The notes under the pieces were generated by a model, which was not told where the DNA came from, made no database searches, and saw only the letters and a program-made list of their open reading frames with translations. The translations under genes and the position numbers were made by a program. A DNA stretch of 64,000 nucleotides from an uncultured Thermomicrobiaceae bacterium (GTDB lineage Bacteria; Chloroflexota; Chloroflexia; Thermomicrobiales; Thermomicrobiaceae), in assembly GCA_938082375.1 (NCBI GenBank), contig CALKCJ010000026.1:1-64000 (forward strand). The letters are read 5' to 3'. Shown here piece after piece: positions 1 through 64,000 of the stretch (the stretch's first letter is position 1; each line of letters starts with the position of its first letter).

Positions 1-82
1 CACAAGTCTGTTTGGTCTCGGCCAAGGCGTGGGAGAACCCGTCGCTTGTCTTCTGGTAGCACCTAGCGATTCCTGTTCCAAG

Positions 83-109
83 TTGAGCACCGGTACTGAG
101 CGCTATACT
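83..109 (+). promoter_or_regulatory. Candidate promoter of the first operon
   Basis: A TATACT -10 box lies at 104-109 and a TTGAGC -35-like box at 83-88. The 15 bp spacer is shorter than the usual 17. The predicted transcript would start near 116, about 27 nt before the GTG start at 143. This is sequence pattern only. Confidence 0.45.
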
Positions 110-142
110 GCAGGGAGCGCTGCTCAACGTGGAGGAGGTACT

Positions 143-1915
143 GTGGAAGCGAGGCCGCATGCTGATGCGATCGACCGCCACACTGCCGGTAAGCGTGAGG
201 TTGACCTCTACGTCAAGACCTACAACACGCTCTTGCGCAGCTCCGGCCCGGTGCCGGTCGAGACGCTGGTACCTGCCCATCTGAATGTCGAGTCGCTGCT
301 TCACCAGGGAGCCCGCGAGCCTGCGCCTGATATGGACGCCTTCATGTACAGCACGCTGCGCCTGCCGGCGGCGATCGTCGACGCCGAGCGGATCGTGCTG
401 GGTCAGTCTGCGGCCGCATTCGCTCGGCACGGCTTTGCCGACCTGGCGCGCTGGCAGCCGGTGACCGCCCCAGGGCGACGTCGCCGCTGGTACTGGAATG
501 GGAAGGGTACCCTCGCCGCCTTCGTTGCCTCGGCATCAGATCTCGACGATGTGATCCCGACGGTCGTCGCTTGGCAGATCGAGTGGAACAAACTACATAC
601 CCTCGCGCAGCAAGGCGAGGAGCTTCGCGAGGCGGTGTTCCAAGCACTCCAGGAGTCTCGGCCATCGCCCGAGCTAGAGCAGCGCGTGCGAACCTCCCTC
701 TCGATCGATGAGCCAGATTGGCAACGTCTCGGTCAGGCTTGGGGTGAGCGCCTGTGGGAGAACCTGAGTAAGGTTCTCCAGGTGAAGAAGCGGCTGACGA
801 TCCAGTTCCTGGCTGGCAGCTACGTCGGCTACGTGCGCTCGGCGCGCGCCTGGTGGACCCCGGTCGAGCGCTTCATGAGCGAGCGTGGCTTGCTCGATCG
901 CCCGCTCTACTTCGTCTCGTCGAACATGCATAGCATCGCCAATGTCCTGTCCGGCGCTGCCCGTCGCCGACGCGATGCGCTCGTGCGCTTTATCGAAGAC
1001 ACCCAGCATCCGGAGCTTCTACCGGAGCTGCGCAAGCTTCAGGCTGGGCAGGTGCGGAGCAGTTGGGAGAACTGGCTCTACTACACCGCGAGACTGTACT
1101 ACGCCAGCCGGCCAGAAGAACGAGTGGAGCGCGACCGCGAGGAACGTGAGCGGGGAATCGTCACGATCGAACCGGATGGGCCGGTCGACGTGGGCGTACA
1201 GGTCATCGAGCTCGACCGGCTGTGCCCAGAGGACTTCGACCCGAGGCTCCACAGCCGAGGCGAGTTCGATCTTCGCTCGGCCGAAGCAGTGATTCTCAAT
1301 ATCAACTACCCTCTAGGCCTTGGAGCCTATCATCTGCTCTCGCAGATCGCGGCCAGCACCTACCAACTCAAAGGAGTGTACATTCTCGGCAAGGCGGCGA
1401 CGCTGAATGCGCGCATCGGCGACGTGATGCTGCCGGACGTCGTCCACGACGAGCACAGCGGTAACACCTATTGGTTCCGGAACTGCTTTGGGGCCCAGGA
1501 TTTGAGGCCATATCTAGTCTACGGCTCAGCGCTCGATCACCAGCGGACGATCTCCGTGCTCGGTACCTACCTGCAGAACCGTGACTACCTTGATCTCTAT
1601 TACAGAGAAAACTACACGGTCGTGGAGATGGAGACCGGGCCCTACTTGAATGCACTCTATGAGGATACCTTCCTGACTCGCTACGGTCAGGGTGAGCACG
1701 TCAACCTGACCGAGATTCCGGTCGACCTCGGGATCATCCACTACGCGTCGGACACGCCATACAGTCGAGCCCACACGCTCGGCGCTCGCGGGCTCTCCTA
1801 CTTCGGCATGGATTCGACGTATGCTTCGACGCTGGTCATTTTGCGCCGGATCTTCGAGCAGGCGGGCGTCGTCGAGCCCGCGGCGACTGTTGCCGGAGGC
1901 CAGAGCAGGCCCTAA
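143..1915 (+). CDS. DUF6909-like protein with nucleoside-phosphorylase-like C-terminal half
   Basis: This is a 590-residue protein starting at GTG 143, chosen because a strong GGAGGAGGT ribosome site ends three bases upstream. An in-frame ATG at 29 has no such site. I associate the family with DUF6909, from memory. The N-terminal two thirds are helical and charged. Around residues 420-480 'GKAATLNARIGDVMLP' resembles the glycine-rich strand and 'iGDvv' motif of PNP/MTA-nucleosidase folds. 'VVEMETGPYLNA' near residue 500 resembles their substrate-binding 'EME' motif. The translin-family gene follows 65 bp downstream and may be co-transcribed. A nucleoside or nucleotide substrate is inference, and the reaction is unknown. 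Confidence 0.75.
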   Translation: MEARPHADAIDRHTAGKREVDLYVKTYNTLLRSSGPVPVETLVPAHLNVESLLHQGAREPAPDMDAFMYSTLRLPAAIVDAERIVLGQSAAAFARHGFADLARWQPVTAPGRRRRWYWNGKGTLAAFVASASDLDDVIPTVVAWQIEWNKLHTLAQQGEELREAVFQALQESRPSPELEQRVRTSLSIDEPDWQRLGQAWGERLWENLSKVLQVKKRLTIQFLAGSYVGYVRSARAWWTPVERFMSERGLLDRPLYFVSSNMHSIANVLSGAARRRRDALVRFIEDTQHPELLPELRKLQAGQVRSSWENWLYYTARLYYASRPEERVERDREERERGIVTIEPDGPVDVGVQVIELDRLCPEDFDPRLHSRGEFDLRSAEAVILNINYPLGLGAYHLLSQIAASTYQLKGVYILGKAATLNARIGDVMLPDVVHDEHSGNTYWFRNCFGAQDLRPYLVYGSALDHQRTISVLGTYLQNRDYLDLYYRENYTVVEMETGPYLNALYEDTFLTRYGQGEHVNLTEIPVDLGIIHYASDTPYSRAHTLGARGLSYFGMDSTYASTLVILRRIFEQAGVVEPAATVAGGQSRP

Positions 1916-1980
1916 GCTCGCAGGCGGCGACCGAACGAGCGCACCGGTGTGCGGTGAGAAGCTGCCAAGGGGTACCTGGG

Positions 1981-2628
1981 ATGGAGCGATCGTCCGAGAT
2001 CTCGCGGGTCACAGAGCGGATTCTGGCCCGGTTGGATCTCGTGAACAGCGCACGGGAGCGTGCGCTGTCCGAGACTCGCCAGCTCACACGCCTCAGCGCG
2101 AACGCTGTCCGCGCCGTCCACCGGGCTGACTATGCCTTGGCCGATGAGCTCCTGGCTCAGGCCCGGGAGATCAAGGAGCGGTTAACGGCGGATTTGGCCC
2201 AGTACCCCGGAGTTTACTGGTCAGGCTATGTCCAGGATGCGCACAAGGAGTTCGCCGAAGCCTGCTTGACCCGGACCCTCATCGGGGGTGACCCGCTGCC
2301 GGGGCCGGAGACGCTGCAGGTCGACGATGCCGTCTACCTCAACGCGCTGGGTGAAGCGGCCGGCGAGCTGCGGCGGCATGTGCTCGATGCCATCCGTCAC
2401 GGTGACCTCGCGCGCGGCGAGGCGATGCTGGACGTTATGGACGAGATCTACGGCGTGCTGGTGCAGGTCGACTACCCTGACGCCGTCACCTATGCGCTGC
2501 GCCGGACGACCGATATGGTCCGTGGGGTGCTCGAGCGCACCCGAGGCGACTTGACGCTGGCGGTGGAGCACCAAAAACTGAGCGAGGCGCTCGCGCGAGC
2601 GAGGGGCTTGCTCCCTGAACGCGGGTAA
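1981..2628 (+). CDS. Translin-family protein
   Basis: This 215-residue, all-helical protein matches what I know of bacterial and archaeal translin-like proteins. It has the central 'YPGVYWSGYVQDAHKEFAEA' segment (about residues 74-93) and the 'LNALGEAAGELRRHVLDAIRHGD' helix. The 'MDEIYGVLVQVDYPDAVTYALRRTTDMVRGVLERTRGDLT' block near the C-terminus also fits. Eukaryotic translin/TRAX bind single-stranded nucleic acid and TRAX cleaves RNA; the role of the bacterial forms is unclear. ATG 1981 is preferred because AAGGGG lies about eight bases upstream; an in-frame start at 1954 lacks such a site. It probably shares a transcript with the nucleosidase-like gene before it. Confidence 0.8.
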   Translation: MERSSEISRVTERILARLDLVNSARERALSETRQLTRLSANAVRAVHRADYALADELLAQAREIKERLTADLAQYPGVYWSGYVQDAHKEFAEACLTRTLIGGDPLPGPETLQVDDAVYLNALGEAAGELRRHVLDAIRHGDLARGEAMLDVMDEIYGVLVQVDYPDAVTYALRRTTDMVRGVLERTRGDLTLAVEHQKLSEALARARGLLPERG

Positions 2629-2737
2629 CCTACTCGCGCGAGCGCTGAATCCCGATTCGCACCGGTCGTCAACCTGTGCGGAACTGTGATCGGCCCTCAG
2701 CTCGCGGCGAACGCCCGGTGATTCGGTGGCCTTGCCT

Positions 2738-3154
2738 TCAGGCGCGCAGCAGCTTCTCGGCCTCCTCTTTGTGCCGTGTTTCGTCCGACACGATGTCCTG
2801 GAGGTCGTTGGCAAGACCGAGGTCGCCAAACTCCTCCGCTTGCTTGACGCGCTCGCTGTAGGCAGCGATCGTCCGCACCTCGGCATCGAGGACGTTCTTA
2901 ATCATCTCGCGGTTGCTGCTCGCCTTCGGTACCGGCAACGGCTCATCAGTCGGCGTGCCGCCAAGTGCAGTGATCTTGTTGGCGAGGAAGAGAGCGTGCC
3001 GCAGCTCGTCCTGGATCTCGCGTTCAAAGAACTCGGCGAGCTCCAGCCGCTCGACACCGGTCGCAGCCGCAGCGTAGTGGATATACATGACGATCGCTTG
3101 CAGCTCACCGGCCAGATCACGGTTAAGCCCGTCAATCAGCGCCGTCTTCTCCAT
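2738..3154 (-). CDS. Ferritin-like diiron protein (bacterioferritin/DUF892-type)
   Basis: This 138-residue four-helix protein carries paired carboxylate/histidine motifs of a ferritin-like diiron site. They are 'GELQAIVMY' in helix 1, 'EIQDELRHA' (E-x-x-H) in helix 2, 'DAEVRTIAAY' in helix 3 and 'SDETRHKEEA' (E-x-x-H) in helix 4. It may store iron or handle peroxide. ATG 3154 is chosen because AAGGAGC sits about eight bases upstream; the longer frame to 3184 adds ten residues without a site. It lies downstream of gcvPB on the same strand with a 183 bp gap, so an operon is not assured. Confidence 0.85.
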   Translation of the reverse strand: MEKTALIDGLNRDLAGELQAIVMYIHYAAAATGVERLELAEFFEREIQDELRHALFLANKITALGGTPTDEPLPVPKASSNREMIKNVLDAEVRTIAAYSERVKQAEEFGDLGLANDLQDIVSDETRHKEEAEKLLRA

Positions 3155-3337
3155 CGGAACGCGCTCCTTCCCGAACGCTCTCACAGTTACGGGCGAGGCT
3201 ACGCTTCGCCCCCTGGTAGTCTGCCATATAGCGCATCAGCGACGCTATGTGCGGCAAGGGGACCGGCAATCCTTTGGCGGCACAGAGGAACGCCAGACCC
3301 GAAGGCGAAATAGCGCTCGGAGTGCGAGGGACGGATG

Positions 3338-4813
3338 TCAATCTGCGGCAGCCGGCAGCGGGGCGCCCGCTGTTGGTTCCCAGCGCAGGTTGAGCTCCCG
3401 GTTCGCACGCACCTCGTCCAGCCGCTTGTAGAACGTACGGTGGGGTGCCTGCTGGACGACCTGGGGTTCACGCTCGGCTTCGTCCGCGATCTGGATCATC
3501 GCGTTGATAAAGGCATCGAGCGTTTCGAGGCTCTCGGTCTCGGTGGGCTCGATCATCAGCGCCTCGGGGACGATCAGCGGGAAGTAGACCGTCGGGGGGT
3601 GGAACCCGAAGTCGAGTAGACGCTTGGCGATGTCCATCGCTCGCACGCCGTGCTGCTTCTGGCGCGTGGCGGAGAGTACGAACTCGTGCATACAGGCACG
3701 GTCGTACGGTACCTCGTAGCGCTCTCGCAGGCGCGTGAGCACGTAGTTGGCGGCCAGCACGGCGTCCTCGCTGACCTGCCGTAAGCCGGCCGCACCGTGC
3801 ATCCGGATGTAGGTGTAGGCGCGTACATGCATGCCAAAGTTACCATGAAACGAGTGCATCTTGCCGATGGACGCCTCCGGCCAGGCCCAGGTGTACTCAG
3901 GGGCGCCCTCCTCGTTGCGGGCGACGACTGGGCCCGGCAAGAACTTTGCGAGGTGCGCCTTGACCCCTACCGGGCCAGACCCGGGGCCGCCACCGCCATG
4001 GGGGGTTGAGAACGTCTTGTGCAGGTTGAAGTGCATGATGTCCACGCCCAGGTCGCCGGGACGAGCGATCCCGAGGATCGCGTTGAAGTTTGCGCCGTCG
4101 TTGTACACCAGGCCACCGATGCTGTGGATAATCTGGACGATCTCGTCGATGTGTTCATCCCAGAGGCCAAGCGTGTTCGGGTTCGTGATCATCAGCGCAG
4201 CAGTATCCGGGCCGGCCAGCCGGCGAAGCTCATCGATGTCCACGTTGCCGCGCTTATCCGACTTCACCTCGACAACCTTGAAGCCGGCCATGGCCGCGGT
4301 CGCCGGATTGGTGCCGTGCGCGGAGTCGGGGATCAGCACGGTCGTCCGTCCGTGATCACCGATGCTGTCAAAGTAGGCGCGGGCGATGAGGATCCCGGTC
4401 AGCTCGCCATGGGCCCCGGCAGCAGGCTGCAACGAGACGGCATCGAAGCCAGCGATCTCGGCGAGATAGCACTGCAGGCGGTACATCAGCTCGAGCGCCC
4501 CCTGCACCGTGCGCGGATCCTGCAACGGATGGATCTGCGCGAAGCCTGGGAGCCGAGCCACCAGCTCGTTGATTTTCGGGTTGTACTTCATGGTGCAGGA
4601 GCCGAGCGGGTACATGTCGATGTCGACGCCGTGGTTGAGTTGCGATAGGCGGGTAAAGTGACGGATAACGTCAACCTCGCTGACCTCAGGCAGCGGGAGC
4701 TCGCTACGCGCGAGCCTATCCGGTACAGCCGCTGCAGGGACGTCCAGTTCGGGGACGGAGACGCCCTCGCGGCCACTCTTGCTCAGTTCGAAGATCAGCG
4801 GTTCGACACGCAT
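3338..4813 (-). CDS. gcvPB: Glycine dehydrogenase (decarboxylating) subunit 2
   Basis: This 491-residue protein is the C-terminal, PLP-binding half of a split P-protein. Together with GcvPA it decarboxylates glycine and passes the aminomethyl group to lipoyl-GcvH. The PLP lysine is K266 in '[21 protein letters not shown]', and '[16 protein letters not shown]' and '[12 protein letters not shown]' are also family blocks. ATG 4813 has GGAGGG eight bases upstream. No gcvPA, gcvT or gcvH adjoins it: the next genes are a ferritin-like protein downstream and a divergent DUF1385 gene upstream. LipA and LipB, which make the cofactor of GcvH, lie 4-6 kb away. Confidence 0.95.
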
Positions 4814-4857
4814 CGACAGTCCCTCCACCCTGCGGAGCTCCACTCCGGTTCGCACCT

Positions 4858-4886
4858 AGCGTAGCACCGCCTTGAAAGCGGGGCAA
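4858..4886 (-). promoter_or_regulatory. Candidate gcvPB promoter
   Basis: Read on the minus strand, TTGCCC (4881-4886) is separated by exactly 17 bp from TACGCT (4858-4863). The gcvPB ATG is about 45 bp downstream. I looked for glycine-riboswitch core motifs between promoter and start and saw none. Confidence 0.5.
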
Positions 4887-4911
4887 TCATCGCACTCGTC
4901 GGTTCGTCTGG

Positions 4912-4917
4912 TAGAAT
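4912..4917 (+). promoter_or_regulatory. Candidate -10 box for the DUF1385 gene
   Basis: TAGAAT at 4912-4917 lies 57 bp before the ATG of the DUF1385 gene, divergent from the gcvPB promoter. No convincing -35 hexamer is seen at 16-18 bp. Confidence 0.35.
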
Positions 4918-4974
4918 GGCTCGCCAGAGCGACGGCCCGCAGGACGCTCCACGTGCGACGAGGGTAGGAGTTCG

Positions 4975-5943
4975 ATGGCCGATCGACGTGCCTACGGCGG
5001 CCAGGCAGTCCTGGAAGGGGTGATGATGCGTGGTCGCCATGACATGGCGGTCGCAGTCCGGGTGCCGAGCGGTGAGATCGTGGTCTGGCACGAACCGATG
5101 AAGCGCGCGACGTTCGGCCAGCGCGTGCGGAATGTGCCGCTCCTGCGGGGGGTCTTTGTGCTGTGGGACACGCTCGTGCTGGGTATGCGCGCGCTCGTCT
5201 TCTCGGCCAATGTCAGCCTGGCTGCGGATGAGCAGAGCCAGCCGCGGGCTCCGAGCGCACCAGCTGACCGACTGCTCTGGTTGACCGTTGCGATCTCGCT
5301 GCTCTTTTCGATTGGCCTGTTCTTCGTTGCGCCGCTGGCACTGGTGAGCCTCGGCGATCGCTGGATCGCCCGGGATCTGGTGAGTAATCTCGCCGAGGGA
5401 GGTGTGCGGCTCGCTATCCTGCTCGGGTACCTCGCGCTGATCGGCCGGATGCCGGATATCCGGCGTGTATTCGGCTATCACGGTGCGGAGCACAAGGTGA
5501 TCAACGCCTACGAAGCTCAGGCACCGCTGACGGTCGAGGGCGTTCGCTCGCATAGTCTCCTTCACCCGCGGTGCGGTACCGGCTTCATCTTGATCGTCGT
5601 CGTGATCTCGATTCTCGTGTTCGCCTTGCTCGGTCGACCGCCGCTGGTCTGGCGTGTGCTATCGCGTGTTGCCCTGGTGCCGGTTATCGCCGCGCTGGCG
5701 TACGAGTTCATCCGGTGGACGGCGACGCATTACCGCTACCGGATCGTTCGAGTCGTCACTTGGCCTAGCCTGGTGCTCCAGCGACTGACTACCCGGGAGC
5801 CGGACGACGGCATGTTGGAAGTCGCAATCGTCGCATTGCGCCGTGTGCTGGCGGCCGAAGGGCACGAGACGGTGGGCTCGGAGCCGCGCTCTCCAGTCGT
5901 TGCGGTCGACCAGTCGGGCCGCCGCCTGGTGAGTGTCACCTAA
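4975..5943 (+). CDS. DUF1385 (YqhQ-family) integral membrane protein
   Basis: This 322-residue protein has the family signature from the start, 'YGGQAVLEGVMMRGRHDMAVAVR'. It is followed by 'GEIVVWHEP' and the central 'FGYHGAEHKVINAYEA' (about residues 163-178) and 'HPRCGTGFILIVV'. Hydrophobic segments near residues 60-75, 90-118, 138-160, 205-222 and 230-245 indicate an integral membrane protein. The function of the family is unknown; in Firmicutes it often sits near prfA, which is not seen here. The last 60 residues are basic and probably cytoplasmic. Confidence 0.9.
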   Translation: MADRRAYGGQAVLEGVMMRGRHDMAVAVRVPSGEIVVWHEPMKRATFGQRVRNVPLLRGVFVLWDTLVLGMRALVFSANVSLAADEQSQPRAPSAPADRLLWLTVAISLLFSIGLFFVAPLALVSLGDRWIARDLVSNLAEGGVRLAILLGYLALIGRMPDIRRVFGYHGAEHKVINAYEAQAPLTVEGVRSHSLLHPRCGTGFILIVVVISILVFALLGRPPLVWRVLSRVALVPVIAALAYEFIRWTATHYRYRIVRVVTWPSLVLQRLTTREPDDGMLEVAIVALRRVLAAEGHETVGSEPRSPVVAVDQSGRRLVSVT

Positions 5944-6006
5944 CTTCGCTTGCGAGCGGACAGGTGGACCGAACACGCTTTGCGGTAGGGTCGAGGAGAG
6001 CAGACT

Positions 6007-7485
6007 TTGAGTAGGTCGTGGAATCTTCCCTCACCGTCTTCCAAGCTCTGGGGGGGACGGTTCAGTAAGGCAACTGACCGATGGGTCGAGGAGCTGAACG
6101 CTTCGATCACGTTCGATCACAGGCTGGCCTACTACGATATCCTGGGTTCGCTGGCACATGTCCGGATGCTCGCACGCCAGGGCATTATCCCCGAAATCGA
6201 CGCGGTGGCAATTGGTGAGGGACTGAGAACGATTCTGGGTGAGCTGCAGCGAGGTGAGTTCACGTTTCGTCTCGAAGACGAAGATATCCACCTGAGCGTC
6301 GAGCGCCGATTGCGCGAGCTCATCGGGCCTGCTGCAGGCCGCCTGCACACCGCTCGTAGTCGCAATGACCAGGTCGCTCTCGACCTCCGCTTATGGACGC
6401 GCGACGCAGTCATCGCGCTTGGACAAGGGATCGGTGAAGTGGTGCGGGCGTTGCTCGACCTGGCTGACCAGCACCGGGAAACGGTGCTGCCCGGTTACAC
6501 GCACCTGCAACGCGCGCAGCCGGTGCTGCTGGCACACCACTTCCATGCGTACGTGGCCATGCTTTTCCGTGATCTGGAACGGCTACGGGAACTGTACCGG
6601 CGGGTCAACCGCTCTCCACTGGGGGCAGGCGCGCTGGCCGGTGTGACCTATCCGGTGGATCGTCAGTATGTCGCCGATCTGCTCGCGATGGACGGGATCT
6701 GCGAGAACAGCCTGGACGCAGTTTCCGACCGTGACTTTGTCATCGAGTTCCTGGGTGACCTCAGCCTCTTGATGACGCACCTCTCCCGCTTGGCCGAGGA
6801 GCTGATCCTGTGGTCGAGTGGAGAGTTCGGCTTCGTCGAGATCGATGACGCGTACGCTACGGGCAGCAGTATCATGCCTCAGAAGAAGAACCCGGACGTC
6901 GCGGAGTTGATCCGCGCGAAGACCGGGCGAGTGGTCGGGCACTTGACCGGCCTGCTCACGGTGCTCAAGGGTTTGCCCCTGGCCTACAACAAGGATCTCC
7001 AAGAGGACAAAGAAGGAGTCTTCGACGCGTTTGACACGGTCTCCCTGATCTTACGGGTGCTCCCGCCCATGCTGCGAACACTCCGGTTCCGAGCCAGCCG
7101 GATGGCCGAGGCCGCTGCTGGGAGCTTCAGTTTGGCGACTGACTTGGCCGACCATCTGGTGCGTCAGGGGATGCCGTTCCGCGAGGCGCACGAGCTGGTG
7201 GGCCGGGTGGTGGCGTACTGCGAAGCGAACACGAAGGACTTTCCGGAATTGACGGCGGCCGAGTGGGCAAGCTTTCACCCGCTCTTGGCCGAGACCCGTC
7301 CGCCACTGACGGTATGGGACGCGGTGCGTGCGCGGGAGGTGCCTGGGGGTACCGGGCCGGGTCAGGTCAGCCAGGCGTTAGAACAGGCAGCAGCGCGGCT
7401 GGCTGAAGAGATCGTGTGGCTCGAGGTCGAGCGGCAACGGGTCGCGACGGCCGAATCGCGCTTGTTGTCCGGAGCGTCGCTGTGA
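6007..7485 (+). CDS. argH: Argininosuccinate lyase
   Basis: This 492-residue enzyme of the fumarase/aspartase superfamily splits argininosuccinate to arginine and fumarate, the last step of arginine synthesis. It shows 'LWGGRFSKATDRWVEELNASI' at the N-terminus, 'TARSRNDQVALDLRLW', 'GYTHLQRAQPVLLAHH' and the superfamily signature 'GSSIMPQKKNPDVAELIRAK'. The TTG at 6007 is used because AGGAGAG ends six bases before it. No other arginine gene is nearby. Its stop overlaps the GTG of the acetyltransferase gene by three bases. Confidence 0.95.
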   Translation: MSRSWNLPSPSSKLWGGRFSKATDRWVEELNASITFDHRLAYYDILGSLAHVRMLARQGIIPEIDAVAIGEGLRTILGELQRGEFTFRLEDEDIHLSVERRLRELIGPAAGRLHTARSRNDQVALDLRLWTRDAVIALGQGIGEVVRALLDLADQHRETVLPGYTHLQRAQPVLLAHHFHAYVAMLFRDLERLRELYRRVNRSPLGAGALAGVTYPVDRQYVADLLAMDGICENSLDAVSDRDFVIEFLGDLSLLMTHLSRLAEELILWSSGEFGFVEIDDAYATGSSIMPQKKNPDVAELIRAKTGRVVGHLTGLLTVLKGLPLAYNKDLQEDKEGVFDAFDTVSLILRVLPPMLRTLRFRASRMAEAAAGSFSLATDLADHLVRQGMPFREAHELVGRVVAYCEANTKDFPELTAAEWASFHPLLAETRPPLTVWDAVRAREVPGGTGPGQVSQALEQAAARLAEEIVWLEVERQRVATAESRLLSGASL

Positions 7486-8000
7486 CGGTACTGAAAGACA
7501 CGCCCCCGAGCAAGCAACGGCCGGCGGTGCAGGTGCGGCCCGTACGCGACCGAGATGATCAGGAAGCGGTCTATGCGATCCGTGAAGAGGTATTCCATCG
7601 CGAGCAGCACCTGACCCCGCACGTACGCGACGATCCGGACGACGCCTACTCTCTGACCGTACTCGCCACCGTCGATGACCAGCCGGTCGGCACCGGCCGC
7701 GTCACGCTCTTCGGTGACGAGGCTCAGATCGCGTGGGTGGCCGTCTTGAAGCCGTACCGCGGCCGCGGCGTAGGCAGCGCCGTCATGGAGTACCTTGTTC
7801 GCTGGAGCCAGGCGCAGGGGGCGCGGTACGTGACGCTCAACGCGCAGACCCATGCGCTGGACTTCTACCGGCGACTCGGTTTCGAGCCGGTTGGCCGCCG
7901 CTTCTACATGGGGCACATCGAGCACCAGGTAATGGTCTTAGAGCTGCGAGCTCGGCCCGAGCGCGAGAGTGCTCGCGGGCACTGGTCACTGCCAATCTGA
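7482..8000 (+). CDS. GNAT-family N-acetyltransferase
   Basis: This 172-residue protein has the GNAT acetyl-CoA binding motif 'VLKPYRGRGVGSAVMEYLV' (R/Q-x-x-G-x-G/A) and a C-terminal 'HALDFYRRLGFEPVGRRFYMGHIEHQVM'. It resembles the ElaA/YjcF group in layout. The start is GTG 7482, overlapping the argH stop (GTGA) with GGAG seven bases upstream, which implies translational coupling. The substrate cannot be read from sequence. An earlier in-frame start at 7416 would lie inside argH and lacks a ribosome site. Confidence 0.85.
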   Translation: MTVLKDTPPSKQRPAVQVRPVRDRDDQEAVYAIREEVFHREQHLTPHVRDDPDDAYSLTVLATVDDQPVGTGRVTLFGDEAQIAWVAVLKPYRGRGVGSAVMEYLVRWSQAQGARYVTLNAQTHALDFYRRLGFEPVGRRFYMGHIEHQVMVLELRARPERESARGHWSLPI

Positions 8001-8059
8001 TCGGCGTGAGACGGCGTGCTATCGATGATATGCGGGATAGAGGACGGAGTAATGACACG

Positions 8060-8470
8060 ATGGCGACCGTAGGCCTGATCGAAGAGCAGGATGCGCCTGA
8101 GAACGTCCAACAGATCTACGATCGTATCAGGAAGGGGTTTGGGGCTGGGCAGGTCCCGACGGCCTACAAGGCGTTTGCTCACAACCCTGGGGTGCTCGAG
8201 GCGCTCGTCGATTACCGCGCGCGGATTATGGATGCCGGTGAGATCGCGCCGGAGATAAAAGAGTGGTTAGCCTGGGCGGCTGTCACATTGACAAATAACC
8301 AGTTCGGCATCAAGGTACACACCGCGCGGCTGAAGAAACAGGGCGTCTCGAACGCCCAGCTCGTTGAGGCGCTTGCGGTGCTCCAGTACTTTACGGGCAT
8401 CAGCGCCATGATCAACGGCCTCGCGCTGGGTGAGGCCGTCGACGAGAGTGTGCCAGACGCATTCCGTTAG
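8060..8470 (+). CDS. Carboxymuconolactone decarboxylase/AhpD-fold protein lacking the CxxC motif
   Basis: This 136-residue helical protein fits the CMD/AhpD family: 'QVPTAYKAFAHNPGVLEALVDYRARIM', then 'EWLAWAAVTLTNNQFGIKVHTARLKKQGVS' and 'EALAVLQYFTGISAMINGLALG'. The histidine of the usual C-x-x-C-x-x-x-H motif remains, but the two cysteines are replaced by Asn and Gly, and the protein has no cysteine. It therefore cannot do disulfide-based peroxidase chemistry as AhpD does. ATG 8060 is used, with GGAG about ten bases upstream; ATG 8030 is possible. Confidence 0.8.
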   Translation: MATVGLIEEQDAPENVQQIYDRIRKGFGAGQVPTAYKAFAHNPGVLEALVDYRARIMDAGEIAPEIKEWLAWAAVTLTNNQFGIKVHTARLKKQGVSNAQLVEALAVLQYFTGISAMINGLALGEAVDESVPDAFR

Positions 8471-8569
8471 CTCGGCTGAGGCTCCCAGCCGCGTTTCTGC
8501 CGTGTTAGAGTACCTTAGAAGCACCGGCTCAGCCGAGCGTAGCGGCGGGCCTTACCGAGGAGCAGAGAC

Positions 8570-9481
8570 GTGACCAGGACGATCCAGCCGATTCTCCTCC
8601 AGAAGAAGCCTGAATGGTTCAAGGTGCGCCGCGAGCACGGCGACAGTTACTGTGACCTGAAACGCATCATGCGCGGGCTCGCGCTGCACACAGTGTGCGA
8701 GGAGGCGCGTTGTCCCAACATCTACGAGTGTTGGAACGCGCGTACGGCAACCGTCATGATCCTGGGCGATCTCTGTACGCGCGCCTGCCGCTTCTGTAAC
8801 GTGCGTTGGGGTCGTTCAAACACTGTCGACCTGGAGGAACCCACTCGCGTGGCCGAGGCGATCGCGGCGATGGGCCTTGACTTCGCGGTGATCACCTCGG
8901 TGAACCGCGATGACCTGCCAGACGGGGGCGCGAGCGTTTTCGCTGCGACGATCCGTGAGGTTCGCCTCCGGTTGCCGGAGTGCGGAATCGAGGTCTTAAT
9001 CCCTGACTTTCAGGGGAACTGGGAGGCATTGCGGCTCGTCGTCGAGGCGAAACCGGACGTCATCGCGCACAACGTCGAGACCGTGCCGCGGCTTTTCCGG
9101 CGAATCCAGCCGTGGGATCGGTACGAGTGGAGCCTGGATCTGTTCAGCCAGGTCAAGGCGATGGATCCAGGCATCATCACCAAGTCCGGGATCATCGTCG
9201 GCATGGGGGAGACGAAAGAGGAACTGATGCAGGTCATGCGCGACCTGCGCGCACGAGACGTCGGGATCTTGACTATCGGCCAGTACCTGCCGCCAACACC
9301 GCGGCATTACCCCTTGGATCGCTACTACTCGCTGGAGGAGTTCGACGAACTGCGTGCCATCGGCTACGAACTAGGCTTCGGGCATGTCGAGGCCGGTCCG
9401 CTGGTGCGCTCGTCCTATCGAGCCGGCGAGCAAGTGGCTGCCTTCAGGCAACGCCGACTCGGTCAGAGCGTGAGACCGTAG
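8570..9481 (+). CDS. lipA: Lipoyl synthase
   Basis: This 303-residue radical-SAM enzyme inserts two sulfurs into octanoyl groups on carrier proteins. Both iron-sulfur motifs are intact: C43-x4-C48-x5-C54 for the auxiliary cluster and C69-x3-C73-x2-C76 for the SAM cluster. The 'RSSYRAGE' motif near the C-terminus donates the conserved serine ligand. GTG 8570 follows a GAGGAG site. lipB starts 37 bp later on the same strand, so the two form an operon providing lipoate for GcvH and 2-oxoacid dehydrogenases. Confidence 0.97.
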   Translation: MTRTIQPILLQKKPEWFKVRREHGDSYCDLKRIMRGLALHTVCEEARCPNIYECWNARTATVMILGDLCTRACRFCNVRWGRSNTVDLEEPTRVAEAIAAMGLDFAVITSVNRDDLPDGGASVFAATIREVRLRLPECGIEVLIPDFQGNWEALRLVVEAKPDVIAHNVETVPRLFRRIQPWDRYEWSLDLFSQVKAMDPGIITKSGIIVGMGETKEELMQVMRDLRARDVGILTIGQYLPPTPRHYPLDRYYSLEEFDELRAIGYELGFGHVEAGPLVRSSYRAGEQVAAFRQRRLGQSVRP

Positions 9482-9518
9482 CGGAAACAGCGACTCGCTC
9501 CCGTAGGCGAAACGAGAG

Positions 9519-10232
9519 ATGAGCGAAGACGCCGTCCGGCTCGTGCGCCTTGGACAGGTCGACTATCTCGCCTGCTGGGAACTCCAACGGGCGCTCGCGG
9601 CCGCTCGCCGGGAGGGGAGTGTGCCCGACCTCCTCTTGCTGTTGGAGCACCCGCCTACCTATACCATCGGTCGCGGCGGTCACCGCTCGAATCTGCTCAT
9701 CGACGATGCCACGCTCGCCCGGATCGGAGCGCGCTGTTACCCGGTTGACCGCGGGGGCGATATCACGTTCCACGGGCCAGGCCAGCTCGTATCCTACGTG
9801 ATCATGGATCTGGGCAGAGAGCAGCGGAGCGTCCGCCGCTTTGTGGAGCGATTGGAAATGACGGTAATCGAGGCGCTCAGGTGTTTCGGCGTCGAGGCAG
9901 CGATCGATCCGGCCCGCCCGGGGGTCTGGGTGGGCAACGATAAGATTGCCGCGATCGGCATTACGGTGAGCCGGGGCGTCACCTATCATGGGTTCGCGCT
10001 TAACGTCGATCCCGATCTCCGGTACTTCGGTTACATGATTCCCTGTGGTATCCCCGACCGCGGTGTCACGTCGCTTGCCCAGCTCCTCGGTCGACCGGTA
10101 GCGGTGGCTGACGTGGAAGGCCACGTTGCCCAGAGCTTTTCCCGTGTCTTCCACCGTGAGGTCGCAGAAGAGCTGACTCTCCAGGAGTTGCGTGGCTTCC
10201 GACCGCAGCGTTCCCTAAGCGAGGAGCGCTGA
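9519..10232 (+). CDS. lipB: Octanoyl-[acyl-carrier-protein]-protein octanoyltransferase
   Basis: This 237-residue enzyme moves octanoate from ACP to lipoyl-domain lysines, the step before LipA. The signature 'RGGDITFHGPGQL' spans residues 78-90. The catalytic lysine is K142 ('NDKIAAIG') and the acyl-cysteine is C176 ('IPCGIPDRGVTSL'). It directly follows lipA. Its stop codon (10230-10232) is one base away from the stop of the convergent helicase gene, leaving no room for a terminator between them. Confidence 0.96.
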   Translation: MSEDAVRLVRLGQVDYLACWELQRALAAARREGSVPDLLLLLEHPPTYTIGRGGHRSNLLIDDATLARIGARCYPVDRGGDITFHGPGQLVSYVIMDLGREQRSVRRFVERLEMTVIEALRCFGVEAAIDPARPGVWVGNDKIAAIGITVSRGVTYHGFALNVDPDLRYFGYMIPCGIPDRGVTSLAQLLGRPVAVADVEGHVAQSFSRVFHREVAEELTLQELRGFRPQRSLSEER

Positions 10233-10233
10233 T

Positions 10234-13065
10234 TTATTCGGTTGTCGGCACCGGCAGGACACCGATTAACAGCGACTGCTCGATAATGTCTCGCCGTACG
10301 AGCGTATCGGCCGCCTCCAAAGTCGCCCGCAATGGGTGTTCAGGCATGACATGCTCCAGCATCTCGCGAACCTGACGCATCAGATCGAGCGTCTTGTTGA
10401 AGGTTAGCACGATGTCGCCTTCACTGAGCCCGATCTGCTCGAGGATGCGTGCCATGGTTTCGCCTTGGCACCAGGCGCGCATCGCGCCATAGAAACCGGA
10501 GCTATAACCAGTGGAGAGGAAGAGGCCGTTGCGTCGCTCGACCTCGAAGATTTCCTGCTCCAGGCTATCGATCCGGCGACGCAGGAGGACGAGCCTGGTC
10601 GGGAGCACGAAGCTATTGGCGAAGCGCGCGTCCCGATCAAATGCAAACCAGGAGAAGACCTCTGCGGTATCGGCAGGGTCGAGGTTTCTGAAGAAGTCGC
10701 GGTCGATCATCTCGCAGATCAGGAGGCCATTCGTATCGAAGACCTCAGCGAGAGTGTCGGCCTTGGCTGTCGGGTAACCGCGGTGCAGGTATCCAAAGTG
10801 CTCCAATACCTGACGAATCCCCCGGATCAGCTCACGGACGCGCCGCTCCTCATTCGCCACCTCACGACTGAGCTGTTGCTCCACAGCCGCACGATGCTGT
10901 TCTAGCTCAGCAATGGTGGCGAGGTAACCCTGGTGCTCCTTACGGCGCGGGCAGCCGTGGCACGGATGGCGGTGTCGGGCGGCCACCAGCTCGCGCACTT
11001 CTTCCTTGAGGCGCTGGACGTGCTCCTCGATCCGCGCGCGCTGGTGAGCGAAGCGCTGCTCCACTGCGGCCCGGTGGGCGGTAAGCATCGCTTCGAGGTC
11101 AGGGAGGCCGAGCCGGTCGAACTCGGCCCACACCCTCGTCAACGCCTCTTCTGGAACACGCTCTCGGGCGTCTGCGAGTGGCTGCTCGACGCTGAGCAAC
11201 GGCTCCGGTAGCTCAAGCGGCTGGATACCGACAGGGAGGTAGTCAACCTGGCGGTACTCCGAGAGGAGCTCGACCGCATGCTCGCGCGTCAGTACGAGGC
11301 CAACTCCACCATGGAGGCTCCTGCCGAGGAAAACGACCCAGCCGCGCTCGCGGGTATGGAGGGGGAAGCCTGGTGGCAGCGTTTTGAAGGCGCGGCGGAG
11401 CACCGGACGAGTCGGAACGGCCCATGGGCGCTCGTCGAGCTCGGCCGCAAGTGCCTTGAGTTCCTGGTGTGCTCGGCGCTCTTGGCCGCGCGCGGCGTTG
11501 AGCGAAGCGACGAGCTTGCGGTACTCGTAGAGCAGCTCGTCGCCGTCGAGGCCGATCAGGCAGCCGCGGGGGATCTGCTCGATCTGCTCGCCGAGCGCGA
11601 CGATATCGTCTTCCAACTGTCGCACTCGCTGGGCAGCCTGGTATTGGGCCAGGCTTTCGAGCAAGAGGTGGCGGACGCGCTCACCACGCGGCGGATCCCA
11701 CAGGTTGAGGACGGTGTTGTAGCGGATAGTGAACGCGCTCCGCACTGGTTCCAGCTCGCCGGTGGCCACCTCGAGGACTTCGCGGAAGGAGATCCAGGGG
11801 CTGTATGGCACGACAACGTTGCCGCGCTCGTCCATCCCCCGTCGCCCGGCCCGGCCGGCCATCTGCTGGTATTCGTTCGTCGTCAGTAACCGCCGTCGCC
11901 GGCCGTCCCACTTGGTCATCCGGCCGATCACCACCGTGCGCGCCGGCATGTTGACCCCGAGCGCCAGGGTGTCGGTCGCGAAGACGACCTTCATGAGTCC
12001 ACGACTGAAGAGTACCTCCACCAGTTGCTTCAGCACCGGCAGCAGGCCCGCGTGATGAAAACCGAGGCCTTGCCGAGCAAGGCTCACAATAGTCTGAACT
12101 TGCGCGAGCTCGCGATCCTCAGGGCGCAGGCCGGCGAGAAACGTTTCGACGACCTGCTCAATACGGCGGTGAACGGCCCGCTCACGGATGAGCTTAACGC
12201 GCATCATCGCGAGGCGCTGGGCATAGTCCTCACAGTCGCGCCGGCTGAAGAGGAAGTAGATTGCCGGGAGCATGTCCTCGGCTGTGAGCGCCTGCACGAT
12301 CTCCCACGGTGGGGGCTCGGCTTCCTCGGCCTGGCGACGCTGCTCAGTGGTCAGTCCGCCGCGGGCTAGCTGACGGCGGATCTCGCCGCCGACCCGCGAG
12401 AAGTCAGCGACCTGCACGCCGTGGTGATCGATCACGAGCCGCAGCTTGTGGTCATAGAAGTAGTAGAGCGCCAACGGGACAGCCCGCTCGTCGTGGGTGA
12501 TGAGCCGAATCGGCCGGTGGGTGCGGCTGATCCAGTCGGCGATCTCCTGAGCGTTCGAGACGGTCGCCGAGAGGCAGATAAGCTGTACGTGCTCCGGGCA
12601 GAGGATGATCGATTCTTCCCAGGTGGTGCCGCGCTCGGGGTCCGCCAGGTAGTGGATTTCGTCGAAGATAATGCAGTCGACCTCGTCCAGCTCCCACGGT
12701 GTCTGCAAGAGCATGTTGCGCAAGACTTCGGTGGTCATCACCAGGATCAGCGCGCGCGGGTTTTCAGTCACGTCGCCAGTGAGGAGGCCAACGTTGTCGC
12801 CGTAGATCGCGCGCAGGTCGCGGAATTTCTGGTTGCTGAGCGCCTTGATCGGAGTCGTGTACATGACCCGGCTGCCGCGCCGGAACGACTCGTAGACCCC
12901 GAACTCAGCGACCACGGTCTTACCGGTGCCAGTCGGTGCGGCAACCATGACCGACTCGCCAGCAAGGAAGGTCTCGATGGCCTCGATCTGGAAGCGGTCG
13001 AAGGTGAACGGGTAGAAGACCGCAAACTGCTCGATGATGTCCTGGACGCTCGTTGTCTCGGTCAT
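10234..13065 (-). CDS. Ski2/Mtr4-type DExH RNA helicase (HelY-like)
   Basis: This 943-residue protein has the Ski2-family core: Walker A 'APTGTGKT' (residues 43-50), 'TTPIKALSNQKF', the Walker B box D135-E-I-H, 'LSATVSN', 'FATDTLALGVNMPAR' and motif VI 'QMAGRAGRRG'. A long charged helical region follows, containing 'HPCHGCPRRKEH', close to a Cys-rich block I recall from actinobacterial HelY. The C-terminal helical bundle corresponds to the DSHCT domain. Such enzymes unwind RNA, probably in RNA turnover. It is transcribed alone, convergent with lipB and divergent from a glycosyltransferase gene. Confidence 0.9.
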   Translation of the reverse strand: MTETTSVQDIIEQFAVFYPFTFDRFQIEAIETFLAGESVMVAAPTGTGKTVVAEFGVYESFRRGSRVMYTTPIKALSNQKFRDLRAIYGDNVGLLTGDVTENPRALILVMTTEVLRNMLLQTPWELDEVDCIIFDEIHYLADPERGTTWEESIILCPEHVQLICLSATVSNAQEIADWISRTHRPIRLITHDERAVPLALYYFYDHKLRLVIDHHGVQVADFSRVGGEIRRQLARGGLTTEQRRQAEEAEPPPWEIVQALTAEDMLPAIYFLFSRRDCEDYAQRLAMMRVKLIRERAVHRRIEQVVETFLAGLRPEDRELAQVQTIVSLARQGLGFHHAGLLPVLKQLVEVLFSRGLMKVVFATDTLALGVNMPARTVVIGRMTKWDGRRRRLLTTNEYQQMAGRAGRRGMDERGNVVVPYSPWISFREVLEVATGELEPVRSAFTIRYNTVLNLWDPPRGERVRHLLLESLAQYQAAQRVRQLEDDIVALGEQIEQIPRGCLIGLDGDELLYEYRKLVASLNAARGQERRAHQELKALAAELDERPWAVPTRPVLRRAFKTLPPGFPLHTRERGWVVFLGRSLHGGVGLVLTREHAVELLSEYRQVDYLPVGIQPLELPEPLLSVEQPLADARERVPEEALTRVWAEFDRLGLPDLEAMLTAHRAAVEQRFAHQRARIEEHVQRLKEEVRELVAARHRHPCHGCPRRKEHQGYLATIAELEQHRAAVEQQLSREVANEERRVRELIRGIRQVLEHFGYLHRGYPTAKADTLAEVFDTNGLLICEMIDRDFFRNLDPADTAEVFSWFAFDRDARFANSFVLPTRLVLLRRRIDSLEQEIFEVERRNGLFLSTGYSSGFYGAMRAWCQGETMARILEQIGLSEGDIVLTFNKTLDLMRQVREMLEHVMPEHPLRATLEAADTLVRRDIIEQSLLIGVLPVPTTE

Positions 13066-13159
13066 GACCCTCGCGTTGTGGCCTATCCGGCTTCACCGCC
13101 GTTCTGAAGGCGCTCCATTCGTCTCAGTATAGCAGTAGGAGAGACGGATAAGCGCTGGG

Positions 13160-13165
13160 TAGAAT
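13160..13165 (+). promoter_or_regulatory. Candidate -10 box before the glycosyltransferase gene
   Basis: TAGAAT at 13160-13165 lies 20 bp upstream of the GTG start. A TATACT on the other strand (13126-13131) may serve the divergent helicase gene. Neither has a clear -35 hexamer. Confidence 0.35.
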
Positions 13166-13184
13166 CGGCGCCAGGAGCGACGGT

Positions 13185-14360
13185 GTGCGTGTCGGACTCT
13201 TGAGCCATCTCCTCTCGTTCGCGCCTGGATACCGGCGTGCTGGAGTCAGCCGGTACATCGAGGCGCTGGTGCGCTATCTTCCTCGATCCGCGTCCGAACT
13301 GGATCTCGTCGTCTTCACGAACCTCGGTGCCTACCGAGCTTTCCCGGATCGCGCGATGCCGCGAGTCACCTGGTCGGTGAGCCGACTGCCTACGGAGCGG
13401 CCGCCGGTGAGGGTCCTGTGGGAGCAGCTCGTTGCCCCGGCCGTCACGCGCGCTCGTCACCTCGACCTCCTCCACGGGCCGGTCAATGTGGTGCCGCTGG
13501 CCGGGCCGAGGCCGCTGGTGGTGACCGTCCATGACCTTGCATTTCTCCGCTATCCCCAGCACTATCCGGTGTACAAGCAGCGCTATCTGGCTGCCTTGAC
13601 GCGGCACTCCGTGCGGCGATCCGATCGGGTCATTGCTGTGTCCGCACAGACACGCGACGACGTCATCGAGCTCTGCGGGGTAGGGCCGGACAAGGTCGTG
13701 GTGGTGCCGAACGGCGTGGACGCAACTCTCCAACCGGTACGCGATCCCCATGCGCTGCAGGCGTTTCGGGCGGCGCACAGCCTGCCAGAGCGGTTTCTGT
13801 TGTATTTGGGCACGCTGCAGCCGCGCAAGAATGTGGAAGGATTGCTTCGCGCGTACGCCCGAGCGAAAGATGAACTCTCGGTGCCGCTCGTCATCGCTGG
13901 CGCCCGCGGCTGGCGCGAGTCGGGTATCTTCCGCCTGGTGCGCGAGCTCGCGCTCGTTGACCAGGTGCGGTGGACTGGGTATGTCAGCCCGGAGGAACTG
14001 CCCCTGTGGTACAGCGCTGCGACCGTCTTCGTTTACCCCTCGCTCTACGAAGGGTTCGGACTTCCGGTCTTGGAAGCGATGGCCTGCGGCACTCCAGTGA
14101 TCACTTCCTCCACGTCGTCATTGCCGGAGGTAGCAGGGCAAGCAGCGGTGCTGGTCGACCCGCGCGACACCGAAGCCCTGGCGCGGGCGATGCGCGAGCT
14201 GGTTGGATCGCCCGAACGGCGAGCTGCGCTCTCGCGGGCGGGGCGGGAACGTGCACAGGCTTTCACCTGGGAGCGGACAGCGGAGGCGACGATCTGCGTG
14301 TATCGGTCTGTGGCGGAGTGCTCCGAGGAGGAGCGGATCACGTTCGAGCGAAGGGGATGA
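13185..14360 (+). CDS. Glycosyltransferase family 4 (group 1)
   Basis: This 391-residue GT-B enzyme starts at GTG 13185 after GGAGCGACG. The N-terminal Rossmann part has 'GYRRAGVSRYIEALVRYL' and 'VVTVHDLAFLRYPQHYP'. The C-terminal part has 'LPERFLLYLGTLQPRKNVEGLLRAYA' and the donor-binding motif 'YPSLYEGFGLPVLEAMACGTPVITS' with its E-x7-E pattern. It transfers a nucleotide-activated sugar, with donor and acceptor unknown. It leads a plus-strand run: thiL starts six bases after its stop. Confidence 0.9.
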   Translation: MRVGLLSHLLSFAPGYRRAGVSRYIEALVRYLPRSASELDLVVFTNLGAYRAFPDRAMPRVTWSVSRLPTERPPVRVLWEQLVAPAVTRARHLDLLHGPVNVVPLAGPRPLVVTVHDLAFLRYPQHYPVYKQRYLAALTRHSVRRSDRVIAVSAQTRDDVIELCGVGPDKVVVVPNGVDATLQPVRDPHALQAFRAAHSLPERFLLYLGTLQPRKNVEGLLRAYARAKDELSVPLVIAGARGWRESGIFRLVRELALVDQVRWTGYVSPEELPLWYSAATVFVYPSLYEGFGLPVLEAMACGTPVITSSTSSLPEVAGQAAVLVDPRDTEALARAMRELVGSPERRAALSRAGRERAQAFTWERTAEATICVYRSVAECSEEERITFERRG

Positions 14361-14366
14361 GGCGTT

Positions 14367-15398
14367 ATGCGGGTGGCCGCCAGTGGTCAGCTCGTGCGGG
14401 AGGTGGGCGAGTTTGCGCTTATCGACCAGATCGCCAGGATCGCCAGCGGTGCCGCTCCACGCCGGCTGAAGATCGGGATCGGCGACGATGCAGCGGCCTG
14501 GCGACCACCAGCAGGCCACGAGGTGGTGATTACGACCGATGTGTTGATGGAGCGTGTCCACTTTAGACTCGACTGGACAGACTGGGACTCGCTGGGGTAT
14601 AAGGCGCTGGCCGTCAACTTGAGCGACATCGCGGCGATGGGTGCGCGTCCCCGACTGGCGTTCGTCGATCTCGGGCTGCGAGGATCGGAACGTGACCAGG
14701 AAGTGCTCGACTTCTACCGCAGCGCTCGCACATTGGGCCAGCGCTTCGGCTTGGTCATCGCCGGAGGCGACACCAGCCGCGCACCGAACGGCGTCGTGGT
14801 CGCCGTCAGCGTCGTGGGTGACGTGCCATGCGATGGACACCCGCTACTGACCCGGGCGGCCGCGCGACCTGGCGATCTGATCGCGGTGACTGGGCCGCTG
14901 GGCCTCGCTGCGGCTGGGCTGCGCGTGCTCGAGCGCGGATTGAAGACCCTTGACGGGAGCCCGGCAATGCAAAACGCGTACCACCGGCCTCAGCCCAGGG
15001 TATGGGAGGGGCTGTTGCTCCGGCGATGCGGCGTGCGGGCAGCGATGGATCTCAGCGATGGGTTGCTGGGCGATTTGCCGAAGATCTGTGAGCGAAGCGG
15101 TGTTTCGGCTATCATCGAGACGTACCGTTTGCCGGTTCCGAACGCCATCAAGTGGGGCTTTCCGGACTGGCGCGATCTCGCGCTCCGGGGCGGCGAGGAC
15201 TACGAGCTCCTCTTTACCGCGCCACCTAAGGTCTTCGAACGCGTCTGTCACGCCTTCCGCCGCGCCAGACTGCGACCGCCGGTGTGTATCGGCCAGGTAG
15301 TGGAGGCCGGAGCCGAGGGCCCGCAGGTCAAGCTGCGTGACCTACTCGGCAAGTTAGAAGTGGTCGAGCCGGGCGGATATACGCATTTCAAGACGTAG
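14367..15398 (+). CDS. thiL: Thiamine-monophosphate kinase
   Basis: This 343-residue protein of the PurM/AIR-synthase fold phosphorylates thiamine monophosphate to the active diphosphate. It has 'IGIGDDAAAW' and 'VITTDVLMERVHFRLDWTDWDSLGYKALAVNLSDIAAMGA' in the N-terminal half. 'AMDLSDGLLGDLPKICERSG' and 'LRGGEDYELLFTAP' lie in the C-terminal half, as expected for ThiL. The start overlaps the tail of the glycosyltransferase region with only six bases between genes. No other thiamine gene or TPP riboswitch is seen nearby. Confidence 0.93.
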   Translation: MRVAASGQLVREVGEFALIDQIARIASGAAPRRLKIGIGDDAAAWRPPAGHEVVITTDVLMERVHFRLDWTDWDSLGYKALAVNLSDIAAMGARPRLAFVDLGLRGSERDQEVLDFYRSARTLGQRFGLVIAGGDTSRAPNGVVVAVSVVGDVPCDGHPLLTRAAARPGDLIAVTGPLGLAAAGLRVLERGLKTLDGSPAMQNAYHRPQPRVWEGLLLRRCGVRAAMDLSDGLLGDLPKICERSGVSAIIETYRLPVPNAIKWGFPDWRDLALRGGEDYELLFTAPPKVFERVCHAFRRARLRPPVCIGQVVEAGAEGPQVKLRDLLGKLEVVEPGGYTHFKT

Positions 15399-15416
15399 GG
15401 AAGTGGAGGGTAGACC

Positions 15417-16826
15417 GTGTCACATGAGGAACTGTGTTACTTATCGGCGATCGAGTTGCGACAGCTCTACCGCAAGCGGGCGCTCTCACCGGTGGAAGTC
15501 GTAGACGCGGTGCTCCAACGGATCGAGCGGCTCAATCCCAAGCTGACCGCCTTCGTCACGGTGACCGCTGATCTGGCCCATAAACAAGCGCTCGACGCAG
15601 AACAGGCCTATGCCACCGGCCATGATCAGCTACCGCTCCTCGGCATACCGGTGTCGATCAAAGATGTGACGCCGACGCGCGGGATCCGCACAACTCGTGG
15701 CTCGCTCCTGTGGAAGGATTGGGTTCCTGAGGAAGACGCACCGGTCGTCGAGCGGCTGTACAGCGCTGGCGCGGTGCTGTTGGGCAAGACGAACACGCCC
15801 GAGCTTGGCTGGAAGGGGGATTCGGGTAACCGCGTGGTCGGGCCGACCCACAACCCCTGGAAACTCGGGCGTACTGCTGGAGGGTCGAGCGGTGGGGCGG
15901 CCGCCGCTGTCGCCGCTGGCCTTGGGCCGCTCGCGCAGGGTACCGATGGTGCCGGCTCGATCCGCATCCCGGCCTCATTCTGCGGCATCTTCGGCTTCAA
16001 GCCGTCGTTCGGGCTCGTGCCCTATTATCCGCCGAGCACGGTGGAGACGTTGGCTCATGTGGGGCCCATGACCCGCACGGTCGCCGACGCCGCCCTGATG
16101 TTGAACGTGATCGCCGGGCCCGATCCGCGAGACCGCAACTCGCTCAACGCCACCGGGATCGACTACCTTGCTGGCCTGGACAGCGGGGTCGCCGGGTTGC
16201 GTGCCGGTTGGATCGCGAACGTGGGTGAGCTGCCGGTCGACCCGGAAGTGCGGCGACTCACGGAAGCTGCCGCACACGCTGTTGCCGAGCTGGGGTGCGA
16301 CGTGGAGCCGATTCCACAGCCGTTGGAGGATCCCTATCCGGTACTCGAGGTCATCTGGTCGACCGCAATGGCGGCCGTGCACCGCACTGATCTCGAGCAG
16401 GTTCGCGCTCTCATCGATCCTGGCCGGCTCAGCGTTATCGAGGCTGGACAGCGATGGAGCGGGGTTGACCTCGCATGGGCTTATGCCGAACGCTCGGCGT
16501 ACGCCGAGCGGATCCGGCGGGTACTGGAGCGGTACGACATTCTCCTGAGCCCGACGTTGCCACTCACCGCGTTCCACGCCGGAGCCGACCATCCAGGGGA
16601 GGTGGGCGGCTGCCCGACGACGTATCTGTCCTGGACGCCGTTCACGTATCCGTTCAATTTCACCGGCCAGCCTGCGGCGACGGTGCCGTGCGGCTTCACG
16701 CGCGAGGGTCTCCCGGTCGGACTCCAAATCGTCGGGCGTTGGCGGGAAGACGTGACTGTCCTGCGGCTCGCGGCAGCCTACGAGCGCTACCGGCCCTGGG
16801 CGCAGCACCGGCCGCCGATCGACTGA
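15417..16826 (+). CDS. Amidase (amidase-signature family)
   Basis: This 469-residue hydrolase has the Ser-cisSer-Lys triad of the amidase-signature family: K82 in 'VSIKDV', S157/S158 in 'GRTAGGSSGGAAAAVAAG' and S181 in 'DGAGSIRIPASFCGIFGFKPS'. It cleaves amide bonds; the substrate is not evident. It lacks the context and C-terminal features of GatA, and no gatB or gatC is present. GTG 15417 follows GTGGAGGG. It lies between thiL and tsaE, all on the plus strand. Confidence 0.9.
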   Translation: MSHEELCYLSAIELRQLYRKRALSPVEVVDAVLQRIERLNPKLTAFVTVTADLAHKQALDAEQAYATGHDQLPLLGIPVSIKDVTPTRGIRTTRGSLLWKDWVPEEDAPVVERLYSAGAVLLGKTNTPELGWKGDSGNRVVGPTHNPWKLGRTAGGSSGGAAAAVAAGLGPLAQGTDGAGSIRIPASFCGIFGFKPSFGLVPYYPPSTVETLAHVGPMTRTVADAALMLNVIAGPDPRDRNSLNATGIDYLAGLDSGVAGLRAGWIANVGELPVDPEVRRLTEAAAHAVAELGCDVEPIPQPLEDPYPVLEVIWSTAMAAVHRTDLEQVRALIDPGRLSVIEAGQRWSGVDLAWAYAERSAYAERIRRVLERYDILLSPTLPLTAFHAGADHPGEVGGCPTTYLSWTPFTYPFNFTGQPAATVPCGFTREGLPVGLQIVGRWREDVTVLRLAAAYERYRPWAQHRPPID

Positions 16827-16885
16827 CCACGGTGCGGGGTGATGGACAGCCAGTAAAGTGTCGAGGAGTGTGGGTAAGGGTCGAG

Positions 16886-17422
16886 ATGCGCTCACCTGTC
16901 CCGGCGTTGGACATTATCAGTCATAGCCCCGAGCAGACTCGCCGAATCGGCATGCACCTGGGCCGGCTAGCGCGTCCGGGTGATGTTTACCTGCTGCACG
17001 GGCCGCTCGGCTCTGGAAAGACGACCCTCGTGCAAGGGATCGCCCGGGGGTTGGAAGTGGAAGACTATGTCCAGAGTCCGACTTTCGTGCTAGCCAGCGA
17101 GCACAACGGGCGTCTGCCGGATGGGACCCCGGTTCGGCTCTACCATATCGACTTGTACCGGCTGGAAGAACCGGGAGAACTCGCGACTTTCGGCCTGATG
17201 GATTACCTCGACGACCCCGAAGGGATCGTCGTGATCGAATGGCCCGAGCGTCTGACGTCTGACCTGTTCGAGCAGTTCCTGCTGATCGAGCTGGAATTCG
17301 TTGCCGACAGCAAGCGGCGGCTGGCCTTCTATCCATCGGGCGAGCGATACCAGCGGTTGGTAAGTCGCTTGAAAACGGAGGTTGCCGGTGGTCGACGTCG
17401 ACCGGCTGCTCCTGGCGATTGA
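16886..17422 (+). CDS. tsaE: tRNA t6A biosynthesis ATPase TsaE
   Basis: This 178-residue P-loop protein has 'GPLGSGKTTLVQGIARGL' (P-loop residues 39-46), 'SPTFVLASEHNG', 'LYHIDLYRLEEPGELATFGLMDYLDD' and 'IVVIEWPERL'. TsaE hydrolyses ATP to reset the TsaB-TsaD complex that puts threonylcarbamoyl on A37 of ANN-decoding tRNAs. ATG 16886 has AAGGG upstream; a GTG at 16868 is in frame but lacks a site. Its end overlaps tsaB by 35 bp. Confidence 0.93.
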   Translation: MRSPVPALDIISHSPEQTRRIGMHLGRLARPGDVYLLHGPLGSGKTTLVQGIARGLEVEDYVQSPTFVLASEHNGRLPDGTPVRLYHIDLYRLEEPGELATFGLMDYLDDPEGIVVIEWPERLTSDLFEQFLLIELEFVADSKRRLAFYPSGERYQRLVSRLKTEVAGGRRRPAAPGD

Positions 17423-18125
17423 TACCTCGACTGAGCAGGCAGGGTTAGCCCTGTACGACGGGGCCTGGTTGAGCGAGCTGAGTTGGAGCGCCGGCCGGAG
17501 TCAGACGGCGAGCCTGCTCGGCCAGCTTGATCATCTGCTTCGAGTGAACCGAGTTACCGCGCGGCAGCTCAAGGCGATCGCCGTCACCCTCGGCCCAGGG
17601 AGTTTCAACGGCCTGCGCGTGGGGATGAGTGTCGGCAAGGGGCTCAGCTATGGGCTGGGGATACCGCTGGTGGGAATCGTCACGCTCGACGCGCTGGCAT
17701 ACCCACATACCGTCCGTCGGCATCCCATACGCGCGTTCGTGCCGGCCGGCCGTGGGCGGGTCGTCTATGCGGACTATCACCTCCGTAGTGGTCAATGGGT
17801 GCGCGAGAGCGTGCTGCGGACGGTGCGCGGTGACCAGCTCGCCGACGGGTTGACCGAGACGACCGTGTTAGCCGGCATGCTCGGTGCCGAACTCGCGGAG
17901 CGGTTGAAAGGCCAACCGAAGGTGCTCCTGCCACCCCCGTCGTGGCGACTCCTTCGCCCCGGGTGGGTGGCAGAGCTGGCCTTTCAGCGGTGGCAGAGCG
18001 GCGCAGTCGATCGACTGGAAACGCTGGAACCGATCTACGTGCACCTCGGGACTACGGAGGTAGTGGCTCCGGTAGAATTGCCGGAGAGCCGCACGCGAGC
18101 GGTTTCCGGTTACGACGAGCGGTAA
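17388..18125 (+). CDS. tsaB: tRNA t6A biosynthesis protein TsaB
   Basis: This 245-residue ASKHA-fold protein has 'LLAIDTSTEQAGLALYDG', 'LGPGSFNGLRVGMSVGKGLSYGLGIPLVGIVTLDALA' and a divergent C-terminal half. It is the non-catalytic partner that holds TsaD in the t6A synthase. GTG 17388 is chosen because GGAGG ends seven bases before it; the TTG at 17382 abuts that site and is too close. It overlaps tsaE by 35 bp and rimI follows 12 bp later. Confidence 0.92.
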   Translation: MVDVDRLLLAIDTSTEQAGLALYDGAWLSELSWSAGRSQTASLLGQLDHLLRVNRVTARQLKAIAVTLGPGSFNGLRVGMSVGKGLSYGLGIPLVGIVTLDALAYPHTVRRHPIRAFVPAGRGRVVYADYHLRSGQWVRESVLRTVRGDQLADGLTETTVLAGMLGAELAERLKGQPKVLLPPPSWRLLRPGWVAELAFQRWQSGAVDRLETLEPIYVHLGTTEVVAPVELPESRTRAVSGYDER

Positions 18126-18137
18126 GGCTGTGCCACA

Positions 18138-18806
18138 GTGACGGCGGCTGCGCGTGATGGCACGAAGCGGATCTATGTGCTTGCGCCGATGCAGAGCGAC
18201 GACGTGCCGGAGGTGTCGCAACTCGAACGGAGATGCTTCACGAATCCCTGGCCAGAGTCCGCCTATTACCGGGAGCTGCGCGAACCCGAGCGCAACTACT
18301 ATCTTGTCCTGCGTCACGAGCTGCCGGAGGCGGGAGAACCGGAACCGGAACGAGAGGACGGGCGGGGGCCGTTGGCGCTCCTGCCGCGTCTTCGCCGGCC
18401 GCTGCGGACGACGACGCGGCCGCTGGTCGGCTTTGCCGGTATGTGGATCGTCTATGGGGAGGCCCATGTGACGACGATCGGCGTCTCGCCTGAGCATCGG
18501 AGACTCGGGCTCGGCGAGGTGCTGTTCCTGGCCCTCGTGAGCGAAGCGATTCGTCGCGGTGCTGAATTCCTCACCTTGGAGGTGCGGGTCTCGAACCGGG
18601 CGGCTCAAGCGCTGTATGAGAAGTATGGTCTGACGCGTCGAGGTGTGCGGCCACGCTACTATAGTGACAACGCGGAGGACGCATTCATCATGACGTCGCC
18701 CTCGCTCCGAGACCCGGCATATCGGCAGTATCTCCTCGAGCTGAAGCGGCAGCTTACTGAGAAGCTCGCGCGCGAGCACATCGAGATCGTGGAGCGGACG
18801 GCGTGA
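18138..18806 (+). CDS. rimI: Ribosomal-protein-alanine N-acetyltransferase-like RimI with an insertion
   Basis: This 222-residue GNAT protein has the RimI hallmarks 'LERRCFTNPWPESAYYREL', 'VTTIGVSPEHRRLGLGEVLFLALVSEAIRRGAEFLTLEVRVSNRAAQALYEKYGL' and 'RPRYYSDNAEDAFIM'. RimI usually has about 150 residues. Here a charged and proline-rich insertion (about residues 62-94) sits between strands, and a 30-residue helical tail follows. Bacterial RimI acetylates N-terminal alanine of S18 and commonly lies between tsaB and tsaD, as here. Its stop overlaps the tsaD GTG. Confidence 0.88.
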   Translation: MTAAARDGTKRIYVLAPMQSDDVPEVSQLERRCFTNPWPESAYYRELREPERNYYLVLRHELPEAGEPEPEREDGRGPLALLPRLRRPLRTTTRPLVGFAGMWIVYGEAHVTTIGVSPEHRRLGLGEVLFLALVSEAIRRGAEFLTLEVRVSNRAAQALYEKYGLTRRGVRPRYYSDNAEDAFIMTSPSLRDPAYRQYLLELKRQLTEKLAREHIEIVERTA

Positions 18807-19897
18807 TCATTCTGGGCATCGAAACATCCTGCGATGAGACCTCGGCGGCTGTCGTGCGTGACGGTCGATGGGTGCTCTCCAACGTGATCCGGTCACAGGT
18901 CGACCTGCACGAGCGCTACGGCGGGATTGTTCCCGAGCTCGCCTCACGGCGGCACGTGACGACGATTATCCCGACCATCGATCTGGCCATCGAACAGGCT
19001 GGAATAAGTCCGTCGGCTCTGGATGCGATCGCGGTGACTGAAGGGCCCGGGCTGGCCGGTTCGCTCCTGGTCGGGGTCAATGTCGCGAAGACGCTAGCGT
19101 ACGTTTGGGAGAAACCGCTGATTCCGGTGAATCACCTGGAGGGACACGTCTACGCCAACTGGTTGACGCTGCCAGGGGAGCCGGAGGTCGAGCCACCGAC
19201 CTTTCCGCTGGTCTGCTTGGTCGTCTCCGGCGGGCATACCGAGCTGGTTTTGATGCGTGACCATGGGGACTACGGGTTGCTCGGCCGCACCCTGGACGAC
19301 GCGGCGGGCGAGGCGTTCGACAAGGGTGCGCGGCTGCTCGGGTTGGGTTTTCCTGGTGGCCCGGCGATCCAGCGCGCGGCTGAGCAGGGGCGGCCGGGCC
19401 GGTTTGCGCTACCGCGGGCCTGGCTGGGAGAGAGCTACGATTTCAGCTTCAGCGGCCTGAAGACGGCATTGCTCCGCTTGGTGGAGCAATATCGCCGTCC
19501 GGTGCAGAGGAACCGCCGTTCGACCGCCCGAAAGCCTTTTCCCGAGTACGAGCCGCCGGTCTACGCGCCCACTCTGCCGGTGGCCGACCTTGCTGCCGAG
19601 TACCAAGAGGCAATCGTCGAAGTGCTGGTCGAAAAGACCGCGCGGGCGGCGCGAGACTTCAGGGCGGCGATGGTGCTCCTGGCGGGTGGAGTGGCGGCAA
19701 ATGCGCTTCTGCGCAGACGACTCCAGGAAGCGGTGCCCATCCCGGTACGCTACCCGCCGCCGATCCTGTGCACGGATAACGCCGCGATGATCGCGGGTGC
19801 CGCCTACTACCTGTACCAGCGCGGAGTCACCGCAGGGTTGGAGCTCGATGTCCAAGCACAGCTCCCCCTCGTGACGCGCACGTTGATCCGGACATAG
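18803..19897 (+). CDS. tsaD: tRNA N6-threonylcarbamoyladenosine transferase TsaD
   Basis: This 364-residue catalytic subunit of the t6A synthase transfers threonylcarbamoyl to tRNA A37. It opens with 'ILGIETSCDETSAAVVRDG'. The metal-binding histidines are H111 and H115 in 'VNHLEGHVYANWL', and 'FPLVCLVVSGGHTELVLM', 'DDAAGEAFDKGARLLGLGFPGG', 'FSFSGLKTALLR' and 'LAGGVAANALLRRRL' are family blocks. A 25-residue basic insertion (near 230-255) follows the GLKTA helix. GTG 18803 overlaps the rimI stop. tsaC is not in this window. Confidence 0.96.
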   Translation: MIILGIETSCDETSAAVVRDGRWVLSNVIRSQVDLHERYGGIVPELASRRHVTTIIPTIDLAIEQAGISPSALDAIAVTEGPGLAGSLLVGVNVAKTLAYVWEKPLIPVNHLEGHVYANWLTLPGEPEVEPPTFPLVCLVVSGGHTELVLMRDHGDYGLLGRTLDDAAGEAFDKGARLLGLGFPGGPAIQRAAEQGRPGRFALPRAWLGESYDFSFSGLKTALLRLVEQYRRPVQRNRRSTARKPFPEYEPPVYAPTLPVADLAAEYQEAIVEVLVEKTARAARDFRAAMVLLAGGVAANALLRRRLQEAVPIPVRYPPPILCTDNAAMIAGAAYYLYQRGVTAGLELDVQAQLPLVTRTLIRT

Positions 19898-19924
19898 CCC
19901 GGGAGATCGGGAGGGAAACCGCAC

Positions 19925-20719
19925 ATGGCGTATTCACCGCGGAGTGTGGCAGTCGAGGCTGCAGTGGCTGCTGGCCGGCTGCTCCGCGAGCGGTTGGGGC
20001 GAGTGCACGAGATCCGGTTCAAAGGTGCAGTAAACCTGGTTACCGAGGTCGACGAGGCGAGCGAGCGGCTTATCTTAGAGCGTATTCGCGAGGTTTTCCC
20101 TGAGCATGCAATCCTGAGCGAGGAGCGTGGCCCTGACCTCTCGGCATCGAACGCGCACTATCTCTGGGTAGTCGATCCCCTAGACGGGACCACGAACTTC
20201 GCGCACGGATATCCGCTGTTCGCCGTTTCGATCGCCTTTGTGATCGATGGCGTACCAGAACTCGGTGTCGTTTATCAGCCGGTGCTGGACGAGCTGTTCA
20301 TCGCGCAGCGGGGCACCGGCGCCTTCCTGAATGGGCGACGCATTCGGGTCTCCGATCAGGACTCGATGATCATGGCCCTGCTGGCTACCGGCTTTCCGTA
20401 CGACCTGGAGCGTCGCCAGCAGGCGCTGGCGCACTTTGGACGCTTTACCACGCTCACCCGGGCGATTCGAAGAGACGGGTCAGCCGCGCTCGACCTGTGC
20501 TACGTTGCGGCAGGGAGGTTCGACGGCTTTTGGGAACCGGAGCTGGCCCCTTGGGATACGGCCGCTGGCGCGCTCATCGTGCGTGAAGCTGGGGGAGTCG
20601 TGACCGACTACAGCGGCTGCCCGCTCACGCTCGAGTCAGTGAGTTGTGTCGCCTCGAACGGCAAGCTCCACCAACAGATCCTGGACGTACTACATGCCGA
20701 CCGACCTGATCACGTCTGA
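19925..20719 (+). CDS. Inositol-1-monophosphatase family phosphatase
   Basis: This 264-residue Mg2+-dependent phosphatase has the family motifs 'LVTEVDEASERLI', 'ILSEERG', 'WVVDPLDGTTNFAHGYP' and 'WEPELAPWDTAAGALIVREAGGVVTDY'. The acidic residues needed for metal binding are present. It could act on inositol phosphate, on histidinol phosphate (the nearby his genes make a HisN-like role possible) or on another sugar phosphate. ATG 19925 has GGGAGGGAAA upstream. The next gene overlaps its end by 26 bp. Confidence 0.9.
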   Translation: MAYSPRSVAVEAAVAAGRLLRERLGRVHEIRFKGAVNLVTEVDEASERLILERIREVFPEHAILSEERGPDLSASNAHYLWVVDPLDGTTNFAHGYPLFAVSIAFVIDGVPELGVVYQPVLDELFIAQRGTGAFLNGRRIRVSDQDSMIMALLATGFPYDLERRQQALAHFGRFTTLTRAIRRDGSAALDLCYVAAGRFDGFWEPELAPWDTAAGALIVREAGGVVTDYSGCPLTLESVSCVASNGKLHQQILDVLHADRPDHV

Positions 20720-21650
20720 GCGCTTTCTGTTGCACGAGACCGCTGGCCATCCCGAACGCCCTGAGAGGCTGGTTGCGATCCTGCAGCGGCTGCGAGCTGA
20801 GGGGCTGCTCGCCGGTCGTGCCGTGGTGGAACCGGAGCCGGCTTCGGTCGAGACGGTGGCTCTGATCCACGATTCAGCGTACATCGCCTCGGTCGAGGCG
20901 TTTGCGCGGATGGGCGGAGGCTGGATCGATCCGGACACCTTCGTGTGTCCTGCGTCGTACGACGTGGCGCTGCTGGCAGTCGGCGCTGCGGTTGCAGCAG
21001 TCGACCGGGTGCTGGATGGCCGTGTAGCGCGCGCCTTCGCTCTCGTACGGCCGCCCGGGCATCACGCGGAGCCGAGTCGGGCCATGGGTTTCTGCCTCTT
21101 CAACAATATCGCCGTGGCAGCCCAGCACGCGCTCTCCCACCGCGGCCTGGCGCGAGTGGCCATCCTGGACTGGGACGTCCACCACGGGAACGGTACCCAG
21201 GCCGCCTTCTACGAGACCGACAGTGTCCTGTTCGTTTCGATCCACCAGTGGCCACTGTACCCTGGAACCGGGCGGGCCGACGAGACCGGACGCGGGCGCG
21301 GGCTCGGCTACACGCTGAACTTGCCGTTGCCGCCAGGTACTGGTGACCGAGCGTACTTCGATCTCTTCGATCGCGTCATCGGCCCTCGCCTGGCCGAGTA
21401 CCGCCCCGAGCTGTTGCTGGTCTCGGCCGGCTTCGACGCGCACCGCGACGACCCTTTGGCCGCGATGGAGGTGACGGAAGAAGGCTTCGCCGGAATGGCG
21501 GCGCGGGTACGTCGATGGGCCGACGCACTGTGCGGTGGGCGGCTGGCTCTGGTGCTCGAGGGGGGCTACAATCTCTCCGCACTGGCCGCGAGCGTGGAGG
21601 CGACGCTCCGCGCGCTCGACGACCCCACAGACGATGGGATGACCCGATGA
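20694..21650 (+). CDS. Histone-deacetylase-superfamily (acetoin utilization AcuC-like) hydrolase
   Basis: This 318-residue Zn-dependent deacetylase has 'ETAGHPERPERLVAILQRL', 'ALVRPPGHHAEPSRAMGFCLFNNIAVAA', the metal motif 'ILDWDVHHGNGTQAAFYE' and 'LLVSAGFDAHRDDPLAAMEVTEEGF'. Bacterial members deacetylate polyamines or small acetylated compounds; the substrate here is unknown. ATG 20694 is chosen from homology to the usual N-terminus, inside the end of the phosphatase gene; its ribosome site is weak. Its stop overlaps the hisH ATG (ATGA). Confidence 0.9.
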   Translation: MPTDLITSERFLLHETAGHPERPERLVAILQRLRAEGLLAGRAVVEPEPASVETVALIHDSAYIASVEAFARMGGGWIDPDTFVCPASYDVALLAVGAAVAAVDRVLDGRVARAFALVRPPGHHAEPSRAMGFCLFNNIAVAAQHALSHRGLARVAILDWDVHHGNGTQAAFYETDSVLFVSIHQWPLYPGTGRADETGRGRGLGYTLNLPLPPGTGDRAYFDLFDRVIGPRLAEYRPELLLVSAGFDAHRDDPLAAMEVTEEGFAGMAARVRRWADALCGGRLALVLEGGYNLSALAASVEATLRALDDPTDDGMTR

Positions 21651-22297
21651 GTATCGTGGTTGTCGACTATGGAGCTGGTAACCTCGCAAGCGTCGTCAAC
21701 GCGCTCGAGCGTGTGGGCGCTGGTGCCAAGGTCACGCGGGATCCAGAGGTGATCCGCCGCGCACACGGTGTCATCGTGCCAGGCGTCGGCGCGGCTGCCG
21801 ACACCATGGCGCATCTCGGTTCACTAGGCCTGATTCCTGCCTTGGCCGAGGCCATTCACTGTGGCAAGCCCTACCTCGGTATCTGTATGGGCATGCAGGT
21901 CTTGTTCAGCCTGAGCTACGAGGGTGGCGAGCACCCGTGCCTCGACGTTGTCCCCGGCGTCGTGCGCCGGTTGCCTGGCGGTCAGGCGATCCCCCACATG
22001 GGCTGGAACGCCGTTCGCCAGGTGCGCGCGCACCCGCTCTTCCTCGGCATACCTGATGGTGCTGACTTTTACTTCGTCCATTCTTACTATCCGGATCCCA
22101 GCGAGCGCGACTGGATTGCAGGTGAGACACACTACGGAGTGCGCTTCGCGAGCGTCGTGGCGCGCGGAAACGTGATGGGCACACAGTTTCACCCCGAAAA
22201 GAGCGGTCGTTGGGGGCTCCAGCTTCTCGCTAATTTCGTGCAGCTCGTCAACGCGGCTAGACACCCCCAGCCTACGGAGGCCCCCGCGTGTTCGTGA
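21647..22297 (+). CDS. hisH: Imidazole glycerol phosphate synthase, glutamine amidotransferase subunit
   Basis: This 216-residue class I glutaminase starts 'MSIVVVDYGAGNLASVVNALERVGA'. The triad is C80 in 'YLGICMGMQVLF', H182 and E184 in 'GTQFHPEKSG'. It supplies ammonia to HisF. The start overlaps the preceding stop by ATGA. The hisA GTG lies within its last codons (10 bp overlap), so hisH and hisA are translationally coupled. Confidence 0.95.
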   Translation: MSIVVVDYGAGNLASVVNALERVGAGAKVTRDPEVIRRAHGVIVPGVGAAADTMAHLGSLGLIPALAEAIHCGKPYLGICMGMQVLFSLSYEGGEHPCLDVVPGVVRRLPGGQAIPHMGWNAVRQVRAHPLFLGIPDGADFYFVHSYYPDPSERDWIAGETHYGVRFASVVARGNVMGTQFHPEKSGRWGLQLLANFVQLVNAARHPQPTEAPACS

Positions 22298-23034
22298 TTC
22301 CGGCGATCGATCTCCGGGCCGGGCGCTGCGTGCGTCTCGTCCAGGGCGACTTCGGACGAGAGCGCGTCTACGACGAAGATCCGGTGGCGGTTGCGCACCT
22401 TTGGCAGGAGCGCGGTGCGCCCTGGTTGCACGTGGTCGACCTCGATGGCGCAGTGCAGGGGCTCCCAAGGCAGCTTGATCTGGTCGCCCGCATCGTGCGC
22501 GCGGTGCCCGGCATGCCGGTGCAGTGCGGTGGTGGTCTCAGGACGCTTGAGCACCTGGAGGCTGCCTTTGCGACGGGTGTGACACGGGTGGTCGTCGGTA
22601 CTGCCGCGGTGGAGTCGCCTGACTTCCTGGCGGAGGCAGTCGAGCGCTACGGTGCAAATCGGGTCCTGCTCGGTGTCGACGCACGAGGTGGGAAAGTAGC
22701 TGTGCGCGGCTGGCTGGAGACGACGGACATGCCAGCCGAGGCGGTGATCCGGGCAGCCCAGCAGCACGGGATTCGCCGAGTAGTGTATACCGATATCGAG
22801 CGTGACGGCACCCTGAGCGCGCCGAACTTCGACGCAATCGCGGCGGTGGCTGGGCTCGGGGTGTCTGTCATCGCATCGGGCGGAATCGCGTCGCGCGCGC
22901 ACTTGCAGCGGCTGGCCGAGCTTGTTGGTGTGGAAGCCGCGATCGTCGGGCGCGGGCTGTACGATGGCACCGTTCGGTGTTCGAGCCCGGAGGACTGGTG
23001 GATCGAGTCGGATGCTGACGAAAGGCGCAGGTAG
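22288..23034 (+). CDS. hisA: Phosphoribosyl-formimino-AICAR-phosphate isomerase
   Basis: This 248-residue TIM barrel performs the Amadori rearrangement of ProFAR in histidine synthesis. The catalytic aspartates are D8 ('VIPAIDLRAGRCVRLVQGDF') and D131 ('LLGVDARGGKVAVRGW'). 'PVQCGGGLRT', 'VVYTDIERDGTLSAPNF' and 'VIASGGIASRAHL' complete the family pattern. No fused PriA-specific evidence is seen. GTG 22288 has ACGGAGG seven bases upstream. The next ATG follows its stop directly. Confidence 0.94.
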   Translation: MFVIPAIDLRAGRCVRLVQGDFGRERVYDEDPVAVAHLWQERGAPWLHVVDLDGAVQGLPRQLDLVARIVRAVPGMPVQCGGGLRTLEHLEAAFATGVTRVVVGTAAVESPDFLAEAVERYGANRVLLGVDARGGKVAVRGWLETTDMPAEAVIRAAQQHGIRRVVYTDIERDGTLSAPNFDAIAAVAGLGVSVIASGGIASRAHLQRLAELVGVEAAIVGRGLYDGTVRCSSPEDWWIESDADERRR

Positions 23035-24159
23035 ATGGATTCGCGGCCTGAGCGGGCCGACCTGGTCAATCTCGCACGCGAGGAGGAGCGACGCCGCCGT
23101 GCGGAGGCACGCCAGCAGGCACTTCAGGCGCAGCTTGACGAGCTGCGCCATCTGATCCGAGAGCTGGTCAGTCGTCAGCTTCGACTCGAAGAAGAGCTTA
23201 AGGCGAGCGAGGCCGAGTGGGCCGAGCAGCGACAGGCGCTCGAACAGCACCGGCATGAAGTGGCTCAGGCTGCGCAGGCGCGCCAGCTTGAAGAAGCGCG
23301 ATTCCGCCAGCAACTCACAGAACTCGCACAGCGCATCGATGAGTCGACACGGCCGATCCGATCGTTGCAAGCGCACGTGGCTGAGCTTCTCGAAGCTGTG
23401 CGCCGGCAAAGGGAGGACACCGGCCACGACACTCGCCGGTACGACGAGCTACGTATCCTCATCGATCACCTCGCCTCTCACATCGAGCGGCTCTCGGTCG
23501 TTGGCCAGTCGCTGCGCTCATCGATCGATGCGGTCACGCTCGAGGTGGAACGGCTCAGTCGCGAGCTTGGTAAGACCCAGGACGGGCTGCGAATCGTTGA
23601 ACAGGACGCGCGACGGCGTGTCACCGAAGTGTTCCAGGAGGTCGAATCCCTCAAGGCGCAGATCAAGGATGGTCAGGCCAGGCAGCAGATGGCCCAGGCC
23701 CAGATCGAGGGTCTGCGGGAAAACTTGGAGACCCTCGAGCCTCGCTTCAGCGAGGTATCGGCCGAGATCGATCGGCTGGCTGCGGAGATCGAGCGGGTGA
23801 GGTCACACGCGCTCGAGCGCGACGAGCTGACCGAAGAGCGGGTGGAAGAAGTGCGGCAACAGTTCGAGAGTCAGCTTCGTGACCTCATGGCACTAGGAGA
23901 GCAGCGACACAGCCGTTCCAGCGAACAGCTCGAGCAGCTGACGGCGATTGATCGCGAGTTGGGCTATCGTGTCGACCTCATCGAGGTCAAACTTGAAGAG
24001 CTGCGCGAGATCGATCGCCAACTGCGGAGCGAGCTGTGGCGGCTCCATGAGCAGCGGGCGCGTTGGCGTCTGGAACAAGCGCAGCAAGAGCTCGAGCGAG
24101 TGATCGAAGCGCGACAGGCGGTCGAGCGCGGCGACAGCCGCGCGGGAGAGTCGCACTGA
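23035..24159 (+). CDS. Long coiled-coil protein of unknown function inside the his operon
   Basis: This 374-residue protein is almost wholly heptad-rich, with very high Glu, Arg, Gln and Leu and few aromatic residues. It has no signal peptide, membrane segment or cysteine that I can find. It looks SMC-arm- or myosin-like in composition, but I see no ATPase head or other domain. Its ATG directly follows the hisA stop and its stop overlaps the hisF ATG (TGATG), so it must be co-translated with both enzymes. I do not recognise the family. A cytoplasmic structural or scaffold role is only inference. Confidence 0.85.
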
Positions 24160-24923
24160 TGCTCAAGCGACGCGTGATCCCCTGCCTCGACGTAACCGGT
24201 GGGCGTGTCGTCAAAGGGATCCAGTTCGTGCAGCTTCGCGATGCCGGTGACCCGGCCGAGCTGGCGGCCCGCTACGATCAGGAAGGGGCAGACGAGCTCG
24301 TCTTCCTGGACATCACCGCGACGAGCGACGGACGGGACACGATGGTTGAGGTCGTTCGCCGTACCGCGCGGCAGGTGTTCATTCCCCTCACGGTCGGAGG
24401 TGGGGTGCGGACACCGGACGATATGTACCGGCTACTGCGGGCTGGGGCCGATAAGGTGAGTGTGAACAGTGCTGCGGTGGCGGATCCGCAGTTGATCGAG
24501 GTGTGTGCGCGCCGGTTCGGGAGCCAGTGCGTGGTGCTGGCCATCGACGCGCGACGCCGGGGAGACGGAGACTGGGAAGTCTACACGCACGGGGGGAGGC
24601 GTCCAACAGGCCTCGACGCGGTCGCCTGGGCGCGTCGAGGGGTCGAGCTCGGGGCTGGCGAGATCCTCCTGACGAGCATGGACGCCGACGGTACTCAGGC
24701 TGGCTATGATCTGCAGCTCGTGCGCGCGGTGGTCGATGCCGTGCCGGTGCCTGTGATCGCCTCAGGGGGGGCCGGGACGCTCGAGCACCTGTACGAGGCC
24801 CTGGCTGTCGGCGGGGCTCACGCGGTGCTGGCAGCATCGATGTTCCATTTCGGCCAGCACAGTCTTGCCGAGGTGAAGCAGTACCTCGCTGAACGCGGTT
24901 TGCCGGTTCGGCAAACTTGGTAA
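24159..24923 (+). CDS. hisF: Imidazole glycerol phosphate synthase cyclase subunit
   Basis: This 254-residue TIM barrel joins PRFAR and ammonia from HisH to give IGP and AICAR. Catalytic aspartates D11 ('[19 protein letters not shown]') and D130 ('VVLAIDARR') are present, as are '[31 protein letters not shown]' and '[16 protein letters not shown]'. It is the last gene of the run: no hisI or hisE follows within the window. Confidence 0.95.
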
Positions 24924-25220
24924 CGGATTTGTCCGAGTACAGGTCTAGCTCTCGAGCCTTCATGCCATAAGGACGGAGGTACTGGATCGAGAGTTGACAG
25001 GAGCGTTCAGGCCGTGGTAGCCTGCGGGCGATGGGGCCGCTCCTGGGGGACGGCGGAGACGCGCTGGTTCGAGACAGAGGGGACAGGGCCCGGAGCGAGC
25101 CGGGGAAGTGCTCGTTCCTTAGTCGTTCGAACTGGGAGGTGAGGCCTAAGACAAGCGACGCGTACCACTAAGGTGCCCAAGGCGCCAGCGAACTCGTTGA
25201 CCTAGGGAAGGGGAGGTCGA
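24924..25220 (+). promoter_or_regulatory. Promoter and long GC-rich leader of the NlpC/P60 gene
   Basis: TTGACA at 24994-24999 and TAGCCT at 25018-25023 (18 bp spacer) form a plausible promoter, giving a leader of about 190 nt. The leader contains several short inverted repeats, for example GGGCCCGG...CCGGGG near 25085-25115. Actinobacterial and firmicute NlpC/P60 genes are often under a c-di-AMP riboswitch, so I looked for its conserved core but could not recognise it. Confidence 0.45.
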
Positions 25221-26522
25221 TTGGGGAAGCGGCGACAGCGCCCCACGTGGGTGTACGCGGTTCTCGCCTCGACGGTTGTGGCGCTCCTTACTGCGCCTGT
25301 CGCACTCGCCGATACTGATCTTGTCATTGGCAGTGCCGGTGTCGTCAGCTACACCAACGGAGACGGGGTGAATCTCCGTGCGGAGCCAGGTCTCCAGGCG
25401 ACGGTGATAACCGCGTTCGAAGAAGGGACGCGCCTCATCGTCGAAGCCGGGCCACAGGCGGCTGCGAACGGCACGTTGTGGTACAAGGTCAGCCGTGGTG
25501 GTGTGAGTGGGTGGGTTCTGAGCGATTTCCTAGCTCGGGTGGTGCCGTCACCGGGGGACGTGGTGATCGTTCAGGGCACCGATGGGCATGGGCTGCGCCT
25601 GCGCGACGGCGCGAGCTTCGCGGCAGCGACACTGACGGTCATCCCTGAGGGAGCTGAGGCAAGCGTCGTGGGAGAGACAACCCGCGACAGCGAGGGCAAC
25701 AGGTGGGCCCGGGTGAGCTATGCCGGTATCGTTGGATATGCCTTCAGCGCCTTCCTGGCCGTCAAGCTCGGGGAGTCTGTTGCTCATAGCCAGGAGACGC
25801 AGGCGACGACTCAGTCACCTACGTCCTCAGGCGTCGTCGTCGGGAGCAACGTTGTGGTAACCAATACTGATGGACAAGGCCTCAACATCCGATACGATGC
25901 CGGTTATGGTGCTACCATCGCGACTATCGCGCCCGAGGGCACCGTCATGCGGGTGATCGCCGGCCCGCGCACGGACAACCAGGGTATCACCTGGTGGGGT
26001 GTGGATTATGCCGGTCTCCAGGGATGGGCCCATGGTGGCTACCTTGCACCAACTGACAAGGAGCCAGCACAGCCGACGGCGCAGAGCACGGCAGCAGCGG
26101 TGAACCCAGCAAACAGCGGGCAGGGCTCCACGGCTCCAGCCAGCAGTATCGGCGAGCAGATCGTCGCCACAGCCATGCAGTATCTCGGGTACCCCTATCT
26201 CTGGGGTGGCACGACGCCAGCGGGGTTCGACTGCTCCGGCTTCGTCTACTACGTGATGAACCAGGTGACCGGTGGTGGGTTCCCGCGCAGCCTCGAGGCG
26301 CAAGCCGTAAGTGGAGTCTACGTCGACCCCAGCAACCTGCAGCTGGGCGACCTGGTGTTCTTCCAGAACACGTACATGTGGGGCCTATCGCACACCGGCA
26401 TCTACATTGGCAATGGCCAGTTCATCCATTCTTCTAATGAGACGACGGGCGTGATCATCAGTAATCTCTGGGACGGGTACTGGGGGCCACGCTTCTACAC
26501 GGCACGTCGGGTGGGCACCTGA
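25221..26522 (+). CDS. Secreted SH3b-repeat NlpC/P60 peptidoglycan hydrolase
   Basis: This 433-residue protein has a signal peptide (basic start, hydrophobic residues 10-28, cleavage near 'ALAD'). Three SH3b domains follow at about residues 38-107, 112-175 and 208-275. A Thr/Ser/Gln-rich linker leads to an NlpC/P60 cysteine peptidase. The catalytic triad is C338 ('GFDCSGFVYYV'), H391 ('LSHTGIYIGNG') and H403 ('FIHSSNE'). It probably cleaves D-Glu-diaminopimelate bonds in the wall stem peptide. TTG 25221 has AGGGGAGG five bases upstream. Confidence 0.93.
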   Translation: MGKRRQRPTWVYAVLASTVVALLTAPVALADTDLVIGSAGVVSYTNGDGVNLRAEPGLQATVITAFEEGTRLIVEAGPQAAANGTLWYKVSRGGVSGWVLSDFLARVVPSPGDVVIVQGTDGHGLRLRDGASFAAATLTVIPEGAEASVVGETTRDSEGNRWARVSYAGIVGYAFSAFLAVKLGESVAHSQETQATTQSPTSSGVVVGSNVVVTNTDGQGLNIRYDAGYGATIATIAPEGTVMRVIAGPRTDNQGITWWGVDYAGLQGWAHGGYLAPTDKEPAQPTAQSTAAAVNPANSGQGSTAPASSIGEQIVATAMQYLGYPYLWGGTTPAGFDCSGFVYYVMNQVTGGGFPRSLEAQAVSGVYVDPSNLQLGDLVFFQNTYMWGLSHTGIYIGNGQFIHSSNETTGVIISNLWDGYWGPRFYTARRVGT

Positions 26523-26604
26523 CGGCGGCGTGCGCGGACGGGCTCTAGCCCTTGCCGCGCGACAGGTCGGAGGTTCGTCCTCGACGACAACTGAACTCCG
26601 CTAC

Positions 26605-26640
26605 CCGGCGCGGCTCCTCACAGCCGCGCCGGATTTGCCT
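26605..26640 (+). terminator. Intrinsic-terminator-like hairpin after the NlpC/P60 gene
   Basis: A perfect 11 bp stem, CCGGCGCGGCT (26605-26615) with AGCCGCGCCGG (26622-26632), encloses the loop CCTCAC. A short ATTTGCCTT tract follows on the plus strand. The T-run is weak but the stem is strong. Confidence 0.55.
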
Positions 26641-26808
26641 TGCCGCGGAGCGCTCGGCGCGGATCGGCGCCCGCAAGTCCCCATCGGGCGGAGGCCGGTG
26701 GGCACAAAATGGATAAGAGTTGAACAGCGTTTGACCTGTTCGGCCGATCGCCCGTGCTCTACATCTTCGTCGTGACGATTCTCTTCGCCGTCTCGAAGGA
26801 GGAAGACG

Positions 26809-27408
26809 ATGGCCTGGCAGGTTTCGGGGCAGATGCTCGAGGTGTGCAACTGCACGCTCCTCTGCCCGTGCTGGCTCGATCTGAGCGTCCAGCCGGATCA
26901 CGGTTGGTGCGGGACCGCAGTTCTGTTCGATATCGAGCAGGGTAACTCTGATGGTGTCGAGCTATCTGGCCGACGCGTCGTCATGGCAGGGAACATCCCC
27001 GGCCCGTTCGCTGGCGGCAACTTCACGATCCGCTTCTACATCGACGCCCAGGCCAGCGAGGAGCAGCGGAGCGAACTGGAAGCGATCTTCTCCGGCCAGA
27101 AAGGCGGGCCTTTGGCCGCTCTCGGGCCAGCCGTCGGGAAGCTTCTTCCCACCGCCGTGACTGAGATCGATCTGCAGCGCAACGTCGTTCTAACCGCTAC
27201 CATCGGGCAGGCGGGCCGGTTACAGTGGGCCCCGCGCAAGGACTCGGCCGGCCGGGCGACGAAGGTAGAATCTGCCGAGGGGATGGCCGTCTGGGCGGTT
27301 GCAGGAGGACAACCGGCGAAGACGACCGGCAGCCGGTGGTCGGATCCGGAAATGCTCCCCTGGGAGGGCGACTCGGGCATGATCAGCTGGTTCACCTGGC
27401 GCGGCTGA
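26809..27408 (+). CDS. DUF1326-family protein
   Basis: This 199-residue soluble protein has the DUF1326 N-terminus with a four-cysteine cluster, C13-x-C15-x3-C19-x-C21, in 'CNCTLLCPCWLD'. The family motifs 'GNIPGPFAGGNFTIRFYID' and 'EQRSELEAIFSGQKGGPLAAL' also fit. The cysteines suggest metal binding, with copper as my guess. It precedes a DUF2182 membrane protein by 86 bp, a pairing I recall from other genomes, so the two probably work together. ATG 26809 follows AAGGAGGAAGACG. Confidence 0.85.
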   Translation: MAWQVSGQMLEVCNCTLLCPCWLDLSVQPDHGWCGTAVLFDIEQGNSDGVELSGRRVVMAGNIPGPFAGGNFTIRFYIDAQASEEQRSELEAIFSGQKGGPLAALGPAVGKLLPTAVTEIDLQRNVVLTATIGQAGRLQWAPRKDSAGRATKVESAEGMAVWAVAGGQPAKTTGSRWSDPEMLPWEGDSGMISWFTWRG

Positions 27409-27494
27409 GCCGTTAAGGCCGCCGGGCGGGCAGGGCCGCTTGGATCTCGGAGCCGGACGCGAGGATACCGCTGGCGGATCGAGGAGACACGGCT

Positions 27495-28304
27495 ATGGAT
27501 GATGCACCGCCGGAAAGGCCGGCTGCGGCAGCGTCCCTGCCCGCCCCGCTGCGGCGCGAGCGCGCGCTCATCCTCTTGTTGCTCCTGGCGCTTGCCGCGG
27601 TGAGTTGGCTCGTACTCCTCCGCTGGGAGCCGGGAATGGAAGGCGAGGAAACGTTGGGCCCGGCCATGGGCCTAAGCCCGCTCCTCTTCCTCGCCGTCTG
27701 GGTAGTGATGATGGTCGCGATGATGTTCCCGACCGCAGCGCCGATGATCCTGATGTTCACGCGCGTGCAAGCCGGCAAGCGCGTCCAGGGCCAGGCGTTC
27801 GTGCCTACCTGGGTCTTTGTTGCTGGCTACTTGGTCGTCTGGATAGCGTTTGGGGCGCTGATCTACGGCGTGGCCATCGCTGCCGAGCGCGCCGGCCAGC
27901 GTTCGGCTTGGCTCAGCACGAACGCTCCGCGGCTCGGCGGTGCGCTCATCGTGCTCGCCGGGCTCTACCAGGTATCGCCGCTCAAGCGGGCCTGCCTGGC
28001 ACACTGCCGCACCCCGCTCCACTTCGTGCTGACTCGGTGGCGGGAGGGCTACCGGGGCGCGCTCGAGATGGGTCTGCGCCACGGCCTCTACTGCCTCGGC
28101 TGCTGCTGGCTCCTGTTCGCGATTCTCTTGCCCCTCGGGCTGATGAACGTCGGCTTGATGGCGCTGATCACCCTGCTGATCTTTGCCGAAAAGTCGTTGC
28201 CCCTCAGCCCGTACGCGCGCGTCGCGGCCTCGGTGGCCCTGGTAGCTTACGGGGCGCTCATCCTCATGTACCCGAGTGCCCTGCCGACTGCAATGGGGAT
28301 GTAG
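27495..28304 (+). CDS. DUF2182 (COG5486) predicted metal-binding membrane protein
   Basis: This 269-residue protein has about seven hydrophobic segments and the family motifs 'VWVVMMVAMMFPTAAPMILMF', 'YLVVWIAFG', 'YQVSPLKRACLAHCRTPL' and 'GLRHGLYCLGCCWLLF...LPLGLMNVGLMALI'. The Met-rich first helix and the C-x3-C and C-x2-C-C clusters point to metal (probably copper) handling, but the function is not established. It is paired with the DUF1326 gene upstream. The next gene is convergent. Confidence 0.87.
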   Translation: MDDAPPERPAAAASLPAPLRRERALILLLLLALAAVSWLVLLRWEPGMEGEETLGPAMGLSPLLFLAVWVVMMVAMMFPTAAPMILMFTRVQAGKRVQGQAFVPTWVFVAGYLVVWIAFGALIYGVAIAAERAGQRSAWLSTNAPRLGGALIVLAGLYQVSPLKRACLAHCRTPLHFVLTRWREGYRGALEMGLRHGLYCLGCCWLLFAILLPLGLMNVGLMALITLLIFAEKSLPLSPYARVAASVALVAYGALILMYPSALPTAMGM

Positions 28305-28365
28305 CGATGGGGGTGGGCAAGCGCGTGACATGCCACACGGGGATCGCCCTGCTGTGTGCCGGCAC

Positions 28366-29256
28366 TTAACTTGGCCGGAGGGTGATATCTCTGCCTCGCA
28401 GTGCCAGGATGCCGATGATCGCGAACAGGACGGTGTAGGCGACCAGGATCAGAGCAGCTCGGTACGGATGCTCGATAACGGTACCCTGCGCCAGAGGAGA
28501 AAGTACCCGCGTGTTCAGGCCGGTCATGCGGTCAGCGTTGGCGCCGATGGCAGCCGCGTCGGTGATGGCGAACAGCTGGCCGAGCGGCCCCCTAACGAGC
28601 GGTCGAAGAGCGGCAAGAGCAGTGAGCCCGACGCGCTCTACGATGACATAACCGAGCACGATAGCCATTGCGATGGCCGGAGACCGGAACAGGAACGCCA
28701 TCGCGACAGCCGCAGCGATATACGGCAGCACCGCTAAGAGTGAGCGTACGAGCCCGATGGCGAGCTCCCGTGCCAGTCCCCAGTCGAGCCAGTCGAGTGG
28801 CACCCGTCCCAGATGGATGAGCGATGCCGCCGTCGAGACGACGAAGGCGAGCAGGAAGGTCGCGACGAGCCAGATCGCCGCGACGATCGCAAGGCTCAAC
28901 AGCTTCGCGAGCACGATTGCCCGGCGGTCGGTACCGCGCGCGAAGAGCGGTACGACGGTACCCCAGGCGAACTCGCTACCGGCGATGCTCGCTGCCACCA
29001 CTGCGAGAGCGAAGATCCCCAGTCCGGGCAGGAAGTTGAGCCCGTTGGTGAGACCTCCTGGCAGGACGGTCATGTCGATGAGCAACTGACCTGGATTGGG
29101 TTGACCGGCCCCGCTTCCCTCCGGTGTGGGGAGAAAGGCGAGGACTACCAGCAGTGTCTGGACGGTGACCAGGATAGCGAGCACGATGCCGAGCCCGATC
29201 CAGGTCATCGGCCGCCGCAGCACCTTGAGTAGCTCGGCCCGGAGGATACCAGTCAC
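28366..29256 (-). CDS. ABC-2 type exporter permease
   Basis: This 296-residue membrane protein has six hydrophobic segments and the usual ABC-2 N-terminus, 'ILRAELLKVLRRPMTWIGLG'. 'LAVVAASIAGSEFAWGTVVPLFARGTDRRAIVLAKLLSLAIVA' is typical of NatB/bacitracin-type permeases. It is translationally coupled to the ATPase gene upstream (ATGA overlap at 29253-29256). The transported substrate is unknown. Confidence 0.87.
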   Translation of the reverse strand: MTGILRAELLKVLRRPMTWIGLGIVLAILVTVQTLLVVLAFLPTPEGSGAGQPNPGQLLIDMTVLPGGLTNGLNFLPGLGIFALAVVAASIAGSEFAWGTVVPLFARGTDRRAIVLAKLLSLAIVAAIWLVATFLLAFVVSTAASLIHLGRVPLDWLDWGLARELAIGLVRSLLAVLPYIAAAVAMAFLFRSPAIAMAIVLGYVIVERVGLTALAALRPLVRGPLGQLFAITDAAAIGANADRMTGLNTRVLSPLAQGTVIEHPYRAALILVAYTVLFAIIGILALRGRDITLRPS

Positions 29257-30182
29257 GCGCTTAACCTCCCGTCCGTCGTCTCACCAGTGACCTCGACAAA
29301 AAGCGAGCGGAGGGAGTCGCGCTGGGGCATCAGCTCCACCGGGTAAACCTCGTGCCGGGCCAGGAAGGCGCTCAGCTCGCCCGCCTGCTCCGGTGGCGCT
29401 TGCAGGACGAGTCGGCCGTCCTCGACCGTCACGCCACTGACCCAGCTTGGACGCTCCGTCCCATGAAGCAGGGCGAGTGCTCGCTCGTCATCGGTGGTGC
29501 GCAGGAGGATTCGAGCGCTTGCGCGCAGCAGTTCGCTCAGCCGGCCATCGGCGACGATGCGCCCACGGTTGATGATGATCACCCGCTCACAGGTCTCCTC
29601 GACATCACGCAGCAGGTGGCTGGAGAGAAGGATCGTCTTGCCGCGGGCGATGAGCTCGCGCAGCAAGCTGTGAACGCGCTGCTGCCCGAAGGGGTCGAGA
29701 CCGTTCGTCGGCTCGTCGAGTAGGAGTACGTCTGGATCACCGAGCAGGGCGTTGGCCAGCGAGAGTAACTGTCGCATACCCTGGGAGTAGGTCTTGAAGG
29801 GGCGCCGGGCATTCTCGGCCAGCCCGACTTGGTCGATCAAATGGTCGACCTGGCTCGCGTCGACGCCGTAGGTGGCAGCCAGGACGCGGAGGTTGTCGCG
29901 ACCGCTAAGATAGGGATAAAACGCGGCTACTTCCGGCATGAGGCCGATGCGGCGCAGCAGGTCACGATTGCCCTCTCGGAGTGGCTGGCCGAACAGGCGA
30001 ATCGCGCCAGCAGTTGGCCGTACAAGACCGCAGAGCATACCGAGCGTGGTCGTTTTGCCGGCACCGTTGGGGCCGAGGAGACCCACGAGCTGACCAGGGT
30101 AGAGGGAGAAGCTGGCGGTATCGACGGCTAGCTTCTCGCCGTAGCGCTTGGTCAAGGCCCGGACTTCGACTGTCGGTTCCAT
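29253..30182 (-). CDS. ABC exporter ATP-binding protein
   Basis: This 309-residue ATPase has Walker A 'LLGPNGAGKTTTLGMLCGLV', the Q-loop 'LMPEVAAFYPYLSGRDNL', signature 'YSQGMRQLLSLANALLGDPDVLLLDEPTNGLDP' and the switch histidine in 'ILLSSHLLRDVEETCERVIIINRGRIVADG'. The signature reads YSQGM rather than LSGGQ, common in CcmA/NatA-type exporters. A 75-residue C-terminal regulatory domain follows. With the downstream permease it makes a homodimeric-type exporter. recA lies immediately upstream on the same strand with an 18 bp gap. Confidence 0.9.
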   Translation of the reverse strand: MEPTVEVRALTKRYGEKLAVDTASFSLYPGQLVGLLGPNGAGKTTTLGMLCGLVRPTAGAIRLFGQPLREGNRDLLRRIGLMPEVAAFYPYLSGRDNLRVLAATYGVDASQVDHLIDQVGLAENARRPFKTYSQGMRQLLSLANALLGDPDVLLLDEPTNGLDPFGQQRVHSLLRELIARGKTILLSSHLLRDVEETCERVIIINRGRIVADGRLSELLRASARILLRTTDDERALALLHGTERPSWVSGVTVEDGRLVLQAPPEQAGELSAFLARHEVYPVELMPQRDSLRSLFVEVTGETTDGRLSA

Positions 30183-30200
30183 CGCGTCACCGAGCGGGGG

Positions 30201-31268
30201 CTACGGCTCAGCGAAAAGGTTTCCGAGAAGCGGCTCAGGCTCGGTAGGCTCCTCACCGGCGCCGTCGTACTGGATGCGGTGGCGCAACTCGGGTGATGCC
30301 TGGCGGATCCGCTGTTCGATCTCAGCCATCACATTGGGGTTCGCCTTGAGGAATGCCTTGGCGTTCTCACGTCCCTGGCCGAGCCGCTCGTCTCCGAGGT
30401 AGTACCAGGCGCCGCTCTTTCGGATAATGCCGAGGTCTGTCGCCACGTCGAGAATGTTACCCGCGATCGAGATCCCCTCGTTGTACATGATGTCGAACTC
30501 GGCCTGCCGGAAGGGCGGCGCGACCTTGTTCTTGACCACCTTGACCCGAGCGCGGATACCGACGGTATCGGCACCTTCCTTGATGGCGTCGATCTTGCGG
30601 ATATCGAGCCGCACCGAGGCGTAGAACTTGAGAGCATTGCCGCCGGTGGTCGTCTCCGGATTGCCGTACATCACGCCGATCTTCATCCTGAGCTGGTTGA
30701 TAAAGATGACCGCCGTCTTGGAGCGGCTGATGGCACCGGTCAGCTTGCGCAGGGCCTGGCTCATTAGCCGGGCCTGGAGCCCCACGTGAGCATCACCCAT
30801 CTCTCCTTCGATCTCAGCCCGCGGCACCAGCGCTGCTACCGAGTCGATCACGACGACATCGATAGCACCGCTACGCACCAAGGTCTCGGCGATCTCCAGT
30901 GCCTGCTCACCGGTGTCCGGTTGGGCGATCAGGAGATCGTCGAGATCGACGCCCAGGCGCTCGGCGTAGACCGGGTCGAAAGCGTGCTCAGCGTCGATAT
31001 AGGCGGCCACGCCTCCCATCTTCTGGGCCTGGGCGATGACGTGGAGGGCCAGGGTCGTCTTGCCACTGGCTTCGGGCCCGTAGATCTCGGTGATCCGGCC
31101 GCGGGGAATGCCGCCGACACCGAGCGCCAGATCGAGCGCGATCGAACCGGTCGGGATGACCTCGACCTGGAGGCGGGAGGCATCCTCGCCCATGCGCATG
31201 ATCGCCCCTTTACCGAACTGTCGCTCGATCTGAGAGATGGCGAGCTCCAGCGCGCGTTCACGATCCAT
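30201..31268 (-). CDS. recA: Recombinase A
   Basis: This 355-residue strand-exchange ATPase and SOS co-protease starts '[24 protein letters not shown]'. It has Walker A '[19 protein letters not shown]', '[11 protein letters not shown]', Walker B '[24 protein letters not shown]', the L2 region '[37 protein letters not shown]', and an acidic tail. No intein is present. ATG 31268 is preferred; GTG 31274, two codons earlier, is equally possible. The promoter with an SOS-box candidate lies 40-90 bp upstream. Confidence 0.97.
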
Positions 31269-31306
31269 GTTCACCTACCGCCTTTCGTGCAGATCGCCCA
31301 CCAGAT

Positions 31307-31320
31307 AGAACCCATGTTCG
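31307..31320 (-). promoter_or_regulatory. Candidate LexA (SOS) box of recA
   Basis: On the minus strand the site reads CGAAC-ATGG-GTTCT. This is one mismatch from the arms of the Gram-positive LexA consensus CGAAC-N4-GTTCG. It lies just downstream of the predicted recA start point, where a repressor would block transcription. Confidence 0.6.
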
Positions 31321-31331
31321 AGTCTCGGCCA

Positions 31332-31360
31332 ATCTTACGTGGCAGATGTCGGGAAGTCAA
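31332..31360 (-). promoter_or_regulatory. recA promoter
   Basis: Minus-strand TTGACT (31355-31360) and TAAGAT (31332-31337) are spaced by exactly 17 bp. Transcription is predicted to start near 31325. Confidence 0.7.
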
Positions 31361-31380
31361 CAGCACGGCCCGTCGTGCCC

Positions 31381-31716
31381 TTACTCGCCAATTCGCTCGA
31401 TCCGCTCGACCGGCAGCACGAAGATGATCGCACCGCCGACCTCGACCTCGAAGTTCTCGGGAAGGTACAGCAAGCCGGGCTCGAGGGCTGGCGCATAGGG
31501 CACCACGACTTGCTTACGGCGTCGGCAGATCCGTCGGATGATCGCGGTTGCGCGGTTCACGTCGTGGTCTTCGACGCATAGTAAGAGGCTCGTGTTTTCC
31601 CGGCGGAGCAGCGCTCCCGTGCTGGCGATGCGGGTCACGCGGAAACCCTCGGCGACCAATTCGCTCACGAGCCGGTCGGCGTCCTCGTCCTGGACGATGA
31701 CCACCATCAACTTCAC
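31381..31716 (-). CDS. PII-like cyclic-di-AMP receptor (DarA/DUF970 family), paralogue 1
   Basis: This 111-residue protein matches DarA (PstA), a trimeric PII-like signal receptor. It has 'VVIVQDEDADRLVSELVAEGFRVTRIASTGALLRRENTSLLLCVED' and the C-terminal 'LPENFEVEVGGAIIFVLPVERI'. The large-loop segment and the 'EVEVGGA.VFVLPV' strand, both typical of B. subtilis DarA, are present. The canonical 'GGFL..GNTT' ligand loop reads 'GALLRRENTS', with Gly replaced by Glu. GTG 31716 has AAGGGAGC upstream. Binding of c-di-AMP is inferred from the family. A second paralogue lies at 60318-60605. Confidence 0.88.
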   Translation of the reverse strand: MKLMVVIVQDEDADRLVSELVAEGFRVTRIASTGALLRRENTSLLLCVEDHDVNRATAIIRRICRRRKQVVVPYAPALEPGLLYLPENFEVEVGGAIIFVLPVERIERIGE

Positions 31717-31769
31717 GCGCTGCTCCCTTGCCTGCCCGCGGCTGCGGTCTGATCCGTCCGGCAACCTCC

Positions 31770-31798
31770 AGTATAAGATGGCACAAGATCGAGGGCAA
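31770..31798 (-). promoter_or_regulatory. Promoter of DarA paralogue 1
   Basis: Minus-strand TTGCCC (31793-31798) and TATACT (31770-31775) are 17 bp apart. The gene start is about 54 bp downstream of the -10 box. Confidence 0.6.
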
Positions 31799-31935
31799 TG
31801 AATGGTCGGATCGATCGCGAAGAGGGGAGGGAGCGTGGGGGATCGTGCTATTGCACTCTGCGCGGCACCGGCCGGGTACGCCTTCCTACTCGTACTCCGG
31901 GAGGCTGGGTCGGTATCCACCTGCTTCCGCCGCGG

Positions 31936-33573
31936 CTAGCCCACCTCGGCCGAAGCGGGCGGGGCCGGAGCGCGGCCTACTGCCGCGAGGACATCTTCCA
32001 CGGTGAGGTACGGCCCGCCGAAGACGCGGTTGATCTGCGTACTGTACGCCAGCGTGCCGGCCATCACCTCGGCCGGTGTCCCCTCGGCGATGACGCGGCC
32101 GTCGGCCAGCAGGACGATCCGATCCCCCCAGGCAGCGGCGAACTCGACATCGTGCGTGGCAACGATGACGGACGTCCCCTCTTTGGCGAGGTCGCACAGT
32201 AACCGGCCGAGCTCTGCCTTCCAGCCTGCGTCCAGTCCTCGGGTTGGCTCGTCGACGAGTAACAGGGGCGGCTGTCCAACCAGAACCGCCGCCAGCGCGG
32301 CCCGCTGGCGCTCTCCGCCGCTCAAGTCGTACGGGTGGCGCGCCGCGTGCTCAACGAGCCCGAGGCGGGCAAGCGTGCGGTTCAGCCCGTCATCTCCCTG
32401 ACCGCGCGCCCTCAGCGTCAGGGCCAGTTCCGCGCATAGGGAATCGCTGAAGAGGATGCTCGACGGGTGCTGCGGCACGTAGCCGACCATGAGCGCCAGC
32501 TCGCCCCGGGACAGACGGGTTGCCTCGCGGCCGAGGACGAGGACTCGGCCCCGATCAGGCTTCTGGAGCCCGACGATCTGCCGCAGGAGCGTCGTCTTGC
32601 CGGCACCGTTGCGCCCCATCAGGATTGTGACCATACCGGAGTGGAAGGCCAGTGAGATGTCACGCAACACCCAGCGATCTCCCAACCGGACGCTCACTCC
32701 CTCTAGCTCCGCGACCGGGTGGCCAGACGCGTGGTAAGCGCCGCGTACTCTTACGGTCTGCGAGAGCGCGACCTGCTGGTGACGTGCCGCCGTACGGGCT
32801 TGGGGCACGGTCAACGGTACTGTTCGCCAACCCAGGTTCAGCGCTAGCCGTATGAGCGGCGGTGGCCAGGGCAAGCTCGGTGCCACTTCCTGCGGCGACC
32901 CATCATGCGCCAGCCGCCCATCGGAGCCGAGGAGGCACAGCCGGCTGCAGAGTCCCAGCACTCGCTCGAGCCGCTGCTCAGCCAGCACGACCGTCACGCC
33001 GAGCTCGTCGACGAGTCGCCGCAGTGAGTCGAGAAACGACTCTGCCGCCCAGGGGTCGAGCTGTGAGGTCGGCTCGTCCAAGGCGAGGATTCGCGGCCGG
33101 GCAGCAAGTGCTGCAGCCAGTGCGACGCGCTGTCGCTCGCCTCCCGAGAGCGTCCCAAGCCTACGATCGCGCAGCGCGACAATCCCGAGCAGATCCAGGA
33201 CTTCTTCGAGGCGGACACGGATAGCCCGTTCGCCCAGGCCGAGGTTCTCAAGCCCGAAGACGATCTCGTCCGCCACTGTCTCGAAGAGTGTTTGCGTCTC
33301 TGGGTCCTGCGCCACGAAGCCGACGAGGCGACTGAGTCTGGCCGTACTCAACCCCCGGGTGTCGAGCCCCGCTATGAGCACGCGGCCACCGAAGTGACCA
33401 CCGTGGAAGTGTGGGATCAGCCCGTTCAGGCTTCGGAGCAGCGTCGTCTTGCCGGCGCCGGAGCTGCCGGCGAGCAACACGAACTCTCCCTCCCGCACGT
33501 TCCAGTCGACCTCTCGAAGGGCGTCGCGAGGTTGGCGTGGATAGCGATAGGTGAGCCCTTCGATCTGGATCAC
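31936..33573 (-). CDS. ecfA: ECF transporter double ATPase (EcfA1-EcfA2 fusion)
   Basis: This 545-residue protein holds two complete ABC ATPase domains. The first (about 1-235) has 'GSSGAGKTTLLRSLNGLIP', 'LSGGERQRVALAAALAARPRILALDEPTSQLDP'. The second (about 290-520) has 'GRNGAGKTTLLRQIVGLQKPDRG', 'LSGGERQRAALAAVLVGQPPLLLVDEPTRGLD'. Such fusions energise ECF-type vitamin and metal importers. Its ATG overlaps the EcfT stop by ATGA. As the last gene of the cobalamin-riboswitch operon it is expected to power B12 uptake. Confidence 0.9.
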   Translation of the reverse strand: MIQIEGLTYRYPRQPRDALREVDWNVREGEFVLLAGSSGAGKTTLLRSLNGLIPHFHGGHFGGRVLIAGLDTRGLSTARLSRLVGFVAQDPETQTLFETVADEIVFGLENLGLGERAIRVRLEEVLDLLGIVALRDRRLGTLSGGERQRVALAAALAARPRILALDEPTSQLDPWAAESFLDSLRRLVDELGVTVVLAEQRLERVLGLCSRLCLLGSDGRLAHDGSPQEVAPSLPWPPPLIRLALNLGWRTVPLTVPQARTAARHQQVALSQTVRVRGAYHASGHPVAELEGVSVRLGDRWVLRDISLAFHSGMVTILMGRNGAGKTTLLRQIVGLQKPDRGRVLVLGREATRLSRGELALMVGYVPQHPSSILFSDSLCAELALTLRARGQGDDGLNRTLARLGLVEHAARHPYDLSGGERQRAALAAVLVGQPPLLLVDEPTRGLDAGWKAELGRLLCDLAKEGTSVIVATHDVEFAAAWGDRIVLLADGRVIAEGTPAEVMAGTLAYSTQINRVFGGPYLTVEDVLAAVGRAPAPPASAEVG

Positions 33574-34562
33574 CGGCGCACCCCCGACAAGAGAAGGGCT
33601 GGCGCGACGAGCGACAGGTAGCCGAGTCCAGTGAACGTGTCGAACGGTGGCCAGGTCAGGCGAGGATAAGTGCTATAGGAGAGTTCCCCTGGAGCGAACG
33701 CGAGCGCGGTGAGCCAGAGTGTCGCTCCGGCGAGTGTCAGAGCCAAGGCCGTTATCTCCGCCCGTGTCCAGCGCAGGCGCCTGACGCCGTTCAGGATGCC
33801 GCGCGTGGCCGGGGTGAGAGCGACGATGGCGATGAGGAGCCCTAAGGCGGCCACGCGCCGATCGCCGCCGATAACGCCGAGTGTCAAGGCGAAGACCCCA
33901 CCGAGCATCGCCACCAGCAGGCCGCGCGACCGTGATGGCGCCTCGGCACCATAGGCGCGGGATTCGAGGGTCTCGGCCACAGCGAACGCGTGCTCCAGCG
34001 CACGGTGCAGCACCGGTACAACGATCGAGTGTGCTCGAAGCAGAGGAGAACCAAACAACCCTCGCACCTGTTGCGCCTCGCGGATCTCCCGTACGGCCCG
34101 AATAGCGAAGGGGAAGGCGGTGAGCCCGATTGCCACCGCTACGGCAGCGTTGGAGAAAGCTGGCGGGAGAAGGCGGAGTGTCTGGGCGCGGTCAAGCGCA
34201 CCGTCGAGCACGGCAACCACGAGCAGCAAGGTGAAGAGCACCGTCGCGGTGAGCAGCCCGTAGAGGACCGCGTTAAGGGTAATCGGCCCGCCGATGATCG
34301 GCCATGTGGGAGGCAAGCGGCCAAGCACGTGATCGCCAACATGTGCTGTCAGAGCGTTGAAGAGGACGCTGCTGGCCGCAATCACCACGCCAGCTCGCAG
34401 CGGTAACCGCGACGGAGCGTGTCCCAGCGGCCGGTGACGGTCTACCGCGAGGTACGTGCTCGTCACCGCGACCAGTGCGAGGCTCAGGTACAACGGGTTA
34501 CGGGTAACCGCAACGGCCAGCGTTGCAGATGCTGCCCAGACCAGCCAGACCAAGGCGTTCAT
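33570..34562 (-). CDS. ecfT: ECF transporter transmembrane subunit EcfT
   Basis: This 330-residue membrane protein carries the two Ala-Arg-Gly-type coupling motifs of EcfT: 'AVREIREAQQVRG' and 'AVAETLESRAYG'. These contact the two ATPase sites. EcfT proteins usually have about 260 residues; here roughly 110 extra residues with three or four hydrophobic segments follow the second motif. ATG 34562 overlaps the upstream stop (ATGA). Apparent longer frames extend antisense into the neighbour and are not real. Confidence 0.87.
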   Translation of the reverse strand: MNALVWLVWAASATLAVAVTRNPLYLSLALVAVTSTYLAVDRHRPLGHAPSRLPLRAGVVIAASSVLFNALTAHVGDHVLGRLPPTWPIIGGPITLNAVLYGLLTATVLFTLLLVVAVLDGALDRAQTLRLLPPAFSNAAVAVAIGLTAFPFAIRAVREIREAQQVRGLFGSPLLRAHSIVVPVLHRALEHAFAVAETLESRAYGAEAPSRSRGLLVAMLGGVFALTLGVIGGDRRVAALGLLIAIVALTPATRGILNGVRRLRWTRAEITALALTLAGATLWLTALAFAPGELSYSTYPRLTWPPFDTFTGLGYLSLVAPALLLSGVRR

Positions 34563-35527
34563 GGGCCGTCCTCTTTGGGTGGGCCGGTGCTGCGGCGCCA
34601 TGCCAGCCATCCGGCCAGCCCGAGCGCCAGTACGAGCATCGCCCCGAAGGGAGCATAGATGTCGAGACCAGGAGCGGCACCGGTGGGGATCGGTACCTTC
34701 CCGGGTGTCGCTGCGCCGCCCCCGACTGGGGGTGGTGGGGAGACCACAATGCGGGTGGCCGAGCGCGCCACGGCAGTCGGAGTCGCCAGCGGAGCGCCCG
34801 GTGCTGCTGGAGTTAAGCGCGGCGACGGTGTGGATACGCCTGGGACTTGCGAGACCGAACCAGCGCTTGGTGTCGCTCCCAGGCCCGCTGGTAGTTCCGG
34901 TGAAGGGGTCGACGCGGATATCGGAGGCGCGGTCGGAGAGGCGAGCGGTGGCAGTGTGCGCGTTGGTTGAGTCGTCACGGGCGTCGCTGCGGCCGTTCGA
35001 TCCACTCCGAGGCGGGCAGCGATCTGCTCGATCGAGGTCGGGGGCAGCCCGCTCTCGCCGGCCGTCCAGGCCCACCCATCGACGTCCCCGTCCCGGATCC
35101 GGCGACTGGACGGGCCGACCTGCTGAAGCACCCACGAGCCGCTGGCATCGAGGCGATAGTAGTGCCAGTAGAACGCGGGCGCGGTGTAGCTCTGGCAGAA
35201 GCAGTTCTCAGCGGGACATCCCTCACCGTCGATCGCGCACACGGCGGCCCCCAGCCCAGCGAAGTTCGCCAGGGTGACGCTTGCGCCCGAGCGTAGCAGC
35301 AGCTCGAGCCCGGTGATCTCGGGCTCGGGGAACTCGACATAGTAGACGACCACGCGGCCGTCGCCGTGGCGGATGACCAGCCCGGCGCCGCCGGGGCGCT
35401 GGGCCGCCAGCGGGATGGGGGAGGCCGCTGGCAGCACCAGCGCCAGTAGCAGCAAGAGCGCCAGCAGGTATCGAAGTGAAAACCGTGAGCGGTTGTCGAG
35501 GCGGCGGCCTGCGGGTGGCTGGCTCAT
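34559..35527 (-). CDS. Membrane-anchored DUF4430 (transcobalamin beta-domain-like) protein
   Basis: This 322-residue protein has a hydrophobic signal (about residues 18-37). One extracytoplasmic domain (about 48-160) includes 'GCPAENCFC', 'FYWHYYRLDASGSWVLQQVGPSSRRIRDGDVDGWAW'. The pattern W-x-Y...G-x-W...G...S...I-x-DGD-x-x-GW is what I know from DUF4430, the domain matching the C-terminal part of eukaryotic transcobalamin. A Pro/Thr/Ser-rich stalk (165-285), a membrane helix (about 292-312) and a short basic tail follow. It is coupled to both neighbours by TAATG and ATGA overlaps. A B12-binding role is inferred from family and riboswitch. Confidence 0.8.
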   Translation of the reverse strand: MSQPPAGRRLDNRSRFSLRYLLALLLLLALVLPAASPIPLAAQRPGGAGLVIRHGDGRVVVYYVEFPEPEITGLELLLRSGASVTLANFAGLGAAVCAIDGEGCPAENCFCQSYTAPAFYWHYYRLDASGSWVLQQVGPSSRRIRDGDVDGWAWTAGESGLPPTSIEQIAARLGVDRTAAATPVTTQPTRTLPPLASPTAPPISASTPSPELPAGLGATPSAGSVSQVPGVSTPSPRLTPAAPGAPLATPTAVARSATRIVVSPPPPVGGGAATPGKVPIPTGAAPGLDIYAPFGAMLVLALGLAGWLAWRRSTGPPKEDGP

Positions 35528-37053
35528 TACCGTGCCTCAACGACCTCGGCACCTAACCGGCTCAACAGCACGTCATACCGCTCAGGCCAAACCCCTGGGT
35601 GCCACTCGAACCGTGCGCGCTCGAAGTACTGCACGACCATGCCGTCTTCGCTGAACTCCTCGCTGATCGGGTAGCCGAACAGGGCCAACCCGCCGAACTC
35701 TTCCCAATAAGCGCGGAAGCCGGCACACAGGTTGTGGCCGGTCTCAGGGAAGTAGCGGCAGTCGGTGCGGTCGATTGGAACAGCCGACTGGAAAGGCGGC
35801 TCGGCCTCTCGCCCGGCAACGCGCTCGGCGCCGAGGCGGCCGAGCAGCACGAGCGCGTTGCCATCGGCCCTTCGGTGCAGTTCGAAGCGGGCGCGCTCGA
35901 AGTACTGCACTGCCAGGTTGAGGGCCGGGTCGTAGTACGGTCTGGTCAGCGGGTAGCCGAAGTTGGCCAGGCCACCGTGCGATTCCCAGAAGCTACGGAA
36001 AGCGTCGCACAGGTTGTGACGCGTGAGCGGCTCGTACGTGCACCGCTCAGGGGCTCCGGACAGCTCGTCGGACTGCGCCCAACCGAGCGGCGGGACATCG
36101 GAATGCATGACGGGCAGTACCCGCCCGGCGAGAGCCGGGATGGCCTGGAGGGTGGCGAGCAGGTTGTCGTCCGGGGCATCGTCGCGCCAGCGGAGAGCGC
36201 CACTCGGGTTCTGGAAGCGGGCGAGCGCGTCGAGGGCATAGCGCCAGCCCGAGCTATTCGGGTCGCTGCCAGCTGCCAGGATCGCCTGGACAGCCAGCGC
36301 GGTCGAGTTGGCGTCGCCGACCAGCGGCTCAGTGGATGGCTGGTAGGCGAACGAGCCATCGGCGGCCTGCGTCGAGCGAAGGTAGTCCAGGGCAGCCGCG
36401 ATCGCCTGGTGATCGCGTGGGAGCCCGGCGGCGATCAGCGCCTGGATGACGATCGCTGTGGTGTTGCTGTCTCCGGCGCCGGGGGCGGTGCTGCCGTCCC
36501 AAGCCCAGCTCCCATCGGGTGTCTGGCGGCTCAAGACCGCCTCGATCGCTGCTGGTGGCACGTGAGGTGCGCTGTCAAAAGTCGCCATCGCCACGGCCAT
36601 GAGGGCGTAGGCGTTGGTGAAGAGCTGCGGGTCGTAGACCCCCGTCTGCGAGTCGTAGGTGTCTTGAATGCGTGCGATCAGATCCACGCCGCCGAACTGC
36701 CGTGGATCTGCCCCGGCGGCCATGGCAGCAAGCGCCAGCTTGGCGGCGCCACCCGTAGTCGAACTGTATGACTGGGCCTGAGCGAGCAGGTAATCGAGTG
36801 GACTCCTGCCCTCAGTCGTCACGCTCTCGACAGGAATACCGGCGGCGACAAGCGCATACACCGCGTCGGCTGTCGTCGAAGGGTCACTCTCGCCGCTGAA
36901 TCCAACGAAGCCGCCGTCGGCACGCTGCTGGCCACGCAGCCATTCCAGCGCATCGGCGAGAGCGATAGCCGGGCCCAAGTTGGCCGAGGCCGGCGAGGCC
37001 GGTAGGAGCACCAGTGAAAGAGTAACGATGAGCACCATTAGCAAATGTCGCAC
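35527..37053 (-). CDS. Secreted alpha/alpha-barrel protein resembling transcobalamin/intrinsic-factor alpha-domain
   Basis: This 508-residue protein has a signal peptide cleaved near 'PASPASA-N' (residue 24). Residues 25-340 form prenyltransferase/squalene-oxidase-type repeats: 'ALEWLRGQQRADGGFVG', 'AVLSRQTPDGSWAWDG', 'ALDYLRSTQAADGSFAYQ' and 'ALDALARFQNPSGALRW'. This barrel fold is shared with the B12-binding alpha-domain of transcobalamin and intrinsic factor. Residues 355-508 hold two copies of a Chloroflexota surface repeat ('NLC..FR.(F/Y)W...GGLA.FGYP', 'VQYFERARFE.H'). GTG 37053 has GGAGGAG four bases upstream. It is the first gene after the cobalamin riboswitch, so B12 capture outside the cell is the favoured role. 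Confidence 0.82.
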   Translation of the reverse strand: MRHLLMVLIVTLSLVLLPASPASANLGPAIALADALEWLRGQQRADGGFVGFSGESDPSTTADAVYALVAAGIPVESVTTEGRSPLDYLLAQAQSYSSTTGGAAKLALAAMAAGADPRQFGGVDLIARIQDTYDSQTGVYDPQLFTNAYALMAVAMATFDSAPHVPPAAIEAVLSRQTPDGSWAWDGSTAPGAGDSNTTAIVIQALIAAGLPRDHQAIAAALDYLRSTQAADGSFAYQPSTEPLVGDANSTALAVQAILAAGSDPNSSGWRYALDALARFQNPSGALRWRDDAPDDNLLATLQAIPALAGRVLPVMHSDVPPLGWAQSDELSGAPERCTYEPLTRHNLCDAFRSFWESHGGLANFGYPLTRPYYDPALNLAVQYFERARFELHRRADGNALVLLGRLGAERVAGREAEPPFQSAVPIDRTDCRYFPETGHNLCAGFRAYWEEFGGLALFGYPISEEFSEDGMVVQYFERARFEWHPGVWPERYDVLLSRLGAEVVEAR

Positions 37054-37240
37054 GGTTCTCCTCCGTTTCACGTTCGTCCAATGGCAACAGTTCAGGGTGG
37101 CCATCGGGCACGCATCCTCGCTTCCGTGGCGCCAACCAGCCGACGGATCCCTTCTGGTCAATCCGAGGTGTCGTCGTGCTGACCGGCGACGGACAGCGGA
37201 AGCGACGACCATCGTTCTTTTCGATTCACGCTCGACGACC

Positions 37241-37270
37241 AAAAAGAAACAGCCCGCACGGGGCGGGCTG
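37241..37270 (-). terminator. Intrinsic terminator (attenuator) below the cobalamin riboswitch
   Basis: Minus-strand CAGCCCGC (37270-37263) pairs with GCGGGCTG (37257-37250) around the loop CCCGT. The U-rich tract GTTTCTTTTT follows. It lies between the riboswitch and the first gene, as expected for transcriptional attenuation by B12. Confidence 0.88.
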
Positions 37271-37341
37271 CCGGTGGTTTACTGTGTTGAGGCACAGCGT
37301 GTCACTGGCGTCCTCCCCCCTTAGCTCGAGGCAGGTCGGAC

Positions 37342-37496
37342 ACGGCGGCGATGGTAGACCTGGCTTCGCCACGCTGTCGGCGTGGCGTCACAGTTGCGGC
37401 ACAGCCCCGGACTTGCACCGGCGTTCCCCCGTGTGAGCCGACCCACACCAGCTCGTGCTTGCGTGAACGAGGTGAGGGGTCGACACCCGCCGCCGT
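37342..37496 (-). ncRNA. Cobalamin riboswitch
   Basis: On the minus strand the conserved core GCCGGTGCAAGTCCGGGGCT, then GTGCCGCAACTGTGACGCC, occupies about 37424-37383. This matches the 'GGTGcaAaTCCGgGGCtG.GCCCGCAACTGT' core of the B12 riboswitch. A B12-box-like GAAGCCAGGTCTACC follows at about 37367-37353. The closing stem P1 pairs ACGGCGGCG (37496-37488) with CGCCGCCGT (37350-37342), a perfect 9 bp helix. The attenuator hairpin is 72 nt downstream. It is predicted to shut off the transcobalamin-like/ECF operon when B12 is abundant. Confidence 0.92.
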
Positions 37497-37549
37497 CTCG
37501 CTGACCGGCAATGGTAACGTGCGCACTGGCCGAATGGCCTCACGGCTCT

Positions 37550-37578
37550 ATCTTCGTTGTGCGTGCTACCGCTGTCAA
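37550..37578 (-). promoter_or_regulatory. Promoter of the riboswitch operon
   Basis: Minus-strand TTGACA (37573-37578) and GAAGAT (37550-37555) are 17 bp apart. The start point near 37543 would put the riboswitch P1 stem about 47 nt into the transcript. Confidence 0.6.
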
Positions 37579-37684
37579 GGGCGTTTCCACGCTCACCCCT
37601 CCTTGGACAGGAGGGCGCGGTGGCGGTAGACTGGCCGTGTTGAGCGCTCAGCACGCGCGTGGCACCAGCGAAAGGGGGAGCGCG

Positions 37685-38065
37685 GTGACCGGCCTGACCT
37701 GCAGCTACCGCGAATTCCTGTCGGCGGTCATCTCACCAATGGCGCTCTCGCTGCTGGAGCGGCTGACGCCGGTCATTACTGACATCTACCAGCTCGATGC
37801 CCTGCTCGAAGCCGAACTGCCGCTCGAGCAGCGCGCCGCGCTGGCCGAGCGGTTCACCGACCGCTTGCGCCGGATCGTGGCGTTGTTACCACCGCACGTC
37901 AGCCCGATGCCCAACGAGATCTTCACCGCGGTGGAGTTCCTGCTCTACGAGGTGCGCGGCGAGCCGATCCGGATCGGCCTGGCGATCGCGCGGCTGGAAG
38001 AGCTGGCGGAGGAGTTCCGGGCCGATCCGCTCTTGCACAGCTTGATCTCCGGCCGGGCGAACTGA
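37685..38065 (+). CDS. Small helical protein of unknown function
   Basis: The frame is open from 37511, but GTG 37685 is chosen because GGGGGAGC lies nine bases upstream, giving 126 residues. The sequence is helical ('ISPMALSLLERLTPVITDIYQLDALLEAELPLEQRAALAERFTDRLRRIVALLPPHVSP...') with no cysteine-rich, catalytic or membrane motif. I do not recognise it. It lies on the strand opposite the riboswitch operon and converges with the RNase Z gene, with nine bases between stops. Confidence 0.6.
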   Translation: MTGLTCSYREFLSAVISPMALSLLERLTPVITDIYQLDALLEAELPLEQRAALAERFTDRLRRIVALLPPHVSPMPNEIFTAVEFLLYEVRGEPIRIGLAIARLEELAEEFRADPLLHSLISGRAN

Positions 38066-38074
38066 CCCGACCGG

Positions 38075-38986
38075 CTAGTCCTCCTGGTAGCGCAGCGTCA
38101 CCGTCCGGTGCGGCTGGCCGAGCTCAGTCGCCGGAAAGATCTGGCGCGCCAGTGGCAGCCAGACCTCGGGATCCTGCAGCGCCGGGCTGAAGTGCGTCAG
38201 CCAGAGCCAGCGGGCGCCGGCTTCGGCCGCCAGTTGCGCGGCCTCTTGGAAGAGCAGGTGTCCTCGCTCGATCGCTCGCGGTAGCTCCGCCGGGTCACCG
38301 TACATGCCCTCGCAGACGAGCAGGTCGGCGTCGTGGACGAAGGCTGGCAGCTCCGGGGTCGGCCGGGTATCGGTGACGAAGGCCACCTTCAGCCCGCGCC
38401 GGGGCGGGCCGAGCACGGCTTCGGGCGGTACCAGGCGTCCCCCGACCTCGATTGTCTCGCCGCGCTGTAGCCGACTCCAGAGTTCGACCGGCACGCCGAG
38501 CTCCCGGGCCCGCTCGGCGTCGAAGCGCGGGGCGCGCGGGCGCTCGAACATGTAGGCTAGGCACGGTATGCGATGGGCGACCGGCAGCGCGCGCAGCACC
38601 ATCCCACCGGGGAGCAGCTGCTCTGATTCGCCCTCTATCTCGACCACCTCGACCGGGAACGGCAGGAGCGGGACGACGATGCACAGCCCAGCCACGGCGG
38701 CCCGAGTGCCAGTGGGGCCGAAGATGGTAACCGGTTCAGTGCGGTCGGCGTAGGCGAGGGAGAACAGAATACCGGGCAGGCCAGCGACATGGTCGGCATG
38801 GAGGTGGGTAAGGACAATGGTGTCGAGGTCACGGAAGCCCCAGTTCGTGTAGCGCCAGCTGATTTGAGTCCCCTCGCCGCAATCGCAGAGGACGACGTGC
38901 CCCTCGCAGCGGAGGAGCAAGGCGGAAAGCCACCGGCCAGGAAGCGGCATCATGCCGCCGGTGCCGAGCAGGCAAACATCGAGCAT
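38075..38986 (-). CDS. rnz: Ribonuclease Z family metallo-beta-lactamase hydrolase
   Basis: This 303-residue protein has the RNase Z layout. '[36 protein letters not shown]' precedes the metal motif H61-x-H63-x-D65-H66 in '[15 protein letters not shown]', and 'VAFVTDTRP' and 'WLTHFSP' supply later ligands. A family-typical exosite-like region ('[26 protein letters not shown]') binds tRNA in known enzymes. It would remove 3' trailers from pre-tRNA, which suits genes without encoded CCA such as the tRNA-Ser(CGA) here. ATG 38986 has GGAG seven bases upstream. Confidence 0.88.
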
Positions 38987-39045
38987 CACCTATCTCCACC
39001 AGTGATGAGCGTCACAGCGTGATGGGTTCATCACTCGTTGTGTGC

Positions 39046-39753
39046 TCAGGTTCGTGGCGGGGAGACCATCCCTGTCCGGGCAAACGCGCTCGCGCGGGCT
39101 TCGGCCTGGGCGATCATCTCGGATGGAATGGGCCGTGCCCCGCCGATCGCCTCTGCCAGAAGGACAATGCGCGCGGCTTCCTCAACCGCGATGGCTACGC
39201 GGAGGGCATGGCTCAGATCGCGACCGAACGCGAGCAGCCCGTGGTTCGCGAGCAAGACCGCCCAAACGCCTTTCTCCGACTCCGCCAGGATGTTCCCGAC
39301 GCTGACCTCCGACCCCCTGGGCGCATAGCCGGCAACGGGGACAGAGGTTGTGACCCCCACACGAACCAGCGCCTCGTAGCACGGCTCGATCGGGCGGCCG
39401 GCCAGCGCGAAGGCGGTTGCGTGCGGCGAGTGCGTGTGGATAATCGCTCCCACCTCGGAGCGCTGGCGATAGATCGCCGTGTGCATCTCCACGATCTCAT
39501 GCGTCGCTGGGTCGAGGAAGCCCTCGAGGAGCCTGCCGTGCGGATCGAGGAGGGCCAGATCGCGTAGTGTGACACGGTCGAGCGAGCTGTGGGCGCTGAC
39601 CAAGACGTGGCCGGTCTCCGGCACGCGCGCCGAGAGGTTGCCGTGGAGCGAGGGCGAGAGAACATCCCGTGCGACGAGCTGCTCGGCTGCGCCGACAAGC
39701 TGGACGGCGATATCGTGCGTTGGGCCGGAATTGAAGCGGGAACGCTGGCTCAT
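39046..39753 (-). CDS. Class II aldolase/adducin-family protein
   Basis: This 235-residue protein has the fuculose-aldolase fold motifs 'LSPSLHGNLSARVPETGHVLVSAHSS', 'THEIVEMHTAIYRQRSEVGAIIHTHSPHATAFA' (Zn ligands H106 and H108, catalytic Glu at 86 or 89) and 'LLANHGLLAFG' with the third Zn histidine. It probably performs reversible aldol cleavage or related decarboxylation of a sugar phosphate or acid; the substrate is unknown. ATG 39753 has AAAGGAGG upstream. It is divergent from the ggt gene. Confidence 0.9.
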   Translation of the reverse strand: MSQRSRFNSGPTHDIAVQLVGAAEQLVARDVLSPSLHGNLSARVPETGHVLVSAHSSLDRVTLRDLALLDPHGRLLEGFLDPATHEIVEMHTAIYRQRSEVGAIIHTHSPHATAFALAGRPIEPCYEALVRVGVTTSVPVAGYAPRGSEVSVGNILAESEKGVWAVLLANHGLLAFGRDLSHALRVAIAVEEAARIVLLAEAIGGARPIPSEMIAQAEARASAFARTGMVSPPRT

Positions 39754-39876
39754 GGATGCCTCCTTTGGCGTGGTCTCCCGATGTCCTCGCTGATGCTACC
39801 ACGAGGCGTCCGACGTTTACGGATGGTAGGATGCGTAGAGGTTGGCCGAAGCGCGAGTTGTTGTGGAGCAGGGGCG

Positions 39877-41490
39877 ATGGGTGTGATCGGCCGAGGGCGG
39901 ACAGGGCGTCCAACCACTCTCGCAACCGACGGAATGATTGCCACGCCGCATTACCTGGCGAGCGTCGCTGGCTTGCGGGTGCTGCAGGAGGGGGGCAATG
40001 CGGTCGACGCAGCCGTGGCGGCGAACGCCGTGCTCACCGTGGTGTACCCGAACCAGTGTTCACTGGGAGGCGATGCGTTCTTTCTGATCTGGGAGCCACG
40101 GGAGGAGAGACTGCTGGCGCTGAACGGCAGTGGCCGAGCGCCAGCGCAGGCAAGCCTTGACGCGCTGGAGGCGGCAGGTTATTCGGCGATGCCGCAGCGT
40201 GGGCCTTGGGCAGTCACGGTTCCGGGAGTCGTGGACGCCTGGGCAACGGCGCTCGCACGCTGCGGTAGCCGGCCGCTAGCAGAACTCCTTCAATCGGCCA
40301 TCGAGTACGCCGAACGCGGCTTTCCGGTTACCCGGCTGCTGAGCGCTGCAATTGAGGAGATGGAGGGCCTACTCCGCGCCCAGCCAGCGGCATCCCGCCA
40401 GTTTCTACCGGATGGCCGTCCGCCTCGACCGGGCGAGCGGCTGGTACAGCCAGACCTGGCTCGCTCGCTCCGCCTGCTGGCGGAATACGGCCCGGATGCG
40501 TTCTACCGTGGCCCGATCGCTGAGGCAATCGTCCAGACGATTCGAGCTGCTGGCGGAGTGATGGGACTCGACGATCTCGCGCAGCACTGCTCGACCTGGG
40601 TGGAGCCGATCTCAACCACGTATCGCGGAGTAGAACTTGTGGAGCTACCCCCGAATACCCAGGGGGTGACTGCTTTGCAGATGGCCAACATAGCCGAGGG
40701 GTATAAGGTGGCCGATTTCGGATGGGGCAGTGCCGATCTACTCCATCTGATGGTGGAAGCGAAAAAACTGGCCTTTGCCGATCGCGACCGCTACGTGGGA
40801 GACCTGGACTTTGTCCAGGTTCCGCTCTCGCGCTTGCTCGACAAGCACTATGCTGAGGAGCTGCGACGACAGATCGATCCCGAGCGAGCCATGTCGCCCA
40901 GTACCGTGACCTGGGACAACGACACGGTCTACCTGTGCGCAGTCGACCGAGAGGGGCGAGCGGTCTCGCTCATCCAGAGTATCTTTCAGTCATTCGGCAG
41001 TGGTCTTGTGGCCGAGACCACTGGCATTGTCCTGCAGAACCGGGGAGCTTCCTTCACGCTCGACTCGTCTTCGCCGAACTGCCTGGCGCCAGGGAAGCGG
41101 CCGATGCACACCCTGATCCCTGCCATGTTGCTGCGCGATGGCCGGCCATGGGTCGTCTTTGGCAGCATGGGTGGTCACGGCCAGCCGCAGATCCAGATTC
41201 AGATCGTCACGAACCTAGTCGACTTCGGGATGGAGCCGCAGGCCGCGATCGAGGCGCCTCGCTGGCTGAGCCGTCTCGAACCGGGAGAAACGGCGGAGAC
41301 GCTCTACCTCGAGCCCGGCTTCGACGTCGTTGAGGCTGAGAAGCTCGAGCGGCGCGGCCACCGCGTTCGGTGGGTCGACCAGTGGGACTCGCTGATGGGC
41401 CATGCACAAATGATCCGAGTCGACCGCGAGCGAGGCGTGCTGGAGGGGGCAGCCGACCCGCGCGCAGAGGGGTACGCGCTGGGCTGGTAG
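39877..41490 (+). CDS. ggt: Gamma-glutamyltransferase (gamma-glutamyl hydrolase family)
   Basis: This 537-residue Ntn-hydrolase precursor starts at ATG 39877. It has 'GMIATPHYLASVAGLRVLQEGGNAVDAAVAANAVLTVVYPNQCSLGGDAFFLIW' and self-cleaves before T350 in 'DNDTVYLCAVDREGRAVSLIQS'. The canonical small-subunit start is TTH, here TVY. 'GKRPMHTLIPAMLLRDGRPWVVFGSMGGHGQPQ' binds the gamma-glutamyl group. No signal peptide is visible, so a cytoplasmic form is likely. The substrate could be glutathione or another gamma-glutamyl or cephalosporin-like amide. Confidence 0.92.
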   Translation: MGVIGRGRTGRPTTLATDGMIATPHYLASVAGLRVLQEGGNAVDAAVAANAVLTVVYPNQCSLGGDAFFLIWEPREERLLALNGSGRAPAQASLDALEAAGYSAMPQRGPWAVTVPGVVDAWATALARCGSRPLAELLQSAIEYAERGFPVTRLLSAAIEEMEGLLRAQPAASRQFLPDGRPPRPGERLVQPDLARSLRLLAEYGPDAFYRGPIAEAIVQTIRAAGGVMGLDDLAQHCSTWVEPISTTYRGVELVELPPNTQGVTALQMANIAEGYKVADFGWGSADLLHLMVEAKKLAFADRDRYVGDLDFVQVPLSRLLDKHYAEELRRQIDPERAMSPSTVTWDNDTVYLCAVDREGRAVSLIQSIFQSFGSGLVAETTGIVLQNRGASFTLDSSSPNCLAPGKRPMHTLIPAMLLRDGRPWVVFGSMGGHGQPQIQIQIVTNLVDFGMEPQAAIEAPRWLSRLEPGETAETLYLEPGFDVVEAEKLERRGHRVRWVDQWDSLMGHAQMIRVDRERGVLEGAADPRAEGYALGW

Positions 41491-41499
41491 GAGGCGGCG

Positions 41500-42027
41500 C
41501 TAGCCCTCGATCCAGGGGAGGTGACCGTTATCGTGAGGGCAGACGTGCCCCTCAGGGCCGATGACGGCTCCGCAACGGGGGCACCGGGGTCGGCCGGCTG
41601 CGACGATGGCAGCAATCTGGCGCGCGAGGGCCTTGGCCGCCGGGAGGGTCGCACGCCCGGCGAAAACCGGATCATCCTCGTCCGCTTGCTCGATATCGTG
41701 GGCGAAAATGGCGATCTGACGCCGTTCCTCGTCGTAGCCGATGGCCATCTTGCTCACCAGGTATTCGGGTGCCGAAGCAGGCACCGGCTGGCTAAGGCGC
41801 GCCGGCTGCTCCGGTATCCGGCTGCGGATGAGGCCAGCTGTGCGGAGCTGCTCGATCAGTTGCTCGATGGCCAAGCCGAGCGCCTGGAGTTGCTCCTTTT
41901 CCATCCAGAGGGAGATGACGTCGGTGCCAGAGCCGGCGATCAGCCGAAAGCGGCGTTGTCCTGGCTGGCCGATCGCCTCGGCTTCGAGCACGGTTAACTG
42001 CTCGTACTCATGGCGACGTGCAGGCAT
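41500..42027 (-). CDS. DUF3090 family protein
   Basis: This 175-residue protein opens 'YEQLTVLEAEAIGQPGQRRFRLIAGSGTDVISLWMEKEQLQALGLAIEQLI'. It ends in a zinc-ribbon-like 'RPRCPRCGAVIGPEGHVCPHDNGH'. Both match DUF3090 as I know it from Actinobacteria and Chloroflexota. The four cysteines probably bind zinc. The function is unknown. It is convergent with ggt, with nine bases between stops. A long non-coding tract lies upstream. Confidence 0.87.
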   Translation of the reverse strand: MPARRHEYEQLTVLEAEAIGQPGQRRFRLIAGSGTDVISLWMEKEQLQALGLAIEQLIEQLRTAGLIRSRIPEQPARLSQPVPASAPEYLVSKMAIGYDEERRQIAIFAHDIEQADEDDPVFAGRATLPAAKALARQIAAIVAAGRPRCPRCGAVIGPEGHVCPHDNGHLPWIEG

Positions 42028-42786
42028 GGCTCCTTGCCTTCGCGGGCCGAAATTCCACCTGACGCCAGGATACTACAGGAGAGTGCGATCCGCCTGGAGG
42101 GAGACGAGCGCCGAGGCAGGTTCTCTCGGGCATGAGCTGGTGCCTCCTCGGCCACAGACAAGCGTAAGAGACACTGCTCTCGAGGAACACTGCCGACCCA
42201 GCTTGCGACGCGGCCTCGGTTCGGGGATACTGATGCCTGGCCAGTACAGGTCACCGTTTGAAAGGCCGCCGCTGGTGGGCGAGATTCCCCGGGGAGGGTC
42301 ATGGTGGTCGGCGAGACGTCGAGCGCTGGGCGGGGACTCCGCCGAACCCTGGAAGCTACCGCCTGCGTCAAGGCGAGCGAGCCTCCCCAGGGCATGGGCC
42401 GGTGATGGGTGTAGTCCACCGTCACCGAGCGTGTCGCAGCGTGCTGCGAGGGAGCGCTTGGACGCTGCGGCGGGCGGAACGCGCTCTCCTGCTATTTCCC
42501 AGACCGAGTTCTGCGCGGGATGATCGGATAAAATGATGAGGACGCTGGTTGCGTGCTCGGCGACAAGGTCGACCTGACGGTGATGCGGTTTACGCCTTAT
42601 CGCTTCGCCGTAGACCTCTGGTATATCTCTTCTGGCAGAGCGGGTATCCCGGTGCAGTTGCCGCGCGGGCCTGGGCCGAGCCGAGTGTGCGCTCGAGAGA
42701 TTACCTGGTAGGCGGATGAACCGGGTCGGCGGTGCGTGGTCGCGGGGTATGGTTATGGTAGTGGAGAGCCGTGAAGGGAGGCGCCG
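42028..42786. other. 759 bp gap with a chain of strong hairpins and no credible gene
   Basis: No frame here shows family features or a good ribosome site. The plus strand from 42329 to 42449 folds into four local hairpins: GGCGG (42329-42333) with CCGCC (42339-42343); CCCTGG (42347-42352) with CCAGGG (42387-42392), enclosing GCCT/AGGC; CGGTGA (42400-42405) with TCACCG (42422-42427), enclosing GGTG/CACC; TCGCAGC (42434-42440) with GCTGCGA (42443-42449). A TAAAAT -10-like box lies at 42529-42534. A structured RNA or a long leader for acs is possible. Confidence 0.5.
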
Positions 42787-44769
<1,983 letters not shown>

Positions 44770-44809
44770 GCGGCGGAGGCGTCACTGAGCGATTTAGAGG
44801 AGCATTCAC

Positions 44810-44871
44810 CCAGGCACCGTACTTGTGCGAGCGACGACGGATTTCCCTACCGCGTCAGGTACGGTGCCTGG
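44810..44871. repeat. 13 bp perfect inverted repeat with a 36 nt loop
   Basis: CCAGGCACCGTAC (44810-44822) and GTACGGTGCCTGG (44859-44871) are exact reverse complements. No T-tract follows on either strand, so it is not a standard intrinsic terminator. It lies in the 236 bp gap between acs and the glycosidase-like lipoprotein gene. Confidence 0.7.
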
Positions 44872-45005
44872 TGTAACTCTCCCCGTCGGGACGTGTGCAG
44901 CTACTCCGGCGCCGGAGCGAGGGGGATGACAGGGGAGCAGCTCTCCATGCGCTCGGTCGAACCTGTCGGATCGAGCCCGGGCCTTAGGGAAGGAGGTGCC
45001 CAGTC

Positions 45006-46205
45006 GTGAAGCGTCGGGGAGCACGAGCCTGGTTTGGTTGCCTGCTCCTCCTGACCCTTGTTGCCTGTCGAAGTGCACCCCCAACACCGTCTCCTCCTCT
45101 CGTCAGCCCAACCCCCGCAGCTCCCACGGCGGTCGGCACGTCGACCCCAGACGAGTCCGTGGCGCCCGCCTGGCAGGCGACGCGACAGGCGTTCGCCTAC
45201 GGGTTCAACGTCGCCTGGCGCGGCGACGATGCGGGTGATCAGTTCAACCAGCGCGCGGCTGAGATGGTCAAAGCAGCGGGCTTCCGCTGGGTTCGCGTGC
45301 AGGTCGAGTGGAAGGCGCTTGAGACGGAGCCAGGACGGTGGGATTTCAGACCTGTCGACCGCCTGGTCTCGGCCTATGCTCCGCACGGAATCTACATTCT
45401 AGCGTCCATCGTCGAGCCGCCCGAGTGGGCGCGCGATCCGTCGGGCGGAGAGCTTCTCGCGAACTATCAGACCTTCAAAGAGGCAATGCGTCGGCTGGCA
45501 CAGCGCTACCGCGGTCAGATCCAGGCGTGGGAAATCTGGAACGAGCAGAACCTTTCCTATGCCTATGGTGGATTGGTGAAGATCGAGCCGTATTGCCGGC
45601 TGCTCCAGGCCGGGTACGAGGGGGTCAAGGAGGCTGATCCAGGTATCCTGGTCGTGTTCGGCGGGCTGACGCCCACCGGGGTCGATGACCCCACCATCGC
45701 GATCGACGATGTGTCCTACCTCGAGCAGTTCTATCAGCTAGACGGGGGGAGATGCACGAAGTACTTCGACGTGCTCGGCGTCCACGCGAACGCGACGCAT
45801 AACCCACCTGATACGATGTGGCCCGACAATCCCGGCCCTGGCCCCGGATGGCGAGATCACCCCAGCTTCTATTTCCGGCGCGCCGAGCAGCTCCGGGCGG
45901 TGATGGAGAAGCATGGCGATGCCAGGCCGGTGTGGATTACCGAGTTCGGATGGACGACAGCGAATCCGGCGCCGGGCTACGAGTATGGCGCCAACGTGAG
46001 CGAACAGGAGCAGGCGCAGTACCTGGTGCGTGCCTTCGAGATCGCGCGTACCCAGTGGCCCTGGGTGACCGGGATGTTCGTCTGGAACCTGAACTTCTCG
46101 ACCATCGTCGGGCCGGATGACGAGAAAGGCCCCTGGTCGGTACTCAACTCGGACTGGAGCCCGAGGCCCGCCTACGAGGCGCTGAAGCAGATGCCGAAGT
46201 CGTAG
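45006..46205 (+). CDS. Clan GH-A glycosidase-like lipoprotein
   Basis: This 399-residue protein has a lipoprotein signal with lipobox 'LVAC' (C21) and a Pro/Thr-rich linker. A TIM-barrel domain begins near residue 60. Acid/base E180 in 'AWEIWNEQNLSY' and nucleophile E313 in 'VWITEFGWTT' match clan GH-A (GH5/GH39-like) enzymes. 'FRWVRVQVEWKALETEPGRWDF' is the typical first barrel segment. It is probably a surface enzyme acting on a beta-linked glycan; the substrate is unknown. GTG 45006 has AAGGAGG about eight bases upstream. Confidence 0.85.
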   Translation: MKRRGARAWFGCLLLLTLVACRSAPPTPSPPLVSPTPAAPTAVGTSTPDESVAPAWQATRQAFAYGFNVAWRGDDAGDQFNQRAAEMVKAAGFRWVRVQVEWKALETEPGRWDFRPVDRLVSAYAPHGIYILASIVEPPEWARDPSGGELLANYQTFKEAMRRLAQRYRGQIQAWEIWNEQNLSYAYGGLVKIEPYCRLLQAGYEGVKEADPGILVVFGGLTPTGVDDPTIAIDDVSYLEQFYQLDGGRCTKYFDVLGVHANATHNPPDTMWPDNPGPGPGWRDHPSFYFRRAEQLRAVMEKHGDARPVWITEFGWTTANPAPGYEYGANVSEQEQAQYLVRAFEIARTQWPWVTGMFVWNLNFSTIVGPDDEKGPWSVLNSDWSPRPAYEALKQMPKS

Positions 46206-46266
46206 GGCGCTCTGCCGCTCTGGCGCTGCGCAGTCGCACAGCGGCTACCCCAGCGGCGATACGGGC

Positions 46267-47328
46267 TCAGCAGCGCCCCTCGGCGAACAGCCGGGCGAGC
46301 TCGTCGACCCGGAATTCTGGCAACGGCATGATCCCTGAAGCGGTGCGCATCTCCATCCGCGTCGGGTCAGCTTCGAGCTGGCCGATGATCGCCGCTGGCG
46401 TATCAGCGTCTCGGAGCAGGCTCAGCGCCGCGTCTGTCGCCTCAGGCGCGATGACCGCGACGAGGGCGCCTGAGGCGATCAAGCCCAAAGGATCGATTGC
46501 GAGCACGTCGCACAGCGCGCGCGTCTCCGGGTAGATGGGAATCCTGAGCGCGTCGATGGTCACGCCGAGGCCGCCGGCCAGGGCGAGTTCACGCAGGCCA
46601 GTAGCGAGGCCGCCCTCGGTCGGGTCATGGAGCGCATGGAGGCGGTCGCCCAGTCGCTCCTGCAGGAGCCGAGCGGCCCTCACCACGCTGATGCCGGGGT
46701 CGTAGAGGAAGGCACGGCACCGGGCGAGGAACGATGCGTCGAAGTGCTCGGCAAGCCTGCTCGCGCACTCGCGGGCGAGGATCGCGGTGCCCTCGATCGC
46801 GATGCCGCGCGCGAGCAGGAGAGCATCTCCGGGCCGTGCTCGGTCAGGCCGGATCAAGCGGTCGGGCTCGACGGTGCCGACCATCATTCCGACGACAATC
46901 GGATGATCGAGCCCGGGTGTGATCTCGGTATGGCCCCCGACCAAGGCGACGCCGAGCCCGGCGCAGGCCGAGCGCAGTCCCTCGCCTATCTGCCGGACGA
47001 GTTCGGGCGTGGCTCCACCTTCGGGCAGCAGCACACTGGCCAGAAACCAGCGCGGAGTCGCCCCGAGGCAGGCGACGTCGTTCGCGTTCACGTTGACGGC
47101 GTACCAGCCGATCTCCTCAGTGACGAACGTGATGGGGTCGGTTTTGAGGACGAGGAGATGATCGCCGAGCCGGACAGCGGCGGCATCCCGACCGATACCA
47201 GGCCCGAGCACGACCGACTCGTCCAGGGGGAGGTCGCTGAGGAACTGCGCCAGGAGTTCCAGCGGCACTTTACCGACCGGTAGGAACTGTGTCACGTCAG
47301 GAATCTCCACCACTCGCGCCGGGTTCAC
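46267..47328 (-). CDS. HypE/AIR-synthase-like protein
   Basis: This 353-residue protein has the PurM/HypE fold: 'VVLGPGIGRDAAAVRLGDHLLVLKTDPITF', 'EIGWYAVNVNANDVACLGATPRWFLASVLLPEG' and 'GGHTEITPGLDHPIVVGMMVGTV' in the ATP-binding half, and 'HDPTEGGLATGLRELA' in the second. It lacks the C-terminal cysteine motif of true HypE (PRIC), and no hydrogenase gene is nearby, so it is a HypE-like paralogue of unknown substrate. The GTG 47328 start overlaps the end of pfkA by 32 bp. Confidence 0.85.
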   Translation of the reverse strand: MNPARVVEIPDVTQFLPVGKVPLELLAQFLSDLPLDESVVLGPGIGRDAAAVRLGDHLLVLKTDPITFVTEEIGWYAVNVNANDVACLGATPRWFLASVLLPEGGATPELVRQIGEGLRSACAGLGVALVGGHTEITPGLDHPIVVGMMVGTVEPDRLIRPDRARPGDALLLARGIAIEGTAILARECASRLAEHFDASFLARCRAFLYDPGISVVRAARLLQERLGDRLHALHDPTEGGLATGLRELALAGGLGVTIDALRIPIYPETRALCDVLAIDPLGLIASGALVAVIAPEATDAALSLLRDADTPAAIIGQLEADPTRMEMRTASGIMPLPEFRVDELARLFAEGRC

Positions 47329-48445
47329 CGTGAGGCTCGCCCAGGCTGATCCCCAGTCGTCTGCACGCCTCGAGAAGCGGGTGGGTCAGCGGTACCTGAC
47401 GTGGGCCGCGAGCGGGCTCGGCGAGTGGCACGGTGACAACGGAGTGGATCGGCTGGCCCCGTGGATCGTTTCGGACAGAGACCATGTGCCCGAAGGCCCC
47501 CGAGGCGATCGCGTCGGTGGCAGCGCAACCAAGTGCTGTTGCCAGGGCTCGGTCACGAGCGGTGGGCGGCCCGCCGCGCTGGAGGTGGGCAAGCGCGAGG
47601 GAGCGCACCTCTAAGGATACTCGCTGCGCCAGCTCCGCCTCGAGGACTTTGCAGACCCCGCCGTACTTGCGCTGGTAAGGCTGCGGGCCTGTGACTTCGT
47701 ACACGGCCTCGCCGCCACGTGGCTGGGCGCCCTCAGCCACGGCGACGATCGTGAAGCGGCGTCCCGAGCGCTCGCGCCTGGTGACGACTTCGACGAGTTC
47801 CTCGAGCACGAATGGGATTTCTGGTATCAGGATCGCATCGGCGCCACCGGCCAGTCCGGCGTAGAGCGCGATCCAGCCTGCGGTACGGCCCATAAGCTCG
47901 AGCAGCATGACTCGGTGGTGGCTCTCGGCGGTACTGTGGAGCCGATCAATCGCTTCTGTCGCGACGCTGACTGCCGTGTCGAAGCCGATCGTTGCCTCCG
48001 TGCCACGGACATCGTTATCGATGGTCTTCGGAATACCGACGACGGGTACACCGAGCTGCTGCAAACGGAAGGCTAGGGTCAGGCTGCCGTCACCGCCGAT
48101 CACAATCAGCGCGTCGATCTCGAAGCGTTCGAGTGACTTGACGAACGTCTGGCTGTGGTCACGTGGCTCGCGGTCACCCAGTTCTGGGAGCGTACACCAG
48201 AAAGGATTCGTGCGGTTGGAGGTGCCGAGCATCGTCCCACCGAGCGGGAGAAGCCCCCGAACCGAGTCGATCGTCAGCGGACGGGCTCGGCCAGTCAGCA
48301 CCCCTTCGAAGCCATCCTCGAAGCCGATGACCGACCAGCCGTGGGTCAGAATCGCGCTCTTGGTCACGGCGCGGACGGCTGCGTTCAGCCCGGGTGCGTC
48401 CCCGCCCGCAGTCAGGACTCCTATTCGCCGGATAGGTGATCCCAT
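47297..48445 (-). CDS. pfkA: 6-phosphofructokinase
   Basis: This 382-residue glycolytic kinase has 'RIGVLTAGGDAPGLNAAVRAV', 'ALIVIGGDGSLTLAFRL', 'VVGIPKTIDNDVRGTEATIGFDTAVS', 'LELMGRTAGWIALYAGLAGGADAILIPE' and 'LAHLQRGGPPTARDR'. G120 corresponds to E. coli G104, typical of ATP users. K140 corresponds to position 124, where Lys is typical of PPi users. This Gly/Lys pair is known from ATP-dependent actinomycete enzymes. ATG 48445 is preferred to the TTG at 48466. It is divergent from proS. Confidence 0.94.
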   Translation of the reverse strand: MGSPIRRIGVLTAGGDAPGLNAAVRAVTKSAILTHGWSVIGFEDGFEGVLTGRARPLTIDSVRGLLPLGGTMLGTSNRTNPFWCTLPELGDREPRDHSQTFVKSLERFEIDALIVIGGDGSLTLAFRLQQLGVPVVGIPKTIDNDVRGTEATIGFDTAVSVATEAIDRLHSTAESHHRVMLLELMGRTAGWIALYAGLAGGADAILIPEIPFVLEELVEVVTRRERSGRRFTIVAVAEGAQPRGGEAVYEVTGPQPYQRKYGGVCKVLEAELAQRVSLEVRSLALAHLQRGGPPTARDRALATALGCAATDAIASGAFGHMVSVRNDPRGQPIHSVVTVPLAEPARGPRQVPLTHPLLEACRRLGISLGEPHGEPGASGGDS

Positions 48446-48493
48446 CTGAACACCAGACTCCCACAATCAGCCTGGCGCATGCGGCCGGCACGG

Positions 48494-48499
48494 TATAAT
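48494..48499 (+). promoter_or_regulatory. Candidate -10 box of proS
   Basis: A consensus TATAAT at 48494-48499 lies 161 bp before the proS ATG, in the pfkA-proS divergent region. No clear -35 hexamer is seen. The leader would be about 155 nt. Confidence 0.45.
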
Positions 48500-48659
48500 C
48501 CGACCGAAGCACATCGAGCGATGGCTTCGGTTCCACTGCATTGTACACACGTCCGGTCGCAGGACTTGTTTCGTCGGAGAAGGCTAAGCGCGAAGGGTCT
48601 GGTGCGGTGGCGCAGCGCGTCAGGCCAGAAGCCCGGTCTCCGGTGGGAGGACAACGATC

Positions 48660-50114
48660 ATGACGACGGAGCGCAAGTTCGTCGAGGAGCTGATCGAGCA
48701 GGAGGACGACTTTGACCGGTGGTACGTCGAGGTCGTCCGTAAGGCCGAACTGGCCGATGATTCCCCGGTGCGGGGTACGAAGGTCATCCGGCCCTACGGC
48801 TTCGCGCTTTGGGAGCACATGCAAGCGGAACTCGATCGGCGGATCAAGGAGACGGGGGTGCAGAACGCCTACTTCCCGCTCTTCATCCCCAAAAGCATGA
48901 TCGAGCGGGAAGCGGCGCATATCGCTGGCTTTGCGCCCGAGGTGGCCTGGGTCACGCGCGGTGGGGACAAGGAACTGGAGGAGCCCTGGGCGGTGCGGCC
49001 GACCTCCGAGGCCATTATCTGCCCGATGTTCGCCCGTTGGGTGCAGTCGTACCGCGACTTGCCGATCTTGATCAACCAGTGGTGTAGCGTGGTGCGCTGG
49101 GAGGAGCGGCCACGGGCGTTCCTGCGCACGCTCGAGTTCCTGTGGCAGGAAGGACACACCGTACATGCGACGCTGGAAGAAGCTGAGCAGCGCGCCCGCT
49201 TGATGCTCGAGGTGTATCGTGACTTCGTCGAGACCGAGCTCGCCCTGCCCGTGATACCTGGACAAAAGACCGAATCGGAAAAGTTCGCTGGGGCTCTGCG
49301 CACCTATACCATTGAGGCAATGATGGGTGGTAAGCACTGGGCGTTACAATCTGCGACTTCCCACAATCTGGGAGATCACTTCGGGCGCGTCTTTGATATC
49401 CAGTTCCTCGATGCCGAGGGTAAGCGGCGCTACGCCTTCAACACAAGCTGGGGGCTCTCGCACCGAACTGTCGGCGCAATGGTCATGGTGCACGGTGACG
49501 ATCGGGGGCTGAAACTCCCGCCGCGGATTGCCCCGATCCAGGTCGTGATCGTACCGATTTGGCGTAGCGACGATGAGCGCGTCAAGGTCGAGGAAGCGGT
49601 CGACCGGGTACGTGGCCTGCTACGCGACGTCGTGCGAGTTCATGCTGACCTGAGGGAGGACAAGACGCCCGGCTGGAAGTTTAACGACTGGGATCTCAAA
49701 GGCGTGCCACTGCGGTTGGAGATCGGGCCGCGCGACGTGGCTCAGGAACAGGTGACGCTGGTTCGGCGCGACGTGCTCGGCAAGCGCCAAGCGATCCCGA
49801 TCAGCGGGCTCGTTCAGGCCGTGACTGAGATCCTGGACGACGTACAACACAGCCTCTTTACTGCAGCGAAGCGAATGCTAGACACGCACACCGAGGATGT
49901 CAGCGATTATGAACGCCTCAAGGAGCGCGTGGCCATCAACGCCGGGTTCTCGCGCGCGTCCTGGTGTGGGAGTGCCGAGTGCGAGACGCGGGTAAAGGCT
50001 GAGACCCGTGCGACCATTCGCTGTATCCCGTTCGAGCAGCCAGAACAGGTCGGCCCGTGCCTCGTCTGCGGTGAGGCTGGACGGTTCCAAGTGATTTGGG
50101 CACGGGCGTACTAG
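48660..50114 (+). CDS. proS: Prolyl-tRNA synthetase, archaeal/eukaryote-like type
   Basis: This 484-residue class II synthetase lacks the INS editing domain of the long bacterial form. It has 'VRGTKVIRPYGFALWEHMQAELD', 'NAYFPLFIPKSMIEREAAHIAGFAPEVAWVT', 'AVRPTSEAIICPMFARWVQSYRDLPILINQWCSVVRWE', 'FLWQEGHTVHATLEEAEQRA' and the C-terminal zinc-domain cysteines in 'WCGSAECE' and 'GPCLVCGEAG'. It charges tRNA-Pro. ATG 48660 follows GGGAGGACAACG. Its stop overlaps the GTG of the DUF4870 gene. Confidence 0.96.
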   Translation: MTTERKFVEELIEQEDDFDRWYVEVVRKAELADDSPVRGTKVIRPYGFALWEHMQAELDRRIKETGVQNAYFPLFIPKSMIEREAAHIAGFAPEVAWVTRGGDKELEEPWAVRPTSEAIICPMFARWVQSYRDLPILINQWCSVVRWEERPRAFLRTLEFLWQEGHTVHATLEEAEQRARLMLEVYRDFVETELALPVIPGQKTESEKFAGALRTYTIEAMMGGKHWALQSATSHNLGDHFGRVFDIQFLDAEGKRRYAFNTSWGLSHRTVGAMVMVHGDDRGLKLPPRIAPIQVVIVPIWRSDDERVKVEEAVDRVRGLLRDVVRVHADLREDKTPGWKFNDWDLKGVPLRLEIGPRDVAQEQVTLVRRDVLGKRQAIPISGLVQAVTEILDDVQHSLFTAAKRMLDTHTEDVSDYERLKERVAINAGFSRASWCGSAECETRVKAETRATIRCIPFEQPEQVGPCLVCGEAGRFQVIWARAY

Positions 50115-50599
50115 TGGGCATTGCAGACGAGTCACCTAGAGACGTCGAACGAACGCTGGCTGGTGTTGCGCACCTCCTGATTTTGGCCTCGCTGTGGGGT
50201 GCCGTGATCTCCCTGGTCATCTGGTGGCGAGAGCGCCAGCGATCGGGCTACGTGGGGTTCCAAGCAGCGCAGGCAGCGCTGTACCAGATCGTAGTCTATA
50301 TCGTGGGTATCGTGCTTGCGTTCATGCTGGTTGGCCTGCTCTGGATACCGTTCGTGGCGGTCTGGCCGCTGGTGCTGAAGGCCAGCCAGGAGGGCGAATC
50401 GTTCGGCGTGGTCGGGAGCATCTGGCTGCTCGCCATCGTGAGCGTTGCGGCGATTACGGTCGCGGTTTCGCTCTTGCTTTCCCTGGGAGCCATCGCCTAC
50501 GGGCTCTATGCGGCGATCCAGTGCTTTCGCGGCCGGCCCTTCCGCTACGTCCTGCTGGCGAGGATCGCGGAGCGGATGACGCCAGAGGGCAGCCGGTAG
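50114..50599 (+). CDS. DUF4870-type small membrane protein
   Basis: This 161-residue protein has four hydrophobic segments (about 14-34, 53-80, 95-115 and 118-137). The pattern 'LAGVAHLLILASLWGAVISLVIWWRERQRSGYVGFQAAQAALYQIV' is what I know from DUF4870 proteins. It is probably an inner-membrane protein of unknown role. GTG 50114 shares bases with the proS stop (TAGTG), so it is translationally coupled. Confidence 0.82.
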   Translation: MGIADESPRDVERTLAGVAHLLILASLWGAVISLVIWWRERQRSGYVGFQAAQAALYQIVVYIVGIVLAFMLVGLLWIPFVAVWPLVLKASQEGESFGVVGSIWLLAIVSVAAITVAVSLLLSLGAIAYGLYAAIQCFRGRPFRYVLLARIAERMTPEGSR

Positions 50600-50732
50600 C
50601 GCGATTCCCAGCCCGGCGACCGCAGCCACGTGGATCCGATCGTGAACGCGCGCGCCCTGCTCGCGCGAAGCGAGCGCTAGCCCGATGGCCTGCCCTCGGA
50701 TGTGCCTGGCCGCCGAGGCGCATTCGAGCTGC

Positions 50733-50738
50733 TATACT
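50733..50738 (+). promoter_or_regulatory. Candidate -10 box before the GlsB-like pseudogene
   Basis: TATACT at 50733-50738 lies 78 bp before the GTG of the pseudogene. No good -35 hexamer is seen. Confidence 0.35.
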
Positions 50739-50815
50739 TGTGTCAACCCTGTCAATCTGTTGGCAAGTTGCCTACACCAAGTGGGGGCGGGCTGTCGCGC
50801 GAAGGGAAAAGAGCG

Positions 50816-51060
50816 GTGAGTATCATCGGGTGGATCATGATTGGCGCGAGCGGGCTGGACTGCCGGCGTGATCATGAGCACCAATGCGCGGATGGGCTGG
50901 CTCGCCAACATCGTGGTCGGGATCCTGGGGGGCGCTTGTCGGCGGGTTCATCTACGCGCTGATTACCGTCGTTGAGTAGGCTGCCGGGTCCAATCCCGGC
51001 ATGCTGATCGGGACAACTATCGGTGTGATCGTCCTGCTAGCCACATCTGCCGTGCAGTAA
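50816..51060 (+). pseudogene. Frameshifted GlsB/YeaQ/YmgE-type stress-response membrane protein
   Basis: GTG 50816 follows a good GAAGGGAAAAG site and begins 'VSIIGWIMIGASGL'. After about 50860 the match moves to another frame ('AGVIMSTNARMGWLANIVVGILGG'). It changes frame again near 50935 ('LVGGFIYALITVVE'), then hits TAG (50977-50979). Beyond that stop a family-like end, 'SNPGMLIGTTIGVIVLLATSAVQ', runs to TAA at 51058-51060. The intact order matches the transglycosylase-associated GlsB/YeaQ family. At least two frameshifts and one stop imply a recently dead gene, unless they are sequence errors. Confidence 0.75.
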
Positions 51061-51118
51061 CCGTGGCACGAGGGCATAGCACAGCAGGGCCGACGACTGA
51101 GACCACACGCGTACAGAC

Positions 51119-51142
51119 CCAGGCGGAGGGGCTCTCCGCCTG
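51119..51142. terminator. Strong hairpin downstream of the GlsB-like pseudogene
   Basis: A perfect 10 bp stem, CCAGGCGGAG (51119-51128... ) with CTCCGCCTGG, encloses GGGCT. A short TCACTTTCC tract follows on the plus strand. It may end transcription from the pseudogene promoter. Confidence 0.5.
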
Positions 51143-51203
51143 GTCACTTTCCAGAAGAAGCTGCGCCTGCTCAGGTACAGCCGGTTCGGCTGTGGACGTC
51201 GGC

Positions 51204-51221
51204 GCCGTCCCGAAGGACGGC
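51204..51221 (-). terminator. UUCG-tetraloop hairpin downstream of the tRNA genes
   Basis: On the minus strand GCCGTCC-TTCG-GGACGGC forms a 7 bp stem capped by the very stable C(UUCG)G loop. It starts 34 nt after the CCA end of tRNA-Ser(GGA). No long U-tract follows, but the position suits a tRNA transcript end. Confidence 0.55.
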
Positions 51222-51254
51222 CCCTTACGGGCCCCGGGAGTGGTGGTCAGTCAG

Positions 51255-51346
51255 TGGCGGAAGGGGTGGGATTCGAACCCACGAGGCGCTCATCACGCCC
51301 ACGCGATTTCCAGTCGCGCGCACTCGGCCAGCTATGCGACCCTTCC
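51255..51346 (-). tRNA. tRNA-Ser (anticodon GGA)
   Basis: The acceptor stem GGAAGGG pairs with CCCTTCC, followed by G and an encoded CCA (51257-51255). The anticodon arm CGCGA-CTGGAAA-TCGCG gives anticodon GGA, reading UCC and UCU. The long variable arm and GTTCGAATC T-loop are those of a type II serine tRNA. It is the last of three minus-strand tRNA genes. Confidence 0.95.
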
Positions 51347-51356
51347 GTGGACGTAG

Positions 51357-51442
51357 CGGAGGGGGTGGGATTCGAACCCACGAGGGCTCATCGCCCTACC
51401 GCTTTTCGAGAGCGGCACCATAAACCACTCGGACACCCCTCC
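51357..51442 (-). tRNA. tRNA-Ser (anticodon CGA)
   Basis: The acceptor stem GGAGGGG pairs with CCCCTCC and ends with discriminator G. The next bases are CTA, so the CCA end is not encoded. The anticodon arm CCGCT-CTCGAAA-AGCGG gives CGA, reading UCG. The long variable arm fits serine. A TATACT box (51449-51454, minus) just upstream may give it its own promoter. Confidence 0.95.
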
Positions 51443-51448
51443 GCGCCT

Positions 51449-51478
51449 AGTATAGCAATGCAGGGCAGAGCCCTGCAT
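51449..51478 (-). promoter_or_regulatory. Hairpin and -10 box between tRNA-Arg and tRNA-Ser(CGA)
   Basis: ATGCAGGGC and GCCCTGCAT (stem 51458-51466 with 51470-51478, three-base loop) form a perfect 9 bp hairpin right after tRNA-Arg. TATACT (51454-51449) follows. This arrangement suggests tRNA-Arg termination or processing, then a new promoter for the serine tRNAs. Confidence 0.5.
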
Positions 51479-51483
51479 CATTC

Positions 51484-51559
51484 TGGTACGCCCGGAGGGA
51501 CTCGAACCCCCGACCTTTTGGTCCGCAACCAAACGCTCTATCCTCTGAGCTACGGGCGC
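51484..51559 (-). tRNA. tRNA-Arg (anticodon GCG)
   Basis: Seventy-six nucleotides including the encoded CCA. The acceptor GCGCCCG pairs with CGGGCGT (one G-U), the D-arm contains AGCTCAGAGGATAGAGC, and the anticodon arm TTTGG-TTGCGGA-CCAAA gives GCG, reading CGC. The T-arm has GGTTCGAGTCC. A minus-strand TATACT at 51604-51609 with TTGCGT 18 bp upstream is a likely promoter. Confidence 0.94.
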
Positions 51560-51849
51560 CCATCTTGATTTGTCGCGCCAGTCAGCGCTCGTCCCAGCCG
51601 TAGAGTATAGCATGTTCCGGCAGCGGAACGCAACCACTCTGCGAGGGCGGAAGACGCGTGCCGGGGACCGCGCTTCTGGCACCTCTGATAAGCGGGCTTG
51701 CTCGCTGCCCGCTGCTCGCTCAGGCAAGGTCTCAACTCGGCGGTGCGCTGTGACCGCTGTCCCTATTTTCCTCATCTGGGCACTGGTGCCGCGCCGCCGG
51801 CCTGTCGGGTGCTGCGCTCCCTCCTCCGGCGGACGCCAACGGGCTCGGC

Positions 51850-53121
51850 CTACGAGCTCGCAGTGTCGCACGGAGCGAGGAGCAGGAACGGCTCTCCTGA
51901 CTTCCCACCGCTGAAGCCGCACGGGTGGCTCTGGGGTACTGCCCAACTCTGCTGGAGACCGTTCAGGACGGTCGACCAGCGACTACTGCTCTTGGCGATC
52001 TGGTGCTCGACGATGTAGAGCGCAGCGGCTCCGGCGACGTGCGGACTGGCCATCGAAGTGCCACTGTAGGTCGCATAGCCACCGGGAACCGTCGAGCGGA
52101 TGCAGACACCGGGGGCCGCCAGGTCGACGACCGAGCCGTAGTTGCTGAAGGTGGCGAAGGTGTCGTCGGCGCCGACGTCGCTCCGGCACGTCGGTGATGC
52201 TTGGCCACCGGCTTTGCCGTCAAAGTCGGCCATGGCCGACACCGCGATCACCCGCGGGTGGTTCGCCGGGCTGAAGGTGCTGGCGTCCTTGCCGCTGTTA
52301 CCTGCCGCGACCACGTAGACGACGCCAGCGTCGGTCGAGCGGTTCAGCGCCGTGTTTAAGCTCTGGCTGCTGCACTCGCAGCCGAGGCTCATGTTCGCTA
52401 CTTCGATTCTGCTGGCGTTCGCGGTCACCCAGTCGATGCCAGCGATAATCCACGACAGATACCCACTGCCGTTGTCACTGAGTACCTTGACAGCCCAGAG
52501 CCGAGCGCCCGGGGCCACGCCGACCACGCCGGTGCCGTTGTCCAGCGCAGCGGCGATGCCCGCCACGTGGGTACCGTGCCCGTTCTTGTCCGCGTATCCA
52601 CCGGACTTGCACTTCGGCCGGACGATACCGCTGGTGGTACAGTTGACGCCGCCAGCAATGTTGAGGTCTGGGTGCGCAGCGATGCCGGTATCGAGGATCG
52701 CAATGTCCGCGTCGACGCGCTGGTCTGCGCCGTCGATCTTGGCTGTCGGGTTTTTGTCGGCCTCGACGCGGTCGACGCCGGTCGGCAGCTCTGCGAGCGC
52801 GTAGACCACCTGATCTGGCTCGACATAGGCCACGCGAGGATCGCTCGCGAGCGTCGCGATCGTCTGGGCGGGAAACTCCGCTGCAAACCCTTTGAGCGCG
52901 TGCTCGTAGACGAAGGCGAGCGCACCGCCGTGTCGCTGGGTGAGGCTTCGGGCTGCGGCGAGCGGATCCGCGGCGCTCTCCTGCAATACCACGATCACTC
53001 GAACCCTGCCGGAAGGCGCAGCGGCTGCAACAGAGTCGACAGAGAGGGGCCGAGCGACCAGCCCAAGAGAGGTGAGCGCCAGAGCGAGAGTCAACACGGT
53101 TGCAATGGCTGGGCGGCTCAT
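51850..53121 (-). CDS. Secreted subtilisin-like serine protease (S8)
   Basis: This 423-residue preproprotease has a signal peptide (residues 1-34). An I9-type propeptide ('RVRVIVVLQESAADPLAAARSLTQRHGGALAFVYEHALKGFAAEFP', to about 115) and the S8 domain follow. The triad is D144 ('AILDTGIAAHPD'), H182 ('DKNGHGTHVAGIAAA') and S356 ('YSGTSMASPHVAGAAAL'); the oxyanion Asn is in 'VVAAGNSG'. Paired cysteines (for example 'VNCTTSGIVRPKCKSG') suggest disulfides. It is probably an exported, heat-stable protease of the proteinase K/aqualysin type. ATG 53121 follows AAGGGGGAAGCG. Confidence 0.94.
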   Translation of the reverse strand: MSRPAIATVLTLALALTSLGLVARPLSVDSVAAAAPSGRVRVIVVLQESAADPLAAARSLTQRHGGALAFVYEHALKGFAAEFPAQTIATLASDPRVAYVEPDQVVYALAELPTGVDRVEADKNPTAKIDGADQRVDADIAILDTGIAAHPDLNIAGGVNCTTSGIVRPKCKSGGYADKNGHGTHVAGIAAALDNGTGVVGVAPGARLWAVKVLSDNGSGYLSWIIAGIDWVTANASRIEVANMSLGCECSSQSLNTALNRSTDAGVVYVVAAGNSGKDASTFSPANHPRVIAVSAMADFDGKAGGQASPTCRSDVGADDTFATFSNYGSVVDLAAPGVCIRSTVPGGYATYSGTSMASPHVAGAAALYIVEHQIAKSSSRWSTVLNGLQQSWAVPQSHPCGFSGGKSGEPFLLLAPCDTASS

Positions 53122-53248
53122 CGCTTCCCCCTTCGCCTGTCTTCGCGCCGCTCGACAGGGAGAACTGGCACACTTCGAGGCGCACTCAAGAACCGCAGGA
53201 GAGAGACCTGGGCCAGTCGATAACAGGTGTCCTCACCGTTGTCAAGGG

Positions 53249-54970
53249 TCATTCTTCGACACGCTCCGTCTCTTCGTAATAGTCGAGGCGGCGTGCGGAA
53301 ATCAGTGCTTGGATCTCCTGGATTCCAATGCCAAAGCGGTGTAGTGTGTGCCGAACCATCTCTAGGCCTGCCTCAAAGCTCGGTTGGACGACCTCGCTCG
53401 CGCCGGCCTCCACGAGCCGTTGGACATGCACACGGTGTTCCGCGCGAGCGATGATGTCGAGGGATGGGTTAAGGCGGCGGGCCAGGCGTACGGCCACCTC
53501 GGCTGCGAACGGGTCGGGCACGGCGACAGCGAGCACCCGCGCCTGTGGGATGCCAGCCGCTACCAGCACTTGCTCGTTGCTGACGTCACCGTAGATAGCC
53601 ACCACGCCGCGTCGTCTGAGCATGCGAATCGTCTCGGGATCACGGTCGATCACCACGTAGCGAAAGCGGCGACGTTCGAGCGCCCGCACGACCTCACGGC
53701 CAGTTCGTCCGTAGCCAGCCACCACGACGTGACCACGCAGCGGGCTGGTGTCGGCGGTGGGGTCGAGCAAGAGGGTCGGTTCGCGGGCAGCGATGATCCG
53801 TAGCGGCAGCGCGAGCACCCGTGCGAGGCGATCGGCTGAACCGACCAACCCGGAGTTGATGACAATCGAGATCAGGGCGGCCGCGATGATCACGTTGTAG
53901 AGCTGTGGCTCGATGATGTGCAACGTAAGTCCCTGGAGCGCCAGGACAAAGGAAAACTCGCCAATCTGGGCGAGATAGATTCCGGCTTGCGTTGCACTCT
54001 CGGTTGGGTAACCGAGGCGAGTGAGGACAACCGCCGTGACGAATACTTTGACGACGATGACCGATGTAAGGATGACGAGCACAAGCGGCCAGTTTTGAAC
54101 AAGCACCCGGGGATTGAGCAGAAGGCCGAGCCCGGCGAAGAACATGACACTGAACACGTCGCGGAGTGGGATGACCTCGCCAAGCACTTGCGAGGCGAAC
54201 TCGGATTCGGAGACGACGACGCCCGCCAGGAAGGCGCCGAGCGCGAATGAGAGACCAGCAGCCTCGCTGGCGAGCGCGACGCTGAAGGCGATAGCGATGA
54301 TGCCTAGCAGGAACAGCTCGCGCGACTCGAGACGCGCGAGCTGATACAGCGCCCAGGGGACGAGGCGCGTGCCGAGCACAGCGAGCAGGACCAGCACTGT
54401 GCCAGCGACCAGGAGCGAGGCGAGAAGATGGCTGACAACGTCCACCGCACTCTCTGCCGCCCATGCTGGCAAGATGACAAGAAAAGGGATGACGGCGATG
54501 TCTTGTGCGAGAGAAATACCGACGATCAGCCGCGCGTACGGCTGGTTCAACGCGCCACGTGACTGCAGAAGAGTCAGGGCCACGACAGAGCTGGACATGG
54601 CAACGATTTCGGCGAGCAGCACCGCCTGGCCGAACGGGAGTCCGATGCCAGCGAAGAGCGCGCCGGCTACCACGGCGGTAAGGAGTATCTGCAGTCCGCC
54701 ACCCCACAGGACGATCCGACGAAGCTCGAGCAACTCGCGAAAGGAGAAGTGCACGCCGAGCGAGAACATCAAGAACGTGACTCCGAGGTCGGCAAACGAC
54801 TGGATCGCCTCTCCACCGATGGAGATGAAGGGGTTGGCCTTGCCGAGGAACAGTCCGGCCGCCAGGTAGCCAAGGACAACTGGCTGCCGCAGCCGCTGGG
54901 CGATCGCGCCGCAGAGCAGCGCAAGGCTCAGCAGCATGAGGAACTCGATGAAGACCCTCGTGTTTTCCAC
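53249..54970 (-). CDS. Kef-type monovalent cation:proton antiporter with RCK N-domain
   Basis: This 573-residue CPA2 transporter has about 12 hydrophobic segments (residues 5-370), including 'LGYLAAGLFLGKANPF', 'LGVHFSFRELLELRR' and 'AFLAGVVVSESEFA'. A TrkA-N/RCK domain follows with the NAD-binding motif 'VVVAGYGRTGREVVRALERRRFRYVVIDRDPE'. No TrkA-C domain follows. It exports K+ or Na+ in exchange for protons. GTG 54970 has GGAGG four bases upstream; the frame extends further but without a site. Two c-di-AMP receptor homologues elsewhere in the window make K+ control by that nucleotide conceivable. Confidence 0.9.
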   Translation of the reverse strand: MENTRVFIEFLMLLSLALLCGAIAQRLRQPVVLGYLAAGLFLGKANPFISIGGEAIQSFADLGVTFLMFSLGVHFSFRELLELRRIVLWGGGLQILLTAVVAGALFAGIGLPFGQAVLLAEIVAMSSSVVALTLLQSRGALNQPYARLIVGISLAQDIAVIPFLVILPAWAAESAVDVVSHLLASLLVAGTVLVLLAVLGTRLVPWALYQLARLESRELFLLGIIAIAFSVALASEAAGLSFALGAFLAGVVVSESEFASQVLGEVIPLRDVFSVMFFAGLGLLLNPRVLVQNWPLVLVILTSVIVVKVFVTAVVLTRLGYPTESATQAGIYLAQIGEFSFVLALQGLTLHIIEPQLYNVIIAAALISIVINSGLVGSADRLARVLALPLRIIAAREPTLLLDPTADTSPLRGHVVVAGYGRTGREVVRALERRRFRYVVIDRDPETIRMLRRRGVVAIYGDVSNEQVLVAAGIPQARVLAVAVPDPFAAEVAVRLARRLNPSLDIIARAEHRVHVQRLVEAGASEVVQPSFEAGLEMVRHTLHRFGIGIQEIQALISARRLDYYEETERVEE

Positions 54971-55195
54971 ATTCCTCCAATACCGGCATGACCTTCGTGC
55001 GCACGGTGCTTCTACTGGCGCGGCACAGACCGACGTCGCGTCCGACATCCCTTAGGGAAGATTCGAGCTCACGCGCTCACTGCGGCCGCAACACCTCGGG
55101 TGAGGAGACGGTTGCGGCGCGTGCCTGTGTGCTCAAGATACTAAATAAGAAGCCCGCAGCGTCACAGCGTTGGGTAGATGCAGGTCAGGTGGCCG

Positions 55196-55211
55196 AGCCC
55201 CTCGAGGGGCT
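55196..55211. repeat. 16 bp perfect palindrome upstream of alaS
   Basis: AGCCCCTCGAGGGGCT is its own reverse complement. It lies nine bases before the -35 box of the alaS promoter and could be a regulator site or a hairpin. Confidence 0.65.
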
Positions 55212-55219
55212 GTGTCGCG

Positions 55220-55248
55220 TTGACAGAGCCAGGTGGCTCTGTCATACT
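55220..55248 (+). promoter_or_regulatory. alaS promoter 1, built into a 10+10 bp palindrome
   Basis: TTGACA (55220-55225) and CATACT (55243-55248) are 17 bp apart. The perfect inverted repeat TGACAGAGCC-AGGT-GGCTCTGTCA (55221-55244) spans from the -35 box to the edge of the -10 box, as an operator would. Confidence 0.75.
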
Positions 55249-55273
55249 GGTGTACGTACATGCTCTGGCGACC

Positions 55274-55302
55274 TTGGTGCGCAACAGAGTGGCCAGTAGA
55301 AT
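55274..55302 (+). promoter_or_regulatory. alaS promoter 2 candidate
   Basis: TTGGTG (55274-55279) and TAGAAT (55297-55302) are 17 bp apart. Transcription would start near 55309, giving an 88 nt leader. No T-box core is seen in the leader. Confidence 0.5.
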
Positions 55303-55396
55303 GGAGATCGCTGTCCCGTATCGCGCAGGCGATGTGTGCGGCCACCGGGGCGGACGGTATACCAGCGGCCAGCCAGAGCAAGGAGCGCCAGCAGGC

Positions 55397-58042
55397 ATGA
55401 AGAGCAGCGACATTCGTCGTGCGTTTATCGACTTCTTTATCGAGCGTGGGCACGTGCAGGTGCCGAGTTCGTCGCTTATCCCCAGCGATCCGACGGTCTT
55501 GCTGACGACGGCCGGGATGCAGCAAATGGTGCCCTTCTTCCTGGGTCTCGAGCGACCACCGGCCAACCGGCTGGTGTCTATCCAGAAATGCTTCCGCACA
55601 GTCGATATCGATGAGGTGGGCGATGAGAGTCACCTAACCTTCTTCGAGATGCTTGGCAACTTTTCGGTTGGTGACTACTTCAAGGCGGAAGCGATCTCCT
55701 GGGCCTGGGAGTTGTTGACGGAGCGGTTCGGCATCCCCGCCGAGCGATGGTATCCCACTGTCCACCCTGACGATGACTTCTCCTACGCGTACTGGCGGGA
55801 CGTGATCGGCGTGCCGGAGTCCCGCATCTACAAGCTAGCGGACAACTGGTGGGGACCGGTGGGCGCCACGGGGCCAAACGGGCCGGACTCGGAGATCCAT
55901 TACGATCGCGGTGAGGAGTTCGGGTGCGGCCGGCCCCAGTGTGGTCCTGGGTGCGACTGTGGGCGCTTTCTCGAGACCTGGAACCTGGTCTTCATGGAGT
56001 TTTTCAAGGAGGCTGACGGCAGCCAGCGCCCCTTACCCAAAAAGAACATCGACACCGGCATGGGGCTGGAGCGGATCTCCATGATCCTTCAGGGTACCAG
56101 CTCGGTCTTCGAGACTGACCTGTTCTATCCAGTGCTGGAGGAGGCGGCCGGGCTGGCCGGCGTGCGCTATAAGCAGGACGCCCGTGTCGACCGCTCGCTT
56201 CGCGTCATTGCCGACCACGCGCGCGGTGTCACGTTCCTCATCGGTGACGGGGTCTCCCCGGGCAACGAAGGGCGTGCCTATGTCCTGCGACGGGTGCTCC
56301 GCCGGGCTGTCCGCCACGGCCGGTTGCTCGGCCTGCAGCAGCCGTTCCTCGGTGCTTTGGCCGATGTGGTCATCGAGCTCTTCGGTCAGCAGTATCCGGA
56401 ACTCGTCGAGAAGCGCGACCGGATCAAGCGCGTGATCGCACACGAAGAGGAGCATTTCAGCCGGACGCTGGCTTCTGGCATGGCGCGCTTCGATGCGCTT
56501 GTCGACCAGCTCAAGCGAGCTGGCGAGACCACGATTCCTGGGGTTGAGGCGTTCCGCCTCTACGATACCTATGGCTTCCCGCTGGAGCTGACCGAGGAGC
56601 TCGCGAGAGAAGAGGGCCTCGGGGTCGATCGTGCCGGCTTCGAGTCGGCGTTGGAACACCAGCGCGTGGTGAGTCGGGCGGGCGCCGCCACCCGTTTCGC
56701 GGACACCGTTCGCCAGCGAGCCGAACTCTACGCCCGCTTTAGCGTGCACCCGACTGAGTTCCTCGGCTACTCGCAACTCGAGGCCGAGGCGACGATCCTT
56801 GGCCTCCTCGACCTGACGCGGGCGATCGAGACCGCTGAGGCTGGCCAGGAGATCGAGGTGATCTTGGATCGCACGCCCTTCTATGGCGAAGCCGGTGGGC
56901 AGGTGGGTGATACCGGGATCATCCACACAGAGACAGGTGTGGCGGATGTCCTCGATGCCCAGCGGCCGACACCGGAGTTAACCGTGCACCACTGCCGAGT
57001 GCGCGAAGGCTTCCTGCAGCTGGGGCAGCGCGCCAGAGCGGTGGTTGACAGCGAGCGCCGGGCGGCGATTAAACGCAATCACACCGCCACACACCTGCTC
57101 CACGCAGCGCTTCGCCGAATACTGGGCGAGCACGCGCAGCAAGCAGGCTCGCTAGTCGCGCCGGATCGGCTGCGCTTCGACTTCACGCACCTGGAGGCGC
57201 TAAGCCAGGAGCAACTCTGGGCCATCCAGAGCTTCGTCAACGAGCATGTGCTTCGTGACGAGCCGGTACTGGCTGAGTACAAGCCATATCGGGAGGCGAT
57301 CGCTGAGGGAGCTCTCGCCCTCTTCGGAGAGAAGTATGCGGAGCTGGTTCGCGTCGTGTCGATTCCGGGCGTGAGTATGGAGCTGTGTGGGGGTACTCAC
57401 GTCTCACGTACGGGTGAGATCGGCCTCTTCCTCATCACCGAAGAGTTCAGCGTGGCCAGCGGTGTGCGTCGCATCGAGGCGATCACCGGCAAGCGCAGCG
57501 CGGAGTTCGCGTGGGAATTGCTCGGCGTCGCGCGGACGCTTTCTCAGCAGCTTCACGCGCCGATCACGCAACTACCTGCGGAAGTCGAGCAGCTCCGTGA
57601 AGAGGTGCGTCAGGCACGGCGTGAAAGCGAGCGCCTGCGCGCTGAGCTCGCATCCGAGCGTGCTACCCACTTGGTACACCAGGCGATTGCTGTCGATGGG
57701 ATCAAGGTCTTGAGCGCGCGGGTGGACGCTCCGAGTGTCGATGTGTTGCGTGCCATCGGCGACCGGCTGCGCGAGCGGCTCGGCTCTGGCGTCGTCATCC
57801 TGGGTACGTCGATCGATGACCGACCGACACTGATCGCGATGGCGACACGCGACGCAGTGCAGCGCGGTGTCGATGCCGGGAAGGTGATCAGAGCGATCGC
57901 GCCCATCGTCGGCGGGCGCGGCGGAGGCCGAGCTGAGGTAGCCCAGGGCGGCGGAAGCGACCCGTCGCGGTTAGAGGAGGCGCTCGCTGCGGCCCGAACG
58001 GTCATCGAGCAACAGGTTCGGACGGCCCACGCCAGCGGCTGA
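55397..58042 (+). CDS. alaS: Alanyl-tRNA synthetase
   Basis: This 881-residue class II synthetase has the catalytic core 'RRAFIDFFIERGHVQVPSSSLIPSDPTVLLTTAGMQQMVPFFLG', 'QKCFRTVDIDEVGDESHLTFFEMLGNFSVGDYFK' and 'NIDTGMGLERISMILQG'. The editing domain has 'RNHTATHLLHAALRRIL' (H-x3-H) and 'SMELCGGTHVSRTGEIG' (C-x3-H). The C-terminal C-Ala domain ends 'GGRGGGRAEVAQGGG'. ATG 55397 has AAGGAG 11 bases upstream. Length is normal. It charges tRNA-Ala and clears Ser/Gly errors. Confidence 0.97.
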   Translation: MKSSDIRRAFIDFFIERGHVQVPSSSLIPSDPTVLLTTAGMQQMVPFFLGLERPPANRLVSIQKCFRTVDIDEVGDESHLTFFEMLGNFSVGDYFKAEAISWAWELLTERFGIPAERWYPTVHPDDDFSYAYWRDVIGVPESRIYKLADNWWGPVGATGPNGPDSEIHYDRGEEFGCGRPQCGPGCDCGRFLETWNLVFMEFFKEADGSQRPLPKKNIDTGMGLERISMILQGTSSVFETDLFYPVLEEAAGLAGVRYKQDARVDRSLRVIADHARGVTFLIGDGVSPGNEGRAYVLRRVLRRAVRHGRLLGLQQPFLGALADVVIELFGQQYPELVEKRDRIKRVIAHEEEHFSRTLASGMARFDALVDQLKRAGETTIPGVEAFRLYDTYGFPLELTEELAREEGLGVDRAGFESALEHQRVVSRAGAATRFADTVRQRAELYARFSVHPTEFLGYSQLEAEATILGLLDLTRAIETAEAGQEIEVILDRTPFYGEAGGQVGDTGIIHTETGVADVLDAQRPTPELTVHHCRVREGFLQLGQRARAVVDSERRAAIKRNHTATHLLHAALRRILGEHAQQAGSLVAPDRLRFDFTHLEALSQEQLWAIQSFVNEHVLRDEPVLAEYKPYREAIAEGALALFGEKYAELVRVVSIPGVSMELCGGTHVSRTGEIGLFLITEEFSVASGVRRIEAITGKRSAEFAWELLGVARTLSQQLHAPITQLPAEVEQLREEVRQARRESERLRAELASERATHLVHQAIAVDGIKVLSARVDAPSVDVLRAIGDRLRERLGSGVVILGTSIDDRPTLIAMATRDAVQRGVDAGKVIRAIAPIVGGRGGGRAEVAQGGGSDPSRLEEALAAARTVIEQQVRTAHASG

Positions 58043-58069
58043 GCGAGCCGGTCTAGCCGGGGGTGGAGC

Positions 58070-59803
58070 ATGACGACGAGCAGCGCTACGCGATTCGTCT
58101 TACGGGATGACCGTGATCTCGATCGCTTGCTCGAGCGTCTCACCTCCGGTCGAGCGGAGCGGCTGACCGTCGAGATCCCGAGGGGCAGCAGCGCTCTTTT
58201 GGCCGCGAGCGAATTCCGTCGTATCCGGGCTGCCTTGAACGAGTCGGCTGTATCCGTGAGTCTCTGCCTCGATCCTGACGACCGCCGCCGCCGGAGCATG
58301 GCGTGGATGCTTGGCCTACCGATGGACGAGGACTGCGAAGCAGGCGAAGCTCTTCGAGATACGGATGCCCGTGAGCCGCGCAGGGCATCCGACCCGTTGG
58401 TGTTGCCCTCGGGTGAGCAACCGACGGCGGATCTCGGCACATATAGGCCCAGCGCGTGGGGTCGCCTACGCCCTGGGGGGACACAGCACCGCTCCAGTAC
58501 CGGCACCATCGTCGTCGCGACGAAGGACCTCGAGCGTGGTGCTAGCACCGGCTCAGCTTCGCTCGGCCACCGGCAGGGGCGTGTGCTCGAACGGTTCGCC
58601 AGCGCTATGACTAATGGCCGGGCCAGACGACCGGCACGCAGGCCAGAGGTGAATCGCCTCCAGACACAAGTCATGCGCGTCCTGCTCGTAGCGTGTCTGC
58701 TGTTGATCGCTGCCGCAACGGGTGGCACGCTGACCATGGTTTTGGTGCCGCGCGCCACCATCACGCTCGTCCCGGAGACGCGAACGCTCGAGCTCGAGTT
58801 CACTTATGGCCTGACGACAAGCGGACGCCAACTCGACCTGGCGCTCACGCCGCGTGAGATCGAGCGCAGGATCAGTGTCGACCTGTCAGCGCCCGTCACC
58901 GGTGAGCGCTTTGAACCCGACGGTACGGCCAGTGGCTCGGTCGACCTCATCAACCCGTTTCCACAGGCGGTGCCGGTTCCAGCCGGCACCTCGCTCAGCG
59001 GGAAGAATGGCAGCCGCTACCTCACGGTCGAAGAGGTGACGGTACCGGCTGCCGACCCGTTCGGTTCCCTGTCGTTCGGTTCAACCCGCGTAGCGATCCA
59101 AGCGGAGGTGGCTGGGCCTGACGGAAATGCTGATCCCGGTGTGGTGACGGGGCAACTCGAGAACGGCGTGTTCTATCGAAACCAGGAAGCTGTCACCGGC
59201 GGTACGTTGAAACGCGTAACGTTAGTGACGGAGGCGGATATCGAGGGGCTCAAGGAGCGGGCCCGGGCTGAACTCCAGGAGGGAGTAACGCAGGCTCTCC
59301 GTGAGTCGCTCGCACCGGGGGAGCTGCTAGTCGGCGGCAGCACCGAAATCGGCGAACCGAGCTACGAGTTCAGCCACCGGGTAGGGGAAGCAACGGATCA
59401 GCTCACGGTGCACGCGGCGCTGACGGTGCGTGCGCGCGCTTACAACCCGGAAGCGATGCACCAACAGGCCCAGGATGAGGCCGGCCGTCGGCTCGCGCGG
59501 TTGGCGGGGCCGCACGATGTTGTGCTGGGCAACACGCTCGCTTTCTCACCACCTGAGACTAGCGACTCGACCGGCCTGACCTGGCGTATCAGGGCGCGTG
59601 GCCAAGTGCGAACTGTGTTGACAGAGGCCCAACTGGCGGCCGTACGCCAGGCGGTGCTCGGCCGGTCGCTGGACGAAGCGGAAGCGGTAGTGCGCCAGAT
59701 CGATGGGATAGCCGGGGCGAGGATCACGCTGGAGCCCGACTGGGCCCCGCGCCGCATGCCAGAGTTCGCCTCCCGGATCGAGGTGGTCGTCGAGAGTGAA
59801 TGA
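58070..59803 (+). CDS. Membrane-anchored baseplate-J-like protein
   Basis: This 577-residue protein has an N-terminal cytoplasmic region (1-195, basic, low complexity after 100) and one membrane helix (about 203-224). The extracytoplasmic part contains the baseplate J/gp47-type pattern 'TGSVDLIN...PVPAGTSLSGKNGSRYLTVEEVTVPA' (here 'ASGSVDLINPFPQAVPVPAGTSL'). A repeating alpha/beta tail ends 'GIAGARITLEPDWAPRRMPEFASRIEVVVE'. Phage proteins of this family build baseplates, but this is a single chromosomal gene between alaS and ruvX with no phage neighbours. The function is unknown. ruvX overlaps its end by 8 bp. Confidence 0.75.
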   Translation: MTTSSATRFVLRDDRDLDRLLERLTSGRAERLTVEIPRGSSALLAASEFRRIRAALNESAVSVSLCLDPDDRRRRSMAWMLGLPMDEDCEAGEALRDTDAREPRRASDPLVLPSGEQPTADLGTYRPSAWGRLRPGGTQHRSSTGTIVVATKDLERGASTGSASLGHRQGRVLERFASAMTNGRARRPARRPEVNRLQTQVMRVLLVACLLLIAAATGGTLTMVLVPRATITLVPETRTLELEFTYGLTTSGRQLDLALTPREIERRISVDLSAPVTGERFEPDGTASGSVDLINPFPQAVPVPAGTSLSGKNGSRYLTVEEVTVPAADPFGSLSFGSTRVAIQAEVAGPDGNADPGVVTGQLENGVFYRNQEAVTGGTLKRVTLVTEADIEGLKERARAELQEGVTQALRESLAPGELLVGGSTEIGEPSYEFSHRVGEATDQLTVHAALTVRARAYNPEAMHQQAQDEAGRRLARLAGPHDVVLGNTLAFSPPETSDSTGLTWRIRARGQVRTVLTEAQLAAVRQAVLGRSLDEAEAVVRQIDGIAGARITLEPDWAPRRMPEFASRIEVVVESE

Positions 59804-60269
59804 GCAAGAGCGTCGTCGCTATCTGGGGCTCGACATCGGTGGTCGGAGGATCGGTGTGGCGGTCAGCGACGAGTTGGGAATGATCGCAAGCCCGCTCGAA
59901 TCGCTGGAGCGCTCCGGGCGTGGGATCGAGCGCCTGCGAGCGCTGGTGGAACAGTTTGATCCCCAGGCGATCGTGATTGGGCTCCCGACCGGCATGTCGG
60001 GTCGCGAGGGACAGCAGGCTGCCGAGGTGCGAGAGTTCGGAGAACAGCTTCGAGCGTTGCTGCATCGGCCGATCGTGTACTGGGACGAGCGGCTCACGAC
60101 CGCCATGGCTGAGCGGGCGCTGATCGAGGCTCGCACCCGGCGTGCCAGGCGAAGAGGGATCGTTGATGCTGTAGCCGCCGCCTTGATTTTGCAAAGCTAT
60201 CTCGACTCGCGGCGAAGGAGACACGACGCTAAGGAATCGGGGGGCGGCCCGCGAACGAACGAAGCTTGA
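59796..60269 (+). CDS. ruvX: Holliday-junction resolvase-like RuvX/YqgF
   Basis: This 157-residue RNase-H-fold protein has 'YLGLDIGGRRIGVAVSDELGMIASPLESL', 'IVIGLPTGMSGREGQQAAEVREFGEQL' and 'VYWDERLTTAMAERAL', and a final D-A-V-A-A helix ('RGIVDAVAAALILQSYLD'). The acidic residues of the active site are present. It acts in 16S rRNA 5'-end maturation and perhaps in recombination. GTG 59796 overlaps the preceding gene. The 27 residues after the catalytic fold are charged and variable. Confidence 0.92.
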   Translation: MNEQERRRYLGLDIGGRRIGVAVSDELGMIASPLESLERSGRGIERLRALVEQFDPQAIVIGLPTGMSGREGQQAAEVREFGEQLRALLHRPIVYWDERLTTAMAERALIEARTRRARRRGIVDAVAAALILQSYLDSRRRRHDAKESGGGPRTNEA

Positions 60270-60294
60270 CGGCCTCGCTTTCCGCGGCTATACT
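60266..60294 (+). promoter_or_regulatory. Promoter of DarA paralogue 2
   Basis: TTGACG (60266-60271) and TATACT (60289-60294) are 17 bp apart. The -35 box overlaps the ruvX stop codon, and the gene starts 23 bp after the -10 box. Confidence 0.7.
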
Positions 60295-60317
60295 GCCGGC
60301 AACACCGGGAGCCGAGG

Positions 60318-60605
60318 ATGAAGCTGATCGTAGCGGTAGTCCAAAACGACGATGCAGACGCGGTGATCGACGCGCTGCTGGAAAGCAACTTCCGGGCCAC
60401 GCGGTTGGCGAGCACCGGAGGGTTCCTGCGGCGCGGTAATACGACTCTCCTTATCGGGGTCCAAGACGAGCAAGTAGATACCGTGCTCGAGCTGATCCGC
60501 GAGCATGCCGTGACGCGGACGCGACACCAAGGCCCGGCTGGCGAAGTGCAACCAGCAGCAGCGACCGTTTTTGTCCTCAACCTAGAAGACTACCAGCGTT
60601 TGTAG
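60318..60605 (+). CDS. PII-like cyclic-di-AMP receptor homologue (DarA/DUF970), shortened paralogue 2
   Basis: This 95-residue protein is very close to B. subtilis DarA over its first 50 residues: 'MKLIVAVVQNDDADAVIDALLESNFRATRLASTGGFLRRGNTTLLIGVQ'. The canonical ligand loop 'TGGFL..GNTT' is intact. The middle is shortened: the large loop and the 'EVEVGGA' segment of typical DarA are missing, leaving 'RTRHQGPAGEVQPAAATVFVLNLEDYQRL'. It therefore keeps the nucleotide-contacting loop but not the long signalling loop. ATG 60318 follows GGGAGCCGAGG. It has its own promoter. Confidence 0.88.
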   Translation: MKLIVAVVQNDDADAVIDALLESNFRATRLASTGGFLRRGNTTLLIGVQDEQVDTVLELIREHAVTRTRHQGPAGEVQPAAATVFVLNLEDYQRL

Positions 60606-60666
60606 GCGTTCGCCTCGCTCCCCCTCTCGTTGACGGGTCGCACCTGCTCGGCTGGAGAAAGCCGCC

Positions 60667-61806
60667 ATGAGCCTGCCATTGACCTTTCAGGTGCGGCTCA
60701 AGTGGATGCAACTTCGTTTTCCGGTGGTGCACCTGCTCCTCAGCCTCGGGGCTGCAGGCCTAATCGGGTCGCTTGGTCAGGCATACCAGCCGCAATCGTT
60801 TCCCGTTGCATGGTGGCTGGTCGCTGTGTGGCTGGGTATCTGCTGGGTGACGGCGCTCGCGACTCATCTGGTCGGGCATGTCGTCGCCGCCAGGTCAATC
60901 GGCGAGGTGCCGTACCGGTGTGTGCTCTGGGTATTCGGGGACACCCCCGATGGCTACCGGCTACCCCGAGCTCCGGGGCCGGAGAGTGTCATCGCCCTCG
61001 GGGGGCCGGTGGCAAACATCGTCCTCGGTGCGACCGTAGCGGCTCTGTGGTGGAGCGATTATGGGGCCTGGAAGGCGATGGGTACCGCCTGGCTCAGCCT
61101 GTCCGTCGCCTCATTTACTCTGGGGCTGGTCAACTTGTTACCAGGGCAACCGCTCGACGGCGGGAGGATACTCACCGCGCTGCTCCTGTACTTGCATGGT
61201 GCCTCGAGTAAGGTTCCTCGGCTCATACTGGCGCTCGGGAGGCTGATGGCTCTGTTCCTTCTCGGACTCGCCATTATGCTTCTCCAAGTCGAGGTGCGAG
61301 CCGCGATTCTGGGGCTGTGGCTAGGCTGGCTTGGCTGGTCGCTCGGTAGAGCGCTCCGCTGGGAGGGCCTTCGGTTGATGACGGCCACTATAGGCAGGGC
61401 GAAGCCGGCTTCGTCACTTATCGGCATGCAAACACGAGTGCAAGCGGATCAGCCGATTAGCGCGATCGCCGAAACGCTGTTGGCGTCCGATCGTTCGCCG
61501 CTGGCGCTCGTGCTCGACGGCGATGCCGTGATCGGGGTCCTGGTGACTGACCAGCTCATACCTTTACTGCGCCGCCGGATCTGTGGATCCGTGCGTCGCG
61601 TGATGGTTCCCATCGAGCGATTGCCGCAGGTCAGCGGCCAGGAGCCGGCGGTGAGCGCTTTCGAGCTGCTTCTGGATTCAGGCGCCCCGGCCGTTCTCGT
61701 CACCGAGGGGCAACGGGTCATCGGGGCGCTCGCCCTGGGATCGCTGAGCAAACTGCTGAGGCTGCAGAGCGCGCACTTGACGGCGGTGGCGGACAATTCA
61801 GGCTGA
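60667..61806 (+). CDS. M50-type site-2 protease homologue with CBS domains, lacking the catalytic Glu
   Basis: This 379-residue membrane protein has about six hydrophobic segments and a layout like Rip3/SpoIVFB-type metalloproteases. The zinc motif expected as H-E-x-x-H reads H67-L-V-G-H71, so the catalytic Glu is Leu. The second motif 'NLLPGQPLDGGRI' with D164 is intact, as is the 'ALGGPVANIVLG' segment. The last 150 residues form a CBS pair ('DQPISAIAETLLASDRSPLALVLDGDAVIGVLVTDQLI'). Zinc binding may persist but proteolysis should be lost. ATG 60667 has GGAGAAAG upstream. Confidence 0.85.
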   Translation: MSLPLTFQVRLKWMQLRFPVVHLLLSLGAAGLIGSLGQAYQPQSFPVAWWLVAVWLGICWVTALATHLVGHVVAARSIGEVPYRCVLWVFGDTPDGYRLPRAPGPESVIALGGPVANIVLGATVAALWWSDYGAWKAMGTAWLSLSVASFTLGLVNLLPGQPLDGGRILTALLLYLHGASSKVPRLILALGRLMALFLLGLAIMLLQVEVRAAILGLWLGWLGWSLGRALRWEGLRLMTATIGRAKPASSLIGMQTRVQADQPISAIAETLLASDRSPLALVLDGDAVIGVLVTDQLIPLLRRRICGSVRRVMVPIERLPQVSGQEPAVSAFELLLDSGAPAVLVTEGQRVIGALALGSLSKLLRLQSAHLTAVADNSG

Positions 61807-62119
61807 TCCTCGATGCCGTGCTCGGCGACCCTGTGACGCGATTCGGCACGCATTCCGTGCCCGCATTCGGCTGGCCAGATCGGCACAAGGCCAGCTCAGA
61901 ACTTCAGCCAAGCCGTGCCATCCGGCCTCAGGGTTCTAGGAACCTGGTGCGGATAGCGATGAGGCCCGCTCCGTTCGATCCGAGCCGCCTCCCGGCCTGG
62001 AATGGCTCGTACTCATCAGACCTGCTCTGCGGTATCCGGTCGAGCTGGTCTGGCCTCACGTTCAGGCGCGGTGGGCCGACTGGCTCTTGGCCCACGTGGC
62101 GGAGCTGGGCGTCGGGTGG
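61807..62119. other. Convergent intergenic region with one small hairpin
   Basis: This 313 bp gap lies between two convergent genes. I see only GGCACG-CATTC-CGTGCC (61845-61861), a 6 bp stem without a T-tract, and no gene-like frame. Confidence 0.4.
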
Positions 62120-62413
62120 TTATGAGAAGCGTCCCCGCTGGAGCTGGCGCATCCGCCAACGGAAGGCGACGAGCGTCAGCGTGGCGAGCATGAAGCCGAA
62201 GAGCAAGAGCAACTCGGGGTTGGGGCGGTCGACGAAGCGCGCACTGATCATGCCCAGCAGGGTCGGATAGATGAGGAGTCCACCGAGTGCGAAGATGCTC
62301 GCCTCGATCGCGGCCAGGCGCGGTGAGGCCCCGGTACGCCAGCTCACCAGGAAGGGGAGAAGGGTACCGGCCGGTAGCCAAAGCAGGAGCGCGCGCAAGA
62401 CTTCGCCTGACAT
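62120..62413 (-). CDS. Small membrane protein of unknown function
   Basis: This 97-residue protein has three hydrophobic segments (about 5-22, 35-57 and 66-84) and a basic C-terminal tail 'RWRMRQLQRGRFS', so an inner-membrane protein with the tail inside is likely. ATG 62413 has GGGAGAG five bases upstream. It lies 183 bp after folD on the same strand. I do not recognise the family. Confidence 0.65.
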   Translation of the reverse strand: MSGEVLRALLLWLPAGTLLPFLVSWRTGASPRLAAIEASIFALGGLLIYPTLLGMISARFVDRPNPELLLLFGFMLATLTLVAFRWRMRQLQRGRFS

Positions 62414-62596
62414 CCGACTCTCCCAAGCGTCTCAGCGTCGTATCGACCGGGGCCACCGAGAACCGTGCTGTCAAGTATGCCTTGGGAATGGATCGCGGAT
62501 AGCCACATGCCTGGCCCGCTCAGCCGGAAACGGGCATGAACTGGCATCTCCCAGCCCTTGAGGTGTCCGAAAGGGGAGCGGCCTGACCGTCATGGC

Positions 62597-63436
62597 TCAG
62601 CTTCGCTGCTGCCGCGCCAAGGTTACCAGGTTGCGCGCCAGGATAGCATTTGTAACTGGGCCGGTTCCTCCCGGCACGGGAGTGATCGCGCTGGCGACCT
62701 CGGCCACGGCCGGGTCAACGTCGCCGACGAGGCGTTCCCCGACGACGTTTATCCCGAAGTCAACGACCACCGCACCGGGCCGAACCATGTGCGGCTCGAT
62801 CAGGCCCGGTGAGCCCGCAGCCACGAACAGCAGCTCAGCGGTTCGTGTGACTTCCGTGAGATCGGTGGTCTTACGGTGGCAAACCGTCACCGTGGCGTCT
62901 GCGGAGAGGAGGAGCGAGACGAGCGGGCGACCGACAACTGGGCTGCGGCCGACCACGACGGCCTGGCGGCCGCTGACGGCGATGCCGTAGTAGCGGAGGA
63001 GCTCTATTCCGCCAAGGGGAGTACTCGGCGCGATGGCTGGGAGGGAGAGGAAGAGCCGACCGGCATTGATGGGGGTAATCCCGTCGACGTCCTTTTCCGG
63101 TGCGATCGTCAGCGCCGGGAGCCAGCGGGGGAGTGATCTCGGCAGCGGCTGCAACGCCAAGATACCTGCGACCTCCGGCTGCTGGTTGAGTCGCGTGACC
63201 ATTTCCCGGAAGCCGGCTTCGTCGATGGACTCGTCCAGCGGAGCCTCTCGCACTTCGACGCCGAGCGGGGCGAGCGTCTTATGGATGGCGCGGGCGTACG
63301 CCTTTGCTCCGGGGTCATCGGGAAGCAGGAGCGCCAGGCTCAACGCCTGTTGCGTGCTGATTTGTCGTATTTCTTCACGTACAGCACGCAATATCTCCTT
63401 AGCCAGCGGTCGACCGTCAAGCATGCGGGCGGGCAT
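62597..63436 (-). CDS. folD: FolD-type methylenetetrahydrofolate dehydrogenase with altered cyclohydrolase residues
   Basis: This 279-residue FolD homologue keeps 'GITPINAGRL', 'LRYYGIAVSGRQAVVVGRSPVVGRPLVSLLL', 'VTVCHRKT', 'VVVDFGINVV' and the 'TPVPGGTGPVTNAIL' signature. Of the three active-site residues matching E. coli K54, Q98 and D121, only the last remains (D118); the first two are I51 and L95, with identical spacings of 44 and 23. Mutants at these sites in human enzyme lose cyclohydrolase but can keep dehydrogenase activity. ATG 63436 has GGAG six bases upstream and overlaps the cyclodeaminase gene by 20 bp. Confidence 0.92.
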   Translation of the reverse strand: MPARMLDGRPLAKEILRAVREEIRQISTQQALSLALLLPDDPGAKAYARAIHKTLAPLGVEVREAPLDESIDEAGFREMVTRLNQQPEVAGILALQPLPRSLPRWLPALTIAPEKDVDGITPINAGRLFLSLPAIAPSTPLGGIELLRYYGIAVSGRQAVVVGRSPVVGRPLVSLLLSADATVTVCHRKTTDLTEVTRTAELLFVAAGSPGLIEPHMVRPGAVVVDFGINVVGERLVGDVDPAVAEVASAITPVPGGTGPVTNAILARNLVTLARQQRS

Positions 63437-64000
63437 TGGCTGCTCCGACGTCTGGCGGGGTCGGGGTCGACGGAAGCGCGCTGGCAAGCTGGCGAGCGAG
63501 GCTGCTAGCCTCCTCAGCGATCGCTCGGGCGCGAGCGCGTGTGGAGGCCAGCGCTGCGCCTGCGAGAAGGGGCATGTTGGCCTCGGCCATGCAGAGGGCG
63601 GCCTCGATCGCCGCACGGGCCACGTACCCGGCAGCGGCGAGGTCGCTGGCGACGAACCGTGAGCAGAGCGGCGCGATAGCCAGCGCGCGGCGGAGCAACT
63701 CGAGCCCAGCCTCGGCCGTGGTGAGCGGGCCGTCGGCGGCTGCCGCGGCCGCCTCGTGCAGGTTCTCGGCGGGTAGGCGGGCGCCGCCCTGCCGTGAGGC
63801 ACGGAGGGTCGCCAGCAGGCGAGCCAGTATCGCTCGCTCGAGATCGGCCTGCCGCAGCAACTGTTCGGCCAGTTGACCGAAGCACCTTTCAGCCTCAGCG
63901 AAGGCCTGCGCGCGCACCTGATCCTGACGCGCACGCTTGCGTTCAATCGTTGCGACCATCTGGGTTACGGCAGCTGTACTGGCCAGAGTGACCGCGGCGA
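63417..64000 (-). CDS. Formiminotransferase-cyclodeaminase/cyclohydrolase family protein (FchA-like), 5' end outside window
   Basis: The frame stays open to the window edge and reads 'AAVTLASTAAVTQMVATIERKR' before the first ATG (63959). The true start is therefore beyond 64000 and at least 194 residues are visible. The Ala-rich helical sequence ('AEAGLELLRRALAIAPLCSRFVASDLAAAGYVARAAIEAALCMAEANMPLL') fits the cyclodeaminase/FchA fold. FchA hydrolyses methenyl-THF to 10-formyl-THF. Overlap with folD implies coupled production, and the activity would complete the pathway left open by the altered FolD. The Pro-rich C-terminus is variable. Confidence 0.8.
   Translation of the reverse strand, partial: AAVTLASTAAVTQMVATIERKRARQDQVRAQAFAEAERCFGQLAEQLLRQADLERAILARLLATLRASRQGGARLPAENLHEAAAAAADGPLTTAEAGLELLRRALAIAPLCSRFVASDLAAAGYVARAAIEAALCMAEANMPLLAGAALASTRARARAIAEEASSLARQLASALPSTPTPPDVGAANARPHA

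Follow-up and report, generated by a model that had tools for sequence, protein, structure and literature searches.

The window analysed here is a 64,000-nucleotide stretch of DNA from an uncultured Thermomicrobiaceae bacterium. Towards its end a gene for a site-2 protease (S2P) homologue closes a conserved gene cluster, directly after a gene for a PII-like c-di-AMP receptor (CdAMP_rec). The features of this locus are as follows.

55178-58042, plus strand: first gene of the conserved cluster, alaS.
58070-59803, plus strand: upstream neighbour, gene for a membrane-anchored protein with a weak Baseplate_J-like Pfam match.
59796-60269, plus strand: upstream neighbour, ruvX.
60266-60294, plus strand: sigma-70-like promoter TTGACG-17-TATACT before the CdAMP_rec/S2P pair.
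60318-60605, plus strand: short-form CdAMP_rec (PII-like c-di-AMP receptor) gene, Pfam E 2.7e-30.
60667-61806, plus strand: gene for the putative S2P (M50B)-CBS pseudoprotease, a complete ORF of 379 aa.
60667-61371, plus strand: membrane (protease-fold) half, aa 1-235, delimited by AlphaFold2 helices and the match to M. jannaschii S2P (MjS2P, 3b4r).
60865-60879, plus strand: HLVGH, aa 67-71, at the HExxH position; Leu68 replaces the catalytic Glu and both His are kept.
60940-60942, plus strand: Asp92 (FGD), a Gly (FGG) in almost all homologues.
61132-61164, plus strand: second motif N156-LLPGQPL-D164-GG, with Asp164 as the predicted third metal ligand.
61408-61782, plus strand: degenerate CBS pair, aa 248-372, located by AlphaFold2 model and fold search.

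The ORF matched Peptidase_M50 (PF02163) above the Pfam cut-off with an E-value of 9.9e-9, and similarity in both sequence and fold identifies its product as an M50B (S2P) homologue. The HExxH motif of active M50 peptidases is replaced by HLVGH (codons CAT CTG GTC GGG CAT), which phmmer (HMMER) aligned exactly with the HExxH of MjS2P and with the HQLGH of the SpoIVFB E44Q entry. A misaligned motif, with the true HExxH elsewhere, was rejected as the ORF contains no other HxxxH and the HMMER and structure-guided placements agree. The second motif, NLLPGQPLDGG, is intact, and the His, His and Asp that act as metal ligands in this family are present in the sequence as H67, H71 and D164. The original prediction had described a missing Glu at HLVGH together with retention of both His and of the second-motif Asp; the codons and the alignment to MjS2P confirm the former, and the three ligands are moreover kept across the genus. 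The protein does not fall into the RseP-type (Rip1/RseP) class, scoring 15.5 bits against the TIGR00054 equivalog cut-off of 147.55 bits in NCBIfam.

A Pfam search returned no CBS match for the window protein, and 4 of 6 orthologues gave matches with a best E-value of 0.006. In the AlphaFold2 model (pLDDT 90, pTM 0.84) a clear CBS-pair fold is predicted, and in the fold search the model matched MjS2P 3b4r (Z 21.1, rmsd 3.0 over 215 residues) as well as many CBS pairs, including OpuCA with c-di-AMP and DarB. The C-terminal CBS pair that characterizes the S2P-CBS (M50B) subgroup is therefore recognized by model and fold search, its sequence signal being weak. Judged from the model, the CBS domains that had been described after the membrane half are real, though degenerate in sequence. 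An S2P and CBS fold was still predicted for a protein of genus g3 that lacks the motif altogether (pLDDT 87.6, MjS2P Z 17.8), which is consistent with a retained scaffold. The alignments behind the AlphaFold2 models, that of the g3 protein included, contained many intact S2Ps, and this favours an S2P fold. Three degenerate proteins (L073, L092 and L100) pass the Pfam CBS cut-off and fail that of M50. The role of CBS domains in S2Ps has been described as enigmatic (PMC11486902).

The window genus, Thermalbibacter and relatives within the Thermomicrobiaceae, was represented by four sequenced species in four assemblies. The Glu is absent in all four: HLVGH in the window, HLLGH in L008, HIAGH in L009 (HRbin26) and HVTGH in L010 (Thermalbibacter longus). 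Its position is thus occupied by L, L, I and V, encoded by different codons, while both His, Asn156 and Asp164 are invariant. The change from FGG to FGD at residue 92 is confined to these same four proteins. A sequencing error or one-off point mutation was rejected on account of this pattern, seen in four species and four assemblies, including the isolate Thermalbibacter longus, with different codons and with both His, Asn156 and Asp164 kept. A specific role for a conserved Leu was likewise rejected; what is conserved is not Leu but only a hydrophobic residue in place of Glu. All four copies are full length without stops at dS values of up to about 1, and a pseudogene in this genus was rejected based on the intact frames and a dN/dS of 0.22-0.29.

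In genus g4 (Sphaerobacter-type) the orthologues L011, on a contig of Sphaerobacter sp. HOG56, and L012 hold the corresponding position behind the CdAMP_rec gene with an intact motif, reading HELGH and HEVGH. The original prediction had held that HExxH in close relatives would indicate a point mutation or error. Within the genus no copy has it, and it appears in the next genus, Sphaerobacter, in a syntenic orthologue, which indicates a lineage-specific loss in a formerly active protease. The four other M50 proteins of the window genome are all intact (L001 HELGH, L002 HELAH, L003 HELGH and L006 HEFCH). Among these, L001 gives a full RseP-type match and is the second, intact Rip-type protease that had been thought worth seeking in this genome, while L002 and L003 are S2P-CBS paralogues.

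Nearly all genomes of the order Thermomicrobiales contain a short-form CdAMP_rec gene, and in 23 species of the order it is followed by an S2P-CBS homologue. An intact HExxH with Asp is found in 9 of these 23 linked proteins (2 in g4, 2 in f2, 4 in f3 and 1 in f4) and HDAAH in one (G023). Another 5 have lost the Glu and kept His, His and Asp, namely the four of the window genus and G020 (HRYAH), and in 8 the metal site is incomplete or gone (3 in g3 and 5 in f5). The active site is hence incomplete in 13 of 23 linked S2Ps versus none of 93 homologues not linked to this receptor, all of which keep HExxH and DG. Besides the genomes that hold the linked proteins, Actinomycetota, Cyanobacteriota and other groups supplied these 93; for the 66 more distant ones the scan patterns included the second motif, which leaves the HExxH count as their one unbiased figure. 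The S2P gene is missing, with the receptor retained, from genus g5 and most of f5, where unrelated genes follow instead (for example one that by eye we take to be aroA), and it is therefore dispensable. In the HDAAH protein of G023 (L066) Asp replaces the catalytic Glu with the metal ligands kept, and this is possibly an intermediate. In the f3 proteins L065, L066, L067, L068 and L076 the FGG that nearly all homologues carry behind the first motif is replaced by xGA or LGN, so that the hairpin on the substrate side is changed even though HExxH is for the most part intact in this group.

After the motif columns had been taken out of the alignment, the tree set all 23 linked proteins on one side of a branch with a support of 100/100, or 99/95 in a larger tree, although several of them sit on long branches whose placement is uncertain. 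Parsimony gave three changes from intact to lost: in the window genus together with G020, in g3 and in f5. Holding the first two losses together was not rejected (p-AU 0.20), so that two losses in the linked lineage are secure and three are likely. By the same value, neither a single loss nor two within family f1 is preferred. G020, the sister line of the window genus, was placed with a support of 88/90. Its membrane half is identical to that of the window genus at 36 of 218 aligned sites, and H67, H71, N156 and D164 are all among them. By a simple draw the chance of this is about 6e-4, a figure that ignores the prior conservation of such residues and the 88/90 placement of G020. The receptor adjacency of the intact L110 (G150) was considered as an outgroup member of the linked clade and rejected, as the tree places L110 among the unlinked homologues.

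Among the four congeners the window gene has a dN/dS of 0.22-0.29. The corresponding ranges are 0.04-0.08 (intact L003-type paralogue), 0.015-0.05 (CdAMP_rec) and 0.06-0.14 (ruvX). The window gene is thus under purifying selection but loosely constrained, its dN/dS exceeding that of the intact paralogue about fourfold. In 5 of the 6 pairs within the genus, similarity is higher in the CBS half than in the membrane half (79-89% versus 58-75%), the closest pair, window and L008, giving 80 for CBS versus 85 for membrane. In g3, where the motif is missing and L072 is truncated, the CBS half is 59-87% alike versus 29-39% for the membrane half. The intact paralogue shows the reverse, its membrane half being as alike as the CBS half or more so. 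When the window gene is compared with its HRbin26 orthologue (L009), dS is 0.19 in the 3' half (61375-61803, CBS) and 1.30 in the 5' half. The low value suggests recombination or gene conversion between the species, which inflates the CBS similarity of this pair, and part of the CBS conservation within the window genus may be due to recombination.

The cluster runs in the order alaS, the 58070 gene, ruvX, CdAMP_rec and S2P, with S2P last, and is kept wholly or partly in f1 to f5 while downstream content varies. Throughout the order the 58070-59803 gene keeps its place next to alaS and ruvX. Because the whole block is conserved, finding receptor and S2P side by side says less about a joint function than it would seem to. 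The distance from the promoter to the CdAMP_rec start is 24 bp, and relatives have TTGAC...TATA(A/C)T at the corresponding place. In g4 the ruvX region and CdAMP_rec are separated by a long ORF (L191, 2696-4531, minus strand), which does not part the receptor from the S2P gene. The upstream receptor homologue noted in the original prediction is the gene at 60318-60605, and its Pfam CdAMP_rec match and ligand-contact residues are those of a putative DarA/PstA receptor. It keeps R26, T28, G34-G35-F36-L37, N41 and G47 at the same numbers as PstA, residues which in S. aureus PstA make contact with c-di-AMP or are required for it (PMC4316997). It differs from DarA/PstA in its length of 95 aa, in a shorter variable region from Arg67 to the GGA motif and in that GGA reads AAA, and scores 102.4 bits, below the 140-bit cut-off of the DarA equivalog NF058593 in NCBIfam. 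The genome encodes one DAC-domain protein (diadenylate cyclase) and four CdAMP_rec genes in all, a second one, of normal length, lying in the window at 31393-31716 on the minus strand.

The Glu of HExxH is the general base in S2P hydrolysis. As the E44Q change at this Glu abolishes proteolysis by SpoIVFB (PMC11486902), a protein that has lost the Glu would be a pseudoprotease, and peptide-bond hydrolysis has almost certainly been lost here, judging from sequence, while metal binding at the His-His-Asp site is presumably kept. The fold is retained, the catalytic residue is lost and the loss is conserved across orthologues. The pseudoprotease of the original prediction held up as regards the genus-wide loss of the Glu and the retained ligands and fold, from which we infer the loss of activity; the binding of zinc or substrates and the sensor role that it also proposed stay suggestions, as does c-di-AMP binding by the CBS pair. 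We see even chances that this is a genuine S2P pseudoprotease in which metal site, fold and CBS pair are kept and which is probably the membrane partner of the PII-like receptor. We chose the partner reading for its likeness to GlnK-AmtB and SbtB-SbtA, where a PII-type protein works with a partner in the membrane. In the ancestor of Thermomicrobiales an active CBS-type S2P would already have stood beside the PII-like c-di-AMP receptor. On the line to the window genus the general-base Glu would then have been exchanged for a hydrophobic residue, with S2P fold, His-His-Asp site and CBS pair kept. The pseudoprotease would most likely work as a membrane-embedded docking and sensing protein. Hypothetically, the receptor could bind c-di-AMP and dock on the cytoplasmic face or the CBS pair, and the pseudoprotease could relay the signal without cleavage, through the retention or release of a membrane client. 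Gating of the S2P-CBS protein by the CdAMP_rec protein encoded beside it, making the former an S2P-family membrane receptor in c-di-AMP signalling, is by analogy possible though on balance unlikely. An ancestral c-di-AMP-controlled intramembrane protease, still so in Sphaerobacter and repeatedly turned into a non-cutting form in Thermomicrobiales, is put forward just as tentatively.

The elevated dN/dS, the stepwise loss of the motif, the degenerate copies on long branches and the lack of an S2P gene behind the receptor in g5 and in most f5 members would all fit a relic in decay, left without a substrate and drifting towards deletion as in neighbouring lineages. This is nonetheless rather improbable: four copies remain full length at dS up to about 1, their dN/dS is far below 1, the metal ligands and the CBS fold persist, and L073, L092 and L100 still pass the CBS cut-off while failing that of M50.

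The protein could also act without the c-di-AMP receptor, pairing with an intact L003-type S2P-CBS protein as a decoy or dominant negative like the iRhoms. L002 and L003 are at hand in the same genome, and SpoIVFB dimers or tetramers have been seen, possibly as a detergent artefact (PMC11486902). However, the L003-type paralogue is present in g5, which lacks this gene, and the two genes have no genetic link, which makes such pairing improbable. Slow cleavage might alternatively persist by an altered mechanism, supported by another carboxylate such as Asp92 of FGD or by metal-bound water alone. The metal ligands are kept and Asp92 replaces a near-universal Gly in precisely the four proteins of the genus. 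This we regard as very improbable, since Gln for Glu at the same place abolishes SpoIVFB activity (PMC11486902) and G020, also without the Glu, has no Asp there (WSPIGE).

Within the receptor-linked lineage the homologues form a natural series, from intact proteases through proteins that lack the Glu alone to ones in which the metal site has gone completely, and the CBS half persists in all of them. Such a series could reveal the function of CBS domains in S2Ps and the binding partners of DarA/PstA-type receptors, few of whose targets are known. A literature search, with most subscription papers outside its reach, found no bacterial S2P pseudoprotease, no report joining c-di-AMP receptors to S2Ps and no papers on Thermomicrobiales S2Ps.

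The window protein shares its fold, HxxxH and NxxPxxxxDG layout and C-terminal CBS region with MjS2P (3b4r) and SpoIVFB (8vjl/8vjm), which have the general-base Glu where it has Leu. The iRhoms, catalytically dead relatives of intramembrane proteases (PMC3149277), had been offered as a precedent; they belong to the unrelated rhomboid serine protease fold, and the comparison stands as analogy only. S2P pseudoproteases are already known from plants, and a nearer precedent is EGY3, a chloroplast S2P homologue without the catalytic motif that is reported to act without proteolysis (PMC10978774). Both are S2P-family members without a complete catalytic motif. EGY3 however lacks HExxH as a whole, whereas the window protein lacks only the Glu and keeps His, His, Asn and Asp; unlike EGY3 it is bacterial, carries a CBS pair and is encoded beside a c-di-AMP receptor. 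As regards the way it may work, the arrangement resembles GlnK-AmtB and SbtB-SbtA, in which a PII-like adenyl-nucleotide receptor is encoded beside a membrane protein and, for SbtB, docks on this adjacent-encoded partner (PMC10117731). The partner in those systems is a transporter, while here it would be a protein of S2P fold, to which gene adjacency points.
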